Virus record (IMG/VR): IMGVR_UViG_3300047445_000153
Span: 1-64,000 of that record
Length of the DNA: 64,000 bases
Source: a virus
Direction: 5' to 3' (one strand)
Below the pieces are notes generated by a model. That model saw only the letters and a program-made list of their open reading frames with translations. It made no database searches and was not told the origin of the DNA. The position numbers were made by a program, and so were the translations under genes. Shown here piece by piece: positions 1 to 64,000 of the stretch; position 1 is the stretch's first letter; every line of letters begins with the position of its first letter.

Positions 1-242
1 ATCAGACGAACAAAACGCAACTAAAAGTCAGCCTGCGGTTACGCCTCGTACCAAATTCCGCTTTTCGTAACGCATCTCTCCATGCGTAACCGCCCCCGCG
101 CCCCCTCCACCGCCCACATTCCCCCCCCACTCTGTGCGCAAGCGCACCAACTCCCACCAATTCTAACCACACGCGACGGAGCTGTCCTACAAAACGCACC
201 GAAACGCACCCCCGTGCACTTTACATAACGACCACCGATACA
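1..242. other. Left-edge region without a convincing gene
   Basis: I see no convincing gene here. The only long open frame (minus strand) is Arg/Gly-rich, has no ribosome binding site and does not resemble phage protein composition. The stretch is C-rich on the plus strand. It shares the words ACGCATCTCTCC with the gene-poor stretch near 2087, which suggests that both belong to the same type of non-coding spacer. Confidence 0.4.
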
Positions 243-722
243 CTACACACTCCATACGGACCCTTTCAGTCGGGCACCCCACTTATCCGCCAACTGCACC
301 AGCGCACTGCGCGCCCGCTCCTGCGCCTGTTGGTCCGCTACCACACCCTTCTGCCGCTTCTGCGTCAGCCGCCGCTCCACATGCGTGCTGTAGGTAACGG
401 GCGCGGGAGCGGGAGCGTCGAGCTGCGCCCAGTCCGGCAACTCCTCGGGGCGCACGTCGCCGCGGGCCACGGCCCGGTGCAGCATCGCGATCTGCGCCTG
501 ACGCTGCGCCGCCAGCCGCTGGCGCTCGTCCTGCACCTGGGCGGCATGCTGATAGACCCCTTCGATCCCGTGCGACACCGCCTTCGAGTACTCCGAGCAG
601 GTCGGATCTTCGTCGCGCGTGGCTTTGCCGCCACCTTTGCGCCAGTGACCGGGCGCCCGAGCATTACCGAGAAACCCTAGCTCTTTGGTATAGAGCAATG
701 CAACGCGCTCTTGCTTGGTCAT
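243..722 (-). CDS. Hypothetical protein, 159 aa
   Basis: I do not recognise this protein. The chosen ATG (MTKQERVALLY...) has AGGAGA about 7 nt upstream; the longer frame starting farther upstream lacks such a site. The protein is basic and Gln/Arg/Ala-rich. It has a probable helical or coiled middle (residues about 55-85, many Q, E and R), a Pro/Ala linker near residue 110 and a second helical tail. It is the last minus-strand gene on the left side of the window. An operator-like palindrome at 738-758 sits directly in front of it, so it may be controlled together with the gene at 1148-1951, which has two copies of the same palindrome. Confidence 0.6.
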   Translation of the reverse strand: MTKQERVALLYTKELGFLGNARAPGHWRKGGGKATRDEDPTCSEYSKAVSHGIEGVYQHAAQVQDERQRLAAQRQAQIAMLHRAVARGDVRPEELPDWAQLDAPAPAPVTYSTHVERRLTQKRQKGVVADQQAQERARSALVQLADKWGARLKGSVWSV

Positions 723-737
723 TTGGCTTGTCTCCTG

Positions 738-758
738 AAAGTGCGACGGTCGAACTTT
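738..758. promoter_or_regulatory. Operator-like palindrome, copy 1
   Basis: AAAGTGCGAC-G-GTCGAACTTT: 10-bp arms around one central base with a single mismatch. It is the same element as the perfect copies at 2004-2020 and 2037-2059. It lies immediately upstream of the ribosome binding site of the gene starting at 722, where a bound repressor could block transcription. Confidence 0.6.
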
Positions 759-916
759 TCCCAAGTTAATCAAAAAGCGGATTATTGATAACGCTCCCGC
801 TTCACATGCTGCCGCTCGCGCAATGGGCTGACGCGAGACGCACGCCCACACGCAGGCGCATTCACCGCGTATAAAGCCGGTGATTAAAGGGGCGCCCTTA
901 TAGCGGCGCGCATTTA

Positions 917-944
917 AAGCCGACTGGAGTTAACCAGTCGGCTT
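917..944 (-). terminator. Hairpin terminator after the small membrane gene
   Basis: AAGCCGACTGG and CCAGTCGGCTT form a perfect 11-bp stem with a 6-nt loop (AGTTAA). On the minus strand the stem is followed only by a short TTAAAT run, so the U-tract is weak and the call is moderate. It lies 18 nt beyond the stop of the 42-aa gene and would insulate it from the gene at 243-722. Confidence 0.45.
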
Positions 945-962
945 AAATCCGCGTCGCGCGGA

Positions 963-1091
963 TTACGTACGGGCGAATAACAAGCGCTCCAATCCGGCGA
1001 AAAGCGGCGCGATAACGAGCAGCGCGGGATTGTGACTCACGATAGCGCCAACGATGATAAGCGCAGCAAACGACAGGGAATAACGGGACAT
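963..1091 (-). CDS. Small putative membrane protein, 42 aa
   Basis: A short reading frame with a strong ribosome binding site (TTTTGGAG, 8 nt before the ATG). The product starts MSRYSLSFAALIIVGAIVSH and is hydrophobic almost throughout, with a probable single membrane-spanning helix at residues 5-18 and a second hydrophobic stretch at 23-34. It ends LLFART. No family is recognised. It sits between the 267-aa gene upstream and a hairpin downstream. Phage membrane peptides of this size are often superinfection or lysis modulators, but nothing here shows that. Confidence 0.5.
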   Translation of the reverse strand: MSRYSLSFAALIIVGAIVSHNPALLVIAPLFAGLERLLFART

Positions 1092-1147
1092 GGCGAGTAC
1101 TCCAAAATAGGGGGTTAGCGCGCCGCACGCGGCGCGCGGGATAAGCG

Positions 1148-1951
1148 TTAGGCGGTTGCCTTTTCCTTGCTCTTACGGGTGGACTTAGCCGGGGCGGGCG
1201 TTGCGTCCGGTGCGGGCAGCGCATAGGCCATGATCGTATTGCGCAACGCGTTGGCAAACGCTTCCTTTTCGTCAAACGAAAGCGCTTCAAACGCTGCAAT
1301 CGTGACTTGCGCCAGACGTGCGCCGGTCATGACTTCGGCGTTAGGCGTGGCGTCCACCTTGGGCGCATCCGGGGCGGGCGTGGCGTCCACCTTGGGTGCA
1401 TCCGGGGCGGGCGTGTCGTCCGACGTCGGGACGCTAACCGGTTGACCATCGGCACCCAGCGCGGTACCGGCGGGCGTGGCGGGCGTGGCGGGCGTGGCGG
1501 GTTTCTTACCCTTGGTCTGTGCAAAGTCAAAGTGCGCGAAGAGGGTTTCTTGCGTGTAAATCCCGTTGTCGGAGAAATACGCTTTGACCAACACAATCGA
1601 CTCTTCGATGGTCTTGGCGTCGCACACCGGCAGCAAGTCCAAACCCTTATCCTTCGCCATGCGACAGATCGCGGCCGATTTTTCGGCATAGCGCTTTGCC
1701 GTTGCTTCCGCCCGGTCAATCAACGGTTGGCGCGCGTCAGAATCGAGCGCGTCCCATTGCGTACCTGCACGCGCGGCCGCAATGGCACTTTTCAAACGCG
1801 AGATTTGCGACTTTGCGAAGCCGTGCGACTCATACCCGCCGACACGCGCGAAACCTGCGACGACTGACGCATAAGCATGCGCAACGCCCAATTCGCCATT
1901 CACGACATTGGCACCAATAACCGTTGCATCTTCAATCGAGATAACCGCCAT
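1148..1951 (-). CDS. Hypothetical protein with Ala/Pro repeat linker, 267 aa
   Basis: Unrecognised. Residues 1-150 look globular and mostly helical (MAVISIEDATVIGANVVNGE at the start; YFSDNGIYTQETLFAHFDFA near 135). Residues about 155-205 are low complexity, with ATPATPATPA and two copies of APDAPKVDATP. A second helical domain follows (TIAAFEALSFDEKEAFANAL) and the tail is Lys-rich (KSTRKSKEKATA). The ATG is preceded by AAAAAGGGG about 8 nt away. The two operator palindromes 50-110 bp upstream imply tight control. The shape, two helical parts joined by a flexible linker with a basic end, would fit a nucleic-acid-associated protein, but this is only a guess. Confidence 0.65.
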   Translation of the reverse strand: MAVISIEDATVIGANVVNGELGVAHAYASVVAGFARVGGYESHGFAKSQISRLKSAIAAARAGTQWDALDSDARQPLIDRAEATAKRYAEKSAAICRMAKDKGLDLLPVCDAKTIEESIVLVKAYFSDNGIYTQETLFAHFDFAQTKGKKPATPATPATPAGTALGADGQPVSVPTSDDTPAPDAPKVDATPAPDAPKVDATPNAEVMTGARLAQVTIAAFEALSFDEKEAFANALRNTIMAYALPAPDATPAPAKSTRKSKEKATA

Positions 1952-2003
1952 GATAAAACCCCTTTTTTCCGATTGGCGCCCTATTGCGCCGATTTGACTG
2001 ATT

Positions 2004-2020
2004 AGTGCGACTGTCGCACT
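2004..2020. promoter_or_regulatory. Operator-like palindrome, copy 2
   Basis: AGTGCGAC-T-GTCGCACT, a perfect 8-bp inverted repeat around one base. Its centre is 36 bp from the centre of copy 3. Both copies lie upstream of the gene starting at 1951. Confidence 0.65.
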
Positions 2021-2036
2021 TAATCCCGTTTGCGTA

Positions 2037-2059
2037 ATAAGTGCGACTGTCGCACTTAT
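2037..2059. promoter_or_regulatory. Operator-like palindrome, copy 3 (best copy)
   Basis: Arms ATAAGTGCGAC and GTCGCACTTAT around a central T: a perfect 11-bp inverted repeat, symmetry expected of a homodimeric repressor site. Together with copies 1 and 2 it defines the consensus AAGTGCGAC-N-GTCGCACTT. No matching repressor gene can be assigned within the window. Confidence 0.7.
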
Positions 2060-2267
2060 CGCCTAGCCCTCAGAGCGCAAAGCGTGGACGCATCTCTCCC
2101 GAAGCCCAGACGCGTAACGCGTAGGCGAGCGCCCCCCTTTGCCCTCCGCCCCCGTTGCGCGGGGACCCTGCAACCCTCCTTTCATTAGATTAGATACAGG
2201 ATACCACACTTTTTACCGTCATTTTTACTGATTTTGGCGAGCATGGGCGGGAGGTTGCTGTGAATTT
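2060..2267. other. Gene-free spacer
   Basis: No reading frame with a credible start is present. The sequence changes from C-rich (2100-2180) to AT-rich (2180-2290) on approach to the endonuclease gene, which is consistent with a promoter region. Nothing else is recognisable. Confidence 0.35.
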
Positions 2268-2298
2268 TTGAGATTTTCGAACTAGGGTATGTTATAGT
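2268..2298 (+). promoter_or_regulatory. Weak candidate promoter of the HNH gene
   Basis: TTGAGA and TATAGT separated by 19 bp, 2 bp longer than ideal, in an AT-rich stretch 33 bp before the ATG of the endonuclease. A moderate sigma-70-type match. Confidence 0.35.
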
Positions 2299-2330
2299 CT
2301 GGGCTGTCACCTACCTACCCGAGCCAGACC

Positions 2331-2888
2331 ATGAAAAAACCACCCTTCACCCGTAACCAGCTGACCGTGGAGCTGGCCCGAGAATGGTTCGCCTACGACC
2401 CGGTCGAAGGCTGCGTGATCCGCATCAAGAACCCCGCCAGGGGGCTGAAGGTGGCCGGTCAGAAGGCCGCGAACTACCACCCCCCCACCAACACCATGAA
2501 ACTGACGTTCAGGGGCCTCACGATCTCTGAGCACCACATGGTCTGGGCACTGTGCAGGGGCTATTGGTCGCCTCATGCCCTAAGACACAGGGACGACAAC
2601 CGGCGAAATAACCACATTGAGAATCTGGTTGAGATGACCAACGCCTCAGACAGTTACAACGAGTTACAAACCGAGTCGAGTCCCGAGACTGGCACTTGGT
2701 CCGGGGTCGTCAAAAGTCCGACAGGAAGCTATAAGGCTCAGATTTTTAGGGGAAAGATGTACCACCTGGGAACTTTTAAGACCCCCGAGGAGGCCCACAT
2801 GGTCTACCTACGAGCCAAACATGTACTGCATAGCCCGCTTAACCGTGGAATTCCCACCGAGGAACTATTGGCCCAGGTACTTAAGTAA
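2331..2888 (+). CDS. HNH homing-type endonuclease with AP2 DNA-binding domain
   Basis: 185 aa. Residues about 60-105 carry an HNH nuclease core: a pair of histidines in TISEHHMVW, then RHRDDNRRNNHIENL, the usual D-N-x(3)-N signature. Residues about 122-165 match an AP2-type DNA-binding domain (GVVKSPTGSYKAQI ... LGTFKTPEEAHMVYLRAKH). This nuclease plus AP2 layout is typical of free-standing phage homing endonucleases that nick a target gene to spread themselves. It lies on the plus strand between minus-strand genes, which fits a mobile insertion. The start has no good ribosome binding site, so translation may be weak. Confidence 0.88.
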   Translation: MKKPPFTRNQLTVELAREWFAYDPVEGCVIRIKNPARGLKVAGQKAANYHPPTNTMKLTFRGLTISEHHMVWALCRGYWSPHALRHRDDNRRNNHIENLVEMTNASDSYNELQTESSPETGTWSGVVKSPTGSYKAQIFRGKMYHLGTFKTPEEAHMVYLRAKHVLHSPLNRGIPTEELLAQVLK

Positions 2889-2943
2889 GAGTCTGGGGGC
2901 AGATTGGAATGATCGGAGGAACTTGAAGCAACTTCTAGACTGT

Positions 2944-2963
2944 CTCCCAACCTTTTTTGGGAG
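2944..2963 (+). other. Hairpin downstream of the HNH gene
   Basis: CTCCCAA and TTGGGAG form a 7-bp stem with loop CCTTTT, 56 nt after the HNH stop. There is no T-tract after it, so it is a transcript-end or RNA-stability hairpin at best. Confidence 0.35.
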
Positions 2964-3013
2964 GCTCAAGTGTTGGTTTGCAGACAAATTAACAAATTTG
3001 ACAATCTTGAGAG

Positions 3014-3042
3014 TTGCACAGTGACAGTTGAGTCTGTATATT
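3014..3042 (+). promoter_or_regulatory. Promoter of the small-RNA gene
   Basis: TTGCAC, exactly 17 bp, then TATATT: a good sigma-70 match. Transcription would start near A3049. No reading frame follows before the strong terminator at 3177-3215. Confidence 0.65.
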
Positions 3043-3048
3043 TCGTTC

Positions 3049-3215
3049 ATTGCTTCGCGATCTGTGGTGGTGAGTGAAGCGCAGCGAGGCTCCATGAGTC
3101 TCCTGTACTAGATGATTGGGTGGCCAGCTCAATCATCGACCCCAGACATGGGGATGTTTCGATCCAGCAGTGCCTGAAACCCCTACGACCAGCTATCGTA
3201 GGGGTTTTCCTTTTT
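3049..3215 (+). ncRNA. Candidate trans-acting small RNA, about 167 nt
   Basis: Promoter, hairpins and a rho-independent terminator with no coding potential. Hairpin 1 pairs 3051-3058 with 3074-3081 (8 bp including two G-U pairs) and shows the 15-nt loop 3059-3073, which contains TCTGTGGTGGTGA. Hairpin 2 pairs GATGATTG (3111-3118) with CAATCATC (3130-3137). Hairpin 3 pairs CCCC with GGGG near 3140-3153. The unpaired stretch ATGTTTCGATCC (3154-3165) follows, then the terminator stem. The loop and the unpaired stretch are reverse complements of two motifs found before many phage genes: a 13-nt match to the leader of the gene at 5774 and a 12-nt match to the capsid gene leader at 11575. The U-rich 3' end would suit Hfq. 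It does not fold as a tRNA. Confidence 0.6.
3177..3215 (+). terminator. Strong rho-independent terminator of the small RNA
   Basis: AAACCCCTACGA pairs perfectly with TCGTAGGGGTTT (12 bp, 7-nt loop) and is followed by TCCTTTTT. It also separates the plus-strand island from the convergent gene ending at 3255. Confidence 0.9.
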
Positions 3216-3254
3216 AGAGTTAGTAATCGTTCTCTTTGTTGAAGATTTGTAGCG

Positions 3255-5774
3255 CTAGACGGTGCTCAGCTTCTCGCCAGAAGGGGCTATTGGGGTACTC
3301 GACGACCCCGTCACGCCCACAAGTGTGAGATTTTCGTAGTTGACCTCCTGGCCCCCCATCTCCGTGCCTCTGATTAAAAGCTTGAATCCGAACTCGGTAG
3401 CCAGCTCCCTCATCTTTGCTCTGAACTGAGTCGATCCAACAGGCTTGGCACTGCCCGGTCCGACGCAGAAGGACCAATATGCTTGATAAAGTTTCAGCTC
3501 CGGAACGCAGGTGGGGGTCGAAGTCTTGGACCCAGCGGATGACTGACTTTGGAGAGGGGCGATCCGCACCTTGCCACTCTCCATGAGAAAAAAACGTACG
3601 CTGTTATTCAAATTCGCGACTTCACGCATCGTCTGGGTATGGGACTCGGGGAGCGTGTACTCATTATTTACCCGCAGCCGCAGCATCGATTGCACCGCCC
3701 AAGCGACGATTGCCTCGCGTTCCTCGACCACGATCGTGTCGCCCAGGTCAAGCCGCCGCTCCGATGCCTTCACCGGCCGGTTGAACTGGAGCACCAGCCA
3801 TCGCCGGTTGAAGCCCTCCGACGTGTCCTCCGTCTTCGGGTAGTGGTTGCTCGCGAACCAGTGCGTGCAGACGGGACTGAACCGGAAGATCTGGCCACCC
3901 TTCAGCTGCCCGCTCATCTCCGCGCCGTCGATGATGTCCTTGAACCGCTGGCCATCAACCAGCTTCTTTTCCGACAGCTCACCGGCCACGTTGATGATCT
4001 TCTCGAACATCTGCGTCGGCAGGAACTTGTCGCTCCACTCATTAGGGGGCGTCGCAGCCCGAGCTGAGTCCGGCACCAGCGCCTGAGCCACCCGCAACAG
4101 CTGGCTTTTCCCGGATTTCGGGGCGCCTTGCAGCAAAATCGCCCGTTGATACCTCGGCCCAAGCCCGAAAAGCGTCACCGCGAGGGCTTCCTGAAGCGCC
4201 ATGATCTTGGCTTCACAGTCCTCGTCCTCACCCCAGCTCTTGCGCAAAAACTCGAAAAACAGCGTCGATTTGCCCGCTAACTCGGGCATATACCGGAACG
4301 GCAGCGTGTACGTCATGCCGTAGCCGGGGTCGTGAGGCAGCAACTTCAGCTCTTCGGTCAGGAACCCATTGGCGAAGTTCACGCCCTTCACGTCGAGCGT
4401 CTTGATGCCTTGGGTCATCAGCATCTTCATGACGCTATAAACGCCCTTGAGGTCGTTGAACTTCTTGCACGCAGCCAGATGGCCATAGTCCGCGCTGATC
4501 CTCGACAGGACATACTGGTCCTCGACCTTCTCCCAGTTCGACCCCGCCCACTTCCAGACGAAGCCGTTGTGTGAGCGGATGGCATACAGCTGCTCCAGGT
4601 CCTTGATCACCGCCCGCGCGACCTCCGACTGGTCCTGGCCCTTGATGTCGCCCATGCGCAGCTCTTTGACGCGCGCCTTGAGCGTCGACACCCGCACCCC
4701 CATACCCCCCGCGAGCCCGATGAACTCAAGCAGGCGGTCCTCTTCGAGCTTGTTCAGGCTCGACGTGGTGGCCAGCTTCTGCAACGCCTTGTCGATCGAT
4801 GCCGCGCGCTGCGGGCTCTCCTTCGGAAACCGCTCGAACTCATCGATCAGGAACTGCTTCAAGTCCTCGAACGTGGACTCTTCCTGCTCCTTCGAAAACT
4901 CAAGACCGTACGCGACCTTCTCATCATTAGTCAGCCCCTCGTCCCACCCGGTCGGCAGCACCTTCTGCTTCTCGAATACGTCCCGGTGCAGGAACTTCAG
5001 CATGTTGCGCACGTGCTTGTCGACATCGATCGGGTCCCCCGCGACGTTCTCGACGAAGTCCGCGGCATAGGCCTGAAGCATGCCGATCGCCTCCTTGACC
5101 GACCGGTCACCGCGCATCACCGCGTAGGCGAAGAGTCCTGCCCGCTCGGTCAGCGACGTGTCGCGCGAGCCCGCCGAGGCGTAGTCCACCACCCGCGTCC
5201 AACCGCTGTGCGACAGCTCGACCCCCGCGCTGGTGAGCGCTGCGCGCAAGATCGCCTCGATGTTCTCGTCGAGCGGCACGAGGTTACGGTGAACATCGAC
5301 CAGCTCGCAGTTGGCCAGATACGGCATCTGCGTATCCGGGTGGATCGACGGCGGCAGCACCGATTGCGTACGTGCCGACAGCATTTCGCAGATCGTCTCA
5401 CCGCTGGTATTCTTGATCCGGAAGGTCTTCAGGCCCGAGTAGCGGTAGGCGAGCATGAAGCCCTTCTTGCCAACGCGCTTCCAGGGTGACGGCGGCAGGA
5501 TCTGCTCGATCAGGTTGATCAGCCGGACATCCTCCGTGTCGATGTCGATCATGCAGATGCCTGACTGCGGCCCGAGCACGATGCCGATGTTGCCGTCGCG
5601 GCACGACTCGATCCACTGGATCTGTTGCTCGGGCTCGACCGGATGATCGAAATAGCGCGACCAGTCGTTCGGGATGGGACGCTTTTCCAAGGGAAAAAGC
5701 GGGATGACAGGCAGGCCCGCTGCGTAGTAGCGTGGCGCTGTCTGTGCGAAAATAGGTTGACGTTCTGGTCTCAT
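3255..5774 (-). CDS. Primase-polymerase / SF3 helicase fusion
   Basis: 839 aa. The N-terminal part (about 1-200) is a bifunctional primase-polymerase (AEP fold) with the metal-binding pair D77/D79 in CMIDIDTED and the histidine motif PPSIH at 141-145. The C-terminal part (about 480-780) is a D5-like superfamily 3 helicase: Walker A GAPKSGKS at 550-557, an acidic Walker B in INVAGELSEK and sensor FASNHYPK followed by RRW. It would unwind and prime phage DNA. Its ATG overlaps the stop of the gene upstream (ATGA). TCACCACCACAGA lies 10 nt before the start and is perfectly complementary to the loop of the small RNA at 3061-3073. Primase and helicase motifs are clear; the phage replication role is inferred. 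Confidence 0.9.
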   Translation of the reverse strand: MRPERQPIFAQTAPRYYAAGLPVIPLFPLEKRPIPNDWSRYFDHPVEPEQQIQWIESCRDGNIGIVLGPQSGICMIDIDTEDVRLINLIEQILPPSPWKRVGKKGFMLAYRYSGLKTFRIKNTSGETICEMLSARTQSVLPPSIHPDTQMPYLANCELVDVHRNLVPLDENIEAILRAALTSAGVELSHSGWTRVVDYASAGSRDTSLTERAGLFAYAVMRGDRSVKEAIGMLQAYAADFVENVAGDPIDVDKHVRNMLKFLHRDVFEKQKVLPTGWDEGLTNDEKVAYGLEFSKEQEESTFEDLKQFLIDEFERFPKESPQRAASIDKALQKLATTSSLNKLEEDRLLEFIGLAGGMGVRVSTLKARVKELRMGDIKGQDQSEVARAVIKDLEQLYAIRSHNGFVWKWAGSNWEKVEDQYVLSRISADYGHLAACKKFNDLKGVYSVMKMLMTQGIKTLDVKGVNFANGFLTEELKLLPHDPGYGMTYTLPFRYMPELAGKSTLFFEFLRKSWGEDEDCEAKIMALQEALAVTLFGLGPRYQRAILLQGAPKSGKSQLLRVAQALVPDSARAATPPNEWSDKFLPTQMFEKIINVAGELSEKKLVDGQRFKDIIDGAEMSGQLKGGQIFRFSPVCTHWFASNHYPKTEDTSEGFNRRWLVLQFNRPVKASERRLDLGDTIVVEEREAIVAWAVQSMLRLRVNNEYTLPESHTQTMREVANLNNSVRFFLMESGKVRIAPLQSQSSAGSKTSTPTCVPELKLYQAYWSFCVGPGSAKPVGSTQFRAKMRELATEFGFKLLIRGTEMGGQEVNYENLTLVGVTGSSSTPIAPSGEKLSTV

Positions 5775-6316
5775 GTTGACTCTTCTGTGGTGGTGATAGG
5801 TGCGCTATCGTCAAGAGCTAGTTGACGGGCCAGAGCGCCCCTAAGTCGATCCATAACCTCGGTACGCTGGGCGGGGCTCAGCGTGTCCTCCATTACTGTG
5901 AGCACGGTGTCTTGAAAGTCCTTGACCTGCTTGACCCCCATCGCCCGCTCACGAGCTGTCACAAGTCGTTCTAGAAGACTGGTCGCGGTGCGGAAGTACG
6001 CCATTTTCTCCGCTTGATCAGACTTCCCGATGGTCTTACCGTAGTTCTTCAACTCTTGAAACACCGCGTACAGGTCTTCAGCCAGCGTGCTATCGATCTC
6101 ATCCTCTGAAATCGGAATTGACTTCTCTCCCCCCTCCGTATCCTCACTCGTGTCCAGCCTCATCCAGATCGAGTCCTGGATCAACTTCTTGAGCGCATCG
6201 TCGTAAGGACAATCCGGACTCTTAAGGTAGTCGCTGTTTTCACGGGCCAGCGTGACGACAGTCTTGAAAGCCCACTGGGCATGCTCAGTCAGCTCGGGGT
6301 AGTGGTAGTCGCTCAT
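5771..6316 (-). CDS. Hypothetical protein, 181 aa (possible packaging or replication partner)
   Basis: The start at MSDYHYPELTE was chosen because GGAGGAA lies 5 nt upstream; a longer in-frame start has no such site. The acidic middle (EDEIDSTLAEDLY) is followed by a helical C-terminal half (TSLLERLVTARERAMGVKQV, then DFQDTVLTVMEDTLSPAQRT). This half recalls C-terminal regions of small terminase-associated phage proteins, but I cannot name a family. It is co-transcribed with the primase-helicase (4-nt overlap) and diverges from the large terminase gene. Either a small terminase subunit placed on the opposite strand or a replication accessory protein is possible. Confidence 0.6.
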   Translation of the reverse strand: MSDYHYPELTEHAQWAFKTVVTLARENSDYLKSPDCPYDDALKKLIQDSIWMRLDTSEDTEGGEKSIPISEDEIDSTLAEDLYAVFQELKNYGKTIGKSDQAEKMAYFRTATSLLERLVTARERAMGVKQVKDFQDTVLTVMEDTLSPAQRTEVMDRLRGALARQLALDDSAPITTTEEST

Positions 6317-6438
6317 TGGTTCCTCCGTCGAGGAGTGCAAAGATAGCGCGGGTTGGAAAACATAAAAACAAAAATCAGCGCAACTATCAGATAAATCCCC
6401 GAAACTATCGTCTAGTCGTGTAGGAATTCAGTTTTCCT

Positions 6439-6467
6439 TTGTGTTGCAGGGACGCCTCATTGAGAAT
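6439..6467 (+). promoter_or_regulatory. Candidate late promoter before terminase
   Basis: CCTTTGTGT then 17 bp then GAGAAT. It resembles, less well, the late-promoter family at 9843, 18923, 32033 and 36148 (CTCYTTGRNC-N17-TAAAAT). It ends 25 bp before the terminase start. The intergenic region also holds AACTATCGTCTAGT at 6403-6416, repeated at 61308-61321. Confidence 0.35.
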
Positions 6468-6492
6468 AGCGCCTGTTCCAAGGCCCGCCTCA

Positions 6493-8277
6493 ATGAGCAA
6501 CCCGTACCTCCAATCACTCCTCGATCGCGCTGCAAGTCGCTGGTCTACTGACCGAGCGGCGATGACCTATGGGGACTGGATGTGCGCGAACACGCACCTT
6601 GCCGACCGGCCCTTCAGCTTCAAGCGCTACCCGTTCCAGAAGCAGATCGCGGACGACATGCACCCGAACATGGACGTGATCAAGCCGTCTCAGGTCGGGC
6701 TGACCGAGCTTCAGATCCGCAAGGTGCTGGCCTTCATCGCCCGCAATCGTGGTGTGTCGGTGATCTACACGCTGCCCGACGAGAACATGATGCTGCGGAT
6801 CGCAGCAGGCCGGATCCGCCCGATCGTCGACGAGGAGAAGGTCTTCAACTTGGAGTCCATCGGCAGTGGCAAGCCCACCCGCACGAAGGAGATGATCCAG
6901 GTCGGCAAGAGCTTCCTCTACGTGACTGCGGCGGGCGAAGGCGCTGCGACCTCGATCTCAGCTGACATGGTCGTCAACGACGAAGTGGACTTGACCGATC
7001 AGGCGATCCTCGCGCTCTTCGGCTCGCGCTTGCAGGGCTCCGACTACCGGATCGCACACCGCTTCTCGACCCCGACGTTCGAGGACTTTGGCATCGACCA
7101 GACGTTCAGGGTGAGCGATCAGCACCAGTACCTGCTGAAGTGCCCGCACTGCAACCACTGGCAGCTGCCCGACTTCAACAAGACGTTCGTGCAGCTCCCC
7201 GGCCTCGGTGACCTCGAATTCGAGGAGATCGACCAGTCGATGATTGACTCAGGCCGTATCGACCTCGACCTCGCGACGGTCAACTGCGAGCACTGCGGCG
7301 GGCTGCTGGACCTCGGCGACCACGAGCGGCGTGAGTGGGTCGCGAAGTTCCCGAACCGCAAGCACGCGCGCGGCTATCAGGTCCTCCCCTTCTCGACCGA
7401 ACGGCTGGGTCCGAAGTACGTTATCACCGAGCTGTTCAAGTACAAGCGCAAGGACTTCATCCGAGGCTGGTACAACACCGTGCTCGGTCGCCCGCACACA
7501 GGCGGCGACCAGCGCCTGTCGGACGCAGACATCAACGCGTGCTTCACCGAGAACGTGCTCAAGCAGCCCCCGCTCATCGGCCTGCCCGCGTGGATCGGCG
7601 TTGACATGGGCCAGACCTGCCACATCGTGGTCGGCCAGGGCTACGACGTCAGCTCGATGCACGTGCGCGAGTTCATCGCGGTGCCGGTCGGCCAGCTGCT
7701 CACCGAGCTGGTGCGGATCTGCGACGAATACCGGGTCGTAGGCGGCTCCTGTGACCGCCACCCGTACACGCCGACCTCTGAGGCCGCGCGTGACGTCACG
7801 TACCGGCGCGTGCTGCCGAACGAGTACCGGGGCGCGAAGGAAATCAATCTCATCAAGGACCCGGCTGGCGACATCCTCTACATGCAGTCGAACCGGACGA
7901 TGTTGCTCGACGAGGTCGCGCGAGCGGTGCGTCTGCGCCGGATCAAGTTCTCGGGCTACGGCACGCAGAAGTCCGTGATCGCTGAGCACCTGAAGGACAT
8001 GGTCCGTAACGAGGAGCCCGAGAAGGAAGCGGAGTGGAAGAAGTTGAACGGCAACGACCACTACTTCCACGCGATGGGCTTCATGCTGAGCGCGGTCAAG
8101 CTGCACACGACCAACGCCTCCATCCTGATGAGCACCGAAGTGCGCAGTGTCATTGCCATTGCGGGTGCTGACATGGGCATCAACCGGACGCCAGGACTGG
8201 TGCAGCAGGTTAAACCCGGTGACAACAACCTAAGAAAGCTCTATGGCCACTCCCAAAGCAGCATCTTCCACTTCTAA
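6493..8277 (+). CDS. terL: Terminase large subunit (GpA-like)
   Basis: 594 aa. The start is MSNPYLQSLL; a TTG-started extension of 18 residues is less likely. The ATPase is of the lambda gpA kind: the phosphate loop K64-PSQVGLTE72 has its lysine at the front, as in the deviant Walker A of that family, with Walker B MVVNDEVD near 160. Two CxxC pairs (C217/C220 and C265/C268) form a probable zinc ribbon. The nuclease half shows VDMGQ and DHYFHAMGF. It would cut and pump DNA into proheads. It overlaps the portal gene by 35 nt. The weak ribosome binding site AAGG lies 10 nt upstream. Family identity is confident; cos versus headful packaging cannot be told from this. Confidence 0.93.
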   Translation: MSNPYLQSLLDRAASRWSTDRAAMTYGDWMCANTHLADRPFSFKRYPFQKQIADDMHPNMDVIKPSQVGLTELQIRKVLAFIARNRGVSVIYTLPDENMMLRIAAGRIRPIVDEEKVFNLESIGSGKPTRTKEMIQVGKSFLYVTAAGEGAATSISADMVVNDEVDLTDQAILALFGSRLQGSDYRIAHRFSTPTFEDFGIDQTFRVSDQHQYLLKCPHCNHWQLPDFNKTFVQLPGLGDLEFEEIDQSMIDSGRIDLDLATVNCEHCGGLLDLGDHERREWVAKFPNRKHARGYQVLPFSTERLGPKYVITELFKYKRKDFIRGWYNTVLGRPHTGGDQRLSDADINACFTENVLKQPPLIGLPAWIGVDMGQTCHIVVGQGYDVSSMHVREFIAVPVGQLLTELVRICDEYRVVGGSCDRHPYTPTSEAARDVTYRRVLPNEYRGAKEINLIKDPAGDILYMQSNRTMLLDEVARAVRLRRIKFSGYGTQKSVIAEHLKDMVRNEEPEKEAEWKKLNGNDHYFHAMGFMLSAVKLHTTNASILMSTEVRSVIAIAGADMGINRTPGLVQQVKPGDNNLRKLYGHSQSSIFHF

Positions 8278-9835
8278 GGGCATCGGCGGGGCCATCGGGT
8301 CGGCGCTTGCCATCATCCTGCCACGCACGAAGGGCGCCGGTAAGGGCAAGTCGATGCCGGGGACATTCAACCCGGCCGCGCCCGAGCAGATCCTCACGCT
8401 CCCAACCTATCGTGAGCACCTGACCGACATCTTCGCGACGCGGACGGCCAACGACTCGCGCGCGCTGATCAAACAGCTGTTTGTGCAGGACCCGGACATG
8501 TCGGCTGCGGTCAACGCGTACCTGACGGTGGCCAACACCGATATGGTGCCGGTCGTGCGTGACGTGAACGGCATGATCGACCGCGAGGGGCACAAGCTCC
8601 TGAACGCGGCGATGGAGGCCTACGACACGCGCTTCGACTACTCGAAGGGCTTCGACCTGCGTCCGTCGTTCAAGGAGCTGGCCGAGAACTTCCGCTACAT
8701 GCTACTCGCGAGCGGTACGCTGCCGGTCGAGATGGTGCTCTCCAAGGACTTCGCTCCACAGGAGTTCCGGATGATCGACCCGGTGACGCTGAACTGGAAG
8801 CAGACCCAGCCCGGTGTCTTCAAGCCGATCCAGAAGACGACCGATGGCAACGAAGTCGACTTGAGCATCCCGACGTTCTTCGTCAAGTTCTTCCGTCGCG
8901 ATCCAACCAACCTTTACACGTACTCGCCGTTCGTCTCGACGATCAACACCATCGCCGCGCGACAACAAGTCATCAACGACCTGTATCGCATCATGCAGCT
9001 GACGGGTTATCCCCGTATGGAGATCGTTGTAGTCGAGGAAGTCGTGACTCGTAACGCTCCGCTTGAGATCAAGACGGATCAGGCGAAGCTTCAAGAGTAC
9101 GTGCAGCAGGTTCTCGCCAACATCAGCGCGTCTGTTTCCAACATTCGCCCGGATCAAGCGTTCGTGCACACGGATGCCGCCGAAGTGAAGATGACGAACG
9201 AAAAGAATCCAGGCATGGCACTGGACATTTCGAAGATCATCGACACGCTCAACTCGCAGAACCAAGCGGGTCTGCGGATCATGGGCACGATCATCGGTCG
9301 AGGCAATGCGGGCGTGAACACAGCCTCAGTCGAGGCGCGCATCTTCTCGATGATCGCGGAAGAGCTGAACCAGCCGATCGCTGACCTCTTCTCCGACATG
9401 CTGACGCTGGCCATTCGCCTGCAAGGCTCGCAGTCGTCCGTGAGCGTCAAGTTCCGGCCGGTCGAGCTGCGCCCGATGACCGAACTCGAACCGATGCTCA
9501 CGATGCGTCAAGCGCGCCTGAAGGCTGACTTGTCGCTTGGCATCATCGACGACGACGAGTACCACCTTGAGATGTACGGACGCCTGCGTCCGGACAGTGC
9601 ACCTATCCTCACCGGCACGAACTTCATGCCGGGGACCAACGTGCAGGCTCAGGCCGAGCTGGACATGCAGGCCGCGGCAGCTGCGGCGGGTGACCAGAAC
9701 AACTCGAACAGCAAGACGAGCAAGAGCGATCCGTCGTCCAACGCGAAGAAGGTCACACCCAATTCCGACCCGATGGGCCGCTCGCTTGCACCGAGTGGTT
9801 CGAAGTCCGCACGAAGCAATGGCGTGAAGCCTTAA
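8243..9835 (+). CDS. Portal protein
   Basis: 530 aa. Its position directly after the large terminase, its length and motifs such as TYREHLTDIFATRTANDSRA, YLTVANTD, GTLPVEMVLSKDF, PVTLNWKQTQPG and a Gln/Asn/Ser-rich flexible C-terminus fit an HK97/SPP1-like portal. Twelve copies would form the DNA gate at one capsid vertex, bind terminase during packaging and later bind the neck proteins. The N-terminal 40 residues are Gly/Ala/Lys-rich and probably disordered. Its reading frame starts inside the end of terminase, so the two are translationally coupled. Confidence 0.85.
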   Translation: MATPKAASSTSKGIGGAIGSALAIILPRTKGAGKGKSMPGTFNPAAPEQILTLPTYREHLTDIFATRTANDSRALIKQLFVQDPDMSAAVNAYLTVANTDMVPVVRDVNGMIDREGHKLLNAAMEAYDTRFDYSKGFDLRPSFKELAENFRYMLLASGTLPVEMVLSKDFAPQEFRMIDPVTLNWKQTQPGVFKPIQKTTDGNEVDLSIPTFFVKFFRRDPTNLYTYSPFVSTINTIAARQQVINDLYRIMQLTGYPRMEIVVVEEVVTRNAPLEIKTDQAKLQEYVQQVLANISASVSNIRPDQAFVHTDAAEVKMTNEKNPGMALDISKIIDTLNSQNQAGLRIMGTIIGRGNAGVNTASVEARIFSMIAEELNQPIADLFSDMLTLAIRLQGSQSSVSVKFRPVELRPMTELEPMLTMRQARLKADLSLGIIDDDEYHLEMYGRLRPDSAPILTGTNFMPGTNVQAQAELDMQAAAAAAGDQNNSNSKTSKSDPSSNAKKVTPNSDPMGRSLAPSGSKSARSNGVKP

Positions 9836-9842
9836 AAACTCT

Positions 9843-9871
9843 TTGACTCTCGTTAAGCCCATCGAAATAAT
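9843..9871 (+). promoter_or_regulatory. Late promoter (family member 1)
   Basis: AACTCTTTGACT: the -35-like TTGACT, 17 bp, then AATAAT followed by ACGGG. It shares the AACTCYTTG start and the trailing CGG with the promoters at 32033 and 36148. It lies between portal and protease genes and would raise expression of the head proteins. Confidence 0.65.
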
Positions 9872-9912
9872 ACGGGCTACTTAAACCGGTCGGTCGCAAA
9901 CGCACCAACGTC

Positions 9913-11034
9913 ATGCCGAAGAGCGTAGTCATCACACCGAGGATCCAAGCCCTCATCGCCCAGAACAACGGCGGTGAGTCGGTCGACCTCCAGTCGATCG
10001 CGGTCTTCGAGGCCTCGGTGCTGAACACTCGCCCGCTCTCGAAGCCGGGATCGATTTTCGACAAGGGTCAGGTGAGCGTGAGCACGCTCAGCCAGATGGC
10101 GACCTACCTGAACGGCGGCGGTTTCGTTCCGCTACAGACGCTGCACCCAGCGGGAGACGAGCTGCCGATCGGCCGCTTCTTCCACGCGCAGGTCATGCCC
10201 TCCACGCTCGCGGATGCGTCGAGCGAGCTGATCTCCCTCTTCTACCTGCCGAAGAGCGACGAGAACACGCCGAAGCTGGAGCAAGGGATCATTGACGAGG
10301 TCAGCGTTGGTGTCGTCGCGCAGCACATGAACTGCTCGCAGTGCGGCTGGGACTACATGAGCGCCGAGGCGACGTTCGACAACTTCTACGACCGCACGTG
10401 CGCGAACGGCCACGTGCTCGGCACGGATGGTGTGCACCTGAAGCTCGAAGGCCTGGACCGCTGGACCGAAACGTCGCTCGTGTCCAAGGGCGCCGCGAAC
10501 AACGCAAAGATCCTGGGCCGCGCGAAGCAGCGGCTCGGACAAGAGCAGTACGACCGCTTGGCAGCTTCGGGCGTTGCACCCGAGCAGAAGATGTTGATTG
10601 CCACCACCACAGACAAACCTCGGAGTCCGAAGATGGATAAGGAAACGCTGGAACTGATGACGCAGATGTCGGACTTGAAGGCCGATGCGAAGGTCTACAC
10701 GATCACGCTGGCCGCGAAGGATGCCGAACTCGCAACGCTCAAGGCAGCTGTCGAAACGAAGGATGCCGAGATCGCCACCCTGAAGGCCAGCGACGTCTCC
10801 ACCAAGCTGGCCGAAGTCGAAGGTCAAGTCGTCGCCCTGATGACCGCAAAAGAAACCGCCGAAACCGCGCTCGCAGCTGCTGAAGCTGAACTCGCGACGG
10901 CAAAAGCGCAAGTCGCCACGCTGCAAGCCGGTGCCGGAAACGGTGGCCGTGCCGAAGGTGCGGGCGCTGGCAACGTGAAGCTCGGACAAGCCCCGGCCGC
11001 TTCGGCGTTCAAGGCTGCGCCGCGCGCACGCTAA
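9913..11034 (+). CDS. Prohead protease / scaffold-like protein
   Basis: 373 aa. The genomic slot between portal and decoration/capsid genes and the architecture support a capsid maturation protease with an attached scaffold. Residues 1-230 are globular with a CxxC...C...H cluster (MNCSQCGWDYMS then DRTCANGHVLG, about residues 137-175), probably a zinc ribbon. Residues 240-345 are a long heptad-type coiled coil (DAELATLKAAVETKDAEIA), as scaffolds have. The end is Gly/Ala-rich. The catalytic triad cannot be assigned by eye, so the protease role rests on position and layout. The zinc ribbon is unusual for this class. Confidence 0.65.
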   Translation: MPKSVVITPRIQALIAQNNGGESVDLQSIAVFEASVLNTRPLSKPGSIFDKGQVSVSTLSQMATYLNGGGFVPLQTLHPAGDELPIGRFFHAQVMPSTLADASSELISLFYLPKSDENTPKLEQGIIDEVSVGVVAQHMNCSQCGWDYMSAEATFDNFYDRTCANGHVLGTDGVHLKLEGLDRWTETSLVSKGAANNAKILGRAKQRLGQEQYDRLAASGVAPEQKMLIATTTDKPRSPKMDKETLELMTQMSDLKADAKVYTITLAAKDAELATLKAAVETKDAEIATLKASDVSTKLAEVEGQVVALMTAKETAETALAAAEAELATAKAQVATLQAGAGNGGRAEGAGAGNVKLGQAPAASAFKAAPRAR

Positions 11035-11058
11035 TCACTCGCAAACCGAGAGGAAAGA

Positions 11059-11466
11059 ATGGCAAACGTAATTGGTAATGGCGTCTCGCTTCGTGGCCTG
11101 TACCACGACGACTTCCAATACCCGTTCCTGCTCGCCACCGGAATCACCAAAGCCGACGAAGGCAAGGCTGTAGCTCTCGATGCGAGTGCAGCGAACACGG
11201 TGAAGCTGGCTGGCGACGGCGATCGGGTCATCGGCCGTCTGGAAGTGGTTGAAATCCGCGTGCAGGAAGGCATCAACATCGGCACGGTCTCGATTCAGGG
11301 TGGTCTCGACTACCCGGTCAAGGCCGGCGAAACGCTCGTCCCCGGCGACAGCGTCCTCGGCTCGACGGTCCTCGGATCGCTCAAGAAGGCGGGCGCTGGT
11401 GTTGTGACGAACCTCGTGGTCGTTCAAGTGCTGGCGAACGGCAACGCGGTCGCGATCAAGGCCTAA
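11059..11466 (+). CDS. Head decoration-like protein
   Basis: 135 aa with a strong ribosome binding site (AGAGGAAAG). Small, Gly/Val-rich and beta-rich (MANVIGNGVSLRGLYHDDF; KAGETLVPGDSVLGST), like the capsid decoration or fibre proteins commonly encoded just before the major capsid gene in siphophages. It would coat the head surface and stabilise the expanded shell. The identification rests on size, composition and position; no motif is diagnostic. Confidence 0.6.
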   Translation: MANVIGNGVSLRGLYHDDFQYPFLLATGITKADEGKAVALDASAANTVKLAGDGDRVIGRLEVVEIRVQEGINIGTVSIQGGLDYPVKAGETLVPGDSVLGSTVLGSLKKAGAGVVTNLVVVQVLANGNAVAIKA

Positions 11467-11470
11467 GCGC

Positions 11471-11574
11471 GGTCGGCTCCGTCCACCACCGGAGCCGGAT
11501 GAAAGAAGAAGCTGGGTGCCCCGACCACCACCGGGGTTCCCAGCGGGTTCAACCAAAACCACACGGATCGAAAC
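11471..11574 (+). promoter_or_regulatory. Structured leader of the capsid gene
   Basis: Contains two hairpins: GGCTCC...GGAGCC near 11475-11494, and CCCCG (ACCACCAC) CGGGG near 11518-11535. ACCACCACC is displayed in the second loop. GGATCGAAAC (11565-11574) then leads directly into ATG. GGATCGAAACAT is perfectly complementary to 3154-3165 of the small RNA. There is no classical Shine-Dalgarno sequence, although the capsid must be made in large amounts. Confidence 0.55.
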
Positions 11575-12762
11575 ATGCCCGATTTGATCGACATCAAGCG
11601 CGAAGCACCGGAAGTGGTGCTGAGCAATCTGCGGCCGGACGATGCGAGCGACCAAGGTCGCTCCATCATGGCCGGTCAAAAGCTGGTTCGCCTCGCGGCG
11701 GATTCCGGCCTCAACCTGCGTGACTACCTCACGCTCGCGATCGACCCGCGCAAGGCGTCGGAACCGGCACGCTACGAAGGCCTGAACGGCTACGAAGCCG
11801 CGCTGTCGTTCCTCAACCTGCCGGTTCGCCAGGACCTCGAACAAGGCGTGCTGCTGCAAGCCGCCTCGGAAACGTTCCAGACGTATCCTGGCACGCGTGC
11901 CATGTTCCCGGAAGTGATGGACGACGTGCTGCGCTGGCGCAATCGTCAAGACCAGCTGGAATCGGTCGCACCGATCCTCGCGCAATCGCGCACGATCACG
12001 GGCACCGAGATGATCTCGACGTTCGTCGACGACGACAGCGCCGAGCGCACCACGCACTCGGTGGCTGAATTCGGCCGCGTGCCGGTTCGCACGATCCGTA
12101 CGTCGCAGTCCAGCGTCGGTATCTTCAAGCACGGCTCGGGCTACCGTACCTCGTACGAGTTCAACCGCCGCGCTTCGCTCGACCTCATGACGCCCTTCGC
12201 GTCGCGTGTCGGTCGCGAGCTGGAGATCTCGAAGGTGCGCGCTGCCACGAGCATCCTGATCAACGGCGACGGCGTGAACCCCGCAGCTCCGGTGGTCAAC
12301 CTGACCGCGTTCGGCGGCGACGCAGCCAAGCCGTTCGCGACCAACTACAAGGCGCTCGCCAAGTGGTTGCTCGCTCGCGCGAAGGCGGGCTACCCGATCG
12401 ACACGCTGCTCGGCAACTACGACATGTTCATTGAAATCTTGTTCATGTTCCAGCCGGTGCTGAACCTGGGCACGGCCACGGACATCGAGAAGATGGTCGC
12501 GCACGGTGCGCCGCAAGTGAACACCAGCCTGCCGATTCTGAACAAGTCGGTGAACTTCGCGCTGTCCAGCTCGGTGCCGGAAGGCCAGCTGATCGGCTTC
12601 ACGAAGGGTGAAACGCTGGAAGAGCTGGTTGAAGCAGGTTCGAACATCTCGGAAAACGAGCGTTCGATCATCAACCAGTCGATCACGTACGTGCGCACCG
12701 AAAACACGGGCTACAAGCTCGCGTTCGGCGACACCCGTCAGATCCTCGACACCGCAGCCTAA
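11575..12762 (+). CDS. Major capsid protein
   Basis: 395 aa, the expected size for an HK97-fold shell protein (or lambda E-like). It follows protease and decoration genes, is followed by a strong terminator and has the well-expressed codon use of a structural gene. It contains EGLNGYEAALSFLNLPVRQD, SHGSGYRTSYEF-like beta segments and a long helical stretch (FASRVGRELEISKVRAATSI). Hundreds of copies would form the head. Translation starts from an unusual leader (GGATCGAAAC next to the ATG) instead of a Shine-Dalgarno site. Confidence 0.85.
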   Translation: MPDLIDIKREAPEVVLSNLRPDDASDQGRSIMAGQKLVRLAADSGLNLRDYLTLAIDPRKASEPARYEGLNGYEAALSFLNLPVRQDLEQGVLLQAASETFQTYPGTRAMFPEVMDDVLRWRNRQDQLESVAPILAQSRTITGTEMISTFVDDDSAERTTHSVAEFGRVPVRTIRTSQSSVGIFKHGSGYRTSYEFNRRASLDLMTPFASRVGRELEISKVRAATSILINGDGVNPAAPVVNLTAFGGDAAKPFATNYKALAKWLLARAKAGYPIDTLLGNYDMFIEILFMFQPVLNLGTATDIEKMVAHGAPQVNTSLPILNKSVNFALSSSVPEGQLIGFTKGETLEELVEAGSNISENERSIINQSITYVRTENTGYKLAFGDTRQILDTAA

Positions 12763-12789
12763 TAGCTTCCGGGTTGAAGGGTTGAAGGA

Positions 12790-12819
12790 AAGGCCCGCCC
12801 TCACGGGTGGGCCTTTTTT
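12790..12819 (+). terminator. Rho-independent terminator after capsid
   Basis: AAGGCCCGCCC and GGGTGGGCCTT (11-bp stem with one G-U pair, 4-nt loop TCAC), then a T-run. Partial termination here would keep capsid mRNA more abundant than that of the downstream neck genes. Confidence 0.9.
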
Positions 12820-12842
12820 CACGCCTACGGACTCCACCACAC

Positions 12843-13208
12843 ATGAAAGTCATTGCACACACCACTGGCGCCTTCCAGTTGCTGGACGCCTTCAGCGGCG
12901 ACCTCATCCCGGCGCACCGCCCCGCTGTCATCGAAAAGACGATGTTCATCACCGCGCGCCTCGCGATTGAGCAAGTGAAGATCGTCGCTGAAGTGAACAG
13001 CTCGGCGACCGACGCGCAATTCGTGAAGCACTGGAAGGACTCGGACGGCGACATGGATCTCGCGATCCAGTCGTTCCTCGCGATCTACGGCCTGGACGTC
13101 GTGGCTCAAGAAGACGTGGCTCGGGAGCGCGAAGCTGAAGCTGAGACGGCCGCGCAAGAACCCGAAGCTGCCCCCGCCCCCGACGCGAAGAAAACGTCGA
13201 AGAAGTAA
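12843..13208 (+). CDS. Hypothetical head/neck protein, 121 aa
   Basis: The start at MKVIAHTTGAFQLLD was chosen; it follows CTCCACCACAC without a clear ribosome binding site. Residues 1-85 look globular (TMFITARLAIEQVKIVAEV, FLAIYGLDVV). The C-terminal 40 residues are Glu/Ala-rich ending KKTSKK and are probably disordered. It lies between the capsid terminator and another small structural gene. Function unknown; virion or head-completion roles are plausible from position only. Confidence 0.6.
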   Translation: MKVIAHTTGAFQLLDAFSGDLIPAHRPAVIEKTMFITARLAIEQVKIVAEVNSSATDAQFVKHWKDSDGDMDLAIQSFLAIYGLDVVAQEDVAREREAEAETAAQEPEAAPAPDAKKTSKK

Positions 13209-13232
13209 GGCCTCCACCGAACAGGACTCATC

Positions 13233-13649
13233 ATGGCAAGCGATCTCAAGTACAGCGTCCCGCTGAAGAACGCTCAGCAAGACGCGATCACGACCGTGCT
13301 CGGCTCGAACGCGGTGCTGGAACTCTACAGCGGCACGAAGCCCGCTGGAGGTCCCTCCACCGCAATTACGTCGCAAGTGTTGCTATCCACGCACGCGTGT
13401 AGCGCGACGTTTGCACCGGGTTCCGCGAACGGCGTGGTCACGCTCAACAGCATCGCGAACGGCACCGGCACCGCAGGCGCGGGCGCGGGCACGAACGCAA
13501 CGTGGTATCGCTTGAAGACCTCGGGCGGCGTCGCGCACGTGGACGGCACGGTTGGTATCAGCGGCTGCGACCTGAACATCGACAACCCGAACATCGCGAC
13601 TAATCAGGTGGTCAAGGTGACGAGCTTCACGCTGGCTAACGGCAACTGA
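13233..13649 (+). CDS. Hypothetical structural protein, 138 aa
   Basis: A good ribosome binding site (AGGA, 7 nt upstream) precedes MASDLKYSVPLKNAQQDAI. The sequence is Gly/Ala/Thr/Asn-rich and beta-prone (TTVLGSNAVLELYSGTKPAG; NGTGTAGAGAGTNATWYRLK), the composition of small virion decoration or neck proteins. No family is named. It stands immediately before the large repeat-containing neck gene. Confidence 0.6.
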   Translation: MASDLKYSVPLKNAQQDAITTVLGSNAVLELYSGTKPAGGPSTAITSQVLLSTHACSATFAPGSANGVVTLNSIANGTGTAGAGAGTNATWYRLKTSGGVAHVDGTVGISGCDLNIDNPNIATNQVVKVTSFTLANGN

Positions 13650-13669
13650 TGTTCTGATCGGGGGCACGC

Positions 13670-16003
13670 ATGGGTAGCCTCTCCGGCTCCACTACCATCC
13701 TCGCGGGCACGGAGACATTCAACCTCTCGTCGCCCGCGCAGACGGACTGGATTCAGTTCCCGCAGTCAGCAACCACGCCGAACCGGAAGTCAGGGGGCGG
13801 GTCGACCATCGGCCTGCCCACGCTCCTCGGTCCCGGCACGAAGACCTGGGGTGGCTTTGCCTTCGGGTATGGCTACACGTGGACGGGTGGCACGCCGACC
13901 GCGTCCGCTACCGCGCTCAAGCAAGGCATCTTCGTCAGCGTCTCACCGTCAGCGATTGGGCAGGGCTATCAGTTCACTCTGCCCGCTGACACCACCGAGC
14001 GCACCGTCACGATCTACTGGGGCGGCAATAGCTGTGCCTCGCAGCTTGATTTCACGCTGTCTGATGGTAGCGCGGCAGCACTGCAACACAACCCGACTGC
14101 TGCCGGGAATGGGGCTGCGCAATACCTGAGTACGACGCTGACGTACAGCGCGGACTCGGCGGGGCAAACGCTCACGTGCAAGCTCGTGGTCAAGACGCTC
14201 GTGGGAGGGAGCGGCAACGTCTGGATGGGCGCGGCCAAGTACCTGAACTCTACAACGACGACCTCCACCGGCACGGGCGCCGCTACGCAGGGCCGGAACG
14301 TCAGCTCGGCCTCGGGCTCGGTCGAGATCTCGGGCTCGGGTGCGGCCACCGAAGCGAAGGACACGGCAAGCGCTACCGGCGCCGTAGGCGTGGCGGGGAC
14401 AGGCTCGGTGACTCAGGCCCAGGACGTCAGTGCGGCGACCGGTGCGGTCGGTGTGGCGGGCACCGGCAGCGCCACGCAGGCGAAGAACACAGCTGCGGCA
14501 ACCGGCGCCGTAGGCGTGTCAGGAACCGGTAGCGCCACGCAGGTGAAGAACACGGGTGCGGCAACCGGCGCCGTGGAAGTCTCGGGCACAGCATCGAGCA
14601 CGCAGGCAGTGGGCTCGGGCAACGGCACGGCGCAGCTCGGGATCACCGGCACCGCGGCGTCTAGCGAGCAGCCAGACACGAGCGCGGCGAGCGCGGGGGT
14701 GGAGGTCAGCGGCAACGCTGCCTCGACGCAGGCTCGGGATACAGCTGCGGCCACCGGCAGCGTGCAGGCTACCGGGTCCGGTGCAGCGACGCAGCAGAAG
14801 GACATGGCGTCGGCTGTGGTCACGGTGGACGTCACCGGCTCGGCGGCGTCGGTCCAGGCGCCGAACATCTCCGAGGCCACCGCCGTGATCGGCGACGAAT
14901 CGCACGGTGCTGGTGCGGCCACGCAGGCGCCGAACGTTTCGAACGCAACCGGCTCGGTGTCGGTCGAGGGGAGCGCCGCGAGCACGCAGCAAGCCGACAC
15001 GGCGGATGCAACCGGCTCGGTGTCGATCGAGGGTACCGGCGCGGCGACGCAGGCGCCGAACATCTCCGACGCGACGGGCACCGTCACGGGCAGCAATGAA
15101 GTGACCGGCACGGGCGCCGCCACACAGGCGCCGAACGTGTCGACCGCGTCAGCAACGGTGGTGGTCACGGGTTCTGCGTCAAGCGTGCAGCGCAAGAACG
15201 TCTCGCACGCATCAGCTTTGGTATCTGGGGGTGATACGCCGCCCCCGATCCGTAACGTTGTTCTGAACAGAGGACGAGCCATGAAATGGTTCCAAGCGGG
15301 TGAAGACCTCACCTTCGACATCGACATTCTGGTCAACGGCATTCCGTCGCAGCCCGACGCGGGCACGGTCAGCTACACGGTGCGCGATCAGGCTGGCCAG
15401 CCGATCCCCGGTCTGAACCAGCAGCCGGTCGCCGTGCCGGGGACGACCGCGTCGATCTCTGTGCCCGCCAGCGCCAACCAGCTTGCCTCGGGGTCCGAGA
15501 GCGAGTCACGCATCGTGACGCTCTCGTTCATCGCGGCCGGACAGAGCCGCCAGCTGCGCACGTCCTACAGCCTGCACGCGTTCCTACCCATCGAAGCCTC
15601 ATGCGACGCGGTGCGCAGCTTAGTCGGGGTGTCGGTGGACGAACTACCGGACGACGACATCGATCTGGTCGTCTCCTACTTCGACCTCGTGGCTGAGGAG
15701 GGCGAGACATTCCGCAGCGCCTTTACGGCAACGAACCAGTCGCGCGGGGCGGCGAACCGCGCGCTCGCGCTGCGCGCCGCGCTCGATGCTGTCCCGTCGT
15801 TGCAGCTGCGGATTTTCCAGTCGCGCCAGAGCGAGAACTCATCGTTCAGCCGCTTCACGGCGGTTGACTTCGAGCGCTTGAAGAATGATCTGCGCGACAA
15901 GCTGGCCGCAGCACTGAAGAGCATCACGGCCCCCTCGGTCAGCGCCTCGATCCCGACGCTGTTCGTGGTGTCATCCCCAACCGACTCTCTGACGAACTCA
16001 TAA
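13670..16003 (+). CDS. Neck/decoration fusion protein with 21-residue repeats
   Basis: 777 aa in three parts. Residues 1-195 are a Gly/Ser/Thr-rich beta domain (TWGGFAFGYGYTWTGGTPTA). Residues about 197-525 are about 16 imperfect 21-residue repeats of the type TGAVGVAGTGSATQAKNTAAA. Residues 538-777 form a separate unit starting MKWFQAGEDL. Its middle resembles siphophage head-tail adaptor proteins (VRSLVGVSVDELPDDDI, then a long helix RGAANRALALRAALDAV). The final unit could also be translated alone from the internal ATG at 15281, which has AGAGGA 6 nt upstream. The adaptor call is inference from position and pattern. The repeats probably form a protruding beta-rich fibre around the neck. 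Confidence 0.65.
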   Translation: MGSLSGSTTILAGTETFNLSSPAQTDWIQFPQSATTPNRKSGGGSTIGLPTLLGPGTKTWGGFAFGYGYTWTGGTPTASATALKQGIFVSVSPSAIGQGYQFTLPADTTERTVTIYWGGNSCASQLDFTLSDGSAAALQHNPTAAGNGAAQYLSTTLTYSADSAGQTLTCKLVVKTLVGGSGNVWMGAAKYLNSTTTTSTGTGAATQGRNVSSASGSVEISGSGAATEAKDTASATGAVGVAGTGSVTQAQDVSAATGAVGVAGTGSATQAKNTAAATGAVGVSGTGSATQVKNTGAATGAVEVSGTASSTQAVGSGNGTAQLGITGTAASSEQPDTSAASAGVEVSGNAASTQARDTAAATGSVQATGSGAATQQKDMASAVVTVDVTGSAASVQAPNISEATAVIGDESHGAGAATQAPNVSNATGSVSVEGSAASTQQADTADATGSVSIEGTGAATQAPNISDATGTVTGSNEVTGTGAATQAPNVSTASATVVVTGSASSVQRKNVSHASALVSGGDTPPPIRNVVLNRGRAMKWFQAGEDLTFDIDILVNGIPSQPDAGTVSYTVRDQAGQPIPGLNQQPVAVPGTTASISVPASANQLASGSESESRIVTLSFIAAGQSRQLRTSYSLHAFLPIEASCDAVRSLVGVSVDELPDDDIDLVVSYFDLVAEEGETFRSAFTATNQSRGAANRALALRAALDAVPSLQLRIFQSRQSENSSFSRFTAVDFERLKNDLRDKLAAALKSITAPSVSASIPTLFVVSSPTDSLTNS
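14258..15230 (+). repeat. 63-bp coding tandem repeats (21-aa units)
   Basis: About 16 degenerate units encoding variations of [TA]GAVGVAGTGSATQAKNT. Each carries a conserved G-[TS]-[GA]-[SA]-[AS]-[TS]-Q core and a variable A-x-[ND] step. Units differ at the DNA level, so the array is not a recent duplication; copy number could still vary by recombination. Confidence 0.75.
15281..16003 (+). CDS. Possible internally started adaptor, 240 aa
   Basis: In-frame ATG within the 777-aa gene, preceded by AGAGGACGAGCC. The purine-rich AGAGGA is spaced as a normal ribosome binding site and better than that of the full gene. The first residues (MKWFQAGEDLTFDIDILVNG) look like a natural protein start, coming straight after the end of the repeat array. 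A short product would supply free adaptor subunits, with a minority carrying the repeat fibre. No direct proof is visible. Confidence 0.45.
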   Translation: MKWFQAGEDLTFDIDILVNGIPSQPDAGTVSYTVRDQAGQPIPGLNQQPVAVPGTTASISVPASANQLASGSESESRIVTLSFIAAGQSRQLRTSYSLHAFLPIEASCDAVRSLVGVSVDELPDDDIDLVVSYFDLVAEEGETFRSAFTATNQSRGAANRALALRAALDAVPSLQLRIFQSRQSENSSFSRFTAVDFERLKNDLRDKLAAALKSITAPSVSASIPTLFVVSSPTDSLTNS

Positions 16004-16515
16004 TGGCCATCGTGAACCTCACGCGTGTCCTGATCAACACGACGCGCGGCAACTCGAAGATCTGGGGCAACGTCACTCTGCCGACCCCCGGCACGAGCGG
16101 CACCGTTGCGTTCGGGCCTGTTGCGAAGGTCCTGCTCGCGAAGCGTGGCTCAGTCGCGTACCCCGGCGACACCGTCATCGACCTCGACGACCGCTACGTC
16201 CTCGGCTACTACAGCAAGTCGGCCAACGACGAGCTGTTCCGCATGTTCCGCACGCCCTTCGCTGCGGACGTGATGCGGGTGGTCCCCGGCCAGGACCCGG
16301 TGACGGGATTCGATCGAGGCAGCAAGCCGGTGAAGGTCGGCTTCGCATGGTACGACTCGATGAACACTGGCTACGAGAATGACGTCAACTCGCTCAAGCG
16401 CACGAAGTACCGGATCATCACCGGCTTCGATCTGAAGGTGGGCGACCTACTCGATGGCATGAAGATCGCGACCGTCGCACAAGAGCTGGGCGTCACAATC
16501 GCTGAGGCCGAGTAA
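16003..16515 (+). CDS. Hypothetical head-tail or tail protein, 170 aa
   Basis: Its ATG overlaps the previous stop (TAATG). The sequence is beta-rich (NLTRVLINTTRGNSKIWGNV; YPGDTVIDLDDRYVLGYYSK) with a helical end (ATVAQELGVTIAEAE). Position between neck and tail-completion genes suggests a head-closure or tail-end protein. No recognised motif. Confidence 0.6.
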   Translation: MAIVNLTRVLINTTRGNSKIWGNVTLPTPGTSGTVAFGPVAKVLLAKRGSVAYPGDTVIDLDDRYVLGYYSKSANDELFRMFRTPFAADVMRVVPGQDPVTGFDRGSKPVKVGFAWYDSMNTGYENDVNSLKRTKYRIITGFDLKVGDLLDGMKIATVAQELGVTIAEAE

Positions 16516-17378
16516 TGGCAACCCGTCCGCTCGACAAGGAATGGGCCGAGGTTAAAGCCTACGTGGAGGATATCTTCTTCACGGACCTGAACGAGAAGAT
16601 CGAGGGTGTTGCCGTCGATCTTGCGGATGAGATCGAGAAGTCGATCACCAAGCAGCTCGACACCTTCTTCTCGAACTTGGCGAACATGTTCGGGAACTGG
16701 GCGAACGGAGCCCCGGATTGGGTGCTTGATACCAACGGCGAGTGGCAGAACTACGCCTACTCTTACGCGGACTTCAAACAGGTCAAGAAGCGCGGTAGCC
16801 GGGACTTCTTCGTGCTGCGTGAGATGGCCCCGGCCTTTCGAGGCAAGTCCAACCTGGATCGCTACCTGCGTCGCCAGCGCCAGAAACGCGACACGAAGAC
16901 GAGAAAGAAAGGTCAGCTGAAGGGGCCGAGCCTCAAGCAAGAGATCAAGAGCCTAGCGAATCCCTCGAAGTATTGGGGAAGGCCCCTCGTGCTGATCGAG
17001 TCCCATACGAATACCCGCGGCAGGGATGGCAAGCGGCGTTACAACAAGGGCGTGACGCGCATGGGGAGTCATCCAGGCGGGCGGATCATGAACATCAAAG
17101 GGGACTTCGTCACCCTCCATGTCGAGTGGCTACCCGCGCTTTCAGGGCTTGACGTGCTCGAACGGGGCATCACCGAAGAGCCCGCTGCCGCAATGGGAAA
17201 GGGTGCGGGGGCTAGTCTTCCTCACGACGTGATTGCGAAGCTGATGAACCGCGAGATGCGCAACGACGGAAAGCTGGCGTACCGGCCGCTGCTTGGCCCC
17301 TACATGCTCTGGTATCAAGACACCACGGTGAGGCAGGTCATGCGGAAGACCGCCCTACCCTACGGACCACAACTATGA
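16515..17378 (+). CDS. Neck / tail-completion-like protein, 287 aa
   Basis: Starts at a TAATG overlap with the gene before. The N-terminal 60 residues are helical (VEDIFFTDLNEKIEGVAVDL). The middle is strongly basic (RYLRRQRQKRDTKTRKKGQL), as in proteins that touch DNA at the neck, and the C-terminal part is mixed. Gene order (adaptor, unknown, this gene, tail-terminator-like gene, tube) matches the HK97-gp10-like tail-completion position, but the protein is longer than that family. Function is inferred from order only. Confidence 0.55.
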   Translation: MATRPLDKEWAEVKAYVEDIFFTDLNEKIEGVAVDLADEIEKSITKQLDTFFSNLANMFGNWANGAPDWVLDTNGEWQNYAYSYADFKQVKKRGSRDFFVLREMAPAFRGKSNLDRYLRRQRQKRDTKTRKKGQLKGPSLKQEIKSLANPSKYWGRPLVLIESHTNTRGRDGKRRYNKGVTRMGSHPGGRIMNIKGDFVTLHVEWLPALSGLDVLERGITEEPAAAMGKGAGASLPHDVIAKLMNREMRNDGKLAYRPLLGPYMLWYQDTTVRQVMRKTALPYGPQL

Positions 17379-17836
17379 TCAGCGAAAACATTTACGAAGA
17401 CCTGCTCGCGAGCCTGATGAAGTTCTGCAAGGATTTCGCGGCTGAGATCAATGTCGTCGATGAAGACCCATTCCAGCCGGTGCTTCTCGACGCTCTCAAC
17501 GACTATGAGCAGCTGCCGAAAGGGTCGTTGATTGGCGTGGCGGGCTACACGATCGACATCGACGAACATCTGGTGTCGGTGAAGACGATGATCGGGATTG
17601 GAACCGAGAACGACACGAACACGTTCCGCTTGACGGCGGCGATGGGTAAGCTCGTCAATCGGCTCTTGCCGACGAAGCGTATCGACGTGATCGATTCCGT
17701 GACTGGGGAAGTGCTCGGGGGGATGTCTATCGAATCTGGCGTTCGAGTGATGCCAGCGAGTAATGCAGGCGGACGGACCATGAAGTACATCGCGTTCATG
17801 GCCTCATCCGACGTCACTGTGGCTCTTTCTTCTTGA
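17375..17836 (+). CDS. Tail-terminator-like protein
   Basis: 153 aa overlapping the gene before by 4 nt (ATGA). The last small gene before the tail tube is usually the tail terminator (lambda U-like), which caps the tube and joins it to the head. The mixed alpha/beta sequence (YEDLLASLMKFCKDFAAEIN; VSVKTMIGIGTENDTNTFRL) and length fit. The last 23 bp of the gene overlap, tail to tail, the Arc-like gene on the other strand. Confidence 0.6.
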   Translation: MISENIYEDLLASLMKFCKDFAAEINVVDEDPFQPVLLDALNDYEQLPKGSLIGVAGYTIDIDEHLVSVKTMIGIGTENDTNTFRLTAAMGKLVNRLLPTKRIDVIDSVTGEVLGGMSIESGVRVMPASNAGGRTMKYIAFMASSDVTVALSS

Positions 17837-18008
17837 TGCTCTCGATCAACTTCAGATCAGAGCTTGTGCCAACGTCGATCCCAGCTTCAATCAGCAAGAT
17901 CAGCTCGGCGTTCTTCGTGCGCCGGTTGATCTTGGCCCGCACCACAACCTGTTCGTGAACCTCGCGCGGCAGGCGCAACGTCGAAGCCACCATATCGTCC
18001 ATTTCCAT
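17814..18008 (-). CDS. Arc-like ribbon-helix-helix regulator, 64 aa
   Basis: The N-terminal strand STLRLPREVHEQVVVRAKIN, the helix RRTKNAELILLIEAGID and the size are typical of Arc/Mnt-type dimeric repressors, which bind DNA through the beta-ribbon (alternating T/R/P residues). The ribosome binding site AGGAG lies 9 nt before the ATG. It is transcribed against the late operon and overlaps the end of the tail-terminator-like gene. The palindrome CCTTTGA-TTC-TCAAAGG, 30 bp upstream, is a good candidate for its own operator. It may time tail-tube expression from the divergent region, or act elsewhere in lysogeny control. Confidence 0.8.
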   Translation of the reverse strand: MEMDDMVASTLRLPREVHEQVVVRAKINRRTKNAELILLIEAGIDVGTSSDLKLIESIKKKEPQ

Positions 18009-18037
18009 AACTTGGTTCTCCTATCAACCAATAAAAA

Positions 18038-18054
18038 CCTTTGATTCTCAAAGG
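18038..18054. promoter_or_regulatory. Palindrome between Arc-like gene and tail tube
   Basis: CCTTTGA TTC TCAAAGG, perfect 7-bp arms. It sits in the 96-bp divergent region, 30 bp upstream of the regulator start and about 50 bp upstream of the tail tube start. A likely operator of the ribbon-helix-helix protein. Confidence 0.55.
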
Positions 18055-18087
18055 TAGCACACGTAGCATCCGTGCTACCAGATTTTT
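18053..18087 (+). terminator. Hairpin terminator before tail tube
   Basis: GGTAGCAC (18053-18060) pairs with GTGCTACC (18072-18079), loop 11 nt, then AGATTTTT. It could end transcripts arriving from the neck genes, or double as a regulator site since it abuts the palindrome at 18038-18054. Confidence 0.5.
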
Positions 18088-18104
18088 CAACCGGAGAACT
18101 CACG

Positions 18105-18896
18105 ATGGCTGGTGAAGCAAAGTCAAATAAGTTCATGCTGGGCACGGCCACCGTGATGATTGGCCCCCAGTCGGAACTGTTCAACCTGAACCCGCTCGAA
18201 CACTCGATCGGCCTCGTCAAGAACTTCACCATCAGCGGCGAACCGGCATACACCGAACTGACGCAGGGCGTGAAGAACTCGGTGGTGTACTCGGTGATGA
18301 CCGGCAACCCGGTCACGGCGACGATGGAAGTGTACGAACACACGTCGAAGAACTTGGCCTATGGCCTGGGGCTCGACGGCTCGACGTTCGACCCGACCAC
18401 GGTCAGCACCACGACCAACGCCGACATTCCGGCCAACCCGGCGGGTACGTCGCTGATCCCGGCGACGCTCGTCACGGGCTTCACGGAGGGCGACTGGCTT
18501 CAGGTGCTGACCCCCGGCATCGCCGACAAGGTGCTCGTCGCCAAGATCAAGACGATCGACGCGACGGCGAAGACCTTCACGGTCGAGGATGAGCAGTCGT
18601 TCGACTACGCCATCCCGTCTGGCGCGGTCATCAAGAAGGTGAACGTGGTTGGTATCGGCTCGCGCTCGGACCAGCCGTTCCTGTCGGCAAAGGTCGTCGG
18701 CCAGCTCGCGGACACCACGCCGGTCGCGCTGCTGATCCCGAAGATCCGTATCACGGGCGGCTTCACGCTGGCGTTCAAGTCGGACTCGTTCGGCAACCTG
18801 CCGTACAAGTTCCAGCCGTACGACCTGACGCTGGACGACCCGTTCTACGACACCTTCCTGCCGTTCGGTCAGGCGATGCTCGCAGCGGCAAACTAA
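18105..18896 (+). CDS. Major tail tube protein
   Basis: 263 aa from MAGEAKSNKFMLGTATVMIG, with GGAG 8 nt upstream; an upstream in-frame ATG lacks such a site. The beta-rich sequence, length and place after the tail terminator and before the frameshifted chaperones are those of siphophage tube proteins. Stacked hexameric rings would form the DNA channel around the tape measure. A Gly/Thr-rich middle (TTTNADIPANPAGTSLIPAT) may be an added surface domain. It is bounded by a terminator on either side, suggesting its own abundant transcript. Confidence 0.85.
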   Translation: MAGEAKSNKFMLGTATVMIGPQSELFNLNPLEHSIGLVKNFTISGEPAYTELTQGVKNSVVYSVMTGNPVTATMEVYEHTSKNLAYGLGLDGSTFDPTTVSTTTNADIPANPAGTSLIPATLVTGFTEGDWLQVLTPGIADKVLVAKIKTIDATAKTFTVEDEQSFDYAIPSGAVIKKVNVVGIGSRSDQPFLSAKVVGQLADTTPVALLIPKIRITGGFTLAFKSDSFGNLPYKFQPYDLTLDDPFYDTFLPFGQAMLAAAN

Positions 18897-18922
18897 GGTT
18901 CTTCGCGGTACTAAAAAGATCC

Positions 18923-18951
18923 TTGATGCACCAAGCCACACGGTCTAAGAT
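18923..18951 (+). promoter_or_regulatory. Late promoter (family member 2), overlapping a terminator
   Basis: ATCCTTGATG: TTGATG, 17 bp, then TAAGAT followed by CCG, similar to the promoters at 9843, 32033 and 36148. The spacer and -10 are embedded in the terminator hairpin 18933-18962, so the same bases end one transcript and start the next. Confidence 0.5.
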
Positions 18952-18970
18952 CCGTGTGGCTTTCTCATTT
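18933..18970 (+). terminator. Rho-independent terminator after tail tube
   Basis: AAGCCACACGG and CCGTGTGGCTT form a perfect 11-bp stem (8-nt loop) followed by TTCTCATTT. Confidence 0.85.
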
Positions 18971-18981
18971 CCGGATCAAAC

Positions 18982-19410
18982 ATGTCCACCACCACGAAGA
19001 AACCCACAGCTCCCGTGCCGCGTCTGAAGGTCACCGTCAACGGCGAGCCGCGCGAGCTGTTCATGTCGTTCGGCTTGCTCAACGAGCTTTGCCGAGGCGT
19101 CGGCAACGTCCAAGCCGCGATCCAGATCCCGGCCGACTCTGAGCTGCGCGACTACACCCTGATGGCCATCCTGTCGCCGCGCGATGCCCACGGCGAGGTC
19201 CAAGACCCGATCAATCTACGCTTGCTGGACATGTCGCTCGACGACGCCGAAGCCGTGCTGACCTGGGCCTCGGAGCACTGTTGCGATTTTTTTCTGCGGA
19301 CGATGGAGAGAATCGTCAAGACGCAGGAGAAAAATCTGGAGCGATACACGAAACTCGCACCAAAAAGCCAGGAAAGCTCACCGCCTTCACCGACTGGTTC
19401 CGCGACCTGA
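18982..19410 (+). CDS. Tail assembly chaperone (G-like), upstream frame
   Basis: 142 aa. In siphophages two overlapping genes between tube and tape measure encode a chaperone and its frameshifted extension, which hold the tape measure during tail assembly. The sequence (PRLKVTVNGEPRELFMSFGL; NELCRGVGNVQAAIQIPADS) and position fit. The frame contains the slippery TTTTTTT at 19287-19293. Unshifted ribosomes end at 19410 after a Ser/Pro-rich tail. The ATG is preceded by CCGGATCAAAC, a variant of the GGATCGAAAC leader motif, and CCACCACCAC follows within the first codons. Confidence 0.85.
   Translation: MSTTTKKPTAPVPRLKVTVNGEPRELFMSFGLLNELCRGVGNVQAAIQIPADSELRDYTLMAILSPRDAHGEVQDPINLRLLDMSLDDAEAVLTWASEHCCDFFLRTMERIVKTQEKNLERYTKLAPKSQESSPPSPTGSAT
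19287..19293 (+). promoter_or_regulatory. -1 programmed frameshift site
   Basis: GAT TTT TTT CTG in the chaperone frame gives the heptamer T-TTT-TTT, which fits X-XXY-YYZ. After slipping one base back, translation continues with TCT GCG GAC into the frame that ends at 19697. It is the only good slippery heptamer in the overlap of the two frames. Confidence 0.8.
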
Positions 19411-19697
19411 GCTTCACGGAAGGGGTCTGCTGGGCGTTTGATGTAGTGCCCTCCCAGCTCTCCCGAATTATCTGGTCCTACACCCGCGAGGACATTAAAA
19501 TTCGCACACGCTTGAAGCTTGGCGAGGGTCAAGCGCATCATGTGCAGCAATTCCAGACGATCGCCACCCTTCTCTCCGGATTCTTAGGCTCTGATTCTGC
19601 CGACTCAAGTGGCTCAGATAGTGAGTCATCCTCATCGGTGCCGAAGAACTTCGAGGATGCGCAACGTCAACTAGCAGCAGTCTTCGGGAAATCGTAG
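19293..19697 (+). CDS. Tail assembly chaperone extension (T-like), made by frameshift
   Basis: 134 codons in the -1 frame, without a good start of their own. Fused to the first 104 residues of the upstream frame they give a 238-aa G-T-like protein. The sequence contains KLTAFTDWFRDLSFTEGVCW and a Ser/Asp-rich linker (SADSSGSDSESSSS) before a short helical end. In lambda, the T part binds the tube protein and recruits it to the tape measure. The next gene, the tape measure, starts 1 nt after the stop. Confidence 0.8.
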   Translation, partial: SADDGENRQDAGEKSGAIHETRTKKPGKLTAFTDWFRDLSFTEGVCWAFDVVPSQLSRIIWSYTREDIKIRTRLKLGEGQAHHVQQFQTIATLLSGFLGSDSADSSGSDSESSSSVPKNFEDAQRQLAAVFGKS

Positions 19698-19698
19698 G

Positions 19699-22600
19699 AT
19701 GGCAGATAAACAGCAGATCAAGGACTTCAAGATCGGTCTCGGCCCTGCCGAGGACACGTTCAAGAAGTACGACCAGCTCTCTGACGTTCTGAAGCAGGTC
19801 TACAACGACCTTCTGAAGATCAAGGAAGTCGGTGCGAAGATCACCATCGGTGCGGTGGATCAAGCTTTCACCAGGGAGCTTGGTGGTCTGCAACGTGAGA
19901 TGCGTACGCTTCTCAACGCCCTCCGCTCCGGGAGCCCGAACGCACAGTTCAACTCCGCGACCCTCTCGGGCGCGAATCAGTCGCGTACCTTTCAGGACAA
20001 GAACGTCCCCCTGCTGGCGAACAAGCAGCTCAACGCCTACTACGAGCGGCGTGCGCTGCTCGACAAGAACCTCTCCGTCACGGCTGAGGCGAATCGCAAG
20101 TACGCCAAAGACCAGATCAGCCTCAACGGTGAGATCGAGAAGACGCTCAAGCGTGTCACCGCCGCGCAAGAGCAGTACAAGCAGGCGTTGATCGACGGCG
20201 ACCGGGTGGTCTCGGATAGCGCCAAGCGTGAACTGCGCCAAGGCCGCGATCGCCTGGAACAACTTCAGAAAGAGCTAGAGCTGCGCCAGCTCGGCTCGAA
20301 GGTGCGCCTCGGGCGTGCACTCGATCAGGGGCAGCCGAAGGTCACGCAGGTTGCGCGTGATCAGCTTGAACAGCTCGACGCTGACAAGCAGACGCTCGCC
20401 CTGGCTCGTCGTGCGGCAGCGGCAGCGCAGCGCCAAGCCGAGTCTCAATCCAGGCAGGAGCTGGATCGCCTTGGCAGGCAGATGCAGAGCGCGCAGGTCG
20501 AGGACAACCGGAGGACGGTCTCTGACTCCGTGAAGCTCGAAACGAACATCCGCCGCGCCGAGTTGTGGAAGCGGATGGACGACGCAAGGAAAGAAGCGGC
20601 GCTCGAAAAGGCAATGCGTCAGGCCTTCGCTGAAGACGCGCGTCGTGACCGCGCGCAAGAGGCACGACTCGATAGCCAGATCCGTCAAGCCGAACTCTGG
20701 AAGCGGATGGATGACGCGCAGAAGGAAGCCGCGCTAGAAAAGATGATGCGGCAGGCCGCTGCCGAGGACAAGCGCCGCACGCTCGCCCAAGCGAACGCGC
20801 TCGAAGCGAACGTGCGCCGCGCCGAGCTGTGGAAGCGGATGGACGATGCGAAGAAGGAAGCTGCGCTCGAAAAGGCAATGCAGCAGGCCTTCGCTGAAGA
20901 CGCACGCCGCACCCGGCAGCAGGACGCTCAGCTCGACGCGAATATTCGCCGCGCGCAAGTCTGGAAGCGGATGGATGACGCGAAGAAGGATGCTGCGCTT
21001 GAGAAGGCTCTGCGGCAGGCCTACGCCGAGGACGCACGTCGCGAGGCCGCGAAGCAGAATGCCACCCCCGCTGCGCAATCCGCACGCGACGCGCAGACGC
21101 GCCAGCGCCGTTACCGGCAGGCCTTCGGCGACGGTGGTGCTGCCATCGCGCTGACGCAGACTGCACTGCTCGCCAACTACACGATCACTCAGGGCTTCAT
21201 CAATGCGTTTGCGAACGCGATCCGCTTCACCGTCGAGTACGAGGAAGCGCTGGCCCACCTGAAGACGATCGCTGGTGCCACGCAAGGCCAGATGACAGAG
21301 CTGTCGGCGACGATCGAGGGTGTCTCGAACGCGACCCGCTACAGCGCGGTGGACCTGACGAAAGCTGCTGCCGCCCTGTCGGAGACGGGTGTCACCGTGG
21401 GCCAGATGGGCGTCGCGCTCAAGGGCGTGGCAGACCTCGCGACGGCAACAGGTGAGGACTTCAACCAGACTGTCGAGACCGTTACCGGCGCGCTCGGCGC
21501 GTTCAAGCTGTCAGCGACCGACACTGTCCAGATCACGAACCAGATCGCGCAGGCAGTCAACTCGTCGCGCCTGACAATGGACAAGCTGCGCACGTCGATC
21601 GAAACGGCGGGCGAGACCGCGAGCGAAGCCGGTGTCTCGTTCAAGGACATGCTGGCTGCAACCGTGGCCATCACTGACAACGGCACCGCCTCGGGCGCAA
21701 CGCTCGGCGGTGGTCTGCGCCAGTTGCTGATCGACCTTGAGAAGCCCAGCAAGGCGCTGAAGGCGATCCTCGACCAGCTCGGCCTCACGCAAGAGGACAT
21801 CAGCGTCAAGACGCATGGCTTGGCGGGCGCGCTGCAAAACCTGAAGGACGCGGGCTTCACGTCGGCCGACGCGTTGCAGGCGTTCGAAGCACGTAGCGCC
21901 TCGGCGTTCACCGCGCTGTCGAACAACCTGCCCCGCATGGCTGAGTTCCAGCAGTCGCTGAACAACACCGACGCGGCGGCACGTGCCAACGCCGAGCAGT
22001 TCAACACGCTCGGCGCGCAGTTCGATCGCTTCAAGAATCAGGCAAGCGCGCTGGCGGGTGACGCGTTCAAGCCCCTGCTCGATGGCTTCAAGAATTTGCT
22101 GAAGGTGACCTCTGACGCGTCGGCCTTCTTGCGTGAGTTCGAGACAACTGTCGAGGTCGTCGGCATCGCGGTCGGAACCGGCACGCTCGCGGTGGGGATG
22201 GCCTATTTGGGCAAATTGATCGGAGGCCTCTCGGGGCTCCTGTTCGTGAGCGCGGAGGCCTCGGTCGGGATGGCCGCGATGGGTGCTGCCATCGGCCCAG
22301 TCGTCGCCCTGATCGCGGGGCTCGGGGCGGGCATCGCCTACTTCGTGTCGAAGGCCAAGGAGGCTGAGGACACGTTCGACAAGCAGCGCACCGCCGTCAA
22401 CGGCGCGAAGGACGCGATGCAGGAGTCGAAGCAGGCCTACGACAGCGTCGGCAAGCAGATCGACACGCTGCGCAGCAAGACGCAGGCCCTGAACAACGAC
22501 AAGGGCGCGCTGAAGAGCGCAACTGATGACGCGGCGCAGCAGTTCGAGAAGTACGGCGTTCAGCTCGACAAAAGCGGGATCGAGAAGACGCAAGACCTGA

Positions 22601-25600
22601 TCGACAAGCTGGAGGACCTTCGCCACCAGCTGGCCAAGCGCTACGAGATGAACACCGACGTGCTCAGCTCGCAGCTGGGCGTCATGATCGACAAGGCGCG
22701 GGAAGCGGCGGGTGAGCGCGCGAGGGATCTTCAAGGGCGTGCGACCGCAGGCCCGAGCGACAAGATCCGAGCGGCGCTGGCAGGAGATGCCCCGAACGTC
22801 GACGTCGGCGAGGGCTTCCTCTCACAAAATGAGAAGAACCAGAGCCGCTTCGGGTTGCTGCCCGGTCGCAAGCAATCGCAGGGGTTCCTCCCGCTGGACA
22901 CGGGCTTGACTGCCGAGACCATTCCGGCTGTCCTCCAGTACCTGAAGGATCTGGGTGTGGACGTGACGGAGCAGGTCAAGGCGGGCTTCGAGGACGTCGC
23001 GGGTATCCACGGCCAGCCTAACAACCTCGTGGCCCAAGCAGCGGCTCGTACGGCCATCAGCGACGCCGTACAGAAGGCTGGCCAGCGCGGACGCGCGGCT
23101 GACGTCACCGTAGACGACAAGAAGATCGCAGCGGGGACCGTCCAGGCACTGACGAACCTGCTGGACAACGTTACGAAGGTGTCGCAGAGCGTCCAGGCCG
23201 CAGAGGGCTTCGAGCGCGACAAGAAGAACGCTGACAAGTCATCGGCAAACCAGAAGTTCGCGAACGGCAACCCCGACGCGCAGGCGCTCGCCGCTACCGT
23301 TAAGGCCGCAACGCAAGCCACGGAGAACGTACTCGGTGCCGCCTCTGGGCCGGTCGAGCGCGTCTGGTCTGCGCTCAAGCTTCAGGAGACGGGCAACCGC
23401 CAGTTCGACAAGTTCGGCAACCCGCAGAGGTCGATGCCGGGGGACCCTGACAGCCCGGTCGGCATCGCGCAGATCCGCCCGAGCACGGCCCGCGAGGTCG
23501 CCGCGAAGAACGGTATCCCGTTCGACCTGAACGCGCTCAACACGGACTCGGCCTACAACGAAAAGCTTGGCAAGCTCTACCTCGGGCAGCAGATTCAGCG
23601 GTACGGCGGCGACGTCAACCTCGGCCTTGCAGCCTACAACTGGGGGCCGGGGAAGTTCGACAACTTCCTCGGCCAGAAGACAAAGGACGGACGGTCTTAT
23701 GACTACCGCGACCCGACCGGTGTCACGAAGGACGAGTTCCTTCAGCTGCTCTCGCAGGCCAGCCCCGAGACTGGCCGGTACGTGTCGACGGTTGGACGTG
23801 GCATCGGCGCGCTTGGCCGTCTGAACAACCTTGAAGGCAACTCGGGCCTCATGAAGCAGAGCGAGGACAACAGCGCGCTGCTGCGTCAACTCGAAGCCAA
23901 ACTGGCTGAGGCGACGACCGAGCCTGAAAAGGAGTTTCTGAAGGGGCAGATCGATGACCTGCAAACTGCACAGACCTCGATTCGTTCGAGGCTGGAGTCA
24001 GCTCGTGCTGAAGCCGCTACGGCACTGAAGAAGACCGATCAGGCCGCAGCCCGCGCGCTCAAGGCGCAGCTCGCCAAGACCGATCAGGAGATGCAGGGGA
24101 CGCTGGATCCGGATAAGGCCGAGGCCCTTGGCGTGAAGGCCGTTACGCTCATCACGGACGAGTACAAAGGCCACATCGAAACGCTTGAACGGTCGAGCGC
24201 GAAGATGGGCAAGACCGGTGAGTACTCGGATGAGGTCAAGGAACAACTTGAGTCGCTGCGCACCGAGATGGACGCAGCCGTCAAGACGCAGATCGAGAAG
24301 AACGCGCAGCACGTCGGAGCGCTGAAAGAGCGGATCCGACAGGAAGAGTTCAAGTCGGAGATGCGTGCGAGCGACCGGGCCTTCGCCTCCTTCATGAACA
24401 AGCTGAAGCAGGACGAGCAGACCCGTGCCGTGCAAATGGCCATTGACCTGAAGCAGAACGCTCGCCCGGTGACGGAGGACCAAGCGCAAGCTCAGTTCAT
24501 GGGCGACCCGCGCTTCGCCGGACGCTTCAGCGGCGTTCAACGCCAGAGCCTGTCCATGAAGGCTGCTGCGGATCAGGACGCCACCGACGCGAAGGACTTG
24601 GTCACCTACTCAGCGAACCTACGCGCGCTTCAAGAGTTGCGAGCCAGGGCAGAGCGGGAACTCGCCAAGACGGCGGGACTGGGTGATGAAGGTGATGGGA
24701 CGAAGGGCTCCGCGACGGGGCTGTTCGCGAAACGCGACGCGCTGGCACCAAGCCTGCGGCCGGAAGATCAGGCCGAGTTCAAGCGCACCGAGGATGAGAT
24801 CACCCGCCTTTCGGCTAAACGCCAGCAGTCGCAGGCCGAGATCACTGACCTGAAGAACAAGGAAGTCTCGCTCACGGAGAAGCAAGCGCAGCTCGAAGCG
24901 AAGATGGCCGCGAAGAACGAGGCAACTCCGTTTGGGCTGATGGAGGGGATCAACGCAGCGAACCAGAACTTCCTCACGACGCACGACCAGATGGCGCTGG
25001 CCCTCGACGACTACAACCAGCTGCTCAACCAGTCGACCAACGCCTTCGCCAAGTTCTTCGACGACATCCTCACGGGGTCGAAGAGCGCGGGCGAAGCGAT
25101 CAAGGATTTCGCGCGCTCGTTCCTGCAAGCGATGTTGCAGATCCTCGAACAGCAGGCCGCGCTGGCTGTCGTGAAGTCGATCATCGGAGCGTTCGGGGGT
25201 GGTGGGAGTGGTGTGGGCGGTGGCGCTGGGATGACGGGTGGCTTCGACTCAGCCGGTACGGCCTTCGCAATCCAAGGTGGTGTCGTGAGCGCAGGCGGCA
25301 CCATTACGCGCGGTGGTTCGATGCGCCGTTACATCGGCGGCGGCAAGGTGCAAGGTCCGATAAACACGCGCGACTCGGTCCACGCCCTGCTCCAACCGGG
25401 CGAAGTGGTGATGAACACGAGCGCGGTGGACTCGGTCGGGGAGGACTTCTTGAACGGCCTGAACGCGCAAGGCAACCGGGTGGTCTCGAAGAGCACACCG
25501 GCCCCGCAAGCGAAGCGCGAGAAGCAGCCTGACCACGTCAACGTCTGGGTAGTGGCGCCTGACCAGAAGCCGCAGCTCGGCCCGCGCGATGTCCTGGCCA

Positions 25601-25674
25601 CGATCTCCGATGACATCATCCGCGGTGGCTCGACGAAACAGCTGATCAAGCAGGTAGCAATGGGACAAGTCTAA
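19699..25674 (+). CDS. Tape measure protein with lytic transglycosylase domain
   Basis: 1991 aa. Residues 100-480 are coiled coil, including four 44-residue repeats (285-460). Residues about 500-720 are the conserved tape-measure core (TELSATIEGVSNATRYSAVD; SGATLGGGLRQLLIDLEKP). Residues about 818-880 are hydrophobic membrane-prone segments. Residues about 1217-1340 are an SLT-type muramidase: catalytic Glu in LKLQETGN, then GIAQIRPSTA and GLAAYNWGPGKF. Long helices follow, and a Gly-rich end with LLQPGEVVMNTSAV. It sets tail length and is ejected to cut peptidoglycan and help DNA entry. At roughly 0.15 nm per residue it predicts a tail near 300 nm, which is an estimate only. Confidence 0.95.
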   Translation: MADKQQIKDFKIGLGPAEDTFKKYDQLSDVLKQVYNDLLKIKEVGAKITIGAVDQAFTRELGGLQREMRTLLNALRSGSPNAQFNSATLSGANQSRTFQDKNVPLLANKQLNAYYERRALLDKNLSVTAEANRKYAKDQISLNGEIEKTLKRVTAAQEQYKQALIDGDRVVSDSAKRELRQGRDRLEQLQKELELRQLGSKVRLGRALDQGQPKVTQVARDQLEQLDADKQTLALARRAAAAAQRQAESQSRQELDRLGRQMQSAQVEDNRRTVSDSVKLETNIRRAELWKRMDDARKEAALEKAMRQAFAEDARRDRAQEARLDSQIRQAELWKRMDDAQKEAALEKMMRQAAAEDKRRTLAQANALEANVRRAELWKRMDDAKKEAALEKAMQQAFAEDARRTRQQDAQLDANIRRAQVWKRMDDAKKDAALEKALRQAYAEDARREAAKQNATPAAQSARDAQTRQRRYRQAFGDGGAAIALTQTALLANYTITQGFINAFANAIRFTVEYEEALAHLKTIAGATQGQMTELSATIEGVSNATRYSAVDLTKAAAALSETGVTVGQMGVALKGVADLATATGEDFNQTVETVTGALGAFKLSATDTVQITNQIAQAVNSSRLTMDKLRTSIETAGETASEAGVSFKDMLAATVAITDNGTASGATLGGGLRQLLIDLEKPSKALKAILDQLGLTQEDISVKTHGLAGALQNLKDAGFTSADALQAFEARSASAFTALSNNLPRMAEFQQSLNNTDAAARANAEQFNTLGAQFDRFKNQASALAGDAFKPLLDGFKNLLKVTSDASAFLREFETTVEVVGIAVGTGTLAVGMAYLGKLIGGLSGLLFVSAEASVGMAAMGAAIGPVVALIAGLGAGIAYFVSKAKEAEDTFDKQRTAVNGAKDAMQESKQAYDSVGKQIDTLRSKTQALNNDKGALKSATDDAAQQFEKYGVQLDKSGIEKTQDLIDKLEDLRHQLAKRYEMNTDVLSSQLGVMIDKAREAAGERARDLQGRATAGPSDKIRAALAGDAPNVDVGEGFLSQNEKNQSRFGLLPGRKQSQGFLPLDTGLTAETIPAVLQYLKDLGVDVTEQVKAGFEDVAGIHGQPNNLVAQAAARTAISDAVQKAGQRGRAADVTVDDKKIAAGTVQALTNLLDNVTKVSQSVQAAEGFERDKKNADKSSANQKFANGNPDAQALAATVKAATQATENVLGAASGPVERVWSALKLQETGNRQFDKFGNPQRSMPGDPDSPVGIAQIRPSTAREVAAKNGIPFDLNALNTDSAYNEKLGKLYLGQQIQRYGGDVNLGLAAYNWGPGKFDNFLGQKTKDGRSYDYRDPTGVTKDEFLQLLSQASPETGRYVSTVGRGIGALGRLNNLEGNSGLMKQSEDNSALLRQLEAKLAEATTEPEKEFLKGQIDDLQTAQTSIRSRLESARAEAATALKKTDQAAARALKAQLAKTDQEMQGTLDPDKAEALGVKAVTLITDEYKGHIETLERSSAKMGKTGEYSDEVKEQLESLRTEMDAAVKTQIEKNAQHVGALKERIRQEEFKSEMRASDRAFASFMNKLKQDEQTRAVQMAIDLKQNARPVTEDQAQAQFMGDPRFAGRFSGVQRQSLSMKAAADQDATDAKDLVTYSANLRALQELRARAERELAKTAGLGDEGDGTKGSATGLFAKRDALAPSLRPEDQAEFKRTEDEITRLSAKRQQSQAEITDLKNKEVSLTEKQAQLEAKMAAKNEATPFGLMEGINAANQNFLTTHDQMALALDDYNQLLNQSTNAFAKFFDDILTGSKSAGEAIKDFARSFLQAMLQILEQQAALAVVKSIIGAFGGGGSGVGGGAGMTGGFDSAGTAFAIQGGVVSAGGTITRGGSMRRYIGGGKVQGPINTRDSVHALLQPGEVVMNTSAVDSVGEDFLNGLNAQGNRVVSKSTPAPQAKREKQPDHVNVWVVAPDQKPQLGPRDVLATISDDIIRGGSTKQLIKQVAMGQV
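20551..21078 (+). repeat. Four 132-bp tandem repeats in the tape measure
   Basis: Units start at 20551, 20683, 20815 and 20947. Each encodes 44 residues of the form RRAELWKRMDDAKKEAALEK followed by a basic/acidic helix. They are well conserved in DNA and protein. Unequal recombination would change tail length in steps of 44 residues. Confidence 0.9.
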
Positions 25675-26066
25675 TGGCCATCTCGCCGACATTTGATTTT
25701 TCAAACCACATGGTTGAGGAGAAGTACCCGGATCCGGGTACTACGGTCGTGCTCGGCAACTCATATCGGTTTGCTACGCCCCCAACGTCGCCCGATCAAC
25801 GCATCTTCGTTCTCTCCTTTGAGTCGATGTGGCGCGGCATCACGGCCAACGGCGCGATGGACTCGACCACGAACTACAAGAACAACGCGGGGGCTCTGCT
25901 CCTGTTCTACGAGAACTACAAGCTTCACAAGACCTTCCAGTACCCCCACCCGTGGCTAGGCCTCCTGAACGTTCGCTTCAGCAAGCCGCTAGAACTTCCG
26001 AAGGGTGTGAAGGGTGGAGACGGCTGGACGGAAGGCTTCAGCCTTGAATTCGTGGAGATGCCATGA
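25674..26066 (+). CDS. Minor tail protein, M-like position
   Basis: 130 aa overlapping the tape measure stop (TAATGG). It contains MVEEKYPDPGTTVVLGNSYR, FESMWRGITANG and YENYKLHKTFQYPHPWLGLL. It is the first gene after the tape measure, the place of lambda gpM, a tail-tip component. Beta-rich, no known catalytic motif. It overlaps the next gene by 4 nt. Confidence 0.65.
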   Translation: MAISPTFDFSNHMVEEKYPDPGTTVVLGNSYRFATPPTSPDQRIFVLSFESMWRGITANGAMDSTTNYKNNAGALLLFYENYKLHKTFQYPHPWLGLLNVRFSKPLELPKGVKGGDGWTEGFSLEFVEMP

Positions 26067-26560
26067 CGATCGACACAATTCCGCAGACCCACATCGACGA
26101 TGCGTACAAGCTTGATGCAGACGCGAAGATCGACTTGTTCAAGATCGTCCTCAACCAGATCGGTGGGAGCACCACTGTCTGCGTGACCGCGAGGAAGGAT
26201 GTGGTGTGGCAGGGCCTGACGTTCGAGTCTATCCCGGTCAGCTTGACGCAGGAAGGTGCAAATGCAACCGGTGAGTGGAAGCGTCCGAAGTTCACGCTCG
26301 CAAACCCTGACGGTGTCTGGTCAGCGTTCATCGCGCAGGGCAAGCTTGATGGTGCGCAGATCACACGCTACCGCGTGCTGCTCTCACACCTGATCGCAAA
26401 CGCGGGCATCTTCCAGATGAACACGTGGCGTATCTCGAAACCTCTTCAGCTGAATAAGACCCTCGCGACATTCGAGCTGCGCTCGCCTCTCGACGGACAG
26501 CAGTTCCTGCTGCCGGGTCGAGCCTTCTATCCACCTGAATACCCGCATGTCTCTCTTTGA
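26063..26560 (+). CDS. Minor tail protein L-like
   Basis: 165 aa. KIDLFKIVLNQIGGSTTVCV, VWQGLTFESIPVSLTQEGAN and the ending RAFYPPEYPHVSL match the N-terminal part of lambda L-type tail-tip proteins (DUF1833-like). The iron-sulfur C-terminal domain of lambda L is absent. It would form part of the baseplate hub ring. Co-translated with its neighbours (4-nt overlap before, 14-nt overlap after). Confidence 0.75.
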   Translation: MTIDTIPQTHIDDAYKLDADAKIDLFKIVLNQIGGSTTVCVTARKDVVWQGLTFESIPVSLTQEGANATGEWKRPKFTLANPDGVWSAFIAQGKLDGAQITRYRVLLSHLIANAGIFQMNTWRISKPLQLNKTLATFELRSPLDGQQFLLPGRAFYPPEYPHVSL

Positions 26561-27065
26561 AAAGTACACCGAGGGCTACGAAGGCATCCCGTATGTAGTC
26601 GGACGAGACGACTGCTACGGTCTCGTGCGCCGCTGGATGGCCGACAAGTACGGCATGAAGCTGACCAACTACGCTCGACCGTTCGGATTCGACGATTCTG
26701 GCCTGAACCTCCTCACGGACTACTTCAACCGTGAGGGGTTTCAGATTGTGTGCGTGCCGTTCAATCGACTGGAGATCGGTGACCTGTTGATGATGCGGCT
26801 CGCGAACCGGAGTGGCCACGCGAATCACATCGGGGTCTATGTCGGCAACGGCTACATGCTGCACCACTTGTTCAACCAGAAGTCGGTCGCGGACCCTCTC
26901 ACTGACAGATGGACGGGTCGCGTGCTGGACGTCATCCGCCATCCCGACATCACTGCGAAGAACCTGGAGCTGGTAGAGAAGGTCGACATCATGAACTTCC
27001 TACCTCCGCACTTGAGGGCAAGATATGAACGAATTACTGCTGGCTCTGTGGAACCCGCAGGTTGA
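26547..27065 (+). CDS. NlpC/P60 peptidase, tail-tip (K C-terminal-like)
   Basis: 172 aa. Cys23 in VVGRDDCYGLVRRW is the nucleophile and His94 in GHANHIGVYVGNGYMLHH the base of the NlpC/P60 fold. It would cleave peptidoglycan peptide bonds at infection or process the tail tip. In lambda K this domain is fused after a JAB-type domain. Here the two are separate genes in the opposite order, overlapping by 41 nt. The rest of the length is normal for the domain plus a short C-terminal extension (VDIMNFLPPHLRARYERITA). Confidence 0.88.
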   Translation: MSLFEKYTEGYEGIPYVVGRDDCYGLVRRWMADKYGMKLTNYARPFGFDDSGLNLLTDYFNREGFQIVCVPFNRLEIGDLLMMRLANRSGHANHIGVYVGNGYMLHHLFNQKSVADPLTDRWTGRVLDVIRHPDITAKNLELVEKVDIMNFLPPHLRARYERITAGSVEPAG

Positions 27066-27390
27066 GCGCTGCGGCTTTGTGCTTGATGACGGGTCGATCG
27101 TCGAGTGTCCTAACGTTGATCCGAACCCCGAGAAATCCTTTGAAATCAGTCCGGACTCCATCGGACAATACGAGGGCCGCGTGTCGGCCACTTGGCACAC
27201 GCACCCCCGAACTGGGCCGAACCTTTCGGTCGAGGACTATCGGGCCTTCCAAAGCTACCCCGACTGGTTCCACTACATCGTCAGCGAAAGCGAGGTCTGG
27301 TGCTACTACGTACGGAACAAGGCGGTGATACTCCATGAAGACGATCTATCTGCATGGCTCCCTGAAGGAGCTGCATCCAGAACCGATTAA
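27025..27390 (+). CDS. JAB/MPN metalloprotease-like protein (K N-terminal-like)
   Basis: 121 aa. The JAMM zinc motif is complete: Glu near residue 14 (VERCGFV), H58-T-H60-P and then S68-V-E-D71 in PRTGPNLSVEDYR. In lambda-like phages this domain forms the first half of gpK. It overlaps both the NlpC/P60 gene before it and the I-like gene after it (56 nt), so the three are tightly coupled. Its substrate is unknown; a role in tail-tip maturation is the usual assumption. Confidence 0.85.
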   Translation: MNELLLALWNPQVERCGFVLDDGSIVECPNVDPNPEKSFEISPDSIGQYEGRVSATWHTHPRTGPNLSVEDYRAFQSYPDWFHYIVSESEVWCYYVRNKAVILHEDDLSAWLPEGAASRTD

Positions 27391-27967
27391 GGTCCACGCC
27401 GACACGGTGGCCGAAGCCCTGTCGATCTTGAGGCAGTACCCCGGCTTTGACGTGGAGAATCCCACCCCGGTACGCGTGAAGGGCGTAGAGTGCCGCGACG
27501 CCGTCTATGCGCCGACCGAGCTGGAAGAGCTGCACATCTACCCCGCTCTCGCTGGCTCGGGTGGCAACGGCGGTCTGTTTCAGATCATCATTGGCGTGGT
27601 GATGGTTATCGTCGGCATCGTGCTTAGCGTCTTCGGGTACGGCGCTGGCACACCGCTGATTACGAGCGGTGCGATGATGATCCTGGGGGGCATCCTCCAG
27701 ATGCTCGCGCCAACCCCGAAGTCGAACACTGGCAGCTCAGACCAGTCGCTCTATGTCCCCTCGAACCAGAACACCGTGAAGATCGGCACGCGCATCCCGC
27801 TGATCTATGGCCGCGTGCGTCACTTCGGGCACTACCTGTCGTTCAACGTCGACTCGAAGCGCCTGGACGACAGCACCATGAACCTTGCTGGCTACTGTAG
27901 CGGTCGCACCGACGCCAACGGGAACCGATACTCCTACGGCCAGGATGGCCACTGCCTGCTCGCATAA
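27335..27967 (+). CDS. Tail assembly protein I-like
   Basis: 210 aa. The N-terminal ubiquitin-like fold (MKTIYLHGSLKELHPEPIKV ... VAEALSILRQYPGF) is followed by a Gly-rich hydrophobic pair of helices (IIIGVVMVIVGIVLSVFGYG; GAMMILGGILQMLAPTP). This is the arrangement of lambda gpI, which is needed for tail-tip assembly but not retained in the virion. The C-terminal region (IGTRIPLIYGRVRHFGHYLS) resembles the start of J-type proteins. It is followed one base later by the J-like gene. Confidence 0.82.
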   Translation: MKTIYLHGSLKELHPEPIKVHADTVAEALSILRQYPGFDVENPTPVRVKGVECRDAVYAPTELEELHIYPALAGSGGNGGLFQIIIGVVMVIVGIVLSVFGYGAGTPLITSGAMMILGGILQMLAPTPKSNTGSSDQSLYVPSNQNTVKIGTRIPLIYGRVRHFGHYLSFNVDSKRLDDSTMNLAGYCSGRTDANGNRYSYGQDGHCLLA

Positions 27968-27968
27968 T

Positions 27969-30900
27969 ATGACCGACGCCGTAATCAACTACCCGAAACT
28001 CAGCGGAGCCGGTGGGGGCCAGAAGCAGCCCAGCCGCACCGACGACAACCTTTTCTCGCGCGACGTGGTAGAGATGGTCTTCGCCCTCGGTGAAGGCCCG
28101 ATTCGTGGCCCGGTCGATGGCATGAAGACGATCTACGTCGGCGGGACCCCGCTGATGTCTCAGGACGGGAGTGTCAACTTCGACAGCTTCAACGTCGGGA
28201 TCATGCGGGGCCACGCGGGCGATCCCCCGGTCAACTACCGCCTCGGCGGTGAGACGTCGAATACCGCGGTGGGCGTGCGGCTCTTCCAAGGGACTTGGGT
28301 CAGCCGAGCCACCAATGATTCGTTGAAGGGCAAGGTTGACCAGCTGCAAGCGCGGATGCTCTTCAACACGTTGTACAAGTCGAATGACGATGGCACGTTC
28401 AATCACACCGCGTCATTCGAGATCCAGTACCGCCAATCCACCAGCCCGAACTGGACGGCGGTCAACGGTGGAACGATCAACGTCACGGGCAAGACGACGG
28501 CGGGGTATGTCGTCGACTACGTGTGGGACGTGCCGCGTGTGAACGACACGTGGGTCATCCGGGTGAAGAAGAACAACCCTGATTCAAGCACCACAGATTT
28601 CGCCGACTTCAGCTGGGAGTCCTTTCAAGAGGTCACGAAGGGCAACCGCACGTACGATCGCGTGGCGCTCATGCACGTCGTCGCGCTCGCGACTAGCCAG
28701 TTCGGCTCGGTTCCGGAAATCGGCCTCGATATTGACGGTCTTGAGATCTTGGTCCCGACGAACTACAACCCGGATCTGCGTACCTACTCTGGTGCCTGGG
28801 ATGGGTCGTTCAAGCAGGCGTGGACGAACAACCCTGCGTGGGTTCTCTATGACCTGATCATGAACCCCAACTACGGGCTGCGAAAGTACTACCCGTGGTT
28901 GACCTGCAATCGCTTTGACTTCTACGACGCTGCGGTGTTTTGCGATACGCCAGTGGCGAACGGACGGGGTGGGGCGCAGCCGCGCTACACGTTCAACATG
29001 TCGATCAAGGACCAGCAGTCTGGGCTGGACATGTTGCAATACGTGGCGGGCTCGTTCGGTGCGATCATCTTTGATGACGCGACTGGAATGGTCCATCTGC
29101 GCGTCGACAAGTGGGAAGAACCCACCCTGCTCTTCACTCCCGAGAACGTGACGCCCGAGGGCTTCACCTACACGTTCACGGACATGACGACTCGATACAA
29201 CGATCTCACCGTCAAGTTCGTGAACCCAGATCTTGACTGGCAAGAGGACATTCGTCCCGCTCGCAGCCCGGACCACATCGCTCTGAACGGAAGCATTCCG
29301 CTCACCTTCGATGCTGTTGGCTGTACCGACGAGCATGAAGCGCTGCGTCGTGCCCACTACCGCCTCATCACGGCGACGACGGAATGCGCCACGGTGACGT
29401 TCACGACCGCGCGGCTCGGTGTCCTTCTCGACCCGTACAAGACGATCTACGTCGCCGACCCAGTGACGGGCTGGGCTACGAGCGGCCGGATCAAGTCGAT
29501 CGCTAACGGCAAGATCAACCTTCGTGACCCGATCTACTTCACGCAGAACCAGAACTTCGGCCTTCGCTTGCAAACGACCACCGGGCTCGTGAACCTCGTG
29601 GTCAACCCAGGCAAGGTCGGCGCGGTGTACGAGCTGTTGATCGTGAGCGGCGTGCTGCCGCCTAACATCCCTGACCGCACCGTGTTCTCGATCGAGGACA
29701 ACGGCGGCTTCGGCTTGGCCAAGCCGTTCCGCGTCATGTCGATTGAACCGGTCGACAACAACCCGAACCAGTTCACTATCACTGCTGTTGAGATGAACGT
29801 CAACAAGCAGTGGGCGGCAGACAACTGCATCCCAATTGGTTCGGTTCCCTACTCGTTCAAGAACCCGTTGATCCCGCCCCCGCCAACCAACCTCGTTGCC
29901 GAGTCCGGTACCGACATGCTGCTGCTCGGCCAGGATGGTTCGATCATGGCGCGGATCTTCGCGCACTGGGACCCACCGGGCAACGCGCTGGTCGAGAAGT
30001 ACATCATCCGCTGGCGCGAAAGCCTCCAGTCGACGTGGTTCGAGACGAACAGCACGGGTGAAGGCGTGATCCTTGCACCTTGCAAGACCGGTACCCTGTA
30101 CGACATCGTGGTGGAGGCGGTGAGCGCGTTCGGCTACCGCAGCGCGCAGCTCGCGATGTGGAACTACAAGTGTGTCGGCAAGGACCAGCCCCCGAGCAAC
30201 GTGAAGAACTTCCGCTTCGAGCGGCGCGCACTCGACATCCTGCTGAGCTGGGACGCGATCCCTGACCTCGACCGCTTCGGCTACGAGATCCGGCTGGGAG
30301 ACACGTGGGATACCGCGAAGGTTCTGATCACTGACTATGCGGCGACGAAGTATGCGTGGACGACGGATACGGGAGGCTCGTACAGCTTCCTGATCCGAGC
30401 GAAGGATACGTCGGGTAACTACTCGCCGCAGGCCACGCTGTGCTTGGCGCTCCTCGCTGGACCGTCGCCGGTCAGCGGTGTGATCGCGGTTCAGTCGGGC
30501 AACTTCGTCGACATCCGCTGGGACCCGAATCCCGAGGACAACATTCTCGACTACGAGATCCGTGAAGGAGCTACCTGGGCCACCGCGATCTTTCTCGCGA
30601 AGGTCAAGTCTACGAGCTACCACGTGACGGCGGGCGCCGCGGGCACGCGCCTATTCTGGCTCAAGGCCATCGCTTCACCGGGGATCTACTCCGACAAGGC
30701 GACGTTCGTCACGACCGACATCGCGAAGTCCGACAACACCAACCTGCTGTACACGACCGACGAAGTGGTGAACAACTTCCAAGGTGCGAAGTACAACATG
30801 GTCACGTACGGCCCGAACCAGCTGCGTATGGACGACGGCCAAACCAAGTCGGAGTACATGTTCTCGGTCGCGCTGCCCGATGTGTTCAAGGCGCAGAACA

Positions 30901-31562
30901 GCTTGTTCATCGGGCTGAACGCCATCGTCGACGACAAGACGACGTGGGCTCAATCCACGTTCCCCTGGAATGACCCGATCGCAAACAAGACATGGACGAC
31001 GCCGGGTGACGTCGCCTCGATCGTGTATAGCATCCAGATCGCAATGTCGGTAGGACTCCCGGCTAATGTCCTGTACCAGTGGCGGCTCGACAACGTGCTC
31101 ACCTACGCGGGCACCGGCGAGGATGGTGCGGTGGTCGAGAACCAGACCGTCACCTACAAGCCGAGCAAGTTCGGGGCGGGCCTCTGGTGTCAGGTCGCGC
31201 CGCTTCAACCGCTGCCGACTAAGGTGAAGTACAGCACCAACGTGCCGAACGCTTTCTCGATGAGCTTCTGGATCCTTCCTGATGACCTGACCGACAAGGT
31301 CTTCGCCACCGTGGTTGGCCGGGATGGCAAGTTCATCCGCATCGGCTACACCGCAGCTACGCAGTCACTGTATGCGATCGACAACGATGGTACGAAGGTA
31401 TCGATGCCGGTTGGTCTGCTTGTCGGCCAGCGCTACCTCGTCGGCTTGTCGCAGGACTTGAACGATCGCCGGATCTACTTCGGCAAAGAGAATGGCGCGT
31501 GGTATCGCGCGTCGATCGCGAAGGCTGGCATTGGTGCCGGAATCTACGTCCAACTGTATTGA
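27969..31562 (+). CDS. Central tail tip / host specificity protein (J-like)
   Basis: 1197 aa from MTDAVINYPKLSGAGGGQKQ; a longer in-frame start lies inside the I-like gene and has no function. The first 600 residues match J-type tip proteins (RDVVEMVFALGEGPIRGPVD; NNPAWVLYDLIMNPNYGLRK; DQQSGLDMLQYVAGSFGAII). Three fibronectin-III-like modules follow from about residue 636 (start PPTNLVAESG, then PPSNVKNFRF, then PSPVSGVIAV). A beta-rich C-terminal domain (about 1040-1197) resembles LamG/concanavalin-like carbohydrate binding. It would contact the receptor and open the tube. Domain limits are approximate. Confidence 0.9.
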   Translation: MTDAVINYPKLSGAGGGQKQPSRTDDNLFSRDVVEMVFALGEGPIRGPVDGMKTIYVGGTPLMSQDGSVNFDSFNVGIMRGHAGDPPVNYRLGGETSNTAVGVRLFQGTWVSRATNDSLKGKVDQLQARMLFNTLYKSNDDGTFNHTASFEIQYRQSTSPNWTAVNGGTINVTGKTTAGYVVDYVWDVPRVNDTWVIRVKKNNPDSSTTDFADFSWESFQEVTKGNRTYDRVALMHVVALATSQFGSVPEIGLDIDGLEILVPTNYNPDLRTYSGAWDGSFKQAWTNNPAWVLYDLIMNPNYGLRKYYPWLTCNRFDFYDAAVFCDTPVANGRGGAQPRYTFNMSIKDQQSGLDMLQYVAGSFGAIIFDDATGMVHLRVDKWEEPTLLFTPENVTPEGFTYTFTDMTTRYNDLTVKFVNPDLDWQEDIRPARSPDHIALNGSIPLTFDAVGCTDEHEALRRAHYRLITATTECATVTFTTARLGVLLDPYKTIYVADPVTGWATSGRIKSIANGKINLRDPIYFTQNQNFGLRLQTTTGLVNLVVNPGKVGAVYELLIVSGVLPPNIPDRTVFSIEDNGGFGLAKPFRVMSIEPVDNNPNQFTITAVEMNVNKQWAADNCIPIGSVPYSFKNPLIPPPPTNLVAESGTDMLLLGQDGSIMARIFAHWDPPGNALVEKYIIRWRESLQSTWFETNSTGEGVILAPCKTGTLYDIVVEAVSAFGYRSAQLAMWNYKCVGKDQPPSNVKNFRFERRALDILLSWDAIPDLDRFGYEIRLGDTWDTAKVLITDYAATKYAWTTDTGGSYSFLIRAKDTSGNYSPQATLCLALLAGPSPVSGVIAVQSGNFVDIRWDPNPEDNILDYEIREGATWATAIFLAKVKSTSYHVTAGAAGTRLFWLKAIASPGIYSDKATFVTTDIAKSDNTNLLYTTDEVVNNFQGAKYNMVTYGPNQLRMDDGQTKSEYMFSVALPDVFKAQNSLFIGLNAIVDDKTTWAQSTFPWNDPIANKTWTTPGDVASIVYSIQIAMSVGLPANVLYQWRLDNVLTYAGTGEDGAVVENQTVTYKPSKFGAGLWCQVAPLQPLPTKVKYSTNVPNAFSMSFWILPDDLTDKVFATVVGRDGKFIRIGYTAATQSLYAIDNDGTKVSMPVGLLVGQRYLVGLSQDLNDRRIYFGKENGAWYRASIAKAGIGAGIYVQLY

Positions 31563-31564
31563 TC

Positions 31565-32026
31565 ATGCCGCACACAATCTCTGACGTTACGATCAAGTCA
31601 ACCCTGCTCGACGACGACAGCTTCCCGGCGTTGCTCTACGGCGACGCCCCAGCTGGCTTCTCGAAGTTCCAAAACTTCTTCGCGGGTGACTACACCTACA
31701 AGAACGCGATCTTCCGCCTCGGGATGGAGTCGGAGAACGGGGACCGGGGCATCATCGAAAAGCTCCAGCTGGTCGTCGATGTCCCCGACATCTTCGACCG
31801 GGGCTCGAAGATCATCAACGTGGCGAACAGCGTGCACGTCAACTTCAACCGCACGTTCCACATTCCACCCACGATGGTCGTGGCCGTGGAGAGCGCGAGT
31901 GATGCGTGCGTGGCGCGCGTGGTGGACGGCTCGGTGACGAAGACGGGCTTCGACTGCTACCTCGAACGTACGGTGGACAAGGCGAAGATCACAGGCGCGC
32001 TGACCTGGGCTGCGCACGCGTACTAA
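31565..32026 (+). CDS. Tail-tip associated protein, lectin-like end
   Basis: 153 aa starting MPHTISDVTIKSTLLDDDSF, 2 nt after the J-like stop. The C-terminal half (VNFNRTFHIPPTMVVAVESA, then VTKTGFDCYLERTVD) has the pattern of H-type lectin modules found on phage tips. It may be a small receptor-binding subunit that completes the J-like protein. It is followed by a late promoter for the fibre operon. Confidence 0.55.
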   Translation: MPHTISDVTIKSTLLDDDSFPALLYGDAPAGFSKFQNFFAGDYTYKNAIFRLGMESENGDRGIIEKLQLVVDVPDIFDRGSKIINVANSVHVNFNRTFHIPPTMVVAVESASDACVARVVDGSVTKTGFDCYLERTVDKAKITGALTWAAHAY

Positions 32027-32032
32027 AACTCC

Positions 32033-32061
32033 TTGGGCGCGCTGGCCCGCGCCCGTAAAAT
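32033..32061 (+). promoter_or_regulatory. Late promoter (family member 3) for the fibre/radical SAM operon
   Basis: AACTCCTTGGGC: TTGGGC, 17 bp, then TAAAAT followed by TCGGG. It lies 24 bp before the fibre start. The leader carries AGAGGA and then CACCACCAC directly before ATG. Confidence 0.65.
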
Positions 32062-32085
32062 TCGGGAACCAGAGGACACCACCAC

Positions 32086-33567
32086 ATGCAGCAATACACT
32101 CAGATTCCAGACAGTGCGCGAGTCTCCGACTCGCTGCTGCCGCTCCTGAATAACGACCAGACCGCGATCTCGCGCAACTCCGGCCCGAACTTCCCGACCG
32201 TGGGGCTGGTCGTTGGCATGCCCTACTACAGCACGAGCCAGAACAAGCTCTATCGGCTGTCGAGCGTGTCACCGCTCACGTGGGTGGTCGAGCTGGATTA
32301 CACGCGTCCCTTCGCCTATCAGGACAGCGTGGACGCGGCTAACGCGAACGCGAACGCGCGGGTGTCGCGAGCTGGCGACACCATGACCGGTTACCTGACG
32401 CTGGTCAACGACCCGGTCTCCGCGCTGCACGCCGCGTCGAAACGGTACGTCGATGCACAGGCAACGAATGCAATCAACAGCGCGAACTCGCGGGTCTCGC
32501 GTGGCGGCGACAGCATGTCGGGGTTCCTGACGCTGTACACCGATCCACAGCAGCCCTACCACGCCGCGACGAAGAACTACGTCGACTACCTCTACAACGT
32601 GGTGCAGGGCGCGAAGCTGAACCGTAACGGTGACACGCTCGGAGAGGTCTTCAACAACGGCTGGTACCGCTCGAACGGCGTGACGGGCTGGTACAGCCAG
32701 ACCTTCGGCGGCGGGATCTTCATGCAGGATACGTCCAACGTGCGTATCTACGGCGGCAAGGGCTTCAGCACCGACTGGCACTCGCTCGAACAGGGCACGG
32801 GGATGATTTGGACGAGTGGCTACGGCTGGCTTCACGAGCGCTTCGCGTCCAAGAGCGCCGAGGGCGCCCTGACTTCGGTCGGTACGCTGAACAGCCAGCC
32901 GAGTGGCGTCGTGCTGCCGCAGGCTTTCTACCTCCAGAAGAGCGGCAGTCAGGTGCAGCTGGTGCGTACGCTCGGCAACTGCAACTGCAACTGCGCCTGC
33001 ACGTGCTTCCCGGCTGGGACGCGGATCCTGATGGGCGACCGCAAGACGTGGCGCACCGTTGAGTCGCTGATGGTTGGCGAGATCGTCATGACCCCCACCG
33101 GCCCCGAGCCGATCATCGAGATCGAGACGCCGTTCCTCGGCGAGCGCTCGATGTGCATGTTCGCCGACGGCTCGCTCAAGTGGACCGATGACCATGCGTT
33201 CTGGACGCGCCGCGACGGCGTGGAAGGCTTCGCGGTGGTCGACAAGGCCTCGTTCATGAACGGGGTCCATGCGGGCGTCGTGAAGGGCCTGAATGACCAT
33301 GACGACCTACTGGAGCTGAACGACAAGCTCGACGAGTTCGCGCATCTCGATGGCTGGAAGAAGAAACGCGTGTTCCGCTACCCCGCCCCCGCCGAGACCA
33401 AGGTCTACCTGCCGATCGTCGGTGGCTCCCACATGATCATCGCGGAAGGCTTCGTCGTCAGCGCTGGCATGGACGAAGCCACCTTCGACTACGACAGCTT
33501 CGAGTGGAAGGGCATGGCCCTCGCCCACGTGCCGCTCAACAAGGAGCTGTTCAATGCTCGTCCATAA
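32086..33567 (+). CDS. Tail fibre with Cys-Asn run and C-terminal Hint domain
   Basis: 493 aa. Residues 1-80 are the attachment part. Three fibre repeats follow, of the form GDTMTGYLTL ... HAASKRYVD (from about 97, 141 and 181), then a beta-rich region to about 296. The run N298-CNCNCACTC-F308 has five cysteines at alternating positions (299, 301, 303, 305, 307). Cys307 starts a Hint domain: CFPAGTRIL (block A), then TDDH at 367-370 (block B). The end-block GGSHMIIAEGFVVSAG lacks the terminal HN of splicing inteins, so cleavage or ester transfer is more likely than splicing. It shares overlapping ends with the next three genes, including a radical SAM enzyme. Confidence 0.85.
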   Translation: MQQYTQIPDSARVSDSLLPLLNNDQTAISRNSGPNFPTVGLVVGMPYYSTSQNKLYRLSSVSPLTWVVELDYTRPFAYQDSVDAANANANARVSRAGDTMTGYLTLVNDPVSALHAASKRYVDAQATNAINSANSRVSRGGDSMSGFLTLYTDPQQPYHAATKNYVDYLYNVVQGAKLNRNGDTLGEVFNNGWYRSNGVTGWYSQTFGGGIFMQDTSNVRIYGGKGFSTDWHSLEQGTGMIWTSGYGWLHERFASKSAEGALTSVGTLNSQPSGVVLPQAFYLQKSGSQVQLVRTLGNCNCNCACTCFPAGTRILMGDRKTWRTVESLMVGEIVMTPTGPEPIIEIETPFLGERSMCMFADGSLKWTDDHAFWTRRDGVEGFAVVDKASFMNGVHAGVVKGLNDHDDLLELNDKLDEFAHLDGWKKKRVFRYPAPAETKVYLPIVGGSHMIIAEGFVVSAGMDEATFDYDSFEWKGMALAHVPLNKELFNARP

Positions 33568-34255
33568 AAGCCTGATCCCCACGGATCTCTCAGAAGAAGA
33601 CGCCGCTCGAATCACCGACATCGTCACCGTGCTGCCTACGGAGACGGGCTTCGTCTTGCAGTGCGCATCGCTCAGCCTCTACTGGCAGTTCAACATGAAC
33701 CTCGTCCAGTATGGTAACGACATCATGTACTTGACCCGCACGCGCGGAGGTACGTGGGCCGTGATGTGGGCGACGGATCTGCACGAGTCGCGTGACAGCT
33801 GGTCTGAGGCGATGCTGCGCAAGAACGTCGATGAGTTCCGCCCGGTGGTGATGATCGGCATCAACCCCGAGAAGACCGACTACACGGCGATCCTCTTCTG
33901 CAACACACGCGAACCGAACAACCCGAACCCCACGGTCGACAACTCGACGGACAGCGGCGACATGGCCATGAAGCGGTTGATGCCGAGCATCGAACCGCTG
34001 CTGCAACGGCACTGGGCCAAGCACAAGCTACTCAAGCACACGAAGACGAACGACTCGCTCGCGGCGCTTGAGGCCCAGGTCGATCTGCTGACGAGCTGGT
34101 TGATCGAGCTGCTGCCTGCTGAGAAGGTGCAGCGACTCATCGATGCGGGCGTGCTGACGCTGAAGGATGAAGCCGCTACCCTCGACGACGTGGTGGCCTT
34201 CAAGACAGCCTTGCGAGAACGCCAGCAGGTCTACCTCACCACCATCGGCAAATGA
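33554..34255 (+). CDS. Unknown protein between Hint fibre and radical SAM enzyme
   Basis: 233 aa. A strong ribosome binding site (AAGGAG) lies inside the end of the fibre gene, so the two are coupled (14-nt overlap). The N-terminal half is alpha/beta (TDIVTVLPTETGFVLQCASL; YLTRTRGGTWAVMWATDLHE; VVMIGINPEKTDYTAILFCN). The C-terminal half is helical (LAALEAQVDLLTSWLIELLP). No family is recognised. Placement between putative substrate and maturase, each overlapping, suggests a chaperone, recognition partner or structural assembly factor for the modified fibre. No catalytic motif is evident. Confidence 0.7.
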   Translation: MLVHKSLIPTDLSEEDAARITDIVTVLPTETGFVLQCASLSLYWQFNMNLVQYGNDIMYLTRTRGGTWAVMWATDLHESRDSWSEAMLRKNVDEFRPVVMIGINPEKTDYTAILFCNTREPNNPNPTVDNSTDSGDMAMKRLMPSIEPLLQRHWAKHKLLKHTKTNDSLAALEAQVDLLTSWLIELLPAEKVQRLIDAGVLTLKDEAATLDDVVAFKTALRERQQVYLTTIGK

Positions 34256-35598
34256 CAACCTTCGTCCTCAAAACGGCCGAGGGCCGCGACTTCTTCTACA
34301 ACAACATGCGCAGCACGCTGGTCGACGCCTGCACGGGTCGCCCCGTGCTCGCTCCGCGAGAGGTTGACACCCCTCGAAGCCCTGCCCCGCAAGACTTCCG
34401 CAAGTCGGAAACGATCCGGACGCTGAAGATCCAGATGGGTCTGTCGTGCAACTACAGCTGCGAGTATTGCTCGCAGCGGTTCGTGCCGCACGCGGAGCCC
34501 ACCGGCCCCTACTCGGTCGATCACTTCATCTCGCGCCTGAGCTGGAACGCCTCGCTCGCGGACGACGCCACGGTGGAGTTCTGGGGTGGCGAGCCACTGG
34601 TCTACTGGAAGACGCTGGTCCCGCTCGTCGAGCAGCTGCGCATTCGCTACCCGGCGCTGACCTTCAAGATGATCACGAACGGGTCGCTGCTCGATCCGAT
34701 GAAGGCGAGCTGGCTGATCGCGAATGGCTTCCACATCGGCATCTCGCACGACGGTCCTGGCCAAGCCGCACGCGGGCCGGACCCGCTCGATGATCCCGAG
34801 AAGCGCGAGGCGATCCTGATGCTGTACCGGCGCCTGCGACCGCTCGGGCGTATCAGTTTTAATGCAATGCTGCACTCGCAAAATACATCGCGTGCGGCGA
34901 TACAACAGTTCTTCGTCCGGCTGACGAACGACGCGGAAGTGCCCATCGGCGAGGGCATGTTTGTGGATGCCTACGACGAGGGCGGCAGGGGTATGTCTTT
35001 CCTTGACGCTCAGGATCACGTCGACTATCGTCGCAAGGCGTTCGACGAGCTGAAGGCGGGGATGGCTCTCAATTTCAGCTCGGTGACCGAGAAGATCTAC
35101 GACTTCGCAGACTCCTTGCAAACGGGTCGCTTGGCGTCCACCGTTGGCCAGAAGTGCGGTTCCGATCGCTCCGACAGCCTCACGGTGACGCTCGACGGCG
35201 ATGTCCTCACGTGCCAGAACGTATCGGCTGTCTCCGTCGCCCCGAACGGAAAGAGCCACCGGGCTGGCTCGATCGAAGACATGGCTGCGGTGCGCGTGCA
35301 GTCCTCGCGCCACTGGTCGACCCGCGAGCACTGTTCCAGCTGCCCTGTCGTGCAGCTATGCAAAGGCTCTTGCATGTTCCTCGAAGGCGATCTCTGGGAT
35401 GTCACGTGCGATACCGCCTACAGCGATAACGTCGTGTTCCTGGCGACTGCCCTCTTGGAGCTGACAGGCTGTACGTTGCAACGCATCGAGCCGATGACTG
35501 GTTCGCTGCCCGAAACCCGCCAGAGTGTCTTCGGACCTCTGGCGCATAAGCGGACCACCACCCGCAAAATCATACGGATCGAAACGGAAAAATCATGA
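34252..35598 (+). CDS. Radical SAM enzyme with SPASM domain
   Basis: 448 aa. C66-x3-C70-x2-C73 in GLSCNYSCEYCSQRF binds the radical-generating 4Fe-4S cluster, and FWGGEPLV is the expected glycine-rich SAM motif (residues about 110-117). The C-terminal part has a full seven-cysteine SPASM pattern: C-x13-G-x4-C near 301-320, then C-x2-C-x5-C-x3-C (HCSSCPVVQLCKGSC, about 362-375), then a last Cys in DVTC. Enzymes of this class modify peptides and proteins (thioether bonds, sulfatase formylglycine, C-C bonds). The nearest Cys-rich candidate substrate is the fibre two genes upstream. Its start overlaps the preceding stop (ATGA). CACCACCA lies just before the start. Confidence 0.93.
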   Translation: MTTFVLKTAEGRDFFYNNMRSTLVDACTGRPVLAPREVDTPRSPAPQDFRKSETIRTLKIQMGLSCNYSCEYCSQRFVPHAEPTGPYSVDHFISRLSWNASLADDATVEFWGGEPLVYWKTLVPLVEQLRIRYPALTFKMITNGSLLDPMKASWLIANGFHIGISHDGPGQAARGPDPLDDPEKREAILMLYRRLRPLGRISFNAMLHSQNTSRAAIQQFFVRLTNDAEVPIGEGMFVDAYDEGGRGMSFLDAQDHVDYRRKAFDELKAGMALNFSSVTEKIYDFADSLQTGRLASTVGQKCGSDRSDSLTVTLDGDVLTCQNVSAVSVAPNGKSHRAGSIEDMAAVRVQSSRHWSTREHCSSCPVVQLCKGSCMFLEGDLWDVTCDTAYSDNVVFLATALLELTGCTLQRIEPMTGSLPETRQSVFGPLAHKRTTTRKIIRIETEKS

Positions 35599-35984
35599 GC
35601 ACACCGCAAGCACCACAGCCACAGCAAGACCCGATGCCCCTCATCCGCACGTTGCAGGCGCAGCGCAACATGGCGCTCGACCAGCTGGCCGACACCAGCG
35701 CCGCGCTCGAACACGTGCAAGCCGTACTGCGTGGCACGCAGGAACTGGCCGCGAAGCAGCAGTCGGAGATCGACGATCTGAACATGCGGATGGGCAAGAC
35801 GCTCGCCGCGCTGGCGAGCATGCAAGACTGCAACGCGAAGCTCACCGAGCAGAACCTCGATCTGCAAATCGATCTGGACGAGGCCCGTCGAGTTCCGGAC
35901 GCGGAGATCGCGGTGGCCGTAGAGTCACCGGCAGGCGTGCTGACGCTGCCGGTGGCTTATCCGTCTGCTTCGGACGAGCTGTAA
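35595..35984 (+). CDS. Coiled-coil protein following the radical SAM gene
   Basis: 129 aa. Overlaps the radical SAM stop by 4 nt. A Gln/Pro start (MSTPQAPQPQQDPMPL) leads to an almost continuous coiled coil from residue 16 to 100 (LQAQRNMALDQLADTSAALE; KQQSEIDDLNMRMGKTLAAL). The end is hydrophobic and acidic. It is led by ACCACCACC and GGATCGAAAC (inside the 3' end of the radical SAM gene). It may be a trimerisation or fibre-assembly chaperone, inferred from context only. Confidence 0.65.
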   Translation: MSTPQAPQPQQDPMPLIRTLQAQRNMALDQLADTSAALEHVQAVLRGTQELAAKQQSEIDDLNMRMGKTLAALASMQDCNAKLTEQNLDLQIDLDEARRVPDAEIAVAVESPAGVLTLPVAYPSASDEL

Positions 35985-35986
35985 TC

Positions 35987-36073
35987 ATGCCCGTCTTCTT
36001 GGTCATGTGGCTGTTCTGGTCGGTGATCCTGTCGCCGACCCGGCCTTCGGGATACGACCTGCCGAAGCCCTGA
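35987..36073 (+). CDS. Tiny membrane peptide, 28 aa
   Basis: ATG 2 nt after the coiled-coil gene stop; the product MPVFLVMWLFWSVILSPTRP is a single hydrophobic helix with a short Pro-containing tail ending in LPKP. There is no strong ribosome binding site, so it would depend on coupling to the gene before. It is the last frame before the operon terminator. Function unknown. Confidence 0.4.
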   Translation: MPVFLVMWLFWSVILSPTRPSGYDLPKP

Positions 36074-36098
36074 TACCACGCTGGTTCAAGCTGGTTCC

Positions 36099-36125
36099 AA
36101 AGGACACCGAACGGTGTCCTTTTTC
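36099..36125 (+). terminator. Rho-independent terminator of the fibre/radical SAM operon
   Basis: AAAGGACACCG, 2-nt loop, CGGTGTCCTTT, then TTC: an 11-bp perfect stem ending in a T-run. Confidence 0.88.
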
Positions 36126-36147
36126 GTTTGTGGTGCAAAGAAACTCT

Positions 36148-36177
36148 TTGGACCAACGTAAACGCTCCCCTTAAAAT
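36148..36177 (+). promoter_or_regulatory. Late promoter (family member 4) for lysis genes
   Basis: AACTCTTTGGAC: TTGGAC, then 17-18 bp, then TTAAAAT followed by TTCGG. CACCACCACCAC (36187-36198) lies in the leader. It starts the endolysin-holin-spanin-tailspike transcript. Confidence 0.65.
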
Positions 36178-36207
36178 TTCGGCACTCACCACCACCACGA
36201 GTGCTCG

Positions 36208-36741
36208 ATGTCCATCACCGCCGCCCAGCTCCAGAGGGTTTGGAAGCGCGCGCCGGCCGCGCGCTGTGCCCTGTTCGCCCCACTTCTCTCCGACGCGATG
36301 GCTCGCTTCGGTATCGACACGCTCGAAGAGACGGCCGAGTTCATCGCGCAGGTCTCGCACGAGTCTGGAGAAGGCCAGTGGCTTGAAGAGATTGCGAGCG
36401 GCAAGGCCTATGAAGGCCGCTTGGATCTCGGCAATACCGAGCCGGGGGACGGGGAAAAGTTTAAGGGTCACGGGATGATCCAGTGTACTGGCCGCAAGAA
36501 CCATCTCTTGATGGGAATGCTGCTTGGCCTGGACCTCATCGCCAACCCTCGCCTGCTGTGTGAACCGAAGAACGCGTGTGACAGCGCTGCGGCTTTCTGG
36601 TGGAACCACAAGCTCGACGACCTCGCGGCCAAGAAGGACTTCGTCAAGGTGACGAAGGTGGTCAACGGCGGTACGAACGGTCTAGCGGAACGGCAAGCCT
36701 ACCTTGCACTCGCCCGCGCAGCGCTCACGGAGATTGCATAA
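36208..36741 (+). CDS. Endolysin, GH19 chitinase-like
   Basis: 177 aa. Glu52 in QVSHESGEGQWLEE is the expected catalytic acid. YEGRLDLGNTEPGDGEKFKG and GHGMIQCTGRKNH form the family 19 glycosidase signature. It would cut the glycan strands of peptidoglycan at lysis. There is no signal peptide and it is followed directly by holin candidates, so release would need a holin. The length is normal for a single-domain GH19 endolysin. Confidence 0.9.
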   Translation: MSITAAQLQRVWKRAPAARCALFAPLLSDAMARFGIDTLEETAEFIAQVSHESGEGQWLEEIASGKAYEGRLDLGNTEPGDGEKFKGHGMIQCTGRKNHLLMGMLLGLDLIANPRLLCEPKNACDSAAAFWWNHKLDDLAAKKDFVKVTKVVNGGTNGLAERQAYLALARAALTEIA

Positions 36742-37128
36742 ATGAACCGGAAAGACTTCTTCTTCAGAGCAGCTTTCACGACATGGGCGTTGATCGTAGC
36801 TGGAATCGCCGTGGTGAATTCGATGGATGTCGGTGGTTGGACCTTCACCGGAATCATGGTGGCAGTAAGCGTCCTGCTGGTTGCTGACCTGCTGGTCAAT
36901 GACCTTCTACCAGAGCGTTTTGTTTTCAAGCGGGCTATGGAGTGGCGGCAATGGGCCTACACGCTCGCGGCATTTTCCTACGCGTCACACCTGTTCGTTG
37001 CTGAGCAGTCAACTAGAAGCGTGCGTATAGACATGCTCGTTATTTACAGCTCGATGTCGATATTCGCTTTGATGTTGAGCTTCCGAAATCTTTTTCACGT
37101 ACGGGGTCGAGCGTGCAGAGAACAATAA
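36742..37128 (+). CDS. Membrane protein, holin/antiholin candidate
   Basis: 128 aa with about four hydrophobic helices (TTWALIVAGIAVVNSM; TGIMVAVSVLLVADLLV; WAYTLAAFSYASHLFV; MLVIYSSMSIFALML), so it is an integral inner membrane protein. It is adjacent to the endolysin stop and overlaps the next membrane gene by 16 nt. Holin or antiholin is the expected role from position. The sequence family is not recognised. Confidence 0.65.
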   Translation: MNRKDFFFRAAFTTWALIVAGIAVVNSMDVGGWTFTGIMVAVSVLLVADLLVNDLLPERFVFKRAMEWRQWAYTLAAFSYASHLFVAEQSTRSVRIDMLVIYSSMSIFALMLSFRNLFHVRGRACREQ

Positions 37129-37514
37129 AGCAGTGGGCCGTACTTCTTAGCCTCATGTGGTCGGTGACTGCGTATGCAGCCACTCACTCGGATGTCGCGT
37201 TCGGGGCTGACTTGGCCAGCATCCCGGTGATCGCCTACATGATCACCGTGATCCTGAGTGGCATCGGTGGTGCGGCCTTCACGCTTCAGCGCTTGTCAGC
37301 CGCCCCCGATCTATCGCGGTGGAAGCTTGAAGTCTCGAAGGATCTCGTGTGCGGGGTCGCCGCGGGTCTTGTCACGTTCTTCTTCTGCGAAGCAATGCAC
37401 TGGTCTTCGACGAGTGAGGCTGGTGCGATCACGGTCGCTGGTTACGGCAGCTCGAAGGTACTTGACCTGTTCCTCAACCGCTTCACTCAGCAAGCCGGGG
37501 ATGCCAAGCCGTGA
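37113..37514 (+). CDS. Holin candidate with signal-anchor
   Basis: 133 aa. The N-terminal hydrophobic segment (WAVLLSLMWSVTAYAATH) could be a signal peptide or anchor. Two further helices follow: IPVIAYMITVILSGIGGAAF and LVCGVAAGLVTFFFCEAM. A polar end with KVLDLFLNRF follows. The arrangement resembles class I or LydA-like holins. It overlaps the inner spanin gene by 4 nt, which supports a lysis role. Confidence 0.7.
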   Translation: MQRTIKQWAVLLSLMWSVTAYAATHSDVAFGADLASIPVIAYMITVILSGIGGAAFTLQRLSAAPDLSRWKLEVSKDLVCGVAAGLVTFFFCEAMHWSSTSEAGAITVAGYGSSKVLDLFLNRFTQQAGDAKP

Positions 37515-38008
37515 AAATCACCTTGATCGTTTCAGCCATAGTCGGATTGCTTGGGACTGCTATGGGATGGGGACTCACGCACGGTTATTACCGCAGCGTG
37601 CTGGCTGAGAACGCATTGGCCCTCTCTCAAGCGCAGCAACGCGCGGATTCACTCGCGCTCTTCGCACAAACCCAGTCGACGCTGGTCATCAACCAGATCG
37701 ACGCGACCTATCAGGAAAAGCTCCATGAACAAGATGCTCTCCACGCTCGCGATCTCGCTGATGTTCGTTCCGGTGCTCTGCGGTTGCGGGACTCCGGCGC
37801 CAAGTGCCCCGCCCAAGTTTCAGCTGCCCCCGGCGCCAGCGTCGGTGACGGTCAAGCAGGAGCCGAACTTTCGGCTGCGGCTACTGAATTTCTTCTCAGT
37901 GAAGCCGAACGAGCTGACCGCGTCGCCATTCAGCTTGGCGCCTGCCAACAAGTAATCGAGTCCGACCGCAAGACCCTTGACCAACTCTTCAACAGGATTT
38001 CTGAATGA
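37511..38008 (+). CDS. Rz: Inner-membrane spanin (Rz-like)
   Basis: 165 aa. An N-terminal membrane anchor (MKITLIVSAIVGLLGTAMGW) is followed by a periplasmic coiled coil (LALSQAQQRADSLALFAQTQ) and a variable tail. This is the i-spanin layout. The gene contains a complete outer spanin gene in another frame. Together they would span the periplasm and fuse the two membranes in the last step of lysis. Confidence 0.85.
   Translation: MKITLIVSAIVGLLGTAMGWGLTHGYYRSVLAENALALSQAQQRADSLALFAQTQSTLVINQIDATYQEKLHEQDALHARDLADVRSGALRLRDSGAKCPAQVSAAPGASVGDGQAGAELSAAATEFLLSEAERADRVAIQLGACQQVIESDRKTLDQLFNRISE
37725..37955 (+). CDS. Rz1: Outer-membrane spanin lipoprotein (Rz1-like), nested gene
   Basis: 76 aa wholly inside the Rz-like gene in a different frame. 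ATG with AGGA about 9 nt upstream. The signal peptide MNKMLSTLAISLMFVPVL is followed by CGCG, where LCGC is an acceptable lipobox. The mature part is proline-rich (GTPAPSAPPKFQLPPAPASV), as Rz1 proteins are. It would be lipid-anchored in the outer membrane and bind the Rz-like coiled coil. Confidence 0.85.
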   Translation: MNKMLSTLAISLMFVPVLCGCGTPAPSAPPKFQLPPAPASVTVKQEPNFRLRLLNFFSVKPNELTASPFSLAPANK

Positions 38009-41000
38009 CAACGAATACCGGCGTTCCAACAAACCCGGATGGCCAGACACTGGCGCTCGTCGTGGCGCCAGTCCTCTCCACCACGCCGCACGCTGCGAGC
38101 AAGATCCTGTACGGGTCTGGCGCACCTTCGGCTTCCATCGGCGTTGACGGTGACTTCTACCGCAACCTCGACAACGACGACATGTATGGCCCGAAACTGG
38201 CTGGGGCATGGCCGGATGGGTACTCCATCCGCGGCTTCCAGGGGGACCCCGGTCCGGCTGGACCTGCTGGTCTTCTGGACCCCGAACAACTGGACGACAT
38301 CGAGACGTCGGCCGAGGCAGCGGCAGCGAGCGCAGCGGCATCGGCGCAAAGCGCCGTAGCAGCTGCGGCAAGCGCGACGGCGGCGAACACGTCGAAGGTC
38401 GCAGCGGGCACGAGCGCAACAAACGCCGCAGCCTCCGAGACGGCCTCGAACGCGAGCAAGGTCGCGGCAGCAGCGAGCGCAACCGCAGCATCTGGATTCG
38501 CCACGCAGGCTGCATCTAGCAACACTGGTGCGACCACTGCTGCGACAGACTCGGCCGCAAGCGCAACCGCCGCGAACGCCTCGAAGATCGCAGCAGGGAT
38601 CTCGGAAACGAACGCAGCCGCCTCAGCCGTGGCAGCGAACACGTCGAAGGTCGCAGCGGGCGTCTCGGAAGGCAACGCGGCAGCAGCTGCTGTCGCAGCG
38701 GGCATCGCTCGGGATGAAGCACAGACGGCAGCGCAGCAGGCCCTGCAAGGCGCCGCGCCGATCGTGTCCCCTGCTTTCACCGGCAACCCGACCGCACCGA
38801 CACCGGCGACTTCCGACAACGATACTTCGGTCGCGACCACCGCGTTCGTGAAGGCAGCAATCGCAGCAGCGGGTGGTGGCGGCGGCGGCGCAGTGTCGAC
38901 CGTCGCGGGCCGCACGGGCGACATCCTGCTCACAATCGCAGACGTGACGGGCGGCGCACCGCTGGCCTCCCCCACCTTCACGGGAGATCCGAAGGCACCG
39001 ACCCCGGCAACCAGCGACAACGACACGTCGATCGCGACCACCGCGTTCGTGAAAGCGCAGGCCTACGCCCCGCTCTTGTCGCCTGCCCTGACGGGTACGC
39101 CGACTGCACCGACTGCGGCGGCTGGGACCAGCACAACCCAGCTGGCCACCACCGCGTTCGTCACCGCAGCAATGGCAGCGGGCGCAGGCAGCGGCGATGC
39201 GGGTGTGCGCTTCGTCGAGTCGTTCCCCTCGGGCGGCACCGACGACACGACCCAGCTGACCAACGCGCTCGCGTGGCTTCAGGCTGCTCCGCGTCGCACG
39301 CTGGCGATGCAGCACAACAAGGCCTACACGCTCGGCCACCAGATCACGGTGCAAGGCGCGTCGTGGTTCCGCATCGAAGTCAACGGCGCGACCATCAAGG
39401 CAGCGAATGGCATGCCCTGCCAGTTCGGTGACTGGATGCTGAACTTCGTGAGCTGTACGGATGGTGTGATCGTCGACCTGAACTTGGACGGCAACCGCGC
39501 GAACCGCCCGGTGGTCGTTGGTCTGCAAGAGGCACACAACATCCGCGTGTGGAACAACTGCAAGCGCATCACGTTCGTGCGTACCCAGTCCGACAATGGG
39601 TGCTGTGACGGCTTCTACATCGGTGCGGACGACGTGACGAACCTGTCCACGTTCCCGACCGACATCCGGCAGATCGATTGCGGCGCAAACAACTCGTTCC
39701 GCAACGGGCTGTCGCTGATCAACTCGGTCAACTTCGAGGACTACAGAGGCGCCTACAACAACTCGGTCGGCACGGCGCCTGAAGATGGTGTGGATTGCGA
39801 ACCGAACGGTGACGTGGCTTCTGGTGACCTGGGCAACATCAACCCGCGCTTCTACCACACGACGGCCAACGGCAACAGCGGTCTCGGGTTCCAGATCTTC
39901 CTCGACTCCAACCACGGTGTGAAGCTGTACGACGTCACGGCCAGCGGCAACATCTCGGGTGCAGTCAGCGCATTCCGCGGTGGTGTCGAGATCTACGGCA
40001 TCACGCTGGAAGGTAGGCCGGGGATGGATACCGACCGGGGGGTGATCGACTTGGCGGGTGCTGGCGCGGGCTTGAGCGTCATCAAGGACGTCGTGGCGCG
40101 TGACTACATCACGAACGACAACGACCTCCGTCCGATTGTCTTCGTCGACGTCGACGTGGCGGGACCTGTCACGGTCGATAACGTGAAGACGTTCGACTGT
40201 GACTGCCCGATCCTGATTGCCAACTCCCCGGTTGAGCTGGCGCAGAACCTCGAAGCGCATGGCCAGATGGGTGGCTACACCGTCAAGCTGATGGCGGGGG
40301 CTGACCAGTCTACGCTCAAGGGCATCACGGCCCACGACGGCCAGCTGGGCGTGTACGTCAACGCACCGGATGTCTCGGTGAACGACGTGAAGCTCCACAA
40401 TCTGGAAGTCACCGCCCCGTTGATCGTGTTCGACACGGGCGCGCTGCGGCCCTCGCTCGACGGTGTCGAGCTGTTCCAAGACGCGGGCGTGCCGTCCGGC
40501 CAGATCGGGGTGTCCTTCGCACAGGCTCCGGTACGCGCGACCAACATCGTCGGTCACGTGCGGACTGGCACGGCCTGGACGCCGACGACGCTCATCTCGT
40601 TCGCAGGCGGCACCACGGGCTCGCTGATCGCCAACAACTCGCCGTCGACGGTCAGCTCGGGTGTGGCTCCGCTCGCCTCCCCGGCTTTCACTGGCAACCC
40701 CACCGCGCCCACCCCGGCGACGTCCGACAACGATACATCGGTCGCGACGACCGCTTTCGTGAAGGCGGCAATCGCCGCAGCTGGCACGGGTAGTGGCGCA
40801 CCGCTCGACTCCCCGGTCTTCACCGGCAACCCGACCGCACCGACACCGGCCACGTCGGACAACGACACGAGCCTCGCGACGACGGCGTTCGTGAAAGCGC
40901 AGGCGTACGCACCGCTCGCCTCCCCCGCCTTCACCGGCAACCCGACCGCGCCCACTCCGAGCGCTGGTGACAACGACACGTCGGTCGCGACGACGGCCTT

Positions 41001-42222
41001 TGTCACGGCTGCGATCGCAGCTGCGGGCACGGGTGGTGGCGGCACGACCACGGTGCGGCAGACGGCGCTGCGCAACTGGAAGAAGTCGAACACCAGCAAG
41101 ATCGCGGCGCTCATGGGCCGTGGCCAGTCTGGTTTCGGCCGTGGCCGGATCCTCGGCATCGGCGACTCGTTCACGGCGGGGTTCGCGGGAGCAGGCACGT
41201 CCTTCACGAACGGACGCTCGCAGTCGTTCCTCACGCATCTCGCCCGAGCGATGGCCGCACGGGGCATGAAGGCGACGGCGGATTGGGCGGTGGGTGACGG
41301 CAACTCGGGCGACGTGCCGCTGGTCTACGATCCGCGACTGGTGCTCAGCGGGGGTGCGAGCCTGCTGGATACCTCTTTCAAGTGCCTCGGTGGCAGCGGC
41401 TGGACGATGGATGGTACCGGCAACCGGATCACCTTCACGCCGGTGGACGCGGCAGGCGTGGCGATTGCGTTCGACACGGTCGAAGTGCTGGTGATGTGTA
41501 ACAACAACACCGGGGTGTCGGGCAACTTCGACGTGTTCTACAACGGCAATTTCACCACGCCTGCGCAGACGGTCACCAGCAACGACATCATGGGCGTGAA
41601 GAAGGTCACGCTCACGGTGCCCGGTGCGGCTGGCACGACGGCGAACTCGGTGACGTTCCAGCGCAAGACCAATACGACGTTCATCGCGGCGGTCGGCACG
41701 CGGGTTGCATCCAAACCCGGCATCGAGATCATCAACGCGGGTAGCACGGGCACGCCGCTGGCGACGTATGCAGCAGCCCCCGGCTCTACCAGCGGCTCGG
41801 GTGACTCGAACACGTGGAACACGCGTGCAGCGGCGAACGTGCTGATGGACACGAACGCGGTCAACGTGACGTTTATCAACGGCTGGTACAACGACAAGGA
41901 TGCAGCCTCGACGATCGCCGCCACGCAGACGCAGCTCGCCAACCTGATCACCGCCGCGAAGGCTTGGGGTGATGTGGTCTTCATCGGCTACGCGCCGCTC
42001 GACCCGAGCGACACCACGCTGACCCTCTACAACCAGTGGCAGGATGCGATGTATGCGACGTGTATCGCCGCTGACATCCCGATCATCGATCCGCCCGCAC
42101 TGCTGCCGGTGTATGCAACCGGCGTGTCGTACGGGCTGTACGGTGACTCGCTGCACTTGAACGGTTCCGGCCATGCGCTCATCGCGCGATCCATCCTCGA
42201 AGCTATGAGTGACATCGCGTAA
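38005..42222 (+). CDS. Tailspike/fibre with beta-helix and SGNH hydrolase domains
   Basis: 1405 aa, overlapping the spanin gene by 4 nt. Order: attachment part; a short collagen-like GDPGPAGPAG near 85; an Ala/Ser-rich coiled-coil region (about 100-245); copies of SPAFTGNPTAPTPATSDNDT around 250-390 and 890-1010; and a right-handed beta-helix-like middle (about 410-870) with Asp/Asn-rich turns. A C-terminal SGNH/GDSL hydrolase has the serine in GIGDSFTAG near 1051 and D-x2-H in GDSLHLNGSGH near 1380. It would bind and probably deacetylate or depolymerise a surface polysaccharide. The hydrolase sits between the repeats and the extreme C-terminus. Confidence 0.9.
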   Translation: MTTNTGVPTNPDGQTLALVVAPVLSTTPHAASKILYGSGAPSASIGVDGDFYRNLDNDDMYGPKLAGAWPDGYSIRGFQGDPGPAGPAGLLDPEQLDDIETSAEAAAASAAASAQSAVAAAASATAANTSKVAAGTSATNAAASETASNASKVAAAASATAASGFATQAASSNTGATTAATDSAASATAANASKIAAGISETNAAASAVAANTSKVAAGVSEGNAAAAAVAAGIARDEAQTAAQQALQGAAPIVSPAFTGNPTAPTPATSDNDTSVATTAFVKAAIAAAGGGGGGAVSTVAGRTGDILLTIADVTGGAPLASPTFTGDPKAPTPATSDNDTSIATTAFVKAQAYAPLLSPALTGTPTAPTAAAGTSTTQLATTAFVTAAMAAGAGSGDAGVRFVESFPSGGTDDTTQLTNALAWLQAAPRRTLAMQHNKAYTLGHQITVQGASWFRIEVNGATIKAANGMPCQFGDWMLNFVSCTDGVIVDLNLDGNRANRPVVVGLQEAHNIRVWNNCKRITFVRTQSDNGCCDGFYIGADDVTNLSTFPTDIRQIDCGANNSFRNGLSLINSVNFEDYRGAYNNSVGTAPEDGVDCEPNGDVASGDLGNINPRFYHTTANGNSGLGFQIFLDSNHGVKLYDVTASGNISGAVSAFRGGVEIYGITLEGRPGMDTDRGVIDLAGAGAGLSVIKDVVARDYITNDNDLRPIVFVDVDVAGPVTVDNVKTFDCDCPILIANSPVELAQNLEAHGQMGGYTVKLMAGADQSTLKGITAHDGQLGVYVNAPDVSVNDVKLHNLEVTAPLIVFDTGALRPSLDGVELFQDAGVPSGQIGVSFAQAPVRATNIVGHVRTGTAWTPTTLISFAGGTTGSLIANNSPSTVSSGVAPLASPAFTGNPTAPTPATSDNDTSVATTAFVKAAIAAAGTGSGAPLDSPVFTGNPTAPTPATSDNDTSLATTAFVKAQAYAPLASPAFTGNPTAPTPSAGDNDTSVATTAFVTAAIAAAGTGGGGTTTVRQTALRNWKKSNTSKIAALMGRGQSGFGRGRILGIGDSFTAGFAGAGTSFTNGRSQSFLTHLARAMAARGMKATADWAVGDGNSGDVPLVYDPRLVLSGGASLLDTSFKCLGGSGWTMDGTGNRITFTPVDAAGVAIAFDTVEVLVMCNNNTGVSGNFDVFYNGNFTTPAQTVTSNDIMGVKKVTLTVPGAAGTTANSVTFQRKTNTTFIAAVGTRVASKPGIEIINAGSTGTPLATYAAAPGSTSGSGDSNTWNTRAAANVLMDTNAVNVTFINGWYNDKDAASTIAATQTQLANLITAAKAWGDVVFIGYAPLDPSDTTLTLYNQWQDAMYATCIAADIPIIDPPALLPVYATGVSYGLYGDSLHLNGSGHALIARSILEAMSDIA

Positions 42223-42252
42223 CAACCCTGTTGTTTCCGTAGTCGTCCGTTT

Positions 42253-42278
42253 GGGAGCCTTCGTGGCTCCCTTTTTTT
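42253..42278 (+). terminator. Rho-independent terminator of the late region
   Basis: GGGAGCC, 5-nt loop, GGCTCCC, then seven T. It ends the late plus-strand transcript before the plasmid cassette. Confidence 0.92.
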
Positions 42279-42361
42279 ATGTATGATGAACTAGTCGACG
42301 GCCTAGCTAGCTAGCTAGTTTGTTGTCAAGCGTGCGTCTAATCGGGTCAACCTCCATCCAC
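42279..42361. other. Spacer before the partition genes
   Basis: No gene. It contains a short CTAG tandem (CCTAGCTAGCTAGCTAG, about 42301-42318), which is rare in GC-rich bacterial DNA, next to ACTAGTCGAC. It may be part of a centromere-like site, but the repeats are too few to say. Confidence 0.35.
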
Positions 42362-42394
42362 GGAGTTGAACTCCACCGCTCGATAGTCTATCCT
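42362..42394 (+). promoter_or_regulatory. Partition operon promoter with two overlapping palindromes
   Basis: TTGAAC (42366-42371), exactly 17 bp, TATCCT (42389-42394). The palindrome GGAGTT-G-AACTCC (42362-42374) covers the -35 and GATAG-T-CTATC (42382-42392) covers the -10. This is the classic layout for autoregulation by a partition protein. Either palindrome could also be the parS centromere. Confidence 0.65.
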
Positions 42395-42427
42395 CCTGCA
42401 ACAATCCATCATAACTAGGAGCGCAGG

Positions 42428-43096
42428 ATGACTGTCGTTGCGTTAGCCGTAGAGAAGGGTGGTGTGGGGAAAAGCAACCTGACGGAATCGTTAGCCGCGC
42501 TGCGCGCTGGGTTGAAGTACCGCGTGGCGATCTTGGACCTAGACCGTCAGGCGTCCACCAGCAAGTGGGGCTTGCGAAGAAAGGACACAGGAGGTCTTCC
42601 TCACGTCCACATAGAGAGGGGGGCGGGTGTCGACGAGGTCGTCGTGCTGGAGGACTTTAGGCGTCGGTTGTCGGACCTGAAGCAAGCGTATCAGGACGTG
42701 TTCATTGATGTCGGGGGGCAGGACAACGGGCTGTTCCGCGAAACGCTTTTGTTGGCGGATAAGGTCGTGGCCCCGTTGGTGCCTGGACCCGCAGAAGCCG
42801 ACACAGTCATCGACCTTGCGAACACGCTGCGCGGCATGAGGCAACGCCCGGACGTCCGCGTGGTGCTGAACATGGTCAGCGGGATGCCGAACCTGTTACG
42901 CGTCATGCAAAGCACACTGGACGACCACAAGGATGTCTTGCCGACCGTTGGCTTCACGATCGGTCGGCGCGTCGCGTTCCCGTACGCGAGCGCGGCAGGG
43001 AAGGGCGTGAGCGAGCTGGCCACCCGCAAGGAAGGGTTTGATCCTGCTGCTGCAAATGATCTGCGCAGCCTTTACTTGGAGATTTTCGGAAAATGA
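42428..43096 (+). CDS. parA: ParA-family partition ATPase
   Basis: 222 aa. Deviant Walker A K10-GGVGKS16 with the signature lysine at the front, Walker A' in VAILDLDRQAST and Walker B near VFIDVGGQDNG. It lacks the N-terminal HTH of type Ia proteins, so it is a short, type Ib-like ParA. These ATPases move plasmid copies apart along the nucleoid together with a small DNA-binding partner. The ATG has AGGAG nearby and the next gene overlaps by 4 nt. Its presence is strong evidence for plasmid maintenance of this phage. Confidence 0.92.
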   Translation: MTVVALAVEKGGVGKSNLTESLAALRAGLKYRVAILDLDRQASTSKWGLRRKDTGGLPHVHIERGAGVDEVVVLEDFRRRLSDLKQAYQDVFIDVGGQDNGLFRETLLLADKVVAPLVPGPAEADTVIDLANTLRGMRQRPDVRVVLNMVSGMPNLLRVMQSTLDDHKDVLPTVGFTIGRRVAFPYASAAGKGVSELATRKEGFDPAAANDLRSLYLEIFGK

Positions 43097-43491
43097 GCAC
43101 AGCCCGATTCAACGCGAAGAGCAAGAAGGAGTTTTCCGATCTCGCGCCCGCAGAGGAGGGCGCACAGGCGGCTCCGGAGACCCCACCCGCTACTCAGCCC
43201 TCAGCAGAGCCTCAGCAGCCCGCTGTGGCCCCTCCTGTGCAGCAGCTGGTGGCAAACCACCCTCCTGCGAAACCGCCTTTGACTGCTCCAGCGTTGCCGC
43301 AGGGCTACGTCAAGAAGCGCGGTGTTCGAGACCGTGGCCAGCCGCTGAACGTGTTGATCCCGTCGCCACTGTTCGACAAGCTCCAGCAGACGGCGCGCGA
43401 CCTGGGCGTCACGCAGAAGGACATCGTGGCCAAGGCGATCGAGAAGGAGCTGAAGCTGATCGAGTTCGAACTGGGGCAACCGGGCGGGTGA
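43093..43491 (+). CDS. parB: ParB-like centromere-binding partner, 132 aa
   Basis: A long Pro/Ala/Gln-rich, probably disordered N-terminus (residues 10-70; PPATQPSAEPQQPAVAPPVQ) is followed by a compact C-terminal domain (GQPLNVLIPSPLFDKLQQTA, then VTQKDIVAKAIEKELKLIEF). This C-terminal part fits a ribbon-helix-helix DNA-binding fold, as in small partners of type Ib ParA proteins. Sequence family is not diagnostic, but overlap with parA and the fold pattern make the role likely. It may bind the palindromes upstream of parA. Confidence 0.75.
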   Translation: MSTARFNAKSKKEFSDLAPAEEGAQAAPETPPATQPSAEPQQPAVAPPVQQLVANHPPAKPPLTAPALPQGYVKKRGVRDRGQPLNVLIPSPLFDKLQQTARDLGVTQKDIVAKAIEKELKLIEFELGQPGG

Positions 43492-43506
43492 CCGTGGATT
43501 TGCCCT

Positions 43507-43842
43507 ATTGGGAGGATTTCCGGGTTGCGTTAGTTCGGAGGAAATGGTTATCCACAAACGCTCGCGCGGGGTTTGTAGACGTTTGTATACGTTTGTAGGA
43601 GGCTGAGACCCTTCACCAGTAAGGCTTTGCTGGGAGCTATTGGGAGGATTTCCAGACGCATTGGGAGAATTTCCAGACGAACTGGGAGGATTTCCGGGTT
43701 GGTGATTGGGAGGATTTCCAGACGAATGCCTGTTATCCACAGGTTTTGCCCGGAAATCCTCCCAGTGACAACGGATCGGGAGGGATGATAATCTAAACCC
43801 TCCCAGTCATCCGGCCTGCGACAACCCGGAAATCCTCCCAAT
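43507..43842 (+). other. Iteron-type origin of replication (oriV)
   Basis: Five direct iterons ATTGGGAGGATTTCCGGGTT or ...CCAGACG start at 43507, 43639, 43660, 43681 and 43705. The middle three are spaced 21 bp apart and the next follows at 24 bp. Two inverted copies (43749-43766 and 43823-43842) and a half copy near 43797 lie at the rep promoter; the last overlaps the rep start codon. Two perfect DnaA boxes TTATCCACA are at 43548-43556 and 43733-43741. Three 10-bp repeats GTTTGTANAC (43571-43600) may be the melting region. The layout is that of theta-replicating plasmids, whose Rep binds iterons as monomer and inverted sites as dimer. Confidence 0.9.
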
Positions 43843-44596
43843 GAAACTCAAGCACGCGAAGGCTGCGATCGATTTAGTCGATCGGCATGTGACCCTGCAT
43901 AACGACCTTGTCGTTGCCTCGCATGGGCTGAAGACCCTGGCTGAACAGCGCATCGTGAAGTCGTGCGCGGCCAAGATCGACTCCGTGCGGCTTGAGAACA
44001 ATCGATACAAGATCAAGCTAAACGCGAGAGAGTATGCAGAGACCTTCGGGCTGGATATGGCCACCGCCTACGAGCAGCTGAAGAGCGGGTGCACAGAGCT
44101 GACTGAGCGGTGGATCGAGTGGTCGGAGACGGTGGTGAAGGAGAGGGGAGTCATCGCGCGGCATAAGGACCGCTGGGTGAGCGGTGCGACGTACGTCGAC
44201 AAGGCGGGTTGGATCGAGCTGCGGTTCACGCCGGAAGCGACGCCGTTCCTGAACGTGCTCCGTGGCAACCACACGACCTACTTGCTGCGGCAGGCTGCGT
44301 CGTTGCGGTCGATCTACTCATGGCGGCTGCTGGAGCTGCTGATGCAGTTCAAGGACACTGGCTGGCGGCAGATGCCGATCAAGGACTTCCTCCGCGCGAT
44401 GGACGCGAAGCCGAGCCATATGCAGAACTTCAAAGATGCTCGGAGGCAGATCATCGAAGTCGCGGTGAAGGAGTTGCAAGAGAAGGACGGGTGGATGATC
44501 GATTGGGATACCGTCCGGGAGGGGCGGAAGGTTGTAGGTATCAAGTTCAACTTCAAACGTGATCCTCAAGGAAAACTGGCCTTCACAGAGGCCTGA
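43841..44596 (+). CDS. Replication initiator, Rep_3 family
   Basis: 251 aa with the two winged-helix halves of Rep_3 (RepB/RepE/Pi-like) initiators: HVTLHNDLVVASHGLKTLAE and TYEQLK-like helices, then WIELRFTPEATPFL, SIYSWRLLELLMQFKDTG and the second half ending VVGIKFNFKRDPQGKLAF. It would bind the iterons just upstream, recruit host DnaA/DnaB and control copy number. An inverted iteron covers its start codon, indicating self-repression. Identity is strong from sequence and iterons together. Confidence 0.92.
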   Translation: MKLKHAKAAIDLVDRHVTLHNDLVVASHGLKTLAEQRIVKSCAAKIDSVRLENNRYKIKLNAREYAETFGLDMATAYEQLKSGCTELTERWIEWSETVVKERGVIARHKDRWVSGATYVDKAGWIELRFTPEATPFLNVLRGNHTTYLLRQAASLRSIYSWRLLELLMQFKDTGWRQMPIKDFLRAMDAKPSHMQNFKDARRQIIEVAVKELQEKDGWMIDWDTVREGRKVVGIKFNFKRDPQGKLAFTEA

Positions 44597-44599
44597 CTT

Positions 44600-44815
44600 A
44601 TGCCAAAGCTTGCCCAGCTCGCTGGCCAACGATTCGGCCGACTGGTCGCGGTCGAGCGTGTACAACCCGAAATCCCGAGGGCTCAATGGCTCTGCGTGTG
44701 TGACTGCGGCGCCACAACTGTCACGTACGCGGAGAACCTTAAACGTGGCCGGACCAAATCCTGCGGGTGCCTCCCTCGGGAACGCGTGCGGATTTTTAAA
44801 CTTCAAAAGACATGA
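44600..44815 (+). CDS. Small zinc-binding protein, 71 aa
   Basis: Starts MPKLAQLAGQRFGRLVAVER, with GAGG about 8 nt upstream, 3 nt after rep. Two CxC pairs (WLCVCDCGATTV and RTKSCGCLPRE) form a treble-clef or zinc-ribbon knuckle common in small phage proteins, often near homing endonucleases (HNH-related without the catalytic histidines). Probably DNA- or RNA-binding. The next gene overlaps by 4 nt. Confidence 0.75.
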   Translation: MPKLAQLAGQRFGRLVAVERVQPEIPRAQWLCVCDCGATTVTYAENLKRGRTKSCGCLPRERVRIFKLQKT

Positions 44816-45165
44816 CCCAGACGTTGCAGGAGATGGAGGCTGAGCTGGCCGCGCTGTACGCGAAGGTACAGGCAGAGAAGACGCGCGTACGTACGACCGC
44901 GCTCGAAGGCATTAAAGCCATGCTGGAGTCGGGCACGCTGACGGCTGACGATCTGCGGGAGCTGCTACCCCCACCCCCGCCTCCTGAGCGTCCCAGGCGG
45001 GACTACAGGAGGCCTCCGAAGTATCGCGACCCTGAGAGCGGCGGCACGTGGACGGGGCAGGGGGCCGAGCCGAACTGGATCAAGGGCAAGAACCGAGACC
45101 AGTTCTTGATCGATCAGCGCTCCTCGATCTCGACCAGCTCGGGCTCGAACGTGAAGGGCTCGTAG
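44812..45165 (+). CDS. H-NS-like nucleoid protein
   Basis: 117 aa. An N-terminal coiled-coil oligomerisation region (EMEAELAALYAKVQAEKTRV), a proline-rich linker (LLPPPPPPERPRR) and the H-NS DNA-binding end: YRDPESGGTWTGQGAEPNWI at 71-90, then KGKNRDQFLI. The conserved TW-[ST]-G-x-G core is present as TWTGQG, which differs slightly from the common WSGRG. The family silences AT-rich foreign DNA. On a plasmid-like element it may reduce the fitness cost to the host or silence lytic genes. It belongs to the rep operon and its end overlaps the convergent gene below. Confidence 0.88.
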   Translation: MTQTLQEMEAELAALYAKVQAEKTRVRTTALEGIKAMLESGTLTADDLRELLPPPPPPERPRRDYRRPPKYRDPESGGTWTGQGAEPNWIKGKNRDQFLIDQRSSISTSSGSNVKGS

Positions 45166-45455
45166 GTCACCAGTGTGATGCCCCATGAGCCATTGAGTGG
45201 TGGCCACCCTTCGACCTCGCCGCTGTTGAAGCGCTGCTCGGGGTCGAAGTGTTCAGCGCTCTCGGCCATGAACGTTGCGCAGAACATCTTCAGCACAGCG
45301 TCGAGGGGCGTGTCGTGCCTCAGCCGGTACTCGTGACCACCCCAGAAACTATTGATTTCGAGCAGCTTGTCTTCGGTCAAGATCTCGTGGTCGATCTCGA
45401 CGGTCATCTGGTAGCCGTCAGCGTAGATCAGGTTGTAGCGCTTTTTATTAGTCAT
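45114..45455 (-). CDS. DUF2528-like small phage protein, 113 aa
   Basis: Start at MTNKKRYNLIYADGYQMTVE, with AAGGAG 7 nt upstream. The motifs VEIDHEILTEDKLLEINSFW and GEVEGWPPLNGSWGITLV match the pattern I know from DUF2528 proteins of phages and prophages. Function unknown. It is the last gene of the long minus-strand early region and converges on the H-NS-like gene with a 52-bp overlap. Confidence 0.65.
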   Translation of the reverse strand: MTNKKRYNLIYADGYQMTVEIDHEILTEDKLLEINSFWGGHEYRLRHDTPLDAVLKMFCATFMAESAEHFDPEQRFNSGEVEGWPPLNGSWGITLVTYEPFTFEPELVEIEER

Positions 45456-45696
45456 GAAACATCTCCTTGAACGCTTGGCGCTTCGCACGAACCGTCTCTA
45501 GCAACTCGCGCTCTTTCTGTTTGTCCCGCTTGAGCATCGGCGCCCATGCGAGGTAGTGCTCACCGACTTCGCCGATCCACGTGCCGGTGACGAGGATGCC
45601 GCCGACCGTCAGCAGCATGCACTTGGCGAGGCCGTGCTTGGGCTTCTCGTAGGTCCAGGCCACGGTCTGCGCGGCCACGTATTCTTGTGCTGTCAT
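45448..45696 (-). CDS. Hypothetical protein, 82 aa
   Basis: Unrecognised. Short alpha/beta sequence (MTAQEYVAAQTVAWTYEKPK; GILVTGTWIGEVGEHYLAWA) with a basic helical end. Overlaps both neighbours (8 and 4 nt), so it belongs to a compact accessory operon. Confidence 0.65.
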   Translation of the reverse strand: MTAQEYVAAQTVAWTYEKPKHGLAKCMLLTVGGILVTGTWIGEVGEHYLAWAPMLKRDKQKERELLETVRAKRQAFKEMFHD

Positions 45697-45974
45697 GCCA
45701 CATACTCCTCGAATGAGAGTGCGACGTGCCCGTCCTTGAGGCCGTAGCCCGACTGCACGTGCGTAATGAGAAGGGTCTGGATCCAGCCGGTGTAGATGAG
45801 GGGAGCACCAGCTTGCATCTCCTCGAAGCTGTGCTGCGTCTGGTACAGCTCCAGAACGTCCCCCACCCGATAGCCCCGGTCGTTGAAGCGGATCTCGGCC
45901 CGCTTCAACCCATTGGCGACGTCGTCGAAGGTTTGAGGATCAGCCTTCAACAGATGAATTCTGCGTGTGGTCAT
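45693..45974 (-). CDS. DUF3850/ASCH-like protein, 93 aa
   Basis: IHLLKADPQTFDDVANGLKR, AEIRFNDRGYRVGDVLELYQ: the H-x-LK, E-x-R and N-D-R-x-F/Y-x-V-GD pattern of DUF3850, a branch of the ASCH fold thought to bind RNA or modified nucleotides. Frequent in phages, where it may affect translation or modified-base handling. Its start abuts the stop of the next upstream gene. Confidence 0.8.
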   Translation of the reverse strand: MTTRRIHLLKADPQTFDDVANGLKRAEIRFNDRGYRVGDVLELYQTQHSFEEMQAGAPLIYTGWIQTLLITHVQSGYGLKDGHVALSFEEYVA

Positions 45975-46181
45975 CTAATCTTCCTCCCTGAACGCTGTGC
46001 GCCGCGCGTGATGGCTCACTTCGAACCAGCCGCCGCAGCGGTGTTTGAACTGCTCGCCTTTGAAGTCACCCGCTTCCAGCTCACCGAGCTGGTTGCAGTG
46101 CGGGCAGTACACGTAGATGTCATTGCTGTTGCTCTCACGGTGATACTCCTTCACCGTGAGGATTTCGTCGGTTACGCTCAT
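45975..46181 (-). CDS. Small zinc-ribbon protein, 68 aa
   Basis: Two knuckles, CPHC and a later HRCGGWFEVSHH, form a possible C2-CH or C2-H2 zinc ribbon (VYCPHCNQLGELEAGDF). The N-terminal MSVTDEILTVKEYHRE is polar. Probably a nucleic-acid or protein interaction module. Overlaps the next upstream gene by 4 nt. Confidence 0.65.
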   Translation of the reverse strand: MSVTDEILTVKEYHRESNSNDIYVYCPHCNQLGELEAGDFKGEQFKHRCGGWFEVSHHARRTAFREED

Positions 46182-46492
46182 TTGTTCTCCGTCACGATGG
46201 TTTCGGTCTCGTCGCGGCGACAGTTCTTGCCGCAGTTGACCGTGTAGTTGCGATCAGTCGTGACCTTGGCGTTCGGGCAGCTGGTGAAGAAGTGATCCGT
46301 TCTATCAACCCGGAAGGCGTAAACCTTGCAGCCGTCCGCTTCACGGATCACGTGCGGCGTAGCCTCGCGCTTTTCGTCAGCTCTGCGCTGGCGTTCGCTC
46401 TCCTGATGCCACTCGGACTGGTCGCAGCGGTACAGGCCGAAGCCAACAAGACCGATCACCCCGATGGTGATAGTGAAGTCTTTCCAGCTCAT
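46178..46492 (-). CDS. Membrane-anchored small protein (DUF4884-like), 104 aa
   Basis: One N-terminal membrane helix (FTITIGVIGLVGFGLYRC), then a charged stalk (QESERQRRADEKREATPHVI) and a compact Cys-containing domain (DGCKVYAFRVDRTDHFFTSC; DRNYTVNCGKNC). Such small membrane proteins with this C-terminal domain recur in phages of Gram-negative bacteria. Possibly involved in superinfection exclusion, but no function is shown. Confidence 0.65.
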   Translation of the reverse strand: MSWKDFTITIGVIGLVGFGLYRCDQSEWHQESERQRRADEKREATPHVIREADGCKVYAFRVDRTDHFFTSCPNAKVTTDRNYTVNCGKNCRRDETETIVTENK

Positions 46493-47061
46493 GCTGCCTC
46501 CGTGACGTGTGGTTTGCGCTTACGCACCGTGCCAGACGGCGACATGTAAAGCTCGTCTTGCGCGGCGCGCAGCAGGTTGAACTTGCGGTGTGCGTGGTGC
46601 TCGACATCGACGCCCGCGACGTACTCCAGATCGCGCAGGCACAGCAGCACGTCGGCCGCTTCACCACCGACTTCCTTCGCGTCGTACTCCTCGGATACCT
46701 CGCTCGGGAACACGGTCTTGCCCGTCACGCGCGAAGCCTTCAACGCCTGATTGGCCAGCGAGTCGCCGACAACCAGATGGATTGCGCCGGGGTGCGCGCC
46801 CGTGGCCAGACACAGCTCGACACACTCTTCGAGCGCACGCATTGCGATGGCCTGGGGCGTGCGCCTCGGGACGTCGAACCGCGTGCCGATGAAGTCGACG
46901 AAGAGACCGATGTCGTCCGGCCGCACTTGATACTTCTGGAGGAACGACTGGAGTTTGACGCGCGTCTCGCGAACGGCCTTGCACATCTCTCCGGTCTTGT
47001 TGGCCTTATCGGCGATGTGGTCGACCATCTCAAGGACTCGACCGATGGCTGCGGGTGTCAT
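46489..47061 (-). CDS. MazG-like nucleotide pyrophosphohydrolase (first copy)
   Basis: 190 aa. RALEECVELCLATG and KEVGGEAADVLLCLRDLEYV carry the E-x2-E and E-x2-D pattern that binds Mg in all-alpha NTP pyrophosphatases. The N-terminal 70 residues are helical and may be a regulatory arm. It would hydrolyse (d)NTPs to monophosphates, cleaning the pool or lowering alarmone levels in infected cells. Its ATG overlaps the stop of the 35-aa gene before it. Confidence 0.82.
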   Translation of the reverse strand: MTPAAIGRVLEMVDHIADKANKTGEMCKAVRETRVKLQSFLQKYQVRPDDIGLFVDFIGTRFDVPRRTPQAIAMRALEECVELCLATGAHPGAIHLVVGDSLANQALKASRVTGKTVFPSEVSEEYDAKEVGGEAADVLLCLRDLEYVAGVDVEHHAHRKFNLLRAAQDELYMSPSGTVRKRKPHVTEAA

Positions 47062-47165
47062 GCTTTCCTCACGAAATGTTTTTCAGACGGCAGACAACAC
47101 TTCTGTCCGGCTTCGAGTTCCCGCGTGCACCACCAGCAACGGTGGTCGTAGCGACAGAGCTTCAT
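47058..47165 (-). CDS. Tiny cysteine-rich protein, 35 aa
   Basis: ATG with GGAG 6 nt upstream. The frame closes with an ATGA overlap onto the MazG-like gene, a junction seen throughout this operon. The product starts MKLCRYDHRCWWCTRELEAG and then has QKCC: five cysteines and two histidines in 35 residues, enough for one zinc knuckle. Unknown function. Confidence 0.72.
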   Translation of the reverse strand: MKLCRYDHRCWWCTRELEAGQKCCLPSEKHFVRKA

Positions 47166-47168
47166 GGT

Positions 47169-47360
47169 TCACTCCGGTCGGGTGAACTCGCGCTTGGGCC
47201 AGACACGGATCACCGGCATGTGATTGCCGGTGGCGAGCGGTTCCAGTGGCTCGCGGGTGACTTCGAAGTTCACGCCATGCTTGTCTGCGTAGTCGACCAG
47301 ATCAGCAATTGTCGAGATGATCACGCGCTCGACTGCCGGGTCAATAAGGACGTTCTTCAT
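47169..47360 (-). CDS. Hypothetical protein, 63 aa
   Basis: MKNVLIDPAVERVIISTIAD and LVDYADKHGVNFEVTREPLE: a small alpha/beta protein with a Pro/Arg-containing tail. No family recognised. It stands 3 nt before the 35-aa gene in the same operon. Confidence 0.6.
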   Translation of the reverse strand: MKNVLIDPAVERVIISTIADLVDYADKHGVNFEVTREPLEPLATGNHMPVIRVWPKREFTRPE

Positions 47361-47405
47361 AGGATGCCTAATGAAAAGTTGATCATCGGTATTATGTCTA
47401 GTCGC

Positions 47406-47696
47406 CTAGACCCCACCGAAGGACTCGTACGGGCTGACGGCCTCGCGTTGCAGGATCGGCCCGATGCGGTCTACTTCCAGCTGGCGAGCCCCACCGTACG
47501 GGAAGCACATCGCATCCCAGGCCTCCGGCAGCTGGGTGTAGTGCCGGACCTGCTCGGGCGCGCTGTACTTGATCCCGTCGCCGTAGGCGTCGTTGAAGAT
47601 CTCGCGCTTCTCGCGCTCGGCGACCCGACGTGCATGCGCCTCGTTGTCGGCCTCTACCACGACTGGGATCGTGATGTTGAGTTTGAAGATCGGCAT
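47406..47696 (-). CDS. Hypothetical protein, 96 aa
   Basis: A beta-helix-beta start (MPIFKLNITIPVVVEADNEA) continues HARRVAEREKREIF, reminiscent of small ferredoxin-like folds. The rest is unrecognised. TGATG overlap with the stop of the kinase gene upstream. A 45-bp gap separates it from the following gene and may contain a promoter. Confidence 0.62.
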   Translation of the reverse strand: MPIFKLNITIPVVVEADNEAHARRVAEREKREIFNDAYGDGIKYSAPEQVRHYTQLPEAWDAMCFPYGGARQLEVDRIGPILQREAVSPYESFGGV

Positions 47697-48295
47697 CAGT
47701 CGGCCTCCAACTCAAGCACCCGCTCCAAGAGGCAGTCAGCCTGATGGTGCAGACCCGCCAACTCGTTCTCACGATTGGTGATGATGAAGTCGTAGAGCCA
47801 GTCGTCGAGACCACCTTCGCTGCTGTGGTCGCGCACAGCAGGCGGCACCCCCGGTCGATTCACGCGCACGAAGGTGACATCCACGTCGCCCGCGAGCATC
47901 CGGCCACCTTCACCTTCCGGGTAGCGCCAGTCGTCGATGACGTACACGCGCGAGGGGTCCGCCCGGTGGTCGATGCGGATGCGGGTCATGGTGATACTGG
48001 CCCAGAACTCCGGGTGGATCTCGCGGCCGATGTCCCCGATCGAGCGCATGAGCTGGCGCGGCGTGATGCCGTACAGCTCGCTGATCGGCAGGTTCTTCAT
48101 CTCCGGATCTTCCACGATGATCGCGGCATGCTCCGGTCGTACACCGGCTTCGATCAGCAGCTGTACGACGAGCGCCTTGATCGGGCCAGCGAAGCGGTGA
48201 CGCCGCACACCGTGCGTGCGCTCCAGATACTTCGCGACGGTCGTCTTGCCGTGGTGCATGTCGCCTGCGAGGGCGATGATTCGTGGCTTGCTCAT
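47696..48295 (-). CDS. Deoxynucleoside monophosphate kinase-like
   Basis: 199 aa. P-loop GDMHHGKT at 11-18 right after the first strand, then a lid-type region and the DxD-like VYVIDDWRYPEGEGGRM typical of phage dNMP kinases. It would phosphorylate dNMPs released from host DNA or made by ThyX. Overlaps ThyX by 4 nt, forming a thymidylate/dNTP supply unit. Confidence 0.85.
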   Translation of the reverse strand: MSKPRIIALAGDMHHGKTTVAKYLERTHGVRRHRFAGPIKALVVQLLIEAGVRPEHAAIIVEDPEMKNLPISELYGITPRQLMRSIGDIGREIHPEFWASITMTRIRIDHRADPSRVYVIDDWRYPEGEGGRMLAGDVDVTFVRVNRPGVPPAVRDHSSEGGLDDWLYDFIITNRENELAGLHHQADCLLERVLELEAD

Positions 48296-49275
48296 CGCAG
48301 GTCCTCCACGAACACGCGCTCGAACGGGCGCTCCAGATGGGCGTGGTCCATCATCACGCGCAGGCCGTTCAGCTGTGCCCCGGTCAACGGCGTGTTGGCC
48401 ATCTTGTCGGTCTCGGCCAGCGTCATCGAACGACGCAGGCGCGGCGGTGTCGGCAGGCCCTTGAGGGAGATCTCGACGTCCTTGCGGTGCTGGTGCCAGC
48501 CGCGCAGATTGCCGGACGTCGCGGTCGACGTCAGCATCGGCGTGGCCTGATGTTCAGTGGGTGATGCATGGATGGGATGTGATCCGACGAGCTTGCTGTA
48601 GCGATCCCGCTCCTTTTCCTGCGAGGGGTTGCCGTCGAATGGTTCATAGCTGATACGCGCGCAGCGTGCAGCCGAAAACTGGAGCTGGTCGTTGAGCGAC
48701 AGCTTGCGGCGCTCTTCGGTGAGAACATACGGGAGATGCCACTCGTTGTAGCGGAGCAGCTTCGGCACGCTGGTCTCGATCGCGGTCATGATCTCGATCG
48801 CGAGGTCGCGCATCGTCGGATCCGCGTCGGGATGGCAGCGCAGCATGTCGAAGTTGTCCCAGTCCGTCGCCGTGATCAACACGTCGAGGTACTGGTACGG
48901 CTCGGTCACGCGGTTGGCGATTTGCTTGTGTGCGCCGAGCATCATCAGCCCCCAGCTGTGCAGAGCCGCAAACAGCGACGCTGACTTCCAGATGGCCTTG
49001 GCCCCCTTCAACCGCCAGCCGGTGAGCTGTGCGCCCGCCTGCATACCTGGCTTGTTGGTGCCCCACTCCGTGGGACAGGCAGGGTCGAAGATGACTTGAT
49101 CAAGCATCTTGCTGATCGGCTTGGCACGCGAGGAGCCCGAGTTCTGAGAGAACGCTCGATGTCGGAGCAGTTCCGCCGCGACGATGCGCGGGAAGCGGAC
49201 TTTCACAGTGGTGATACGGACGCCATGCTGTGCGATGGAGTCCTCGATTACTTCGGCCAGAATTGTTGGTTTCAT
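48292..49275 (-). CDS. thyX: FAD-dependent thymidylate synthase
   Basis: 327 aa. R38-HRAFSQNSGSSR50 is the ThyX signature RHRxxSxNxxSxR. The protein is longer than many ThyX (about 220-250 aa), with an added C-terminal part (SGNLRGWHQHRKDVEISLKG and beyond). It makes dTMP from dUMP with FAD/NADPH and methylene-folate, without using ThyA. The leader has CCACCACC and GAATCGAACA directly before ATG, a variant of the repeated leader motif. Confidence 0.93.
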   Translation of the reverse strand: MKPTILAEVIEDSIAQHGVRITTVKVRFPRIVAAELLRHRAFSQNSGSSRAKPISKMLDQVIFDPACPTEWGTNKPGMQAGAQLTGWRLKGAKAIWKSASLFAALHSWGLMMLGAHKQIANRVTEPYQYLDVLITATDWDNFDMLRCHPDADPTMRDLAIEIMTAIETSVPKLLRYNEWHLPYVLTEERRKLSLNDQLQFSAARCARISYEPFDGNPSQEKERDRYSKLVGSHPIHASPTEHQATPMLTSTATSGNLRGWHQHRKDVEISLKGLPTPPRLRRSMTLAETDKMANTPLTGAQLNGLRVMMDHAHLERPFERVFVEDLR

Positions 49276-49329
49276 TGTTCGATTCAGGAGCGGTGGTGGA
49301 CGCCCCTTTGCCTGTTAAAAGTTTTGTTT

Positions 49330-49908
49330 TTAGGAGTTACGTGCGTCGAGCCCGCCCTTGTCTGCCCGTGCTTCAGCAGCGACATTCGAATACTTGTCGG
49401 GGAAACGCTCTTGAAGCTTCGCGATGTTCTCCGCCATGAGATCTTCGATCGTGAAAGCTTGCAAGGCATCGCAGGCATGAGTCACTGCGGCAACGATGTT
49501 GATCAGGCTGCGCATGACGAACTCCCGGCTGGCAGGGCTGTCAAGCAGAGGAGCCTGGAAGGCAATGAAGCCGATTTCCATCGCGATGCGGCACGCGATC
49601 ATGTTCAACTGCGTGGCCGTGCCGAAGCGCGAGAAGTCTTCGAACAGGCCCTGACCTGTCGGGACGTCGCAGTCGATCGCGTCAGCTGCGATGGCCACGT
49701 ACCAGAGGAGATCTCCAAGCTCCTCGCGCATGTGACCGATGAACTCAACCGACAACGGCTTTTCATAGATCGCGATGCGTTTGACTACGGTTGTGAATTC
49801 GCCGTTCTCGGTGGCCAGACCAAGGATGGCGTGATTGAGACGCAGGTGAGTCGTAGCTAACGGCTTCTCGGTGCGTAGTGCCAAAGGCTTGTATTGCTGA
49901 AAGTTCAT
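49330..49908 (-). CDS. MazG-like nucleotide pyrophosphohydrolase (second copy)
   Basis: 192 aa. LGLATENGEFTTVVKR and FIGHMREELGDLLWYVAIAA give the helical Mg-binding E-x2-E...E-x2-D arrangement, and EDLMAENIAKLQERFPDKYS is the usual C-terminal end of this group. The middle has an inserted helical part (residues about 85-145). Distinct in sequence from the copy at 46489. The leader contains TCACCACCACA, an 11-nt match to the small RNA loop complement. Confidence 0.85.
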   Translation of the reverse strand: MNFQQYKPLALRTEKPLATTHLRLNHAILGLATENGEFTTVVKRIAIYEKPLSVEFIGHMREELGDLLWYVAIAADAIDCDVPTGQGLFEDFSRFGTATQLNMIACRIAMEIGFIAFQAPLLDSPASREFVMRSLINIVAAVTHACDALQAFTIEDLMAENIAKLQERFPDKYSNVAAEARADKGGLDARNS

Positions 49909-49929
49909 AGTCGTTGTGGTGGTGATCGG

Positions 49930-50280
49930 TTAATAAGTTTCAGGCGGTGCTGTGAACCACAGACGGCGCCTTTCTGTTGCTACCGCAGGCAGTGCGTACT
50001 GAATCAGGAACCCCTCCTGATCCTTCTTCTGCATCAGCGTTACCAACCCCTCGTCATGTTTGATGCGAGCAACAAACAAGGTATGGAGATCCCGCTGATT
50101 CCATCTGTACTCACCCGGTTGCCTACGGGCGATGATGAATCGATACAGCTGCGGGTCTCCCCAGTTGGAGAGATCAAGCTCCTTCATCTCTTCAACTACG
50201 CGCTCCACGGTGGTGGCGAGGAGCGCAGCGATATACGGGGGCGTACAGTTTTGATCCAACAGCGTCTTGATGTTTTCCAT
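49930..50280 (-). CDS. Hypothetical protein, 116 aa
   Basis: The N-terminal segment ENIKTLLDQNCTPPYIAALL, then ATTVERVVEEMKELDL, looks like a helix-turn-helix-type helical bundle (T-P-x2-I-A-x2-L, as in sigma-like HTH units). The C-terminal part is mixed. It lies just downstream of SbcC-like in the operon. Possibly DNA-binding; not certain. Confidence 0.6.
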   Translation of the reverse strand: MENIKTLLDQNCTPPYIAALLATTVERVVEEMKELDLSNWGDPQLYRFIIARRQPGEYRWNQRDLHTLFVARIKHDEGLVTLMQKKDQEGFLIQYALPAVATERRRLWFTAPPETY

Positions 50281-50292
50281 GATCCCCTTATT

Positions 50293-52320
50293 TCATGCGG
50301 CTTCCTTGAGAGGTAGCGTGAAAACGTGATCAGCGATCGGGCGCTTGTGCGTCACCACGATGACCTGCTTGATCGTCTCCTTCAACCGCTGGAGACATTC
50401 CGCCGTATAACGTGCGCGTTCCTCGTCCATGCTTTCATCAAATTCATCCGCCATGAACACGGAAAACACACCATTGGTCAGCACTTGGCCCAGCCCGATT
50501 CGCAACGCGAGATTGGCGACTGCCTTGCCCGACCCAGACAACGTTTGAACCTGCTGACCGTCGACCGTGATATTGAATTCGTCGTCGACGATGATCGAGC
50601 TGCGTGCGCCGCCCGTCATCTGGTTCAGCAGCAGGCTCGCCACCTTGTTCAACGACGGGATCAGGAACGACTTGATCACCGTCTTGGCTTCGACGATGGC
50701 CGCTTTGGCCTTCGTGTAATCCTCAGCCTGTGCGAGCAGGCCGTCCAGCTTTTCTTTATCCACCGCGTAGGTCGCAGCAGAAGCCTCGTACGCGGCTTGC
50801 GCCTGCTCGTAGGCACGCGAGGTCACGAGCTTGCCTTCCAGCCCCTTCAGCTGCCCTTCCACGGGCTCCAGCTCGGCGATGCGCGCTTCGCGCTCGGCCA
50901 GCTTGTCGAAGAACTGCTTGTACGCCAGCATCTGCGCGCCGTGGGCCAGCATCGCGCCTTCGTACTTCTGGCGTGCAGCGATCTTCGCCGACTGGTCCGG
51001 GTTCGTCTTCAGCAGCTCATCGAGCTGGACGATCTGCTTGGCGTTCGCGTCGAACTCGTCCTGCTTCGCGTCGATCTCCTTCACCTTTTCTTTGAGCTTG
51101 GCTTGCAGCTCGGTATGCTCGTCCGCGAGCCGGTGATTCAGCTGCTCAATAGACAGTTCGAGGTCCGTCTTGCGCTGGATGTTGCCTTGCAGCGAGCGCT
51201 GGGCGTTCAGGTAGCCGCCTGAGAACTCCGATGCTGGCGTCTCGACCACGTCGGCGTAGGCGTCAAGCGCGTGGCTCGCGAGCGGCCACTGGTGGGCGCA
51301 CGCGGGGCACGTGTGGTTACCCTGCCCCAGCAGCTTCTGCTTCGCTGACCAGCGGTTGTGCATCTCCTGCTGCGCGAAGGCCGCGTCGATCTCCTCGGTG
51401 GTCATCGTCGGCATCACCAGAGCAGCGAGATCCTGCTTCGCGCGCGCCAGCTCCTTCGCCGTCCGCGACTCCCCGTTCATCTCGCCGTGGATCCTCAGCA
51501 GCTCACATTCGAGCGCCGTCCGCTGGCGCATGATCGTCGAGGCGTTGGTGTCGGCCAGCTTGCGTGCGTCCAGCAGGCCCGTACGCACGCCCTGGAGGCC
51601 TTGCAGCGTCTCGATGGTCTCTGTGACCTCGCACGTCGGCGCGACCGGCTCAGCGGGCTTGTGAGCGACCATGCCACGCAGCTGGTTCAGTTCCGTGGCG
51701 AAGGCGACGGCAAGGGCGCGGCACTGTTCCAGCGTCGTGCTGCTTTCGTAGTCGGCCGGCGCTTCAGGCTGCACCGGCTCGCGCAGCACGCTCGCGATGC
51801 CCTCCGCTTGGCGGCGGAACGTGAGCGCAGTCTCGCCCGCGTCCTTGGCCAGCTCATCGAGCACGTTCAGGCCGATCGTCTGGTCGACGATCTTCTTGCG
51901 CTCAGTCGGCTTCGCGTCCGACAGCTTCTCGATCTGGCCTTGCAGGCAGGCGTTCGCCATCGTGAACACGTCGAAGTCGTAGCCGAAGATCTCCTTCATC
52001 TTGGCGTTCACCGGCTTCGTGCCGACCGCGACGTCCTCAACGTCCTCGTCGGTCAAACGTCGGAGCTTGGCGTTCTTGATCGTGCGCGTCACGCGGTACT
52101 GCACGCCCTTGACCATGAAGTCGAGGCTCACTTCGAGCTTCTTGTAGTCCTCGGCCGCGCCACGCAGCGCGACGGTACCCCACAGCGCGAACAGGATCAT
52201 CTCCAGCGTGACGCTCTTGCCGGACTCGTTCTTGCCCGTGATGGCGGTCTGCCCATTCTGAAAATGGAAGATCGAGTTCGGATGACGGTAACCGTTCGTG
52301 ATTCGCAGTTGTTGGAGCAT
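50293..52320 (-). CDS. SbcC/Rad50-like recombination ATPase (T4 gp46-like)
   Basis: 675 aa. Walker A GKNESGKS at 29-36, long coiled coils on both sides of a zinc hook CPAC near 337-340 (NHTCPACAHQW), ABC signature SGSGKAVANLALRIGLGQVL and Walker B FMADEFDESMDEE. Together with the SbcD-like nuclease downstream in coordinate but upstream in transcription, it would resect double-strand ends for recombination-dependent replication. Shorter than cellular SbcC, as phage versions are. Confidence 0.93.
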   Translation of the reverse strand: MLQQLRITNGYRHPNSIFHFQNGQTAITGKNESGKSVTLEMILFALWGTVALRGAAEDYKKLEVSLDFMVKGVQYRVTRTIKNAKLRRLTDEDVEDVAVGTKPVNAKMKEIFGYDFDVFTMANACLQGQIEKLSDAKPTERKKIVDQTIGLNVLDELAKDAGETALTFRRQAEGIASVLREPVQPEAPADYESSTTLEQCRALAVAFATELNQLRGMVAHKPAEPVAPTCEVTETIETLQGLQGVRTGLLDARKLADTNASTIMRQRTALECELLRIHGEMNGESRTAKELARAKQDLAALVMPTMTTEEIDAAFAQQEMHNRWSAKQKLLGQGNHTCPACAHQWPLASHALDAYADVVETPASEFSGGYLNAQRSLQGNIQRKTDLELSIEQLNHRLADEHTELQAKLKEKVKEIDAKQDEFDANAKQIVQLDELLKTNPDQSAKIAARQKYEGAMLAHGAQMLAYKQFFDKLAEREARIAELEPVEGQLKGLEGKLVTSRAYEQAQAAYEASAATYAVDKEKLDGLLAQAEDYTKAKAAIVEAKTVIKSFLIPSLNKVASLLLNQMTGGARSSIIVDDEFNITVDGQQVQTLSGSGKAVANLALRIGLGQVLTNGVFSVFMADEFDESMDEERARYTAECLQRLKETIKQVIVVTHKRPIADHVFTLPLKEAA

Positions 52321-52332
52321 GATGTTCCCCGG

Positions 52333-53337
52333 TTAAGCGTTACGTTTTTCGAGATACTTCGCGAGGAAGTCGCTGGATACATCAGCGCTCACCCCATGCT
52401 TCGTGAAGCAGCGGCCCAGGATGTCCTGCATGTCGAAGCTCTCGACCTGCATGGTGATGTCGACGAACTCCTCGCCGTTATCAGCGATAGGCTTCGTCGT
52501 GACCGACCACGCATCGATCGGGAAGTCGATCTGTTCACCCGGCTTGAGCAGCACGCGCACGGCCATGTCATGGAAGAGAGTCGGGTCGGACATGAGCGCC
52601 GTCTTCACGTCTTCGAGGCTCATGGTCACGTACATCGACTCGTCGGGATCTTCACCGTGGCTATACGGTTGCATCGAGCCGGGGAACACCACGCGGATGC
52701 CGTTGATCTCTTCGTCGAACGGACGGTGATCATGGCCGCTGACCACCAGCTTCGTGAACGGGCGCAGCTCGAACAGGGGGATCGCGTTGTGCGGCGACTC
52801 CTCGAACGTCACGCGGTCCCAGTGGCCGACGACGAGGTCGTACTCGCGGTAGTCTGCGCCCCCGCCCAGATTGCGCGCCATCTCCTTCGAGTTGATGAAG
52901 GGATGCCACGGTACGATGCCCAGACGAAAGATGCCGTGTTCGAGGATTTCGACTTGGTCCTTCACGACGATCACGCCGCTGTCTTTCAGCAGCTCGTACA
53001 GCAGATCGAAGGAGCTTGCTTTGTCCGCGTCGCGGGAGGCGTCATGGTTGCCGCGCAGGAGCACGAACCACGTCTTCGGGTTCTGCTTGACCGCATGCCG
53101 GTACTGGTCAGCAACACGCAGCACGTACTCGGGCGCGACCACGTACTGATCGAAGATGTCGCCCAGGCAGATATTGACATCGAGGTCGGGTGTCGCCAGC
53201 TCGCACACGAACTGATTGAAGACTGAAGCTTCACGCTCCCCTTGCCGTTCAAGCGGGACACCCGTCTTAAACGAACGGCCAAGGTGCACGTCTCCAATAA
53301 AGCCAACGCGGGCGTTGGCAATTTCCATGACCTTCAT
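52333..53337 (-). CDS. SbcD/Mre11-like nuclease (T4 gp47-like)
   Basis: 334 aa. All calcineurin-like phosphoesterase motifs are present: GDVHLG (D16, H18), LGDIFDQY, RGNHDAS, VVGHWDR and SGHDHR. It forms a Mn-dependent 3'-5' exo/endonuclease complex with the SbcC-like ATPase. The 12-nt gap to the SbcC-like gene indicates co-expression. Confidence 0.93.
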   Translation of the reverse strand: MKVMEIANARVGFIGDVHLGRSFKTGVPLERQGEREASVFNQFVCELATPDLDVNICLGDIFDQYVVAPEYVLRVADQYRHAVKQNPKTWFVLLRGNHDASRDADKASSFDLLYELLKDSGVIVVKDQVEILEHGIFRLGIVPWHPFINSKEMARNLGGGADYREYDLVVGHWDRVTFEESPHNAIPLFELRPFTKLVVSGHDHRPFDEEINGIRVVFPGSMQPYSHGEDPDESMYVTMSLEDVKTALMSDPTLFHDMAVRVLLKPGEQIDFPIDAWSVTTKPIADNGEEFVDITMQVESFDMQDILGRCFTKHGVSADVSSDFLAKYLEKRNA

Positions 53338-53347
53338 GATTTACCCC

Positions 53348-53464
53348 TTAATGGGTCAGTGTGTATCCGAAAAGGAAGACCACCCCGGTGGTGAACAGCG
53401 AGGCGGTTACTACCTGGACCAGCTTGAGGAGCTGGTCCACTTTGTTGATTTCAGCTTGGGACAT
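53348..53464 (-). CDS. Tiny membrane protein, 38 aa
   Basis: Starts MSQAEINKVDQLLKLVQVVT; the second half (ASLFTTGVVFLFGYTLTH) is one membrane-spanning helix. It fills the gap between SbcD-like and exonuclease genes and overlaps the exonuclease end by 14 nt, as expected of a real gene in this packed operon. The ribosome binding site is weak (AAGTTG). Confidence 0.5.
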   Translation of the reverse strand: MSQAEINKVDQLLKLVQVVTASLFTTGVVFLFGYTLTH

Positions 53465-54059
53465 CGACAACTTGACCGGCAACAGAGAGGGAGGGATGCT
53501 TCGTGGAATGCTCGCGCACCGCGTAGATCACCTTCAACTGATGGAACACGTCGAACAGCGCGCTGTGTGCATCGCCGACGAACGGGATCTCGCGCTCGAA
53601 CGCGGGCGGCTCCTGCGGCCAGTAGCGGCCACGGATCCACGAGTTCATGTCGTTGGTGTAGCGAAAGTGGAACGGGTTCGCGACCTCGAACTGGCGGAAG
53701 TAGCTTTCGAGGAACGGGAACTCGAAGTGAGAGGGCTTGGCCCACAGACGCAGCGTGTCGTTGTACGGGTCGGTCCCCACCTTGCACCACGTCACGAAGT
53801 CTTCGAGCACCTTCTTCGGTTGCTCGGAACGCTGCATGATGCTGGTCAGGATGTGACGCTTGTCCTTCAGCCACCACGCGCGTGTGTCTTCGTCGAAGTA
53901 GCGCTTCGGGGGGATCATCAGGCAACGGTCGAACGTCTCGGGCATGATCTCACCCGAGGCGAAGTCGAAGCGCACTGCTGCGATTTGGATGATCGCCGAC
54001 GAACCGGGTTCGGTACCCGTCGTTTCGAGGTCGACCATTACGTCAAGATACTTTGTCAT
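53451..54059 (-). CDS. 3'-5' exonuclease, DEDD type (Rv2179c-like)
   Basis: 202 aa. D10-LE12-TTG is the ExoI motif, the ExoII-like KPSHFEFPFLES is near 110 and H165-x4-D170 (GDAHSALFDV) is the ExoIII motif. Overall it resembles the single-domain phage and Rv2179c-like exonucleases. It could trim DNA or RNA 3' ends during recombination or mRNA turnover. Overlaps the following gene upstream by 17 nt. Confidence 0.85.
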   Translation of the reverse strand: MTKYLDVMVDLETTGTEPGSSAIIQIAAVRFDFASGEIMPETFDRCLMIPPKRYFDEDTRAWWLKDKRHILTSIMQRSEQPKKVLEDFVTWCKVGTDPYNDTLRLWAKPSHFEFPFLESYFRQFEVANPFHFRYTNDMNSWIRGRYWPQEPPAFEREIPFVGDAHSALFDVFHQLKVIYAVREHSTKHPSLSVAGQVVDVPS

Positions 54060-54507
54060 TACTTTGGCCAGATAGAAGAAGTGCGAATCGTGGATGATTC
54101 GAGAATAGGTGGTGGGCTATCTCGGACCACTTCACCGACATTGCATCATGGTCGATGAGAAACGCTGCGTTGATCACATACCACTCGCCGGTTGATTCCC
54201 GACGAATGATGAATAGGTACTGCCCGCCAGCTGTGATAGCTTTGCGCGCGGCACGCCATTGGTTTTTGGAGATCATGCTGAGGCGAAACGACGGCTCGTG
54301 AGCCGTGCTCTTCACTTCAGCGTAGAACATCATCCCGTCCCACGTCACGACGAAGTCGGCGGGCTGGGCGTCCTTGATTGATTTCTTGAGACCAGTTGCT
54401 CCGCGCACGTAGGCGGTATCGGTCAGGCGCTCGACAGCCGCGCGCTTCCCGAATGGCGCAAAGAACGAGACGAACTCATCCTCCGCGTCTTTCCAGACGT
54501 GCTTCAT
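54043..54507 (-). CDS. PD-(D/E)XK nuclease, probable resolvase or endonuclease
   Basis: 154 aa. AQPADFVVTWDGMMFYAEVK shows the D...ExK catalytic core (Asp near 48 and E-V-K near 64-66), with an upstream Glu in the first helix (AEDEFVSFFAPFGK). The same fold is used by Holliday-junction resolvases and VRR-type nucleases. The substrate is unknown. The leader holds CACCACCACCAC. It is the first gene after a likely promoter at 54546. Confidence 0.78.
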   Translation of the reverse strand: MKHVWKDAEDEFVSFFAPFGKRAAVERLTDTAYVRGATGLKKSIKDAQPADFVVTWDGMMFYAEVKSTAHEPSFRLSMISKNQWRAARKAITAGGQYLFIIRRESTGEWYVINAAFLIDHDAMSVKWSEIAHHLFSNHPRFALLLSGQSNDKVS

Positions 54508-54545
54508 TTTTCTTTGACTTTTACCAGTGGTGGTGGTGTCTGAGG

Positions 54546-54577
54546 ATTATAAACAAGATGCAAGCTTTAAGGATCAA
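54546..54577 (-). promoter_or_regulatory. Candidate early promoter
   Basis: On the minus strand TTGATC and a perfect TATAAT are 20 bp apart, a long spacer, but TG lies just before the -10 (TGTTTATAAT). It is placed between the ligase stop and the nuclease gene and would drive the nuclease-exonuclease-SbcDC block. Confidence 0.5.
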
Positions 54578-54592
54578 TGTTGTAAAAAAGTT

Positions 54593-55915
54593 TTACACGA
54601 CCTTGTCAGTCCTGAATCTCGTATATACGGGATTGCGCAGTGCGCCACCCGAGGTTACCTCCATGTACTCACACTCCAGCACCCAGCCAAGCATCTCCTC
54701 GCGCTCGGCCCAGAACTTGGCACGCTCCTCGGGCGTGAAGCCGCCGCCGACGTTGGTTCGGAAAGGCATGCCGTCTTCGAGCTTGCCCTCGATAGTGAAG
54801 CCACCAAGCACGTGCTCGAAAGCCCCCTTCTTCTTGCCGTTGTAGTAGGCGACGATCTTGCCCTCGGCCGTGTGCAGCGGCTTGCCCTTCAACCAGAACG
54901 GGGAGCGGCCCCAGACGTACGGCGCGTCGAGCTGCTTGAGCATGAAGCCTTCGAAGCCCTGCGCGACGGCGGTGTTGAAGAAGGCGTTGACTTCCTCGCG
55001 GCTGTGGACCACTTCCTTGTAGCTCGGGTACAGCTTGCCGTGCCAATCCACACCATACTCGACCTCCGTCGAGCAGACCTTCGCCAGCGCCGCGTCGAGC
55101 TGCGCACTGCGCTCCTGCTGCGGGCGCAGACAGACCTGCTGGTCCCACTCCGTGCGGGTGAGCCAGTCGTACGCATAGAAGCGCACAGCTGACCGATCCG
55201 CGCCCTCCTTCTTGGCCTCCATCGTCGCCGTCCACGAAGGGTGCTTCTTGCTCGGGTCGATGATGTGGATCATCGCTTCGCCGTCCAGCACCATCGGCTG
55301 GTCGCCGACCAGCTCCTGACGCAGTGCCTGCATCTCGCCGTCGAAGAGCCCACCGAGCCAGTACGTCTGGTCCAGGCCGTCGCGCGAGTAGCCGACCACC
55401 GGCCGGTCGGGGGTGATGAAGAACGTGACCCGCTGGCCATCCATCTTGAACTCGATCTGCGCCGGGAACGCCGGGTCGTGGTCGCCGTACTTCTCTGCCA
55501 GCATCACGTCGAACACCGGGATCAGGCCGGGGAAGACCTTGTTGATCTCCTTCGCGCCGATGCCGATGCGCAAGTTCTTGCGGAGCACAGCCGCGAGGTT
55601 GTCGGCGGTCTCGACGGTGTACTGCGCCAGTGTGCAGCGGATCGCATCCTTCGCGGCATTGCCAGTCAGGCTCCGGGTCGACAGGCTAAGAAGCAGCTGG
55701 ATGAACTCCTCACCGTTGTCGACGTCTTCGACGCGGGCCGTCAGCGGCATCTCGAAGTCCTTCACGCCGTACGTCACGAACGGGCTCAACGCCGCGACCA
55801 GCATCGTCTTGGCGAACTCGTTCGGATCGGCGCCGAGCTTGGTCAAAGCTTCCGTCTTCGCGGTCTTGCTAGTGGTGGCCTTGCACTCGGCCATCAGTCG
55901 GTTGAAGCGTCTCAT
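54593..55915 (-). CDS. ATP-dependent DNA ligase
   Basis: 440 aa from MRRFNRLMAECKATTSKTAK (AAGGAA 8 nt upstream, ATGA overlap with the gene before). The AMP-accepting lysine is K157 in IEFKMDGQR (motif I KxDGxR). Further motifs are VLDGEAM (III/IIIa), FEGFMLKQLD (IV) and WLKGKP with later Lys (V). It seals nicks during phage replication. Domain order (N-terminal helical, nucleotidyl transferase, OB fold) is normal. The short form matches T7/T4-like phage ligases. Confidence 0.93.
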   Translation of the reverse strand: MRRFNRLMAECKATTSKTAKTEALTKLGADPNEFAKTMLVAALSPFVTYGVKDFEMPLTARVEDVDNGEEFIQLLLSLSTRSLTGNAAKDAIRCTLAQYTVETADNLAAVLRKNLRIGIGAKEINKVFPGLIPVFDVMLAEKYGDHDPAFPAQIEFKMDGQRVTFFITPDRPVVGYSRDGLDQTYWLGGLFDGEMQALRQELVGDQPMVLDGEAMIHIIDPSKKHPSWTATMEAKKEGADRSAVRFYAYDWLTRTEWDQQVCLRPQQERSAQLDAALAKVCSTEVEYGVDWHGKLYPSYKEVVHSREEVNAFFNTAVAQGFEGFMLKQLDAPYVWGRSPFWLKGKPLHTAEGKIVAYYNGKKKGAFEHVLGGFTIEGKLEDGMPFRTNVGGGFTPEERAKFWAEREEMLGWVLECEYMEVTSGGALRNPVYTRFRTDKVV

Positions 55916-56193
55916 GCTTTGTGTTCCTTGTAGGCGCGCTGTTGCCAATCGATCACATCGTCGTTGCGCGTTTTCCATTCGGCGGGCGGGTTGATGATCG
56001 TGCCGGTCTTGGGACGAACCAGCACCACGTTGAGAAATTCCAGCTTGCTCATCGCCTCCCGCAAAACCGTGCGGCTCACGCCGAGCTGTTTCGCCAGTTG
56101 GTCTTGGGCGGGGAGCTGTTCCCCATGCCCGGTTTCGATGATCAGGTCCACCAGCTGGTCGAGCGCTCTGCCGACCATAGACTGCGTACTCAT
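55912..56193 (-). CDS. GntR-type winged-helix regulator without effector domain
   Basis: 93 aa. QLPAQDQLAKQLGVSRTVLR, EAMSKLEFLNVVLVRPKTGT is the GntR/FadR HTH with the following wing (G-T-I-I). Cellular GntR proteins have a further 150-residue ligand domain, which is absent here. The end (WKTRNDDVIDWQQRAYKEHK) is short and polar. It could regulate this operon or antagonise a host GntR protein. Confidence 0.85.
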   Translation of the reverse strand: MSTQSMVGRALDQLVDLIIETGHGEQLPAQDQLAKQLGVSRTVLREAMSKLEFLNVVLVRPKTGTIINPPAEWKTRNDDVIDWQQRAYKEHKA

Positions 56194-56420
56194 GACACTT
56201 TCTCCTTCAAGTATTCTTCGACTGCGGCCTTAGCTTCGGCGACGAGACGAACTGCCTCGTCGCCTTCGCCGTTGATCGTCAACACCCGCGCGATCTCGCG
56301 CAGCGCGCCCTTGAGGGGCAGCGTTGCGTCATCGCTGCTGTTGCTCCATGTTTCCTCCGACACGTAGCCGGTGTCGGTGTCGAACGCAACCTGCACACGG
56401 CTTTTCACGATGGTGCTCAT
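56190..56420 (-). CDS. Hypothetical protein, 76 aa
   Basis: A beta start (STIVKSRVQVAFDTDTGYVS) and a helical end (GDEAVRLVAEAKAAVEEYLK). No family recognised. Overlaps both neighbours by 4 nt. Confidence 0.62.
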   Translation of the reverse strand: MSTIVKSRVQVAFDTDTGYVSEETWSNSSDDATLPLKGALREIARVLTINGEGDEAVRLVAEAKAAVEEYLKEKVS

Positions 56421-56674
56421 GCTGCTTGCCCCTGTGGAATGCTGAAGGTGTACGTCGCGACCGGGTACTGGATCGTCAACATATGCTTCACATAGAACTT
56501 CCCAGCATCCGTGATGACTAGCCCTGTCAGGCTGTTCATCTCAGCTACGCCCGCATCGACGAGGCGACGGGCGGCTTCACCGTGGGTCACGGAGCGCGTG
56601 TAATTAACGGGCTCCCCGGAGTAATACAGCTGGAGCAACATCTCCAGCTCGGCAACGTTGCGCGGCCTGCTCAT
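56417..56674 (-). CDS. Hypothetical protein, 85 aa, winged-helix-like
   Basis: Start at MSRPRNVAELEMLLQLYYSG, chosen because it gives an ATGA overlap with the polymerase stop. The pattern helix-helix-(VTHGEAARRLVDAGVAEMNS)-strand (LVITDAGKFYVKHML) looks like a small winged helix, as in many DNA-binding accessory proteins. Not assigned. Confidence 0.62.
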   Translation of the reverse strand: MSRPRNVAELEMLLQLYYSGEPVNYTRSVTHGEAARRLVDAGVAEMNSLTGLVITDAGKFYVKHMLTIQYPVATYTFSIPQGQAA

Positions 56675-59376
56675 GCGGTGCACTCCTCTTCTTGTTCGAC
56701 GGGCATGCCGTCGAGGATGTAATCCAAAATCGCCTTGCGCTCTTCCCGCGTGGCATGCTTGCCCCAGCGGTCTTCAGAGACACACGGCAACCCCTTTTGC
56801 ATTTCCATCAGTTCGACCTGACCGCTGGTCGACGTCTTCGGGTTCCACGCCTGCAACGTCTTGCCGATCGCAAGCGATGAGTCCAGCATCAAGTTCTTGA
56901 TCAGGCCGCTGTCCTTGATCATCTCCTCATACAGCACGTCGAGGAAGTCGAGCACTTGCGAGCGCGGCACGCTGTAAACCAGCTCATCGTGGATCAGCAG
57001 GTAGAAGCGCGCACGGAAGGCCTCAGCCTTGATGCGATCGTTCATGCGCGCCATCGTCCGCTTAGCAAGCGCAGCACACAGCCCCTGCACCTTCGCGTTC
57101 ACACACTGGTTGCCAGCACGGCGATTGATCTTCTTGATGACCAGTTCACCGAACGCCGCGATGGCCGGGTCACCATAGGACTGGAACTTCATCCGCATGA
57201 TGTTGACCCACTCGTCGGTCGACTCGAAGCGGTCCCGCCGATGATGGTCCGGCAGCTCGACGTAGCCCAGCTCGCGCGCCTCGTTGATGGTGCCGATGCG
57301 CCACTCCTCGGCCACGGGGAACGTCGCACGGTACTTGTCCGTCATCTCCCACATGGTCTCGCTCGACCACCCCAGGACCTCGGCCGTCGTGCCGAGCGCA
57401 CCTGAGTACCAGTACCCGAAGTTCGCTGGCTTGCCCACGTCGGTGCGCAGCTGCTTCTTGTTCGGGTTGTTCTCGTACTCTTCGTCGGTCAGCCCCATCA
57501 GACCGGTGACGGCCTCCTTGTGCAGATCGTCGTGCGGACGCTGGCCATAAGCCTTGCGGAACTTCGGATCGTTCGAGTAATCCCCGATGATCACCAGCTC
57601 CACTGCCGACCAGTCGGCCGATACCAGCACGTGCTCCTCGCCCTCTGCGTCGTCGTCATCGGCCTCGAAGAAGCCCCGGACATACGCCGCCTCACCGAAC
57701 TTGCTGAGCTGCTGGCCGTTCGGGTTCTGGCACGAGCTGCGGCGGGTCGCCAGCAGCGACGACAGCTGCGGATACACGCGACCGGTGTCCGGGTCCACCA
57801 GCAGCAGGTACGGGGTCAGGTACAGCTTCACGCGCTGCGCGAGGCTCGCCATCGCCTTGTACGTGCGGAAGACCGTGAGGCCTGCCTCGTAGCGCTCGAT
57901 TACCGAGATCTTGTTGAGCGTCAGGCCTAGCTTCAGCTTCAGCGCCGGGGCCACTTCGCCCTTGTCGTCGATCTCCAGGCCTGCGTCGCGGTGCTGCTTG
58001 ATCCAGCGGCGCTCCAGCTCATCACGGCAGTCGCCATCGCTCTGCGTCTTGCCATCAGCCTGCATGTACGAGCCGCGCAGCAGGTCATAGATGACCGTGC
58101 GCATCGGCATGTAGTGGACCAGATTCACGCCGCTCGATTCCTTCATGCCGCGCTCGGTCGCCCACGCGGCCGACACCGGGCTGCGGACCTGATAGCACTG
58201 CTCGAAGTCGTCGTCGCTATCCGGTGACAGCGCCCACTTCTCGATCTGCTGGCGGTACTTCTTGTAGCCCGTCGAGCCCTTGACCGGGTCGACATACCAC
58301 TTGTCGTACTTGGCCAGCTTCTCGTGTGGCTCGTCATCGAACGGCAGCAGCGCCTTGATCGCGGCCTTCATGGTGCGAAGGTGACGTGCCTCGTTCGAGC
58401 GCTCGATGTCGCGGCGTTCGAGCACCGCCTTGCCGTTGAGCTTGATGCCATGCTGCCACGCCTCGGAGGCCGAGCGAACGAACGGCATCTCCTGCTGCAT
58501 GAACGTGTTGAAGACCGGTGGGTTGGTCTGCATGATGTACTGCATGAGGCGGTGGAACAGCTGCACACACCAGTACGCATCGTCCACGCCGTACTCGTAG
58601 ACCTGCTCGCCGGTCAGCATGCCCATGTGGACTTCGTCGCCCAGCGTCTCGTCGAAGGTCGCCATCTTGTAGCCGAACCAGCTCAGCACCGCGCGCTTCA
58701 GGTCGTAGCCGATCTTGATCGACGCGACGTAGCCGTTGTAGCTGTGCGCTGAAGTCGACTCCTTGGCCGTGACCTTGAAGACCAGATCTTCTTGGTCCGC
58801 GTTCAGCGTCATGCCCTGCTCGTAGCCCGCGAACTTGCGCGAGACGATCGGCAGCAGCTTCTCGATGCCCCCGAGTCCAGGCTCGCGGAACGTGTCCTTG
58901 AAGTAGGTGTCGGGCGAGTACGCGGACACGGCCATCTGCAACGTGCAGATGACCTTGGTGCCCAGGTCGTAGCCGAGGGACTTCATCATCATCGTCCACT
59001 CGAAGCCCGCGTTGTGGATCAGCCAGTAGGCGTCCGGCGCCTTCGCATCGAGCAGGCGCTTGGCTTGGCTCCAAGGCACACGGTTCTCAACGTCCGCGTG
59101 CTTCAGGTTGATGTAGTAGCCCAGCTCGTTGCCGTCCGGGTAGATCGAGAAGCCCGTGACGTTGGTCCGGTTCGTGTCGAAGACGAGGCGCGTGGACGAG
59201 GACTTCTTGCCTTCGTCGTTGACCTTCATGAAGAGGTTCAAGCCTTCATGACGTTCGCTGTCCTCGGTCTCGATGTCGAAGCCGACAAAGCCGACCGACG
59301 CAATCTCCGAGATGAGCGCTTCCGCGTAGTCATCCCAGTTGCGCGCGTCGATCAGAATTTTCCGATCGCGATCCAT
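56671..59376 (-). CDS. Family A DNA polymerase with 3'-5' exonuclease
   Basis: 901 aa. The exonuclease half has ExoI D34-IE36 (VGFDIETED), ExoII in IHNAGFEW and ExoIII near YGVDDAYWC. The polymerase half has motif A VSADWSAVELVIIGDYSNDP (near 585), motif B with GKPANFGYWYSG and motif C LLIHDELVYS (near 797). The usual 5'-3' nuclease is not fused but encoded separately at 59593. It would replicate the phage genome with the PrimPol-helicase. Long insertions between motifs make it longer than T7-like enzymes. Confidence 0.95.
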   Translation of the reverse strand: MDRDRKILIDARNWDDYAEALISEIASVGFVGFDIETEDSERHEGLNLFMKVNDEGKKSSSTRLVFDTNRTNVTGFSIYPDGNELGYYINLKHADVENRVPWSQAKRLLDAKAPDAYWLIHNAGFEWTMMMKSLGYDLGTKVICTLQMAVSAYSPDTYFKDTFREPGLGGIEKLLPIVSRKFAGYEQGMTLNADQEDLVFKVTAKESTSAHSYNGYVASIKIGYDLKRAVLSWFGYKMATFDETLGDEVHMGMLTGEQVYEYGVDDAYWCVQLFHRLMQYIMQTNPPVFNTFMQQEMPFVRSASEAWQHGIKLNGKAVLERRDIERSNEARHLRTMKAAIKALLPFDDEPHEKLAKYDKWYVDPVKGSTGYKKYRQQIEKWALSPDSDDDFEQCYQVRSPVSAAWATERGMKESSGVNLVHYMPMRTVIYDLLRGSYMQADGKTQSDGDCRDELERRWIKQHRDAGLEIDDKGEVAPALKLKLGLTLNKISVIERYEAGLTVFRTYKAMASLAQRVKLYLTPYLLLVDPDTGRVYPQLSSLLATRRSSCQNPNGQQLSKFGEAAYVRGFFEADDDDAEGEEHVLVSADWSAVELVIIGDYSNDPKFRKAYGQRPHDDLHKEAVTGLMGLTDEEYENNPNKKQLRTDVGKPANFGYWYSGALGTTAEVLGWSSETMWEMTDKYRATFPVAEEWRIGTINEARELGYVELPDHHRRDRFESTDEWVNIMRMKFQSYGDPAIAAFGELVIKKINRRAGNQCVNAKVQGLCAALAKRTMARMNDRIKAEAFRARFYLLIHDELVYSVPRSQVLDFLDVLYEEMIKDSGLIKNLMLDSSLAIGKTLQAWNPKTSTSGQVELMEMQKGLPCVSEDRWGKHATREERKAILDYILDGMPVEQEEECTA

Positions 59377-59378
59377 GC

Positions 59379-59564
59379 TTACTCCATCGTGCTTGCGGCG
59401 ACTTCCGAGCCGACCAGCGCGACGGCGAACATGCCGATGCCGTCATCGCGCTTGATGATGGAGCGGATCTCATCTGCTGCTGCCTGGATCTTCGCCTGCG
59501 TGTCTGCATCTTGCTTGCCGATCTCGTCCTTGACGATGAGCAGCTGAATGTATTCCGGTGCCAT
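59379..59564 (-). CDS. Hypothetical protein, 61 aa
   Basis: Starts MAPEYIQLLIVKDEIGKQDA, probably an alpha-helical hairpin followed by a hydrophobic end (GMFAVALVGSEVAAS). Its 28-nt leader is unusual: CCACCACCACCACAACA then GGATCGAAACA next to ATG, without a Shine-Dalgarno site. Both parts match the complements of the small RNA. No function known. Confidence 0.65.
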   Translation of the reverse strand: MAPEYIQLLIVKDEIGKQDADTQAKIQAAADEIRSIIKRDDGIGMFAVALVGSEVAASTME

Positions 59565-59592
59565 TGTTTCGATCCTGTTGTGGTGGTGGTGG

Positions 59593-60375
59593 TTACAGCA
59601 TGAAATCTTTCAGCACATCGTTGAGCACGCGATCATCGCGCTGGCCGACAACGAGGTTGTCGAAGATGTCTTGGAGCGGCACGTCGTAGAAGCCCGTGAT
59701 CTCCCACATAGCCTTGAGCGTCGCTTCGTTGGCCTTGACCCATTCGATGGTCTTCTTGCCGAGATTGAAGCTGCCAGCTTCGCTGTCCCAGCACGGCGTA
59801 TAGTCTTCCGTGAAGTACTGAAGCCAGCGCTCGCGGTCGCAGTGCTCCCACGCCTTCGGGCCGAAGCCAGGGATGCCGGGGATCTTGTCCGAGCTGTCAC
59901 CGACCAGCGTCTTCATCAACCGGACTTCGGTGAAGTCGGTGTGGGCGTAGCCGTTCTTCTTCGAGCCGATCATCGTCGTGTGCTGGCCGTCACACACGGC
60001 GAAGTAGTCGCCGTCAGTAGAGTGAATCCTGATGGCGTCCGTGCTCGGCTTGTAGTGGTTGGCAAGCTTGACGATCACGTCATCTGCTTCCCACCCCTTC
60101 AGCTCCAGCGACATGCAGCGCGTGAAGCGCAGCACCTGCTTGAACAGATCCGCTGTCTTGTAGAACTGGTCAGGCGCCGGTTGGCGTCCGACCTTGTAGC
60201 CGGGGAAGACCTTGCGACGACGCTCTTTAGCGCCGTGGCCATCCCAGCACCAGATGATCGTATCGAACATGGGGAGCATGTTCATCTCATACAACACGTC
60301 GCGGATCGTGCCGTTCGCTTCGAACTTGATTCGAAACTGGTTGTTGCCATCTATCAGATGGAGAGTGCGTTGCAT
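59593..60375 (-). CDS. 5'-3' exonuclease, FEN-like
   Basis: 260 aa. D9 in LHLIDGNN, then WCWDGHGAKERR, GWEADDVIVKLA, HSTDGDYFAV and LVGDSSDKIPGIPGFGPKAW: all acidic metal ligands and the helix-hairpin-helix of the flap endonuclease/PolI N-terminal family. It would remove RNA primers and trim flaps, supplying the activity missing from the separate polymerase. Confidence 0.94.
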   Translation of the reverse strand: MQRTLHLIDGNNQFRIKFEANGTIRDVLYEMNMLPMFDTIIWCWDGHGAKERRRKVFPGYKVGRQPAPDQFYKTADLFKQVLRFTRCMSLELKGWEADDVIVKLANHYKPSTDAIRIHSTDGDYFAVCDGQHTTMIGSKKNGYAHTDFTEVRLMKTLVGDSSDKIPGIPGFGPKAWEHCDRERWLQYFTEDYTPCWDSEAGSFNLGKKTIEWVKANEATLKAMWEITGFYDVPLQDIFDNLVVGQRDDRVLNDVLKDFML

Positions 60376-60397
60376 GGTTGACCTCGCAGGGGCGTAG

Positions 60398-60430
60398 AAA
60401 AAGCCGCGAACTTTCCCAAGTTCGCGGCTT
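60398..60430 (-). terminator. Rho-independent terminator, minus strand
   Basis: AAGCCGCGAACTT, 4-nt loop, AAGTTCGCGGCTT: a perfect 13-bp stem, followed on the minus strand by TTTTT. It lies just after the 245-aa gene and reduces read-through into the FEN-like gene. Confidence 0.92.
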
Positions 60431-60447
60431 CCGATGACGCTAGGCGG

Positions 60448-61185
60448 TTAGGCCGTCGCGCCTTCTTCCTGCTCTACTTCTGCGTACTCGCCCAGCGACT
60501 CCCAGCACATCACGCCCCAGGCGTTGCCCGCCTTGTTCGTCATCCGCTTCGAGGTCACCTTGACCGCCACTTGCGCGCCGATCAGGCCTTCCTGCATGAC
60601 CCGCTGGTAGAAGTCCTGCCATTCCCGCCAGTTGGTCGTCGACGTGGCGTAGCCCACGCGGGTACCCGCCTTGGCCAGCAGCACGCCCTTCGGCGACACG
60701 ACGTCTTTCGTCAGGACCATCGGGACGTCGACCGAACGATACGGCTTCTGCTTGTTGTCGATGGTGGTCGCTTTCGTGATCGCCTCGACCCAGCTGATGC
60801 CCTTGTCGCTCTGCACGCCGTCGTACGTCGACCAGTACTGCGCGGGGTTCCCCGCCTTGATCGACATCTTCGGCGCGAAGCCGATGCCTTCGGTCATGTC
60901 GATGTAGGCGTCGAACTCTTGAATGAGTTCTTCGCCGCCGACGAGCATGCCGTATTCCTTGACCTTCGCCCAGATGTCGACGTTCATCGCGCCGGTCATC
61001 AGCTGGTCCATCGAGAGCTTCTGACCCGGCGTACCCGGCATGGCTACTGCACCGGGTTGAGCGACTGCCACGGCCCCGCCTGCTGCTGCGGTTGCTGCCG
61101 CGTTCGATGCTGCTGCGCCTGCTGCTGCGGCGATTTGGCCTGCTGCTGCTTGGGCCTTTTCGATTGCTTGTTGGATCGGATCCAT
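60448..61185 (-). CDS. Unknown protein, 245 aa, possible ssDNA-binding or replication factor
   Basis: Start at MDPIQQAIEKAQAAAGQIAA, with AAAGGAAAAGG upstream. Residues 10-75 are Ala-rich and probably helical or flexible. The remaining 170 residues are a mixed domain (MNVDIWAKVKEYGMLVGGEE; YIDMTEGIGFAPKMSIKAGN; TRVGYATSTTNWREWQDFYQ) with an acidic tail (EYAEVEQEEGATA). The acidic tail, strong ribosome binding site, own terminator and location between helicase and FEN genes are typical of a phage single-strand DNA-binding protein, but no OB-fold signature can be proven by eye. Confidence 0.65.
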   Translation of the reverse strand: MDPIQQAIEKAQAAAGQIAAAAGAAASNAAATAAAGGAVAVAQPGAVAMPGTPGQKLSMDQLMTGAMNVDIWAKVKEYGMLVGGEELIQEFDAYIDMTEGIGFAPKMSIKAGNPAQYWSTYDGVQSDKGISWVEAITKATTIDNKQKPYRSVDVPMVLTKDVVSPKGVLLAKAGTRVGYATSTTNWREWQDFYQRVMQEGLIGAQVAVKVTSKRMTNKAGNAWGVMCWESLGEYAEVEQEEGATA

Positions 61186-61268
61186 AATGCCTTTTCCTTT
61201 GAAATGTGAAAGCGCCAGTTTCGGGTTCGTAAAACCTCGCGACTGAGTGGTGGGATCAGCAGCGAGTT

Positions 61269-61292
61269 CGAAGATCATAGCTTCGATCTTCT
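61269..61292 (-). other. Hairpin in the leader of the 245-aa gene
   Basis: GAAGATC and GATCTTC form a 7-bp stem with an 8-nt loop (+ strand 61270-61291), about 85 nt before the start codon. There is no T-run; it may be an RNA-stability or protein-binding hairpin. Confidence 0.35.
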
Positions 61293-61304
61293 AACCATTC
61301 AATC

Positions 61305-61323
61305 GGAACTAGACGATAGTTCC
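61305..61323. promoter_or_regulatory. Operator-like inverted repeat GGAACTA-N5-TAGTTCC
   Basis: Perfect 7-bp arms. The core AACTATCGTCTAGT (minus strand) also occurs on the plus strand at 6403-6416, in the divergent region between the early left gene and terminase. It lies between a TTGGAA and a TTGAAT spaced 17 bp apart on the minus strand, so it may be a promoter-operator for the 245-aa gene. Confidence 0.5.
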
Positions 61324-61335
61324 AAAAGAATTTTC

Positions 61336-62778
61336 TTACATAAAGTCAGCCATCGCGATCTTGCGTGCGGTGGCCTTGCTCTTGTCAAACAGCTCCACCT
61401 CCTCCTGCCGTCGTTGCTCTGACAGCTTGAAGATCTCTTTGGTCGGATCGACCTTGTGTGCTTCTCTCGACTTCTGCTCGATGATCTGCATGATGCGTTG
61501 ATCGATCGAGTCACGGTATTCGAGTACGTAGATCAGCAGCGCGCTGGTACGAGCGCCACGGATGCCACGTCGATACGCCTGGACGAAGCTATCGTCCATG
61601 TAGTTGAGCGACGTGAAGACCATCACCGACAGGTGGTGCCAGTTAAAGCCCACGCCTGCTGTATCCGGTGAGGCCACCACGCAATCGAGCTGGCCCGCAC
61701 GGAAGGCCTGATCGATCGCAGCGCGGCGCGACGACGATACGTTGCCGTTGATCAGCGCCGTGCGCAAGCCCATCGACTTGGCGAGCGCAACGATGCGCTC
61801 CATCTCCGGGATCAGCGCGGCGAAGATCGCGATCGGCTCGCCCGACTGAACCGCGTCGGCCAAGTGGATGATCAGACGTTCGTCCTTGCCGGTCTTCTCA
61901 CCCTTCGCGATCCCGAACGTCTCGGGGTGCGACATGATCTGACGGCAGCGCATCGCGTTGACGGCGGGTGTCGCTCCCTCAAGGAACTCATCGGTCAGCT
62001 CGACGAGTGCTTCATCCTCCATCTCTTCATAAGCTTTGCGCTGCTTGGGCGACATGTCACACAACTCGGTCACGATCACCTTCGCTTCTTCCCCGTGGAC
62101 CTCGGTGAAGGTGTGGCGCACCGCGACGCGGGCCAGGATCTGAGCCAGCTTGTCGTGGTTGGTCCAGCCGATGGTCGTGCCGTACTCGTCTTGCAGCCGG
62201 TGATACCCGAGGAAGCCGCCGAACGTGCCGTAGAAGCGCGGCTCGATGACCTCAATCGTGGGGTACGCACTGCCGATGTTCCCCTTGATGATGGTCCCCG
62301 TCATGCCGAGGTTGTACGTGATCTGGCGCATCGCGAGGATCCAGTTCGTCGTGCGCTTCGCGTTGTACCCGGCATAGCCGAGATGCAGTTCGTCTACCAC
62401 GCACGCATCCAGCTCGGAGTGCAGGCCCTTCATCTTCTGCCACTCATCCGAGAAGCGCTGGAAGCCCATCAGGAACACCTTGGCATTCGGGTTGCGCATC
62501 TGGTTGTCACGCCGCTTCGTGTCGCCGTCGATGATCTGGATCTCCTCGGGCTTGAAGTTCGTGAACTCAAGGAGTTCGTCCTTGTTCTTTCGCAACAAAC
62601 TCATCGGCATCACGAACGCGGTCTTGACCTTCAGCACGCTCCACAGGTACCAAATGTACATGCAGGCTGATCCCGTCTTCTGGCAGGCCGGGTCGCTCAG
62701 GTTCAGACACCGCTTGGTCGCGATGTAGAACGCGAGATCTGCGATCTGGTGGTCGCGGGGGACCTTCTTCTCGATCAT
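61336..62778 (-). CDS. SF2 (Snf2/DEAH-like) helicase with altered Walker A
   Basis: 480 aa from MIEKKVPRDHQIADLAFYIA, with ATGA overlap. Motif I region LSDPACQKTGSACMYI keeps the Lys-Thr but has lost the usual glycines (expected GxGKT). Then MGFQRF, motif II VVDELHLG (DEAH-like), motif III NLGMTGTIIKG, motif V VASPDTAGVGFNW and motif VI QAYRRGIRG. Otherwise a complete phage replication or recombination helicase. Activity may be retained through the KT. Lies downstream of two genes of unknown function in the same operon. Confidence 0.88.
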   Translation of the reverse strand: MIEKKVPRDHQIADLAFYIATKRCLNLSDPACQKTGSACMYIWYLWSVLKVKTAFVMPMSLLRKNKDELLEFTNFKPEEIQIIDGDTKRRDNQMRNPNAKVFLMGFQRFSDEWQKMKGLHSELDACVVDELHLGYAGYNAKRTTNWILAMRQITYNLGMTGTIIKGNIGSAYPTIEVIEPRFYGTFGGFLGYHRLQDEYGTTIGWTNHDKLAQILARVAVRHTFTEVHGEEAKVIVTELCDMSPKQRKAYEEMEDEALVELTDEFLEGATPAVNAMRCRQIMSHPETFGIAKGEKTGKDERLIIHLADAVQSGEPIAIFAALIPEMERIVALAKSMGLRTALINGNVSSSRRAAIDQAFRAGQLDCVVASPDTAGVGFNWHHLSVMVFTSLNYMDDSFVQAYRRGIRGARTSALLIYVLEYRDSIDQRIMQIIEQKSREAHKVDPTKEIFKLSEQRRQEEVELFDKSKATARKIAMADFM

Positions 62779-63041
62779 TGAACCCCCCGGAATGCAGGCA
62801 CTGTCTTGACCCTCACGAACTCTCGCGGCTGGACGTTGTAGAGCGCGATGTACATGCCGCTTTCGAGCCAAGCCACTGGCTCGCGGGTGGTATCTCCGAA
62901 CTTCGCATCGTCCGGGTCCAGGTAGTCCCTTTGCACACGGAGCACCAGTCGGGGCACGCCGTGGAGGCTGTCCATCCAGTGGACGTTGCTGTTACGTCGC
63001 AGCGTCATCTTGGCCAGCTGGTCGATCTGGTCGTCAGTCAC
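62775..63041 (-). CDS. Hypothetical protein, 88 aa
   Basis: A helical start (MTDDQIDQLAKMTLRRNSNV) then a beta-rich end (VAWLESGMYIALYNVQPREF). No family recognised. Overlaps both neighbours by 4 nt (ATGA). Confidence 0.62.
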   Translation of the reverse strand: MTDDQIDQLAKMTLRRNSNVHWMDSLHGVPRLVLRVQRDYLDPDDAKFGDTTREPVAWLESGMYIALYNVQPREFVRVKTVPAFRGVQ

Positions 63042-64000
63042 GAGCGCGCCTCCTTCACTTCGAGTGTGACCCTGTCGATTAGAGCCTCCCTGTCGGCTGC
63101 GGCGAGTAGGTCTTCAATCTTGCTCGCCCATCCGTTGTGAATGTGCACGCCTTTGTACTCGTCGGCGGCCGGGTTGTACGTGCGCAACTCGTGCGCGATT
63201 CGCATCAGCGCCGCATCCTTTTCGGCGTCCGCACGCTCAAACAGCCACGTCATCGCGTCTTGGACAGATTGAATCGTGCGCGGCGCTTCGCTCATTTCTG
63301 TCTCAATATTGGCACCCCAAATGCGCAGAACGAAGTCCGGGTAAATCGTCACTTTCCGCTCGCCGTGCCAAACCTCAACCGGCTTATCTTCGGCGTCCGC
63401 ACGCTCATTACTCGCGCCTGCTGTGGCTAGGGCGTCGCGGATCATCAAAATCACTTCGCCGATCTTGTCTGCGGTGTTCGATGCTCGATCAGCGCGCAAG
63501 TCGCCATATGACTGAATCGCCTCTATTATTTCCTTGCTCACCGGAAACGCCCCCGCTGTGTCGGCGTCAGCACGCGGGGCAGGTACGGGCGAAAAATCCT
63601 CGATCGCGTCGATCATTCCGGAGCCGTAAGACTTCGAACGCGGGGCGATAGGTGCGGTGACAAGGACCACATCATGTGGTGCGGGCTTGTATCCGTCGAA
63701 TGCCCACAGCAAGCACGGCTCTTTGCTACGCCCGTCGTAAAATGCCACCGCCTCACGCGGGGCAGGCACCGGAGCGAAATCCTCAATCGCGTCGATCATT
63801 CCGGAGCCGTAAGACTTCGAATGTGGGGCGATAGGGGCGGCGTAAAGCTTCGTCCCGATTGGCAACGTCTTAAGCACTTCCTCTTGAATCACCAGATCAC
63901 GCTCTGCGAACGCGTCAGGGTCGCCATACTTATTGACCACTTCCGCCACCGCCTCACTCTTGCCGCCCTCGGCGCAGCCTGCCGACCTCCATTCGCCGGT
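63038..64000 (-). CDS. Hypothetical protein with internal duplication, cut by the window edge
   Basis: Open frame continues to the end of the window, so the 5' end is missing; an internal GTG at 63949 gives 303 residues, but a more upstream start is likely. The segment SKSYGSGMIDAIEDF (with APIAP before and PVPAPR after) is repeated about 68 residues apart with few changes. Between the copies, EAVAFYDGRSKEPCLLWAFD resembles a module common in phage proteins of unknown function. The later part has two helical regions (EIIEAIQSYGDLRADRASNT; IQSVQDAMTWLFERADAEKD). No function can be assigned. Confidence 0.65.
   Translation of the reverse strand, partial: TGEWRSAGCAEGGKSEAVAEVVNKYGDPDAFAERDLVIQEEVLKTLPIGTKLYAAPIAPHSKSYGSGMIDAIEDFAPVPAPREAVAFYDGRSKEPCLLWAFDGYKPAPHDVVLVTAPIAPRSKSYGSGMIDAIEDFSPVPAPRADADTAGAFPVSKEIIEAIQSYGDLRADRASNTADKIGEVILMIRDALATAGASNERADAEDKPVEVWHGERKVTIYPDFVLRIWGANIETEMSEAPRTIQSVQDAMTWLFERADAEKDAALMRIAHELRTYNPAADEYKGVHIHNGWASKIEDLLAAADREALIDRVTLEVKEARS

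Follow-up and report, generated by a model that had tools for sequence, protein, structure and literature searches.

A conserved phage small RNA and matching tags at the start regions of many genes of the same phage: a probable base-pairing regulon

Main finding

The DNA analysed (hereafter, the window) comprises positions 1–64,000 of a virus record of 81,905 bases. Between an HNH gene and the primase gene it holds a candidate small RNA of about 167 nt, two short segments of which (seeds) are complementary to tags recurring in the start regions of separate genes of the same phage. A pairing regulon of this kind is very probably real. The probable reading of its role is that the phage-encoded RNA pairs with the start regions of the phage's own genes and represses their translation, most likely in lysogeny.

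A trans-acting RNA pairing with a set of leaders had been proposed from the sequence-only reading of this DNA, and it is supported by the enrichment of tags, by the co-change of seed and tags and by the joint absence of RNA and tags. Pairing between the RNA and its tags is well supported by genome comparison. That the RNA is transcribed, that it represses and does not activate, and that it acts in lysogeny are three points that we infer.

Genomes compared

The capsid and primase place the window phage in a group of 80-kb tailed phages that also holds Achromobacter phages JWF and 2-1, Xylophilus phage Lumi and Caulobacter phage Seuss. The capsids of JWF and 2-1 are 73% identical to that of the window phage, and closer relatives were found among viral contigs. 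One RNA-bearing relative is identical to a stretch within a 290-kb Burkholderia paludis contig, where it has other DNA on both sides.

The comparison set comprised nine RNA-bearing genomes or large contigs (the window phage included) and two genomes without the RNA, namely JWF (G007) and G008. Leaders were taken from a codon-usage gene caller, with the starts of the primase and 35595 genes set by hand.

The small RNA and its conservation

The features of the locus are as follows.

3014–3042, plus strand: promoter read in the sequence (TTGCAC at 3014–3019, 17-nt spacer, TATATT at 3037–3042)
3049–3215, plus strand: small RNA of about 167 nt in the gap between HNH and primase genes, with kept position and five-hairpin fold
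3051–3081, plus strand: hairpin 1, with covarying stem and invariant apex
3061–3073, plus strand: seed 1, TCTGTGGTGGTGA, invariant in all copies
3119–3128, plus strand: apex of hairpin 3, GGTGGCCAGC, invariant or nearly so in all copies
3154–3165, plus strand: seed 3, ATGTTTCGATCC, left single-stranded by the local five-hairpin fold
about 3175–3210, plus strand: intrinsic terminator, read in the sequence and by folding

Both the promoter and the terminator claimed earlier for this RNA are present in the sequence, the latter with a U-rich tail. In relatives, the HNH–primase gap holds the same element (promoter, about 160–185 nt, terminator), and most of them have a TTGC-type -35 and a TATA- or TAAAGT-type -10 in the same place. 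Judged by these signals, the RNA appears to be a free-standing gene with its own promoter and terminator in the window and in the relatives. The terminator loop (3183–3200, YAGCTA type) is nearly invariant across the RNA family, G003 excepted.

None of 200 dinucleotide shuffles folds as well as the 167-nt transcript (z -4.3). A five-hairpin fold is common to all copies, with compensatory changes and the two seeds fixed; of the 33 pairs predicted by RNAalifold, 19 have both sides changed with pairing kept. When pieces are folded alone, hairpins 1–3 recur in eight sequences, and hairpin 2 does so even though its sequence differs in nearly all eight copies. In the alignment, GATCTGTGGTGGTGAG, GTGGCCAGC and GTTT[T/C]GATC are invariant, with variable stretches between them.

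The first seed had been described as showing in a 15-nt loop. Its apical location holds, and the loop size is only approximate, as hairpin 1 folded alone contains a small inner helix of 3 bp. Seed 3 is indeed unpaired before the terminator stem, as had been claimed, in the local five-hairpin fold. Over the whole molecule, the computed mean unpaired probability of the seeds is 0.4–0.8, i.e., moderate, and an alternative whole-molecule fold predicted for the window RNA pairs parts of both. Taken at the level of prediction, the RNA is a conserved structure with fixed seeds of moderate accessibility.

An Rfam search of the window gave no family above the gathering score for this RNA, and a search of a phage collection returned no DNA similar to it. 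When 64 other genomes of the host genus were searched with an RNA model, no copy turned up, nor did one in 398 other genomes sampled from the host family, large searches being run with stricter filters. In JWF and G008 we looked for an analogous RNA with other seeds and did not find one. Exact seed matches in viral contigs L085–L088, L097, L098 and L101–L105 were rejected: they lack the flanking sequence of the RNA and look like chance matches, probably in coding sequence.

Tags before genes

The complement of seed 1 is CTCACCACCACAGA, and that of seed 3 is GGATC[A/G]AAACAT. Tags were located at the following sites of the window.

5784–5796, minus strand: seed-1 tag TCACCACCACAGA, 13 nt, before the primase gene (3255–5774)
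11565–11576, plus strand: seed-3 tag GGATCGAAACAT, 12 nt, overlapping the start codon of the major head protein gene (11575–12762)
12834–12841, plus strand: short seed-1 tag, 8 nt, weak alone, before gene 12843–13208
32077–32086, plus strand: seed-1 tag ending at the start codon of the tail-fibre-like protein gene (32086–33567)
34235–34244, plus strand: seed-1 tag before the radical-SAM gene (34252–35598), within upstream coding sequence
35576–35585, plus strand: seed-3 tag GGATCGAAAC before gene 35595–35984
36184–36195, plus strand: seed-1 tag, 12 nt, before the endolysin gene (36208–36741)
49915–49925, minus strand: seed-1 tag TCACCACCACA, 11 nt, before the MazG-like gene (49330–49908)
54530–54538, minus strand: seed-1 tag before the Holliday-junction resolvase gene (54043–54507)
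59579–59588, minus strand: double tag, seed-1 part, before a 61-aa gene (59379–59564)
59565–59575, minus strand: double tag, seed-3 part, before the same 61-aa gene

Every leader match quoted in the sequence-only reading was found, the one at the 36208 gene (36184–36195) having the greater length of 12 nt. Further sites occur in the last 18 kb of the record, beyond the window. The nine genomes together have 126 sites of at least 8 nt in 43 gene families, chance matches being among the shortest sites; the sites lie genome-wide, on both strands, and matches reach 14 nt of RNA seed. A primase tag of at least 8 nt is present in seven of the eight compared RNA-bearing relatives.

According to PHROGs and Pfam, the tagged genes of the window phage encode the major head protein, primase, MazG-like, tail-fibre-like, endolysin and radical-SAM proteins and the Holliday-junction resolvase. 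In relatives, DNA ligase, ThyX, an SbcD-like protein and an antirestriction gene are tagged as well. Several tagged genes are small and of unknown function. The radical-SAM gene (34252–35598) lies between the tail-fibre region and the lysis genes and is kept in nearly all relatives.

Enrichment over background

We scored every 9-mer of each genome's RNA in leaders (-45 to +6) against the whole genome. In the nine RNA-bearing genomes, this blind scan gave enriched words in seeds 1 and 3 and one other word, in one relative; in the RNA-less JWF and G008, no word was enriched. A scan starting from the leaders ranked the seed complements first or close to first in most genomes with the RNA.

Complements of at least 10 nt were found in 9 of the 108 leaders of the window phage, where coding windows predict 1.8, the same-sense control gives 1 and shuffled RNA gives a mean of 0.67 (maximum 4 in 200 shuffles). 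Relatives with the RNA have 6 to 15 such leaders, the highest number being in G002 (15 of 91), and neither JWF nor G008 has any. Across all genomes, the coding-window expectation is 0.5–1.8, the mean for shuffled RNA 0.3–0.9 and the count for same-sense RNA 0–2. The density of the motifs before genes, which the earlier reading had put forward for checking, is therefore far above background, and by all four controls complementary sites are enriched in the translation start regions of separate genes. An energy-only duplex scan of the seeds did not separate leaders from GC-rich coding sequence; because GC-rich coding windows match leaders in such a score, we used contiguous complementarity with controls.

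The sequence CACCACCACA occurs 5–13 times in each RNA-bearing relative and is absent throughout four RNA-less relatives (JWF, 2-1, G008 and Lumi). Tags are missing exactly where the RNA is missing; as a point against the regulon, G003 keeps the RNA and has few tags. It had been cautioned that CACCACCAC, being simple sequence, should count less than the second motif. This caution was not borne out, as the controls give both seeds equal weight.

Co-change of seed and tags

Position 3160, within seed 3, is C in the window RNA and U in every relative, so that the window RNA reads GUUUCGAUCC where all relatives have GUUUUGAUC. The facing position in the leaders, GGATC[N]A, is G in six of seven cases in the window phage and A in 45 of 47 cases (A or G counted) in the other RNA-bearing genomes (Fisher P=7e-6; since the leaders depend partly on each other, this value is only a guide). 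The two exceptions in relatives can still pair, because a leader G pairs with either U or C. The genome-wide ratio of GGATC[AG]A is unshifted in the window phage.

The switched leaders belong to different genes, such as those of the capsid and of the 61-aa protein at 59564. In one leader family most relatives likewise have G, and this family was not counted as a switch. The RNA lineage shows only a single such event, although the matching change appears in several separate genes. Seed and tag sites thus change together, RNA U to C with leader A to G, and the check on seed–leader co-variation that had been suggested revealed no independent change.

These data also bear on whether a protein binds the leader motifs, or whether they serve as DNA operators, with their match to the RNA a coincidence. 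The simple sequence of CACCACCAC and the presence here of other repeated leader words resembling palindromic operators would favour such a role. However, neither tag is palindromic over its full length, the matches extend to 14 nt of seed and are strand-specific by the same-sense control, and the tags can fall in coding sequence and change along with the RNA. We therefore regard this explanation as very unlikely.

A word of the operator-like kind is the near-palindrome GTGCGAC..GTCGCACTTT, which is repeated before early genes (723–760 of the window and leaders in L039, i.e., genome positions 64001–81905). Six of the seven occurrences of CGTCGCACT are in leaders, and JWF has a different word, GGTTCGTAACGAACC. 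The near-palindrome is probably an operator or a promoter.

Still less probable is that host mRNAs are the main targets and the phage tags a side effect. The invariant apex GGTGGCCAGC, for which the 9-mer scan gave no complementary tags in phage leaders, would suit such targets; against them, tags in the phage are numerous, follow the change of the RNA and are missing where it is missing. The apex (3119–3128) holds the palindrome TGGCCA and may form dimers or have a partner in the host or a protein partner.

Tag position and direction of control

The median gap to the start codon is 1 nt for seed-3 duplexes, which end at or inside it, and 12 nt for seed-1 duplexes, which end upstream of it. 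In 40 of 117 duplexes of at least 9 nt, the end lies no more than 5 nt from the start codon or inside it (inside it in 13). In known systems, a duplex at or beside the start codon blocks initiation. Since 21 of the 126 sites in the nine genomes lie within upstream coding sequence, the tag would act at the RNA level and not as a promoter; tags as promoters were ruled out on the same ground.

Shine–Dalgarno pairing is weaker in tagged leaders (median -2.9 vs. -6.1 kcal/mol, P=2e-14). Within gene families, tagged members have the weaker Shine–Dalgarno sequence in 24 of 29 cases, and orthologous leaders of JWF and G008 (e.g., primase and MazG) often have an ordinary one. Even at sites wholly upstream the difference persists (-3.4 vs. 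-5.7, P=0.006). When a tag is transplanted into a leader, the value becomes -3.4, which indicates that most of the weakening is displacement by the tag.

It could be argued from the weak Shine–Dalgarno sequences, seen overall, within families and at sites wholly upstream, that tagged leaders need the RNA to open them or to bring the ribosome, and that the RNA switches the lytic programme on. The transplant control undoes this evidence for the most part. Moreover, spacing to the start codon is loose, the 40 duplexes noted above occupy the ribosome's seat, and tagged leaders are computed to be unstructured already, which leaves little to open. Activation is thus unlikely, and its strongest form, in which the RNA is a trans-acting replacement for the Shine–Dalgarno sequence, tagged genes are translated only when paired and the RNA is a lytic master switch, is more doubtful still. 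Displacement of the Shine–Dalgarno sequence by the tag is expected under activation too; it suits repressible leaders or, with lower probability, activation.

Repression would proceed as follows. The RNA would act in trans on a regulon of the phage's own mRNAs, its two exposed seeds (at the apex of hairpin 1 and just before the terminator) pairing with dedicated start-region tags of primase, MazG, resolvase, major head protein, tail fibre, endolysin and small early genes. The duplex would cover or abut the start codon, or take the place of the Shine–Dalgarno region, so that ribosomes could not load and translation would be repressed.

Link to lysogeny

Integrase is present in G001, G002, G004, G005 and G006, and ParA in the window phage, G002, G003 and G009; G010, a half-length contig, was left out of this scoring. 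Each RNA-bearing genome scored has at least one of the two, and JWF, 2-1, G008 and Lumi, all RNA-less, have neither; these association counts ignore common descent. As we found the RNA in lysogeny-capable members alone, its most likely task is to silence lytic transcripts that leak through while the phage is a prophage or a phage-plasmid.

The window phage has a plasmid-maintenance cassette, an observation in its own right for a tailed phage whose close relatives have integrase.

42428–44596, plus strand: plasmid-maintenance cassette with ParA, a RepB-type regulator and a Rep3 initiator

We checked the ParA and Rep3 leaders of the window phage and found no tag; a contrary case is the ParA gene of G009, which has a 10-nt match to the RNA. 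The earlier idea of a role in the plasmid state agrees with this cassette and its untagged ParA and Rep3 leaders, and the gene content would fit a shut-down of lytic genes while the phage is a plasmid or a prophage. In three relatives (G001, G002 and G005; L045:746–2020) the integrase gene has its own seed-1 tag, which would link integration or excision to the same RNA.

A role mainly in the timing or dosage of lytic growth, rather than in lysogeny, is improbable. Targets do span early and late genes, and a sigma-70-like promoter would presumably be read on infection. Nevertheless, the RNA and tags are absent from JWF, 2-1, Lumi and G008, which have no lysogeny genes, and present in integrase- or ParA-bearing relatives, and the ParA and Rep3 genes of the window phage carry no tags. 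Repression during lysogeny is the mechanism that the sequence data appear to support best.

Comparison with known systems

Multi-target bacterial base-pairing RNAs have exposed conserved seeds, pair at translation start regions and end in a 3′ terminator. The window RNA differs from them in that its candidate regulon is the virus's own genome and its tags replace the Shine–Dalgarno sequence.

Nearest in purpose is the CI RNA of P4, which pairs with phage transcripts and so keeps the replication genes of this satellite phage-plasmid silent during lysogeny (PMC4825925). It is processed from the leader under its control and acts by premature transcription termination at seqA and seqC, within one region (PMC4825925). 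In contrast, the RNA at 3049–3215 looks like a free-standing gene matching the start regions of many separate genes; with its own promoter-like sequence and sites genome-wide, it does not conform to the CI type.

VpdS of vibriophage VP882, an RNA of about 50 nt linked to quorum sensing, is a temperate-phage RNA that affects phage and host mRNAs and promotes replication (PMC12197685). That review describes no set of dedicated leader tags for VpdS in its own phage, whereas the window RNA has such matches. The RNAs sar (phage P22) and 24B_1 (phage Phi24B) act on phage mRNA and favour lysogeny, with one main described phage target each (ant and d_ant, respectively), and sar is an antisense RNA of its target (PMC12197685).

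The phage RNAs listed in this 2025 review have one or few described phage targets (PMC12197685). Our search of the open-licence literature did not turn up a phage RNA known to have complementary tags at so many genes of its own phage. A trans-acting base-pairing RNA is a known kind; so many targets among a phage's own genes, as predicted here, would be new to the literature covered.

Significance

Lysogeny is usually ascribed to protein repressors acting at DNA operators. If confirmed, the regulon would add a genome-wide post-transcriptional layer of prophage control, in which one RNA could turn off the genes for replication, capsid, tail fibre and lysis at once. A dedicated RNA code seems to exist in this temperate phage group, made of a short RNA and dozens of matched tags that evolution has kept in register with it, at genes for replication, structure and lysis, and matching leaders to intergenic RNAs offers a route to similar RNAs in other phages.
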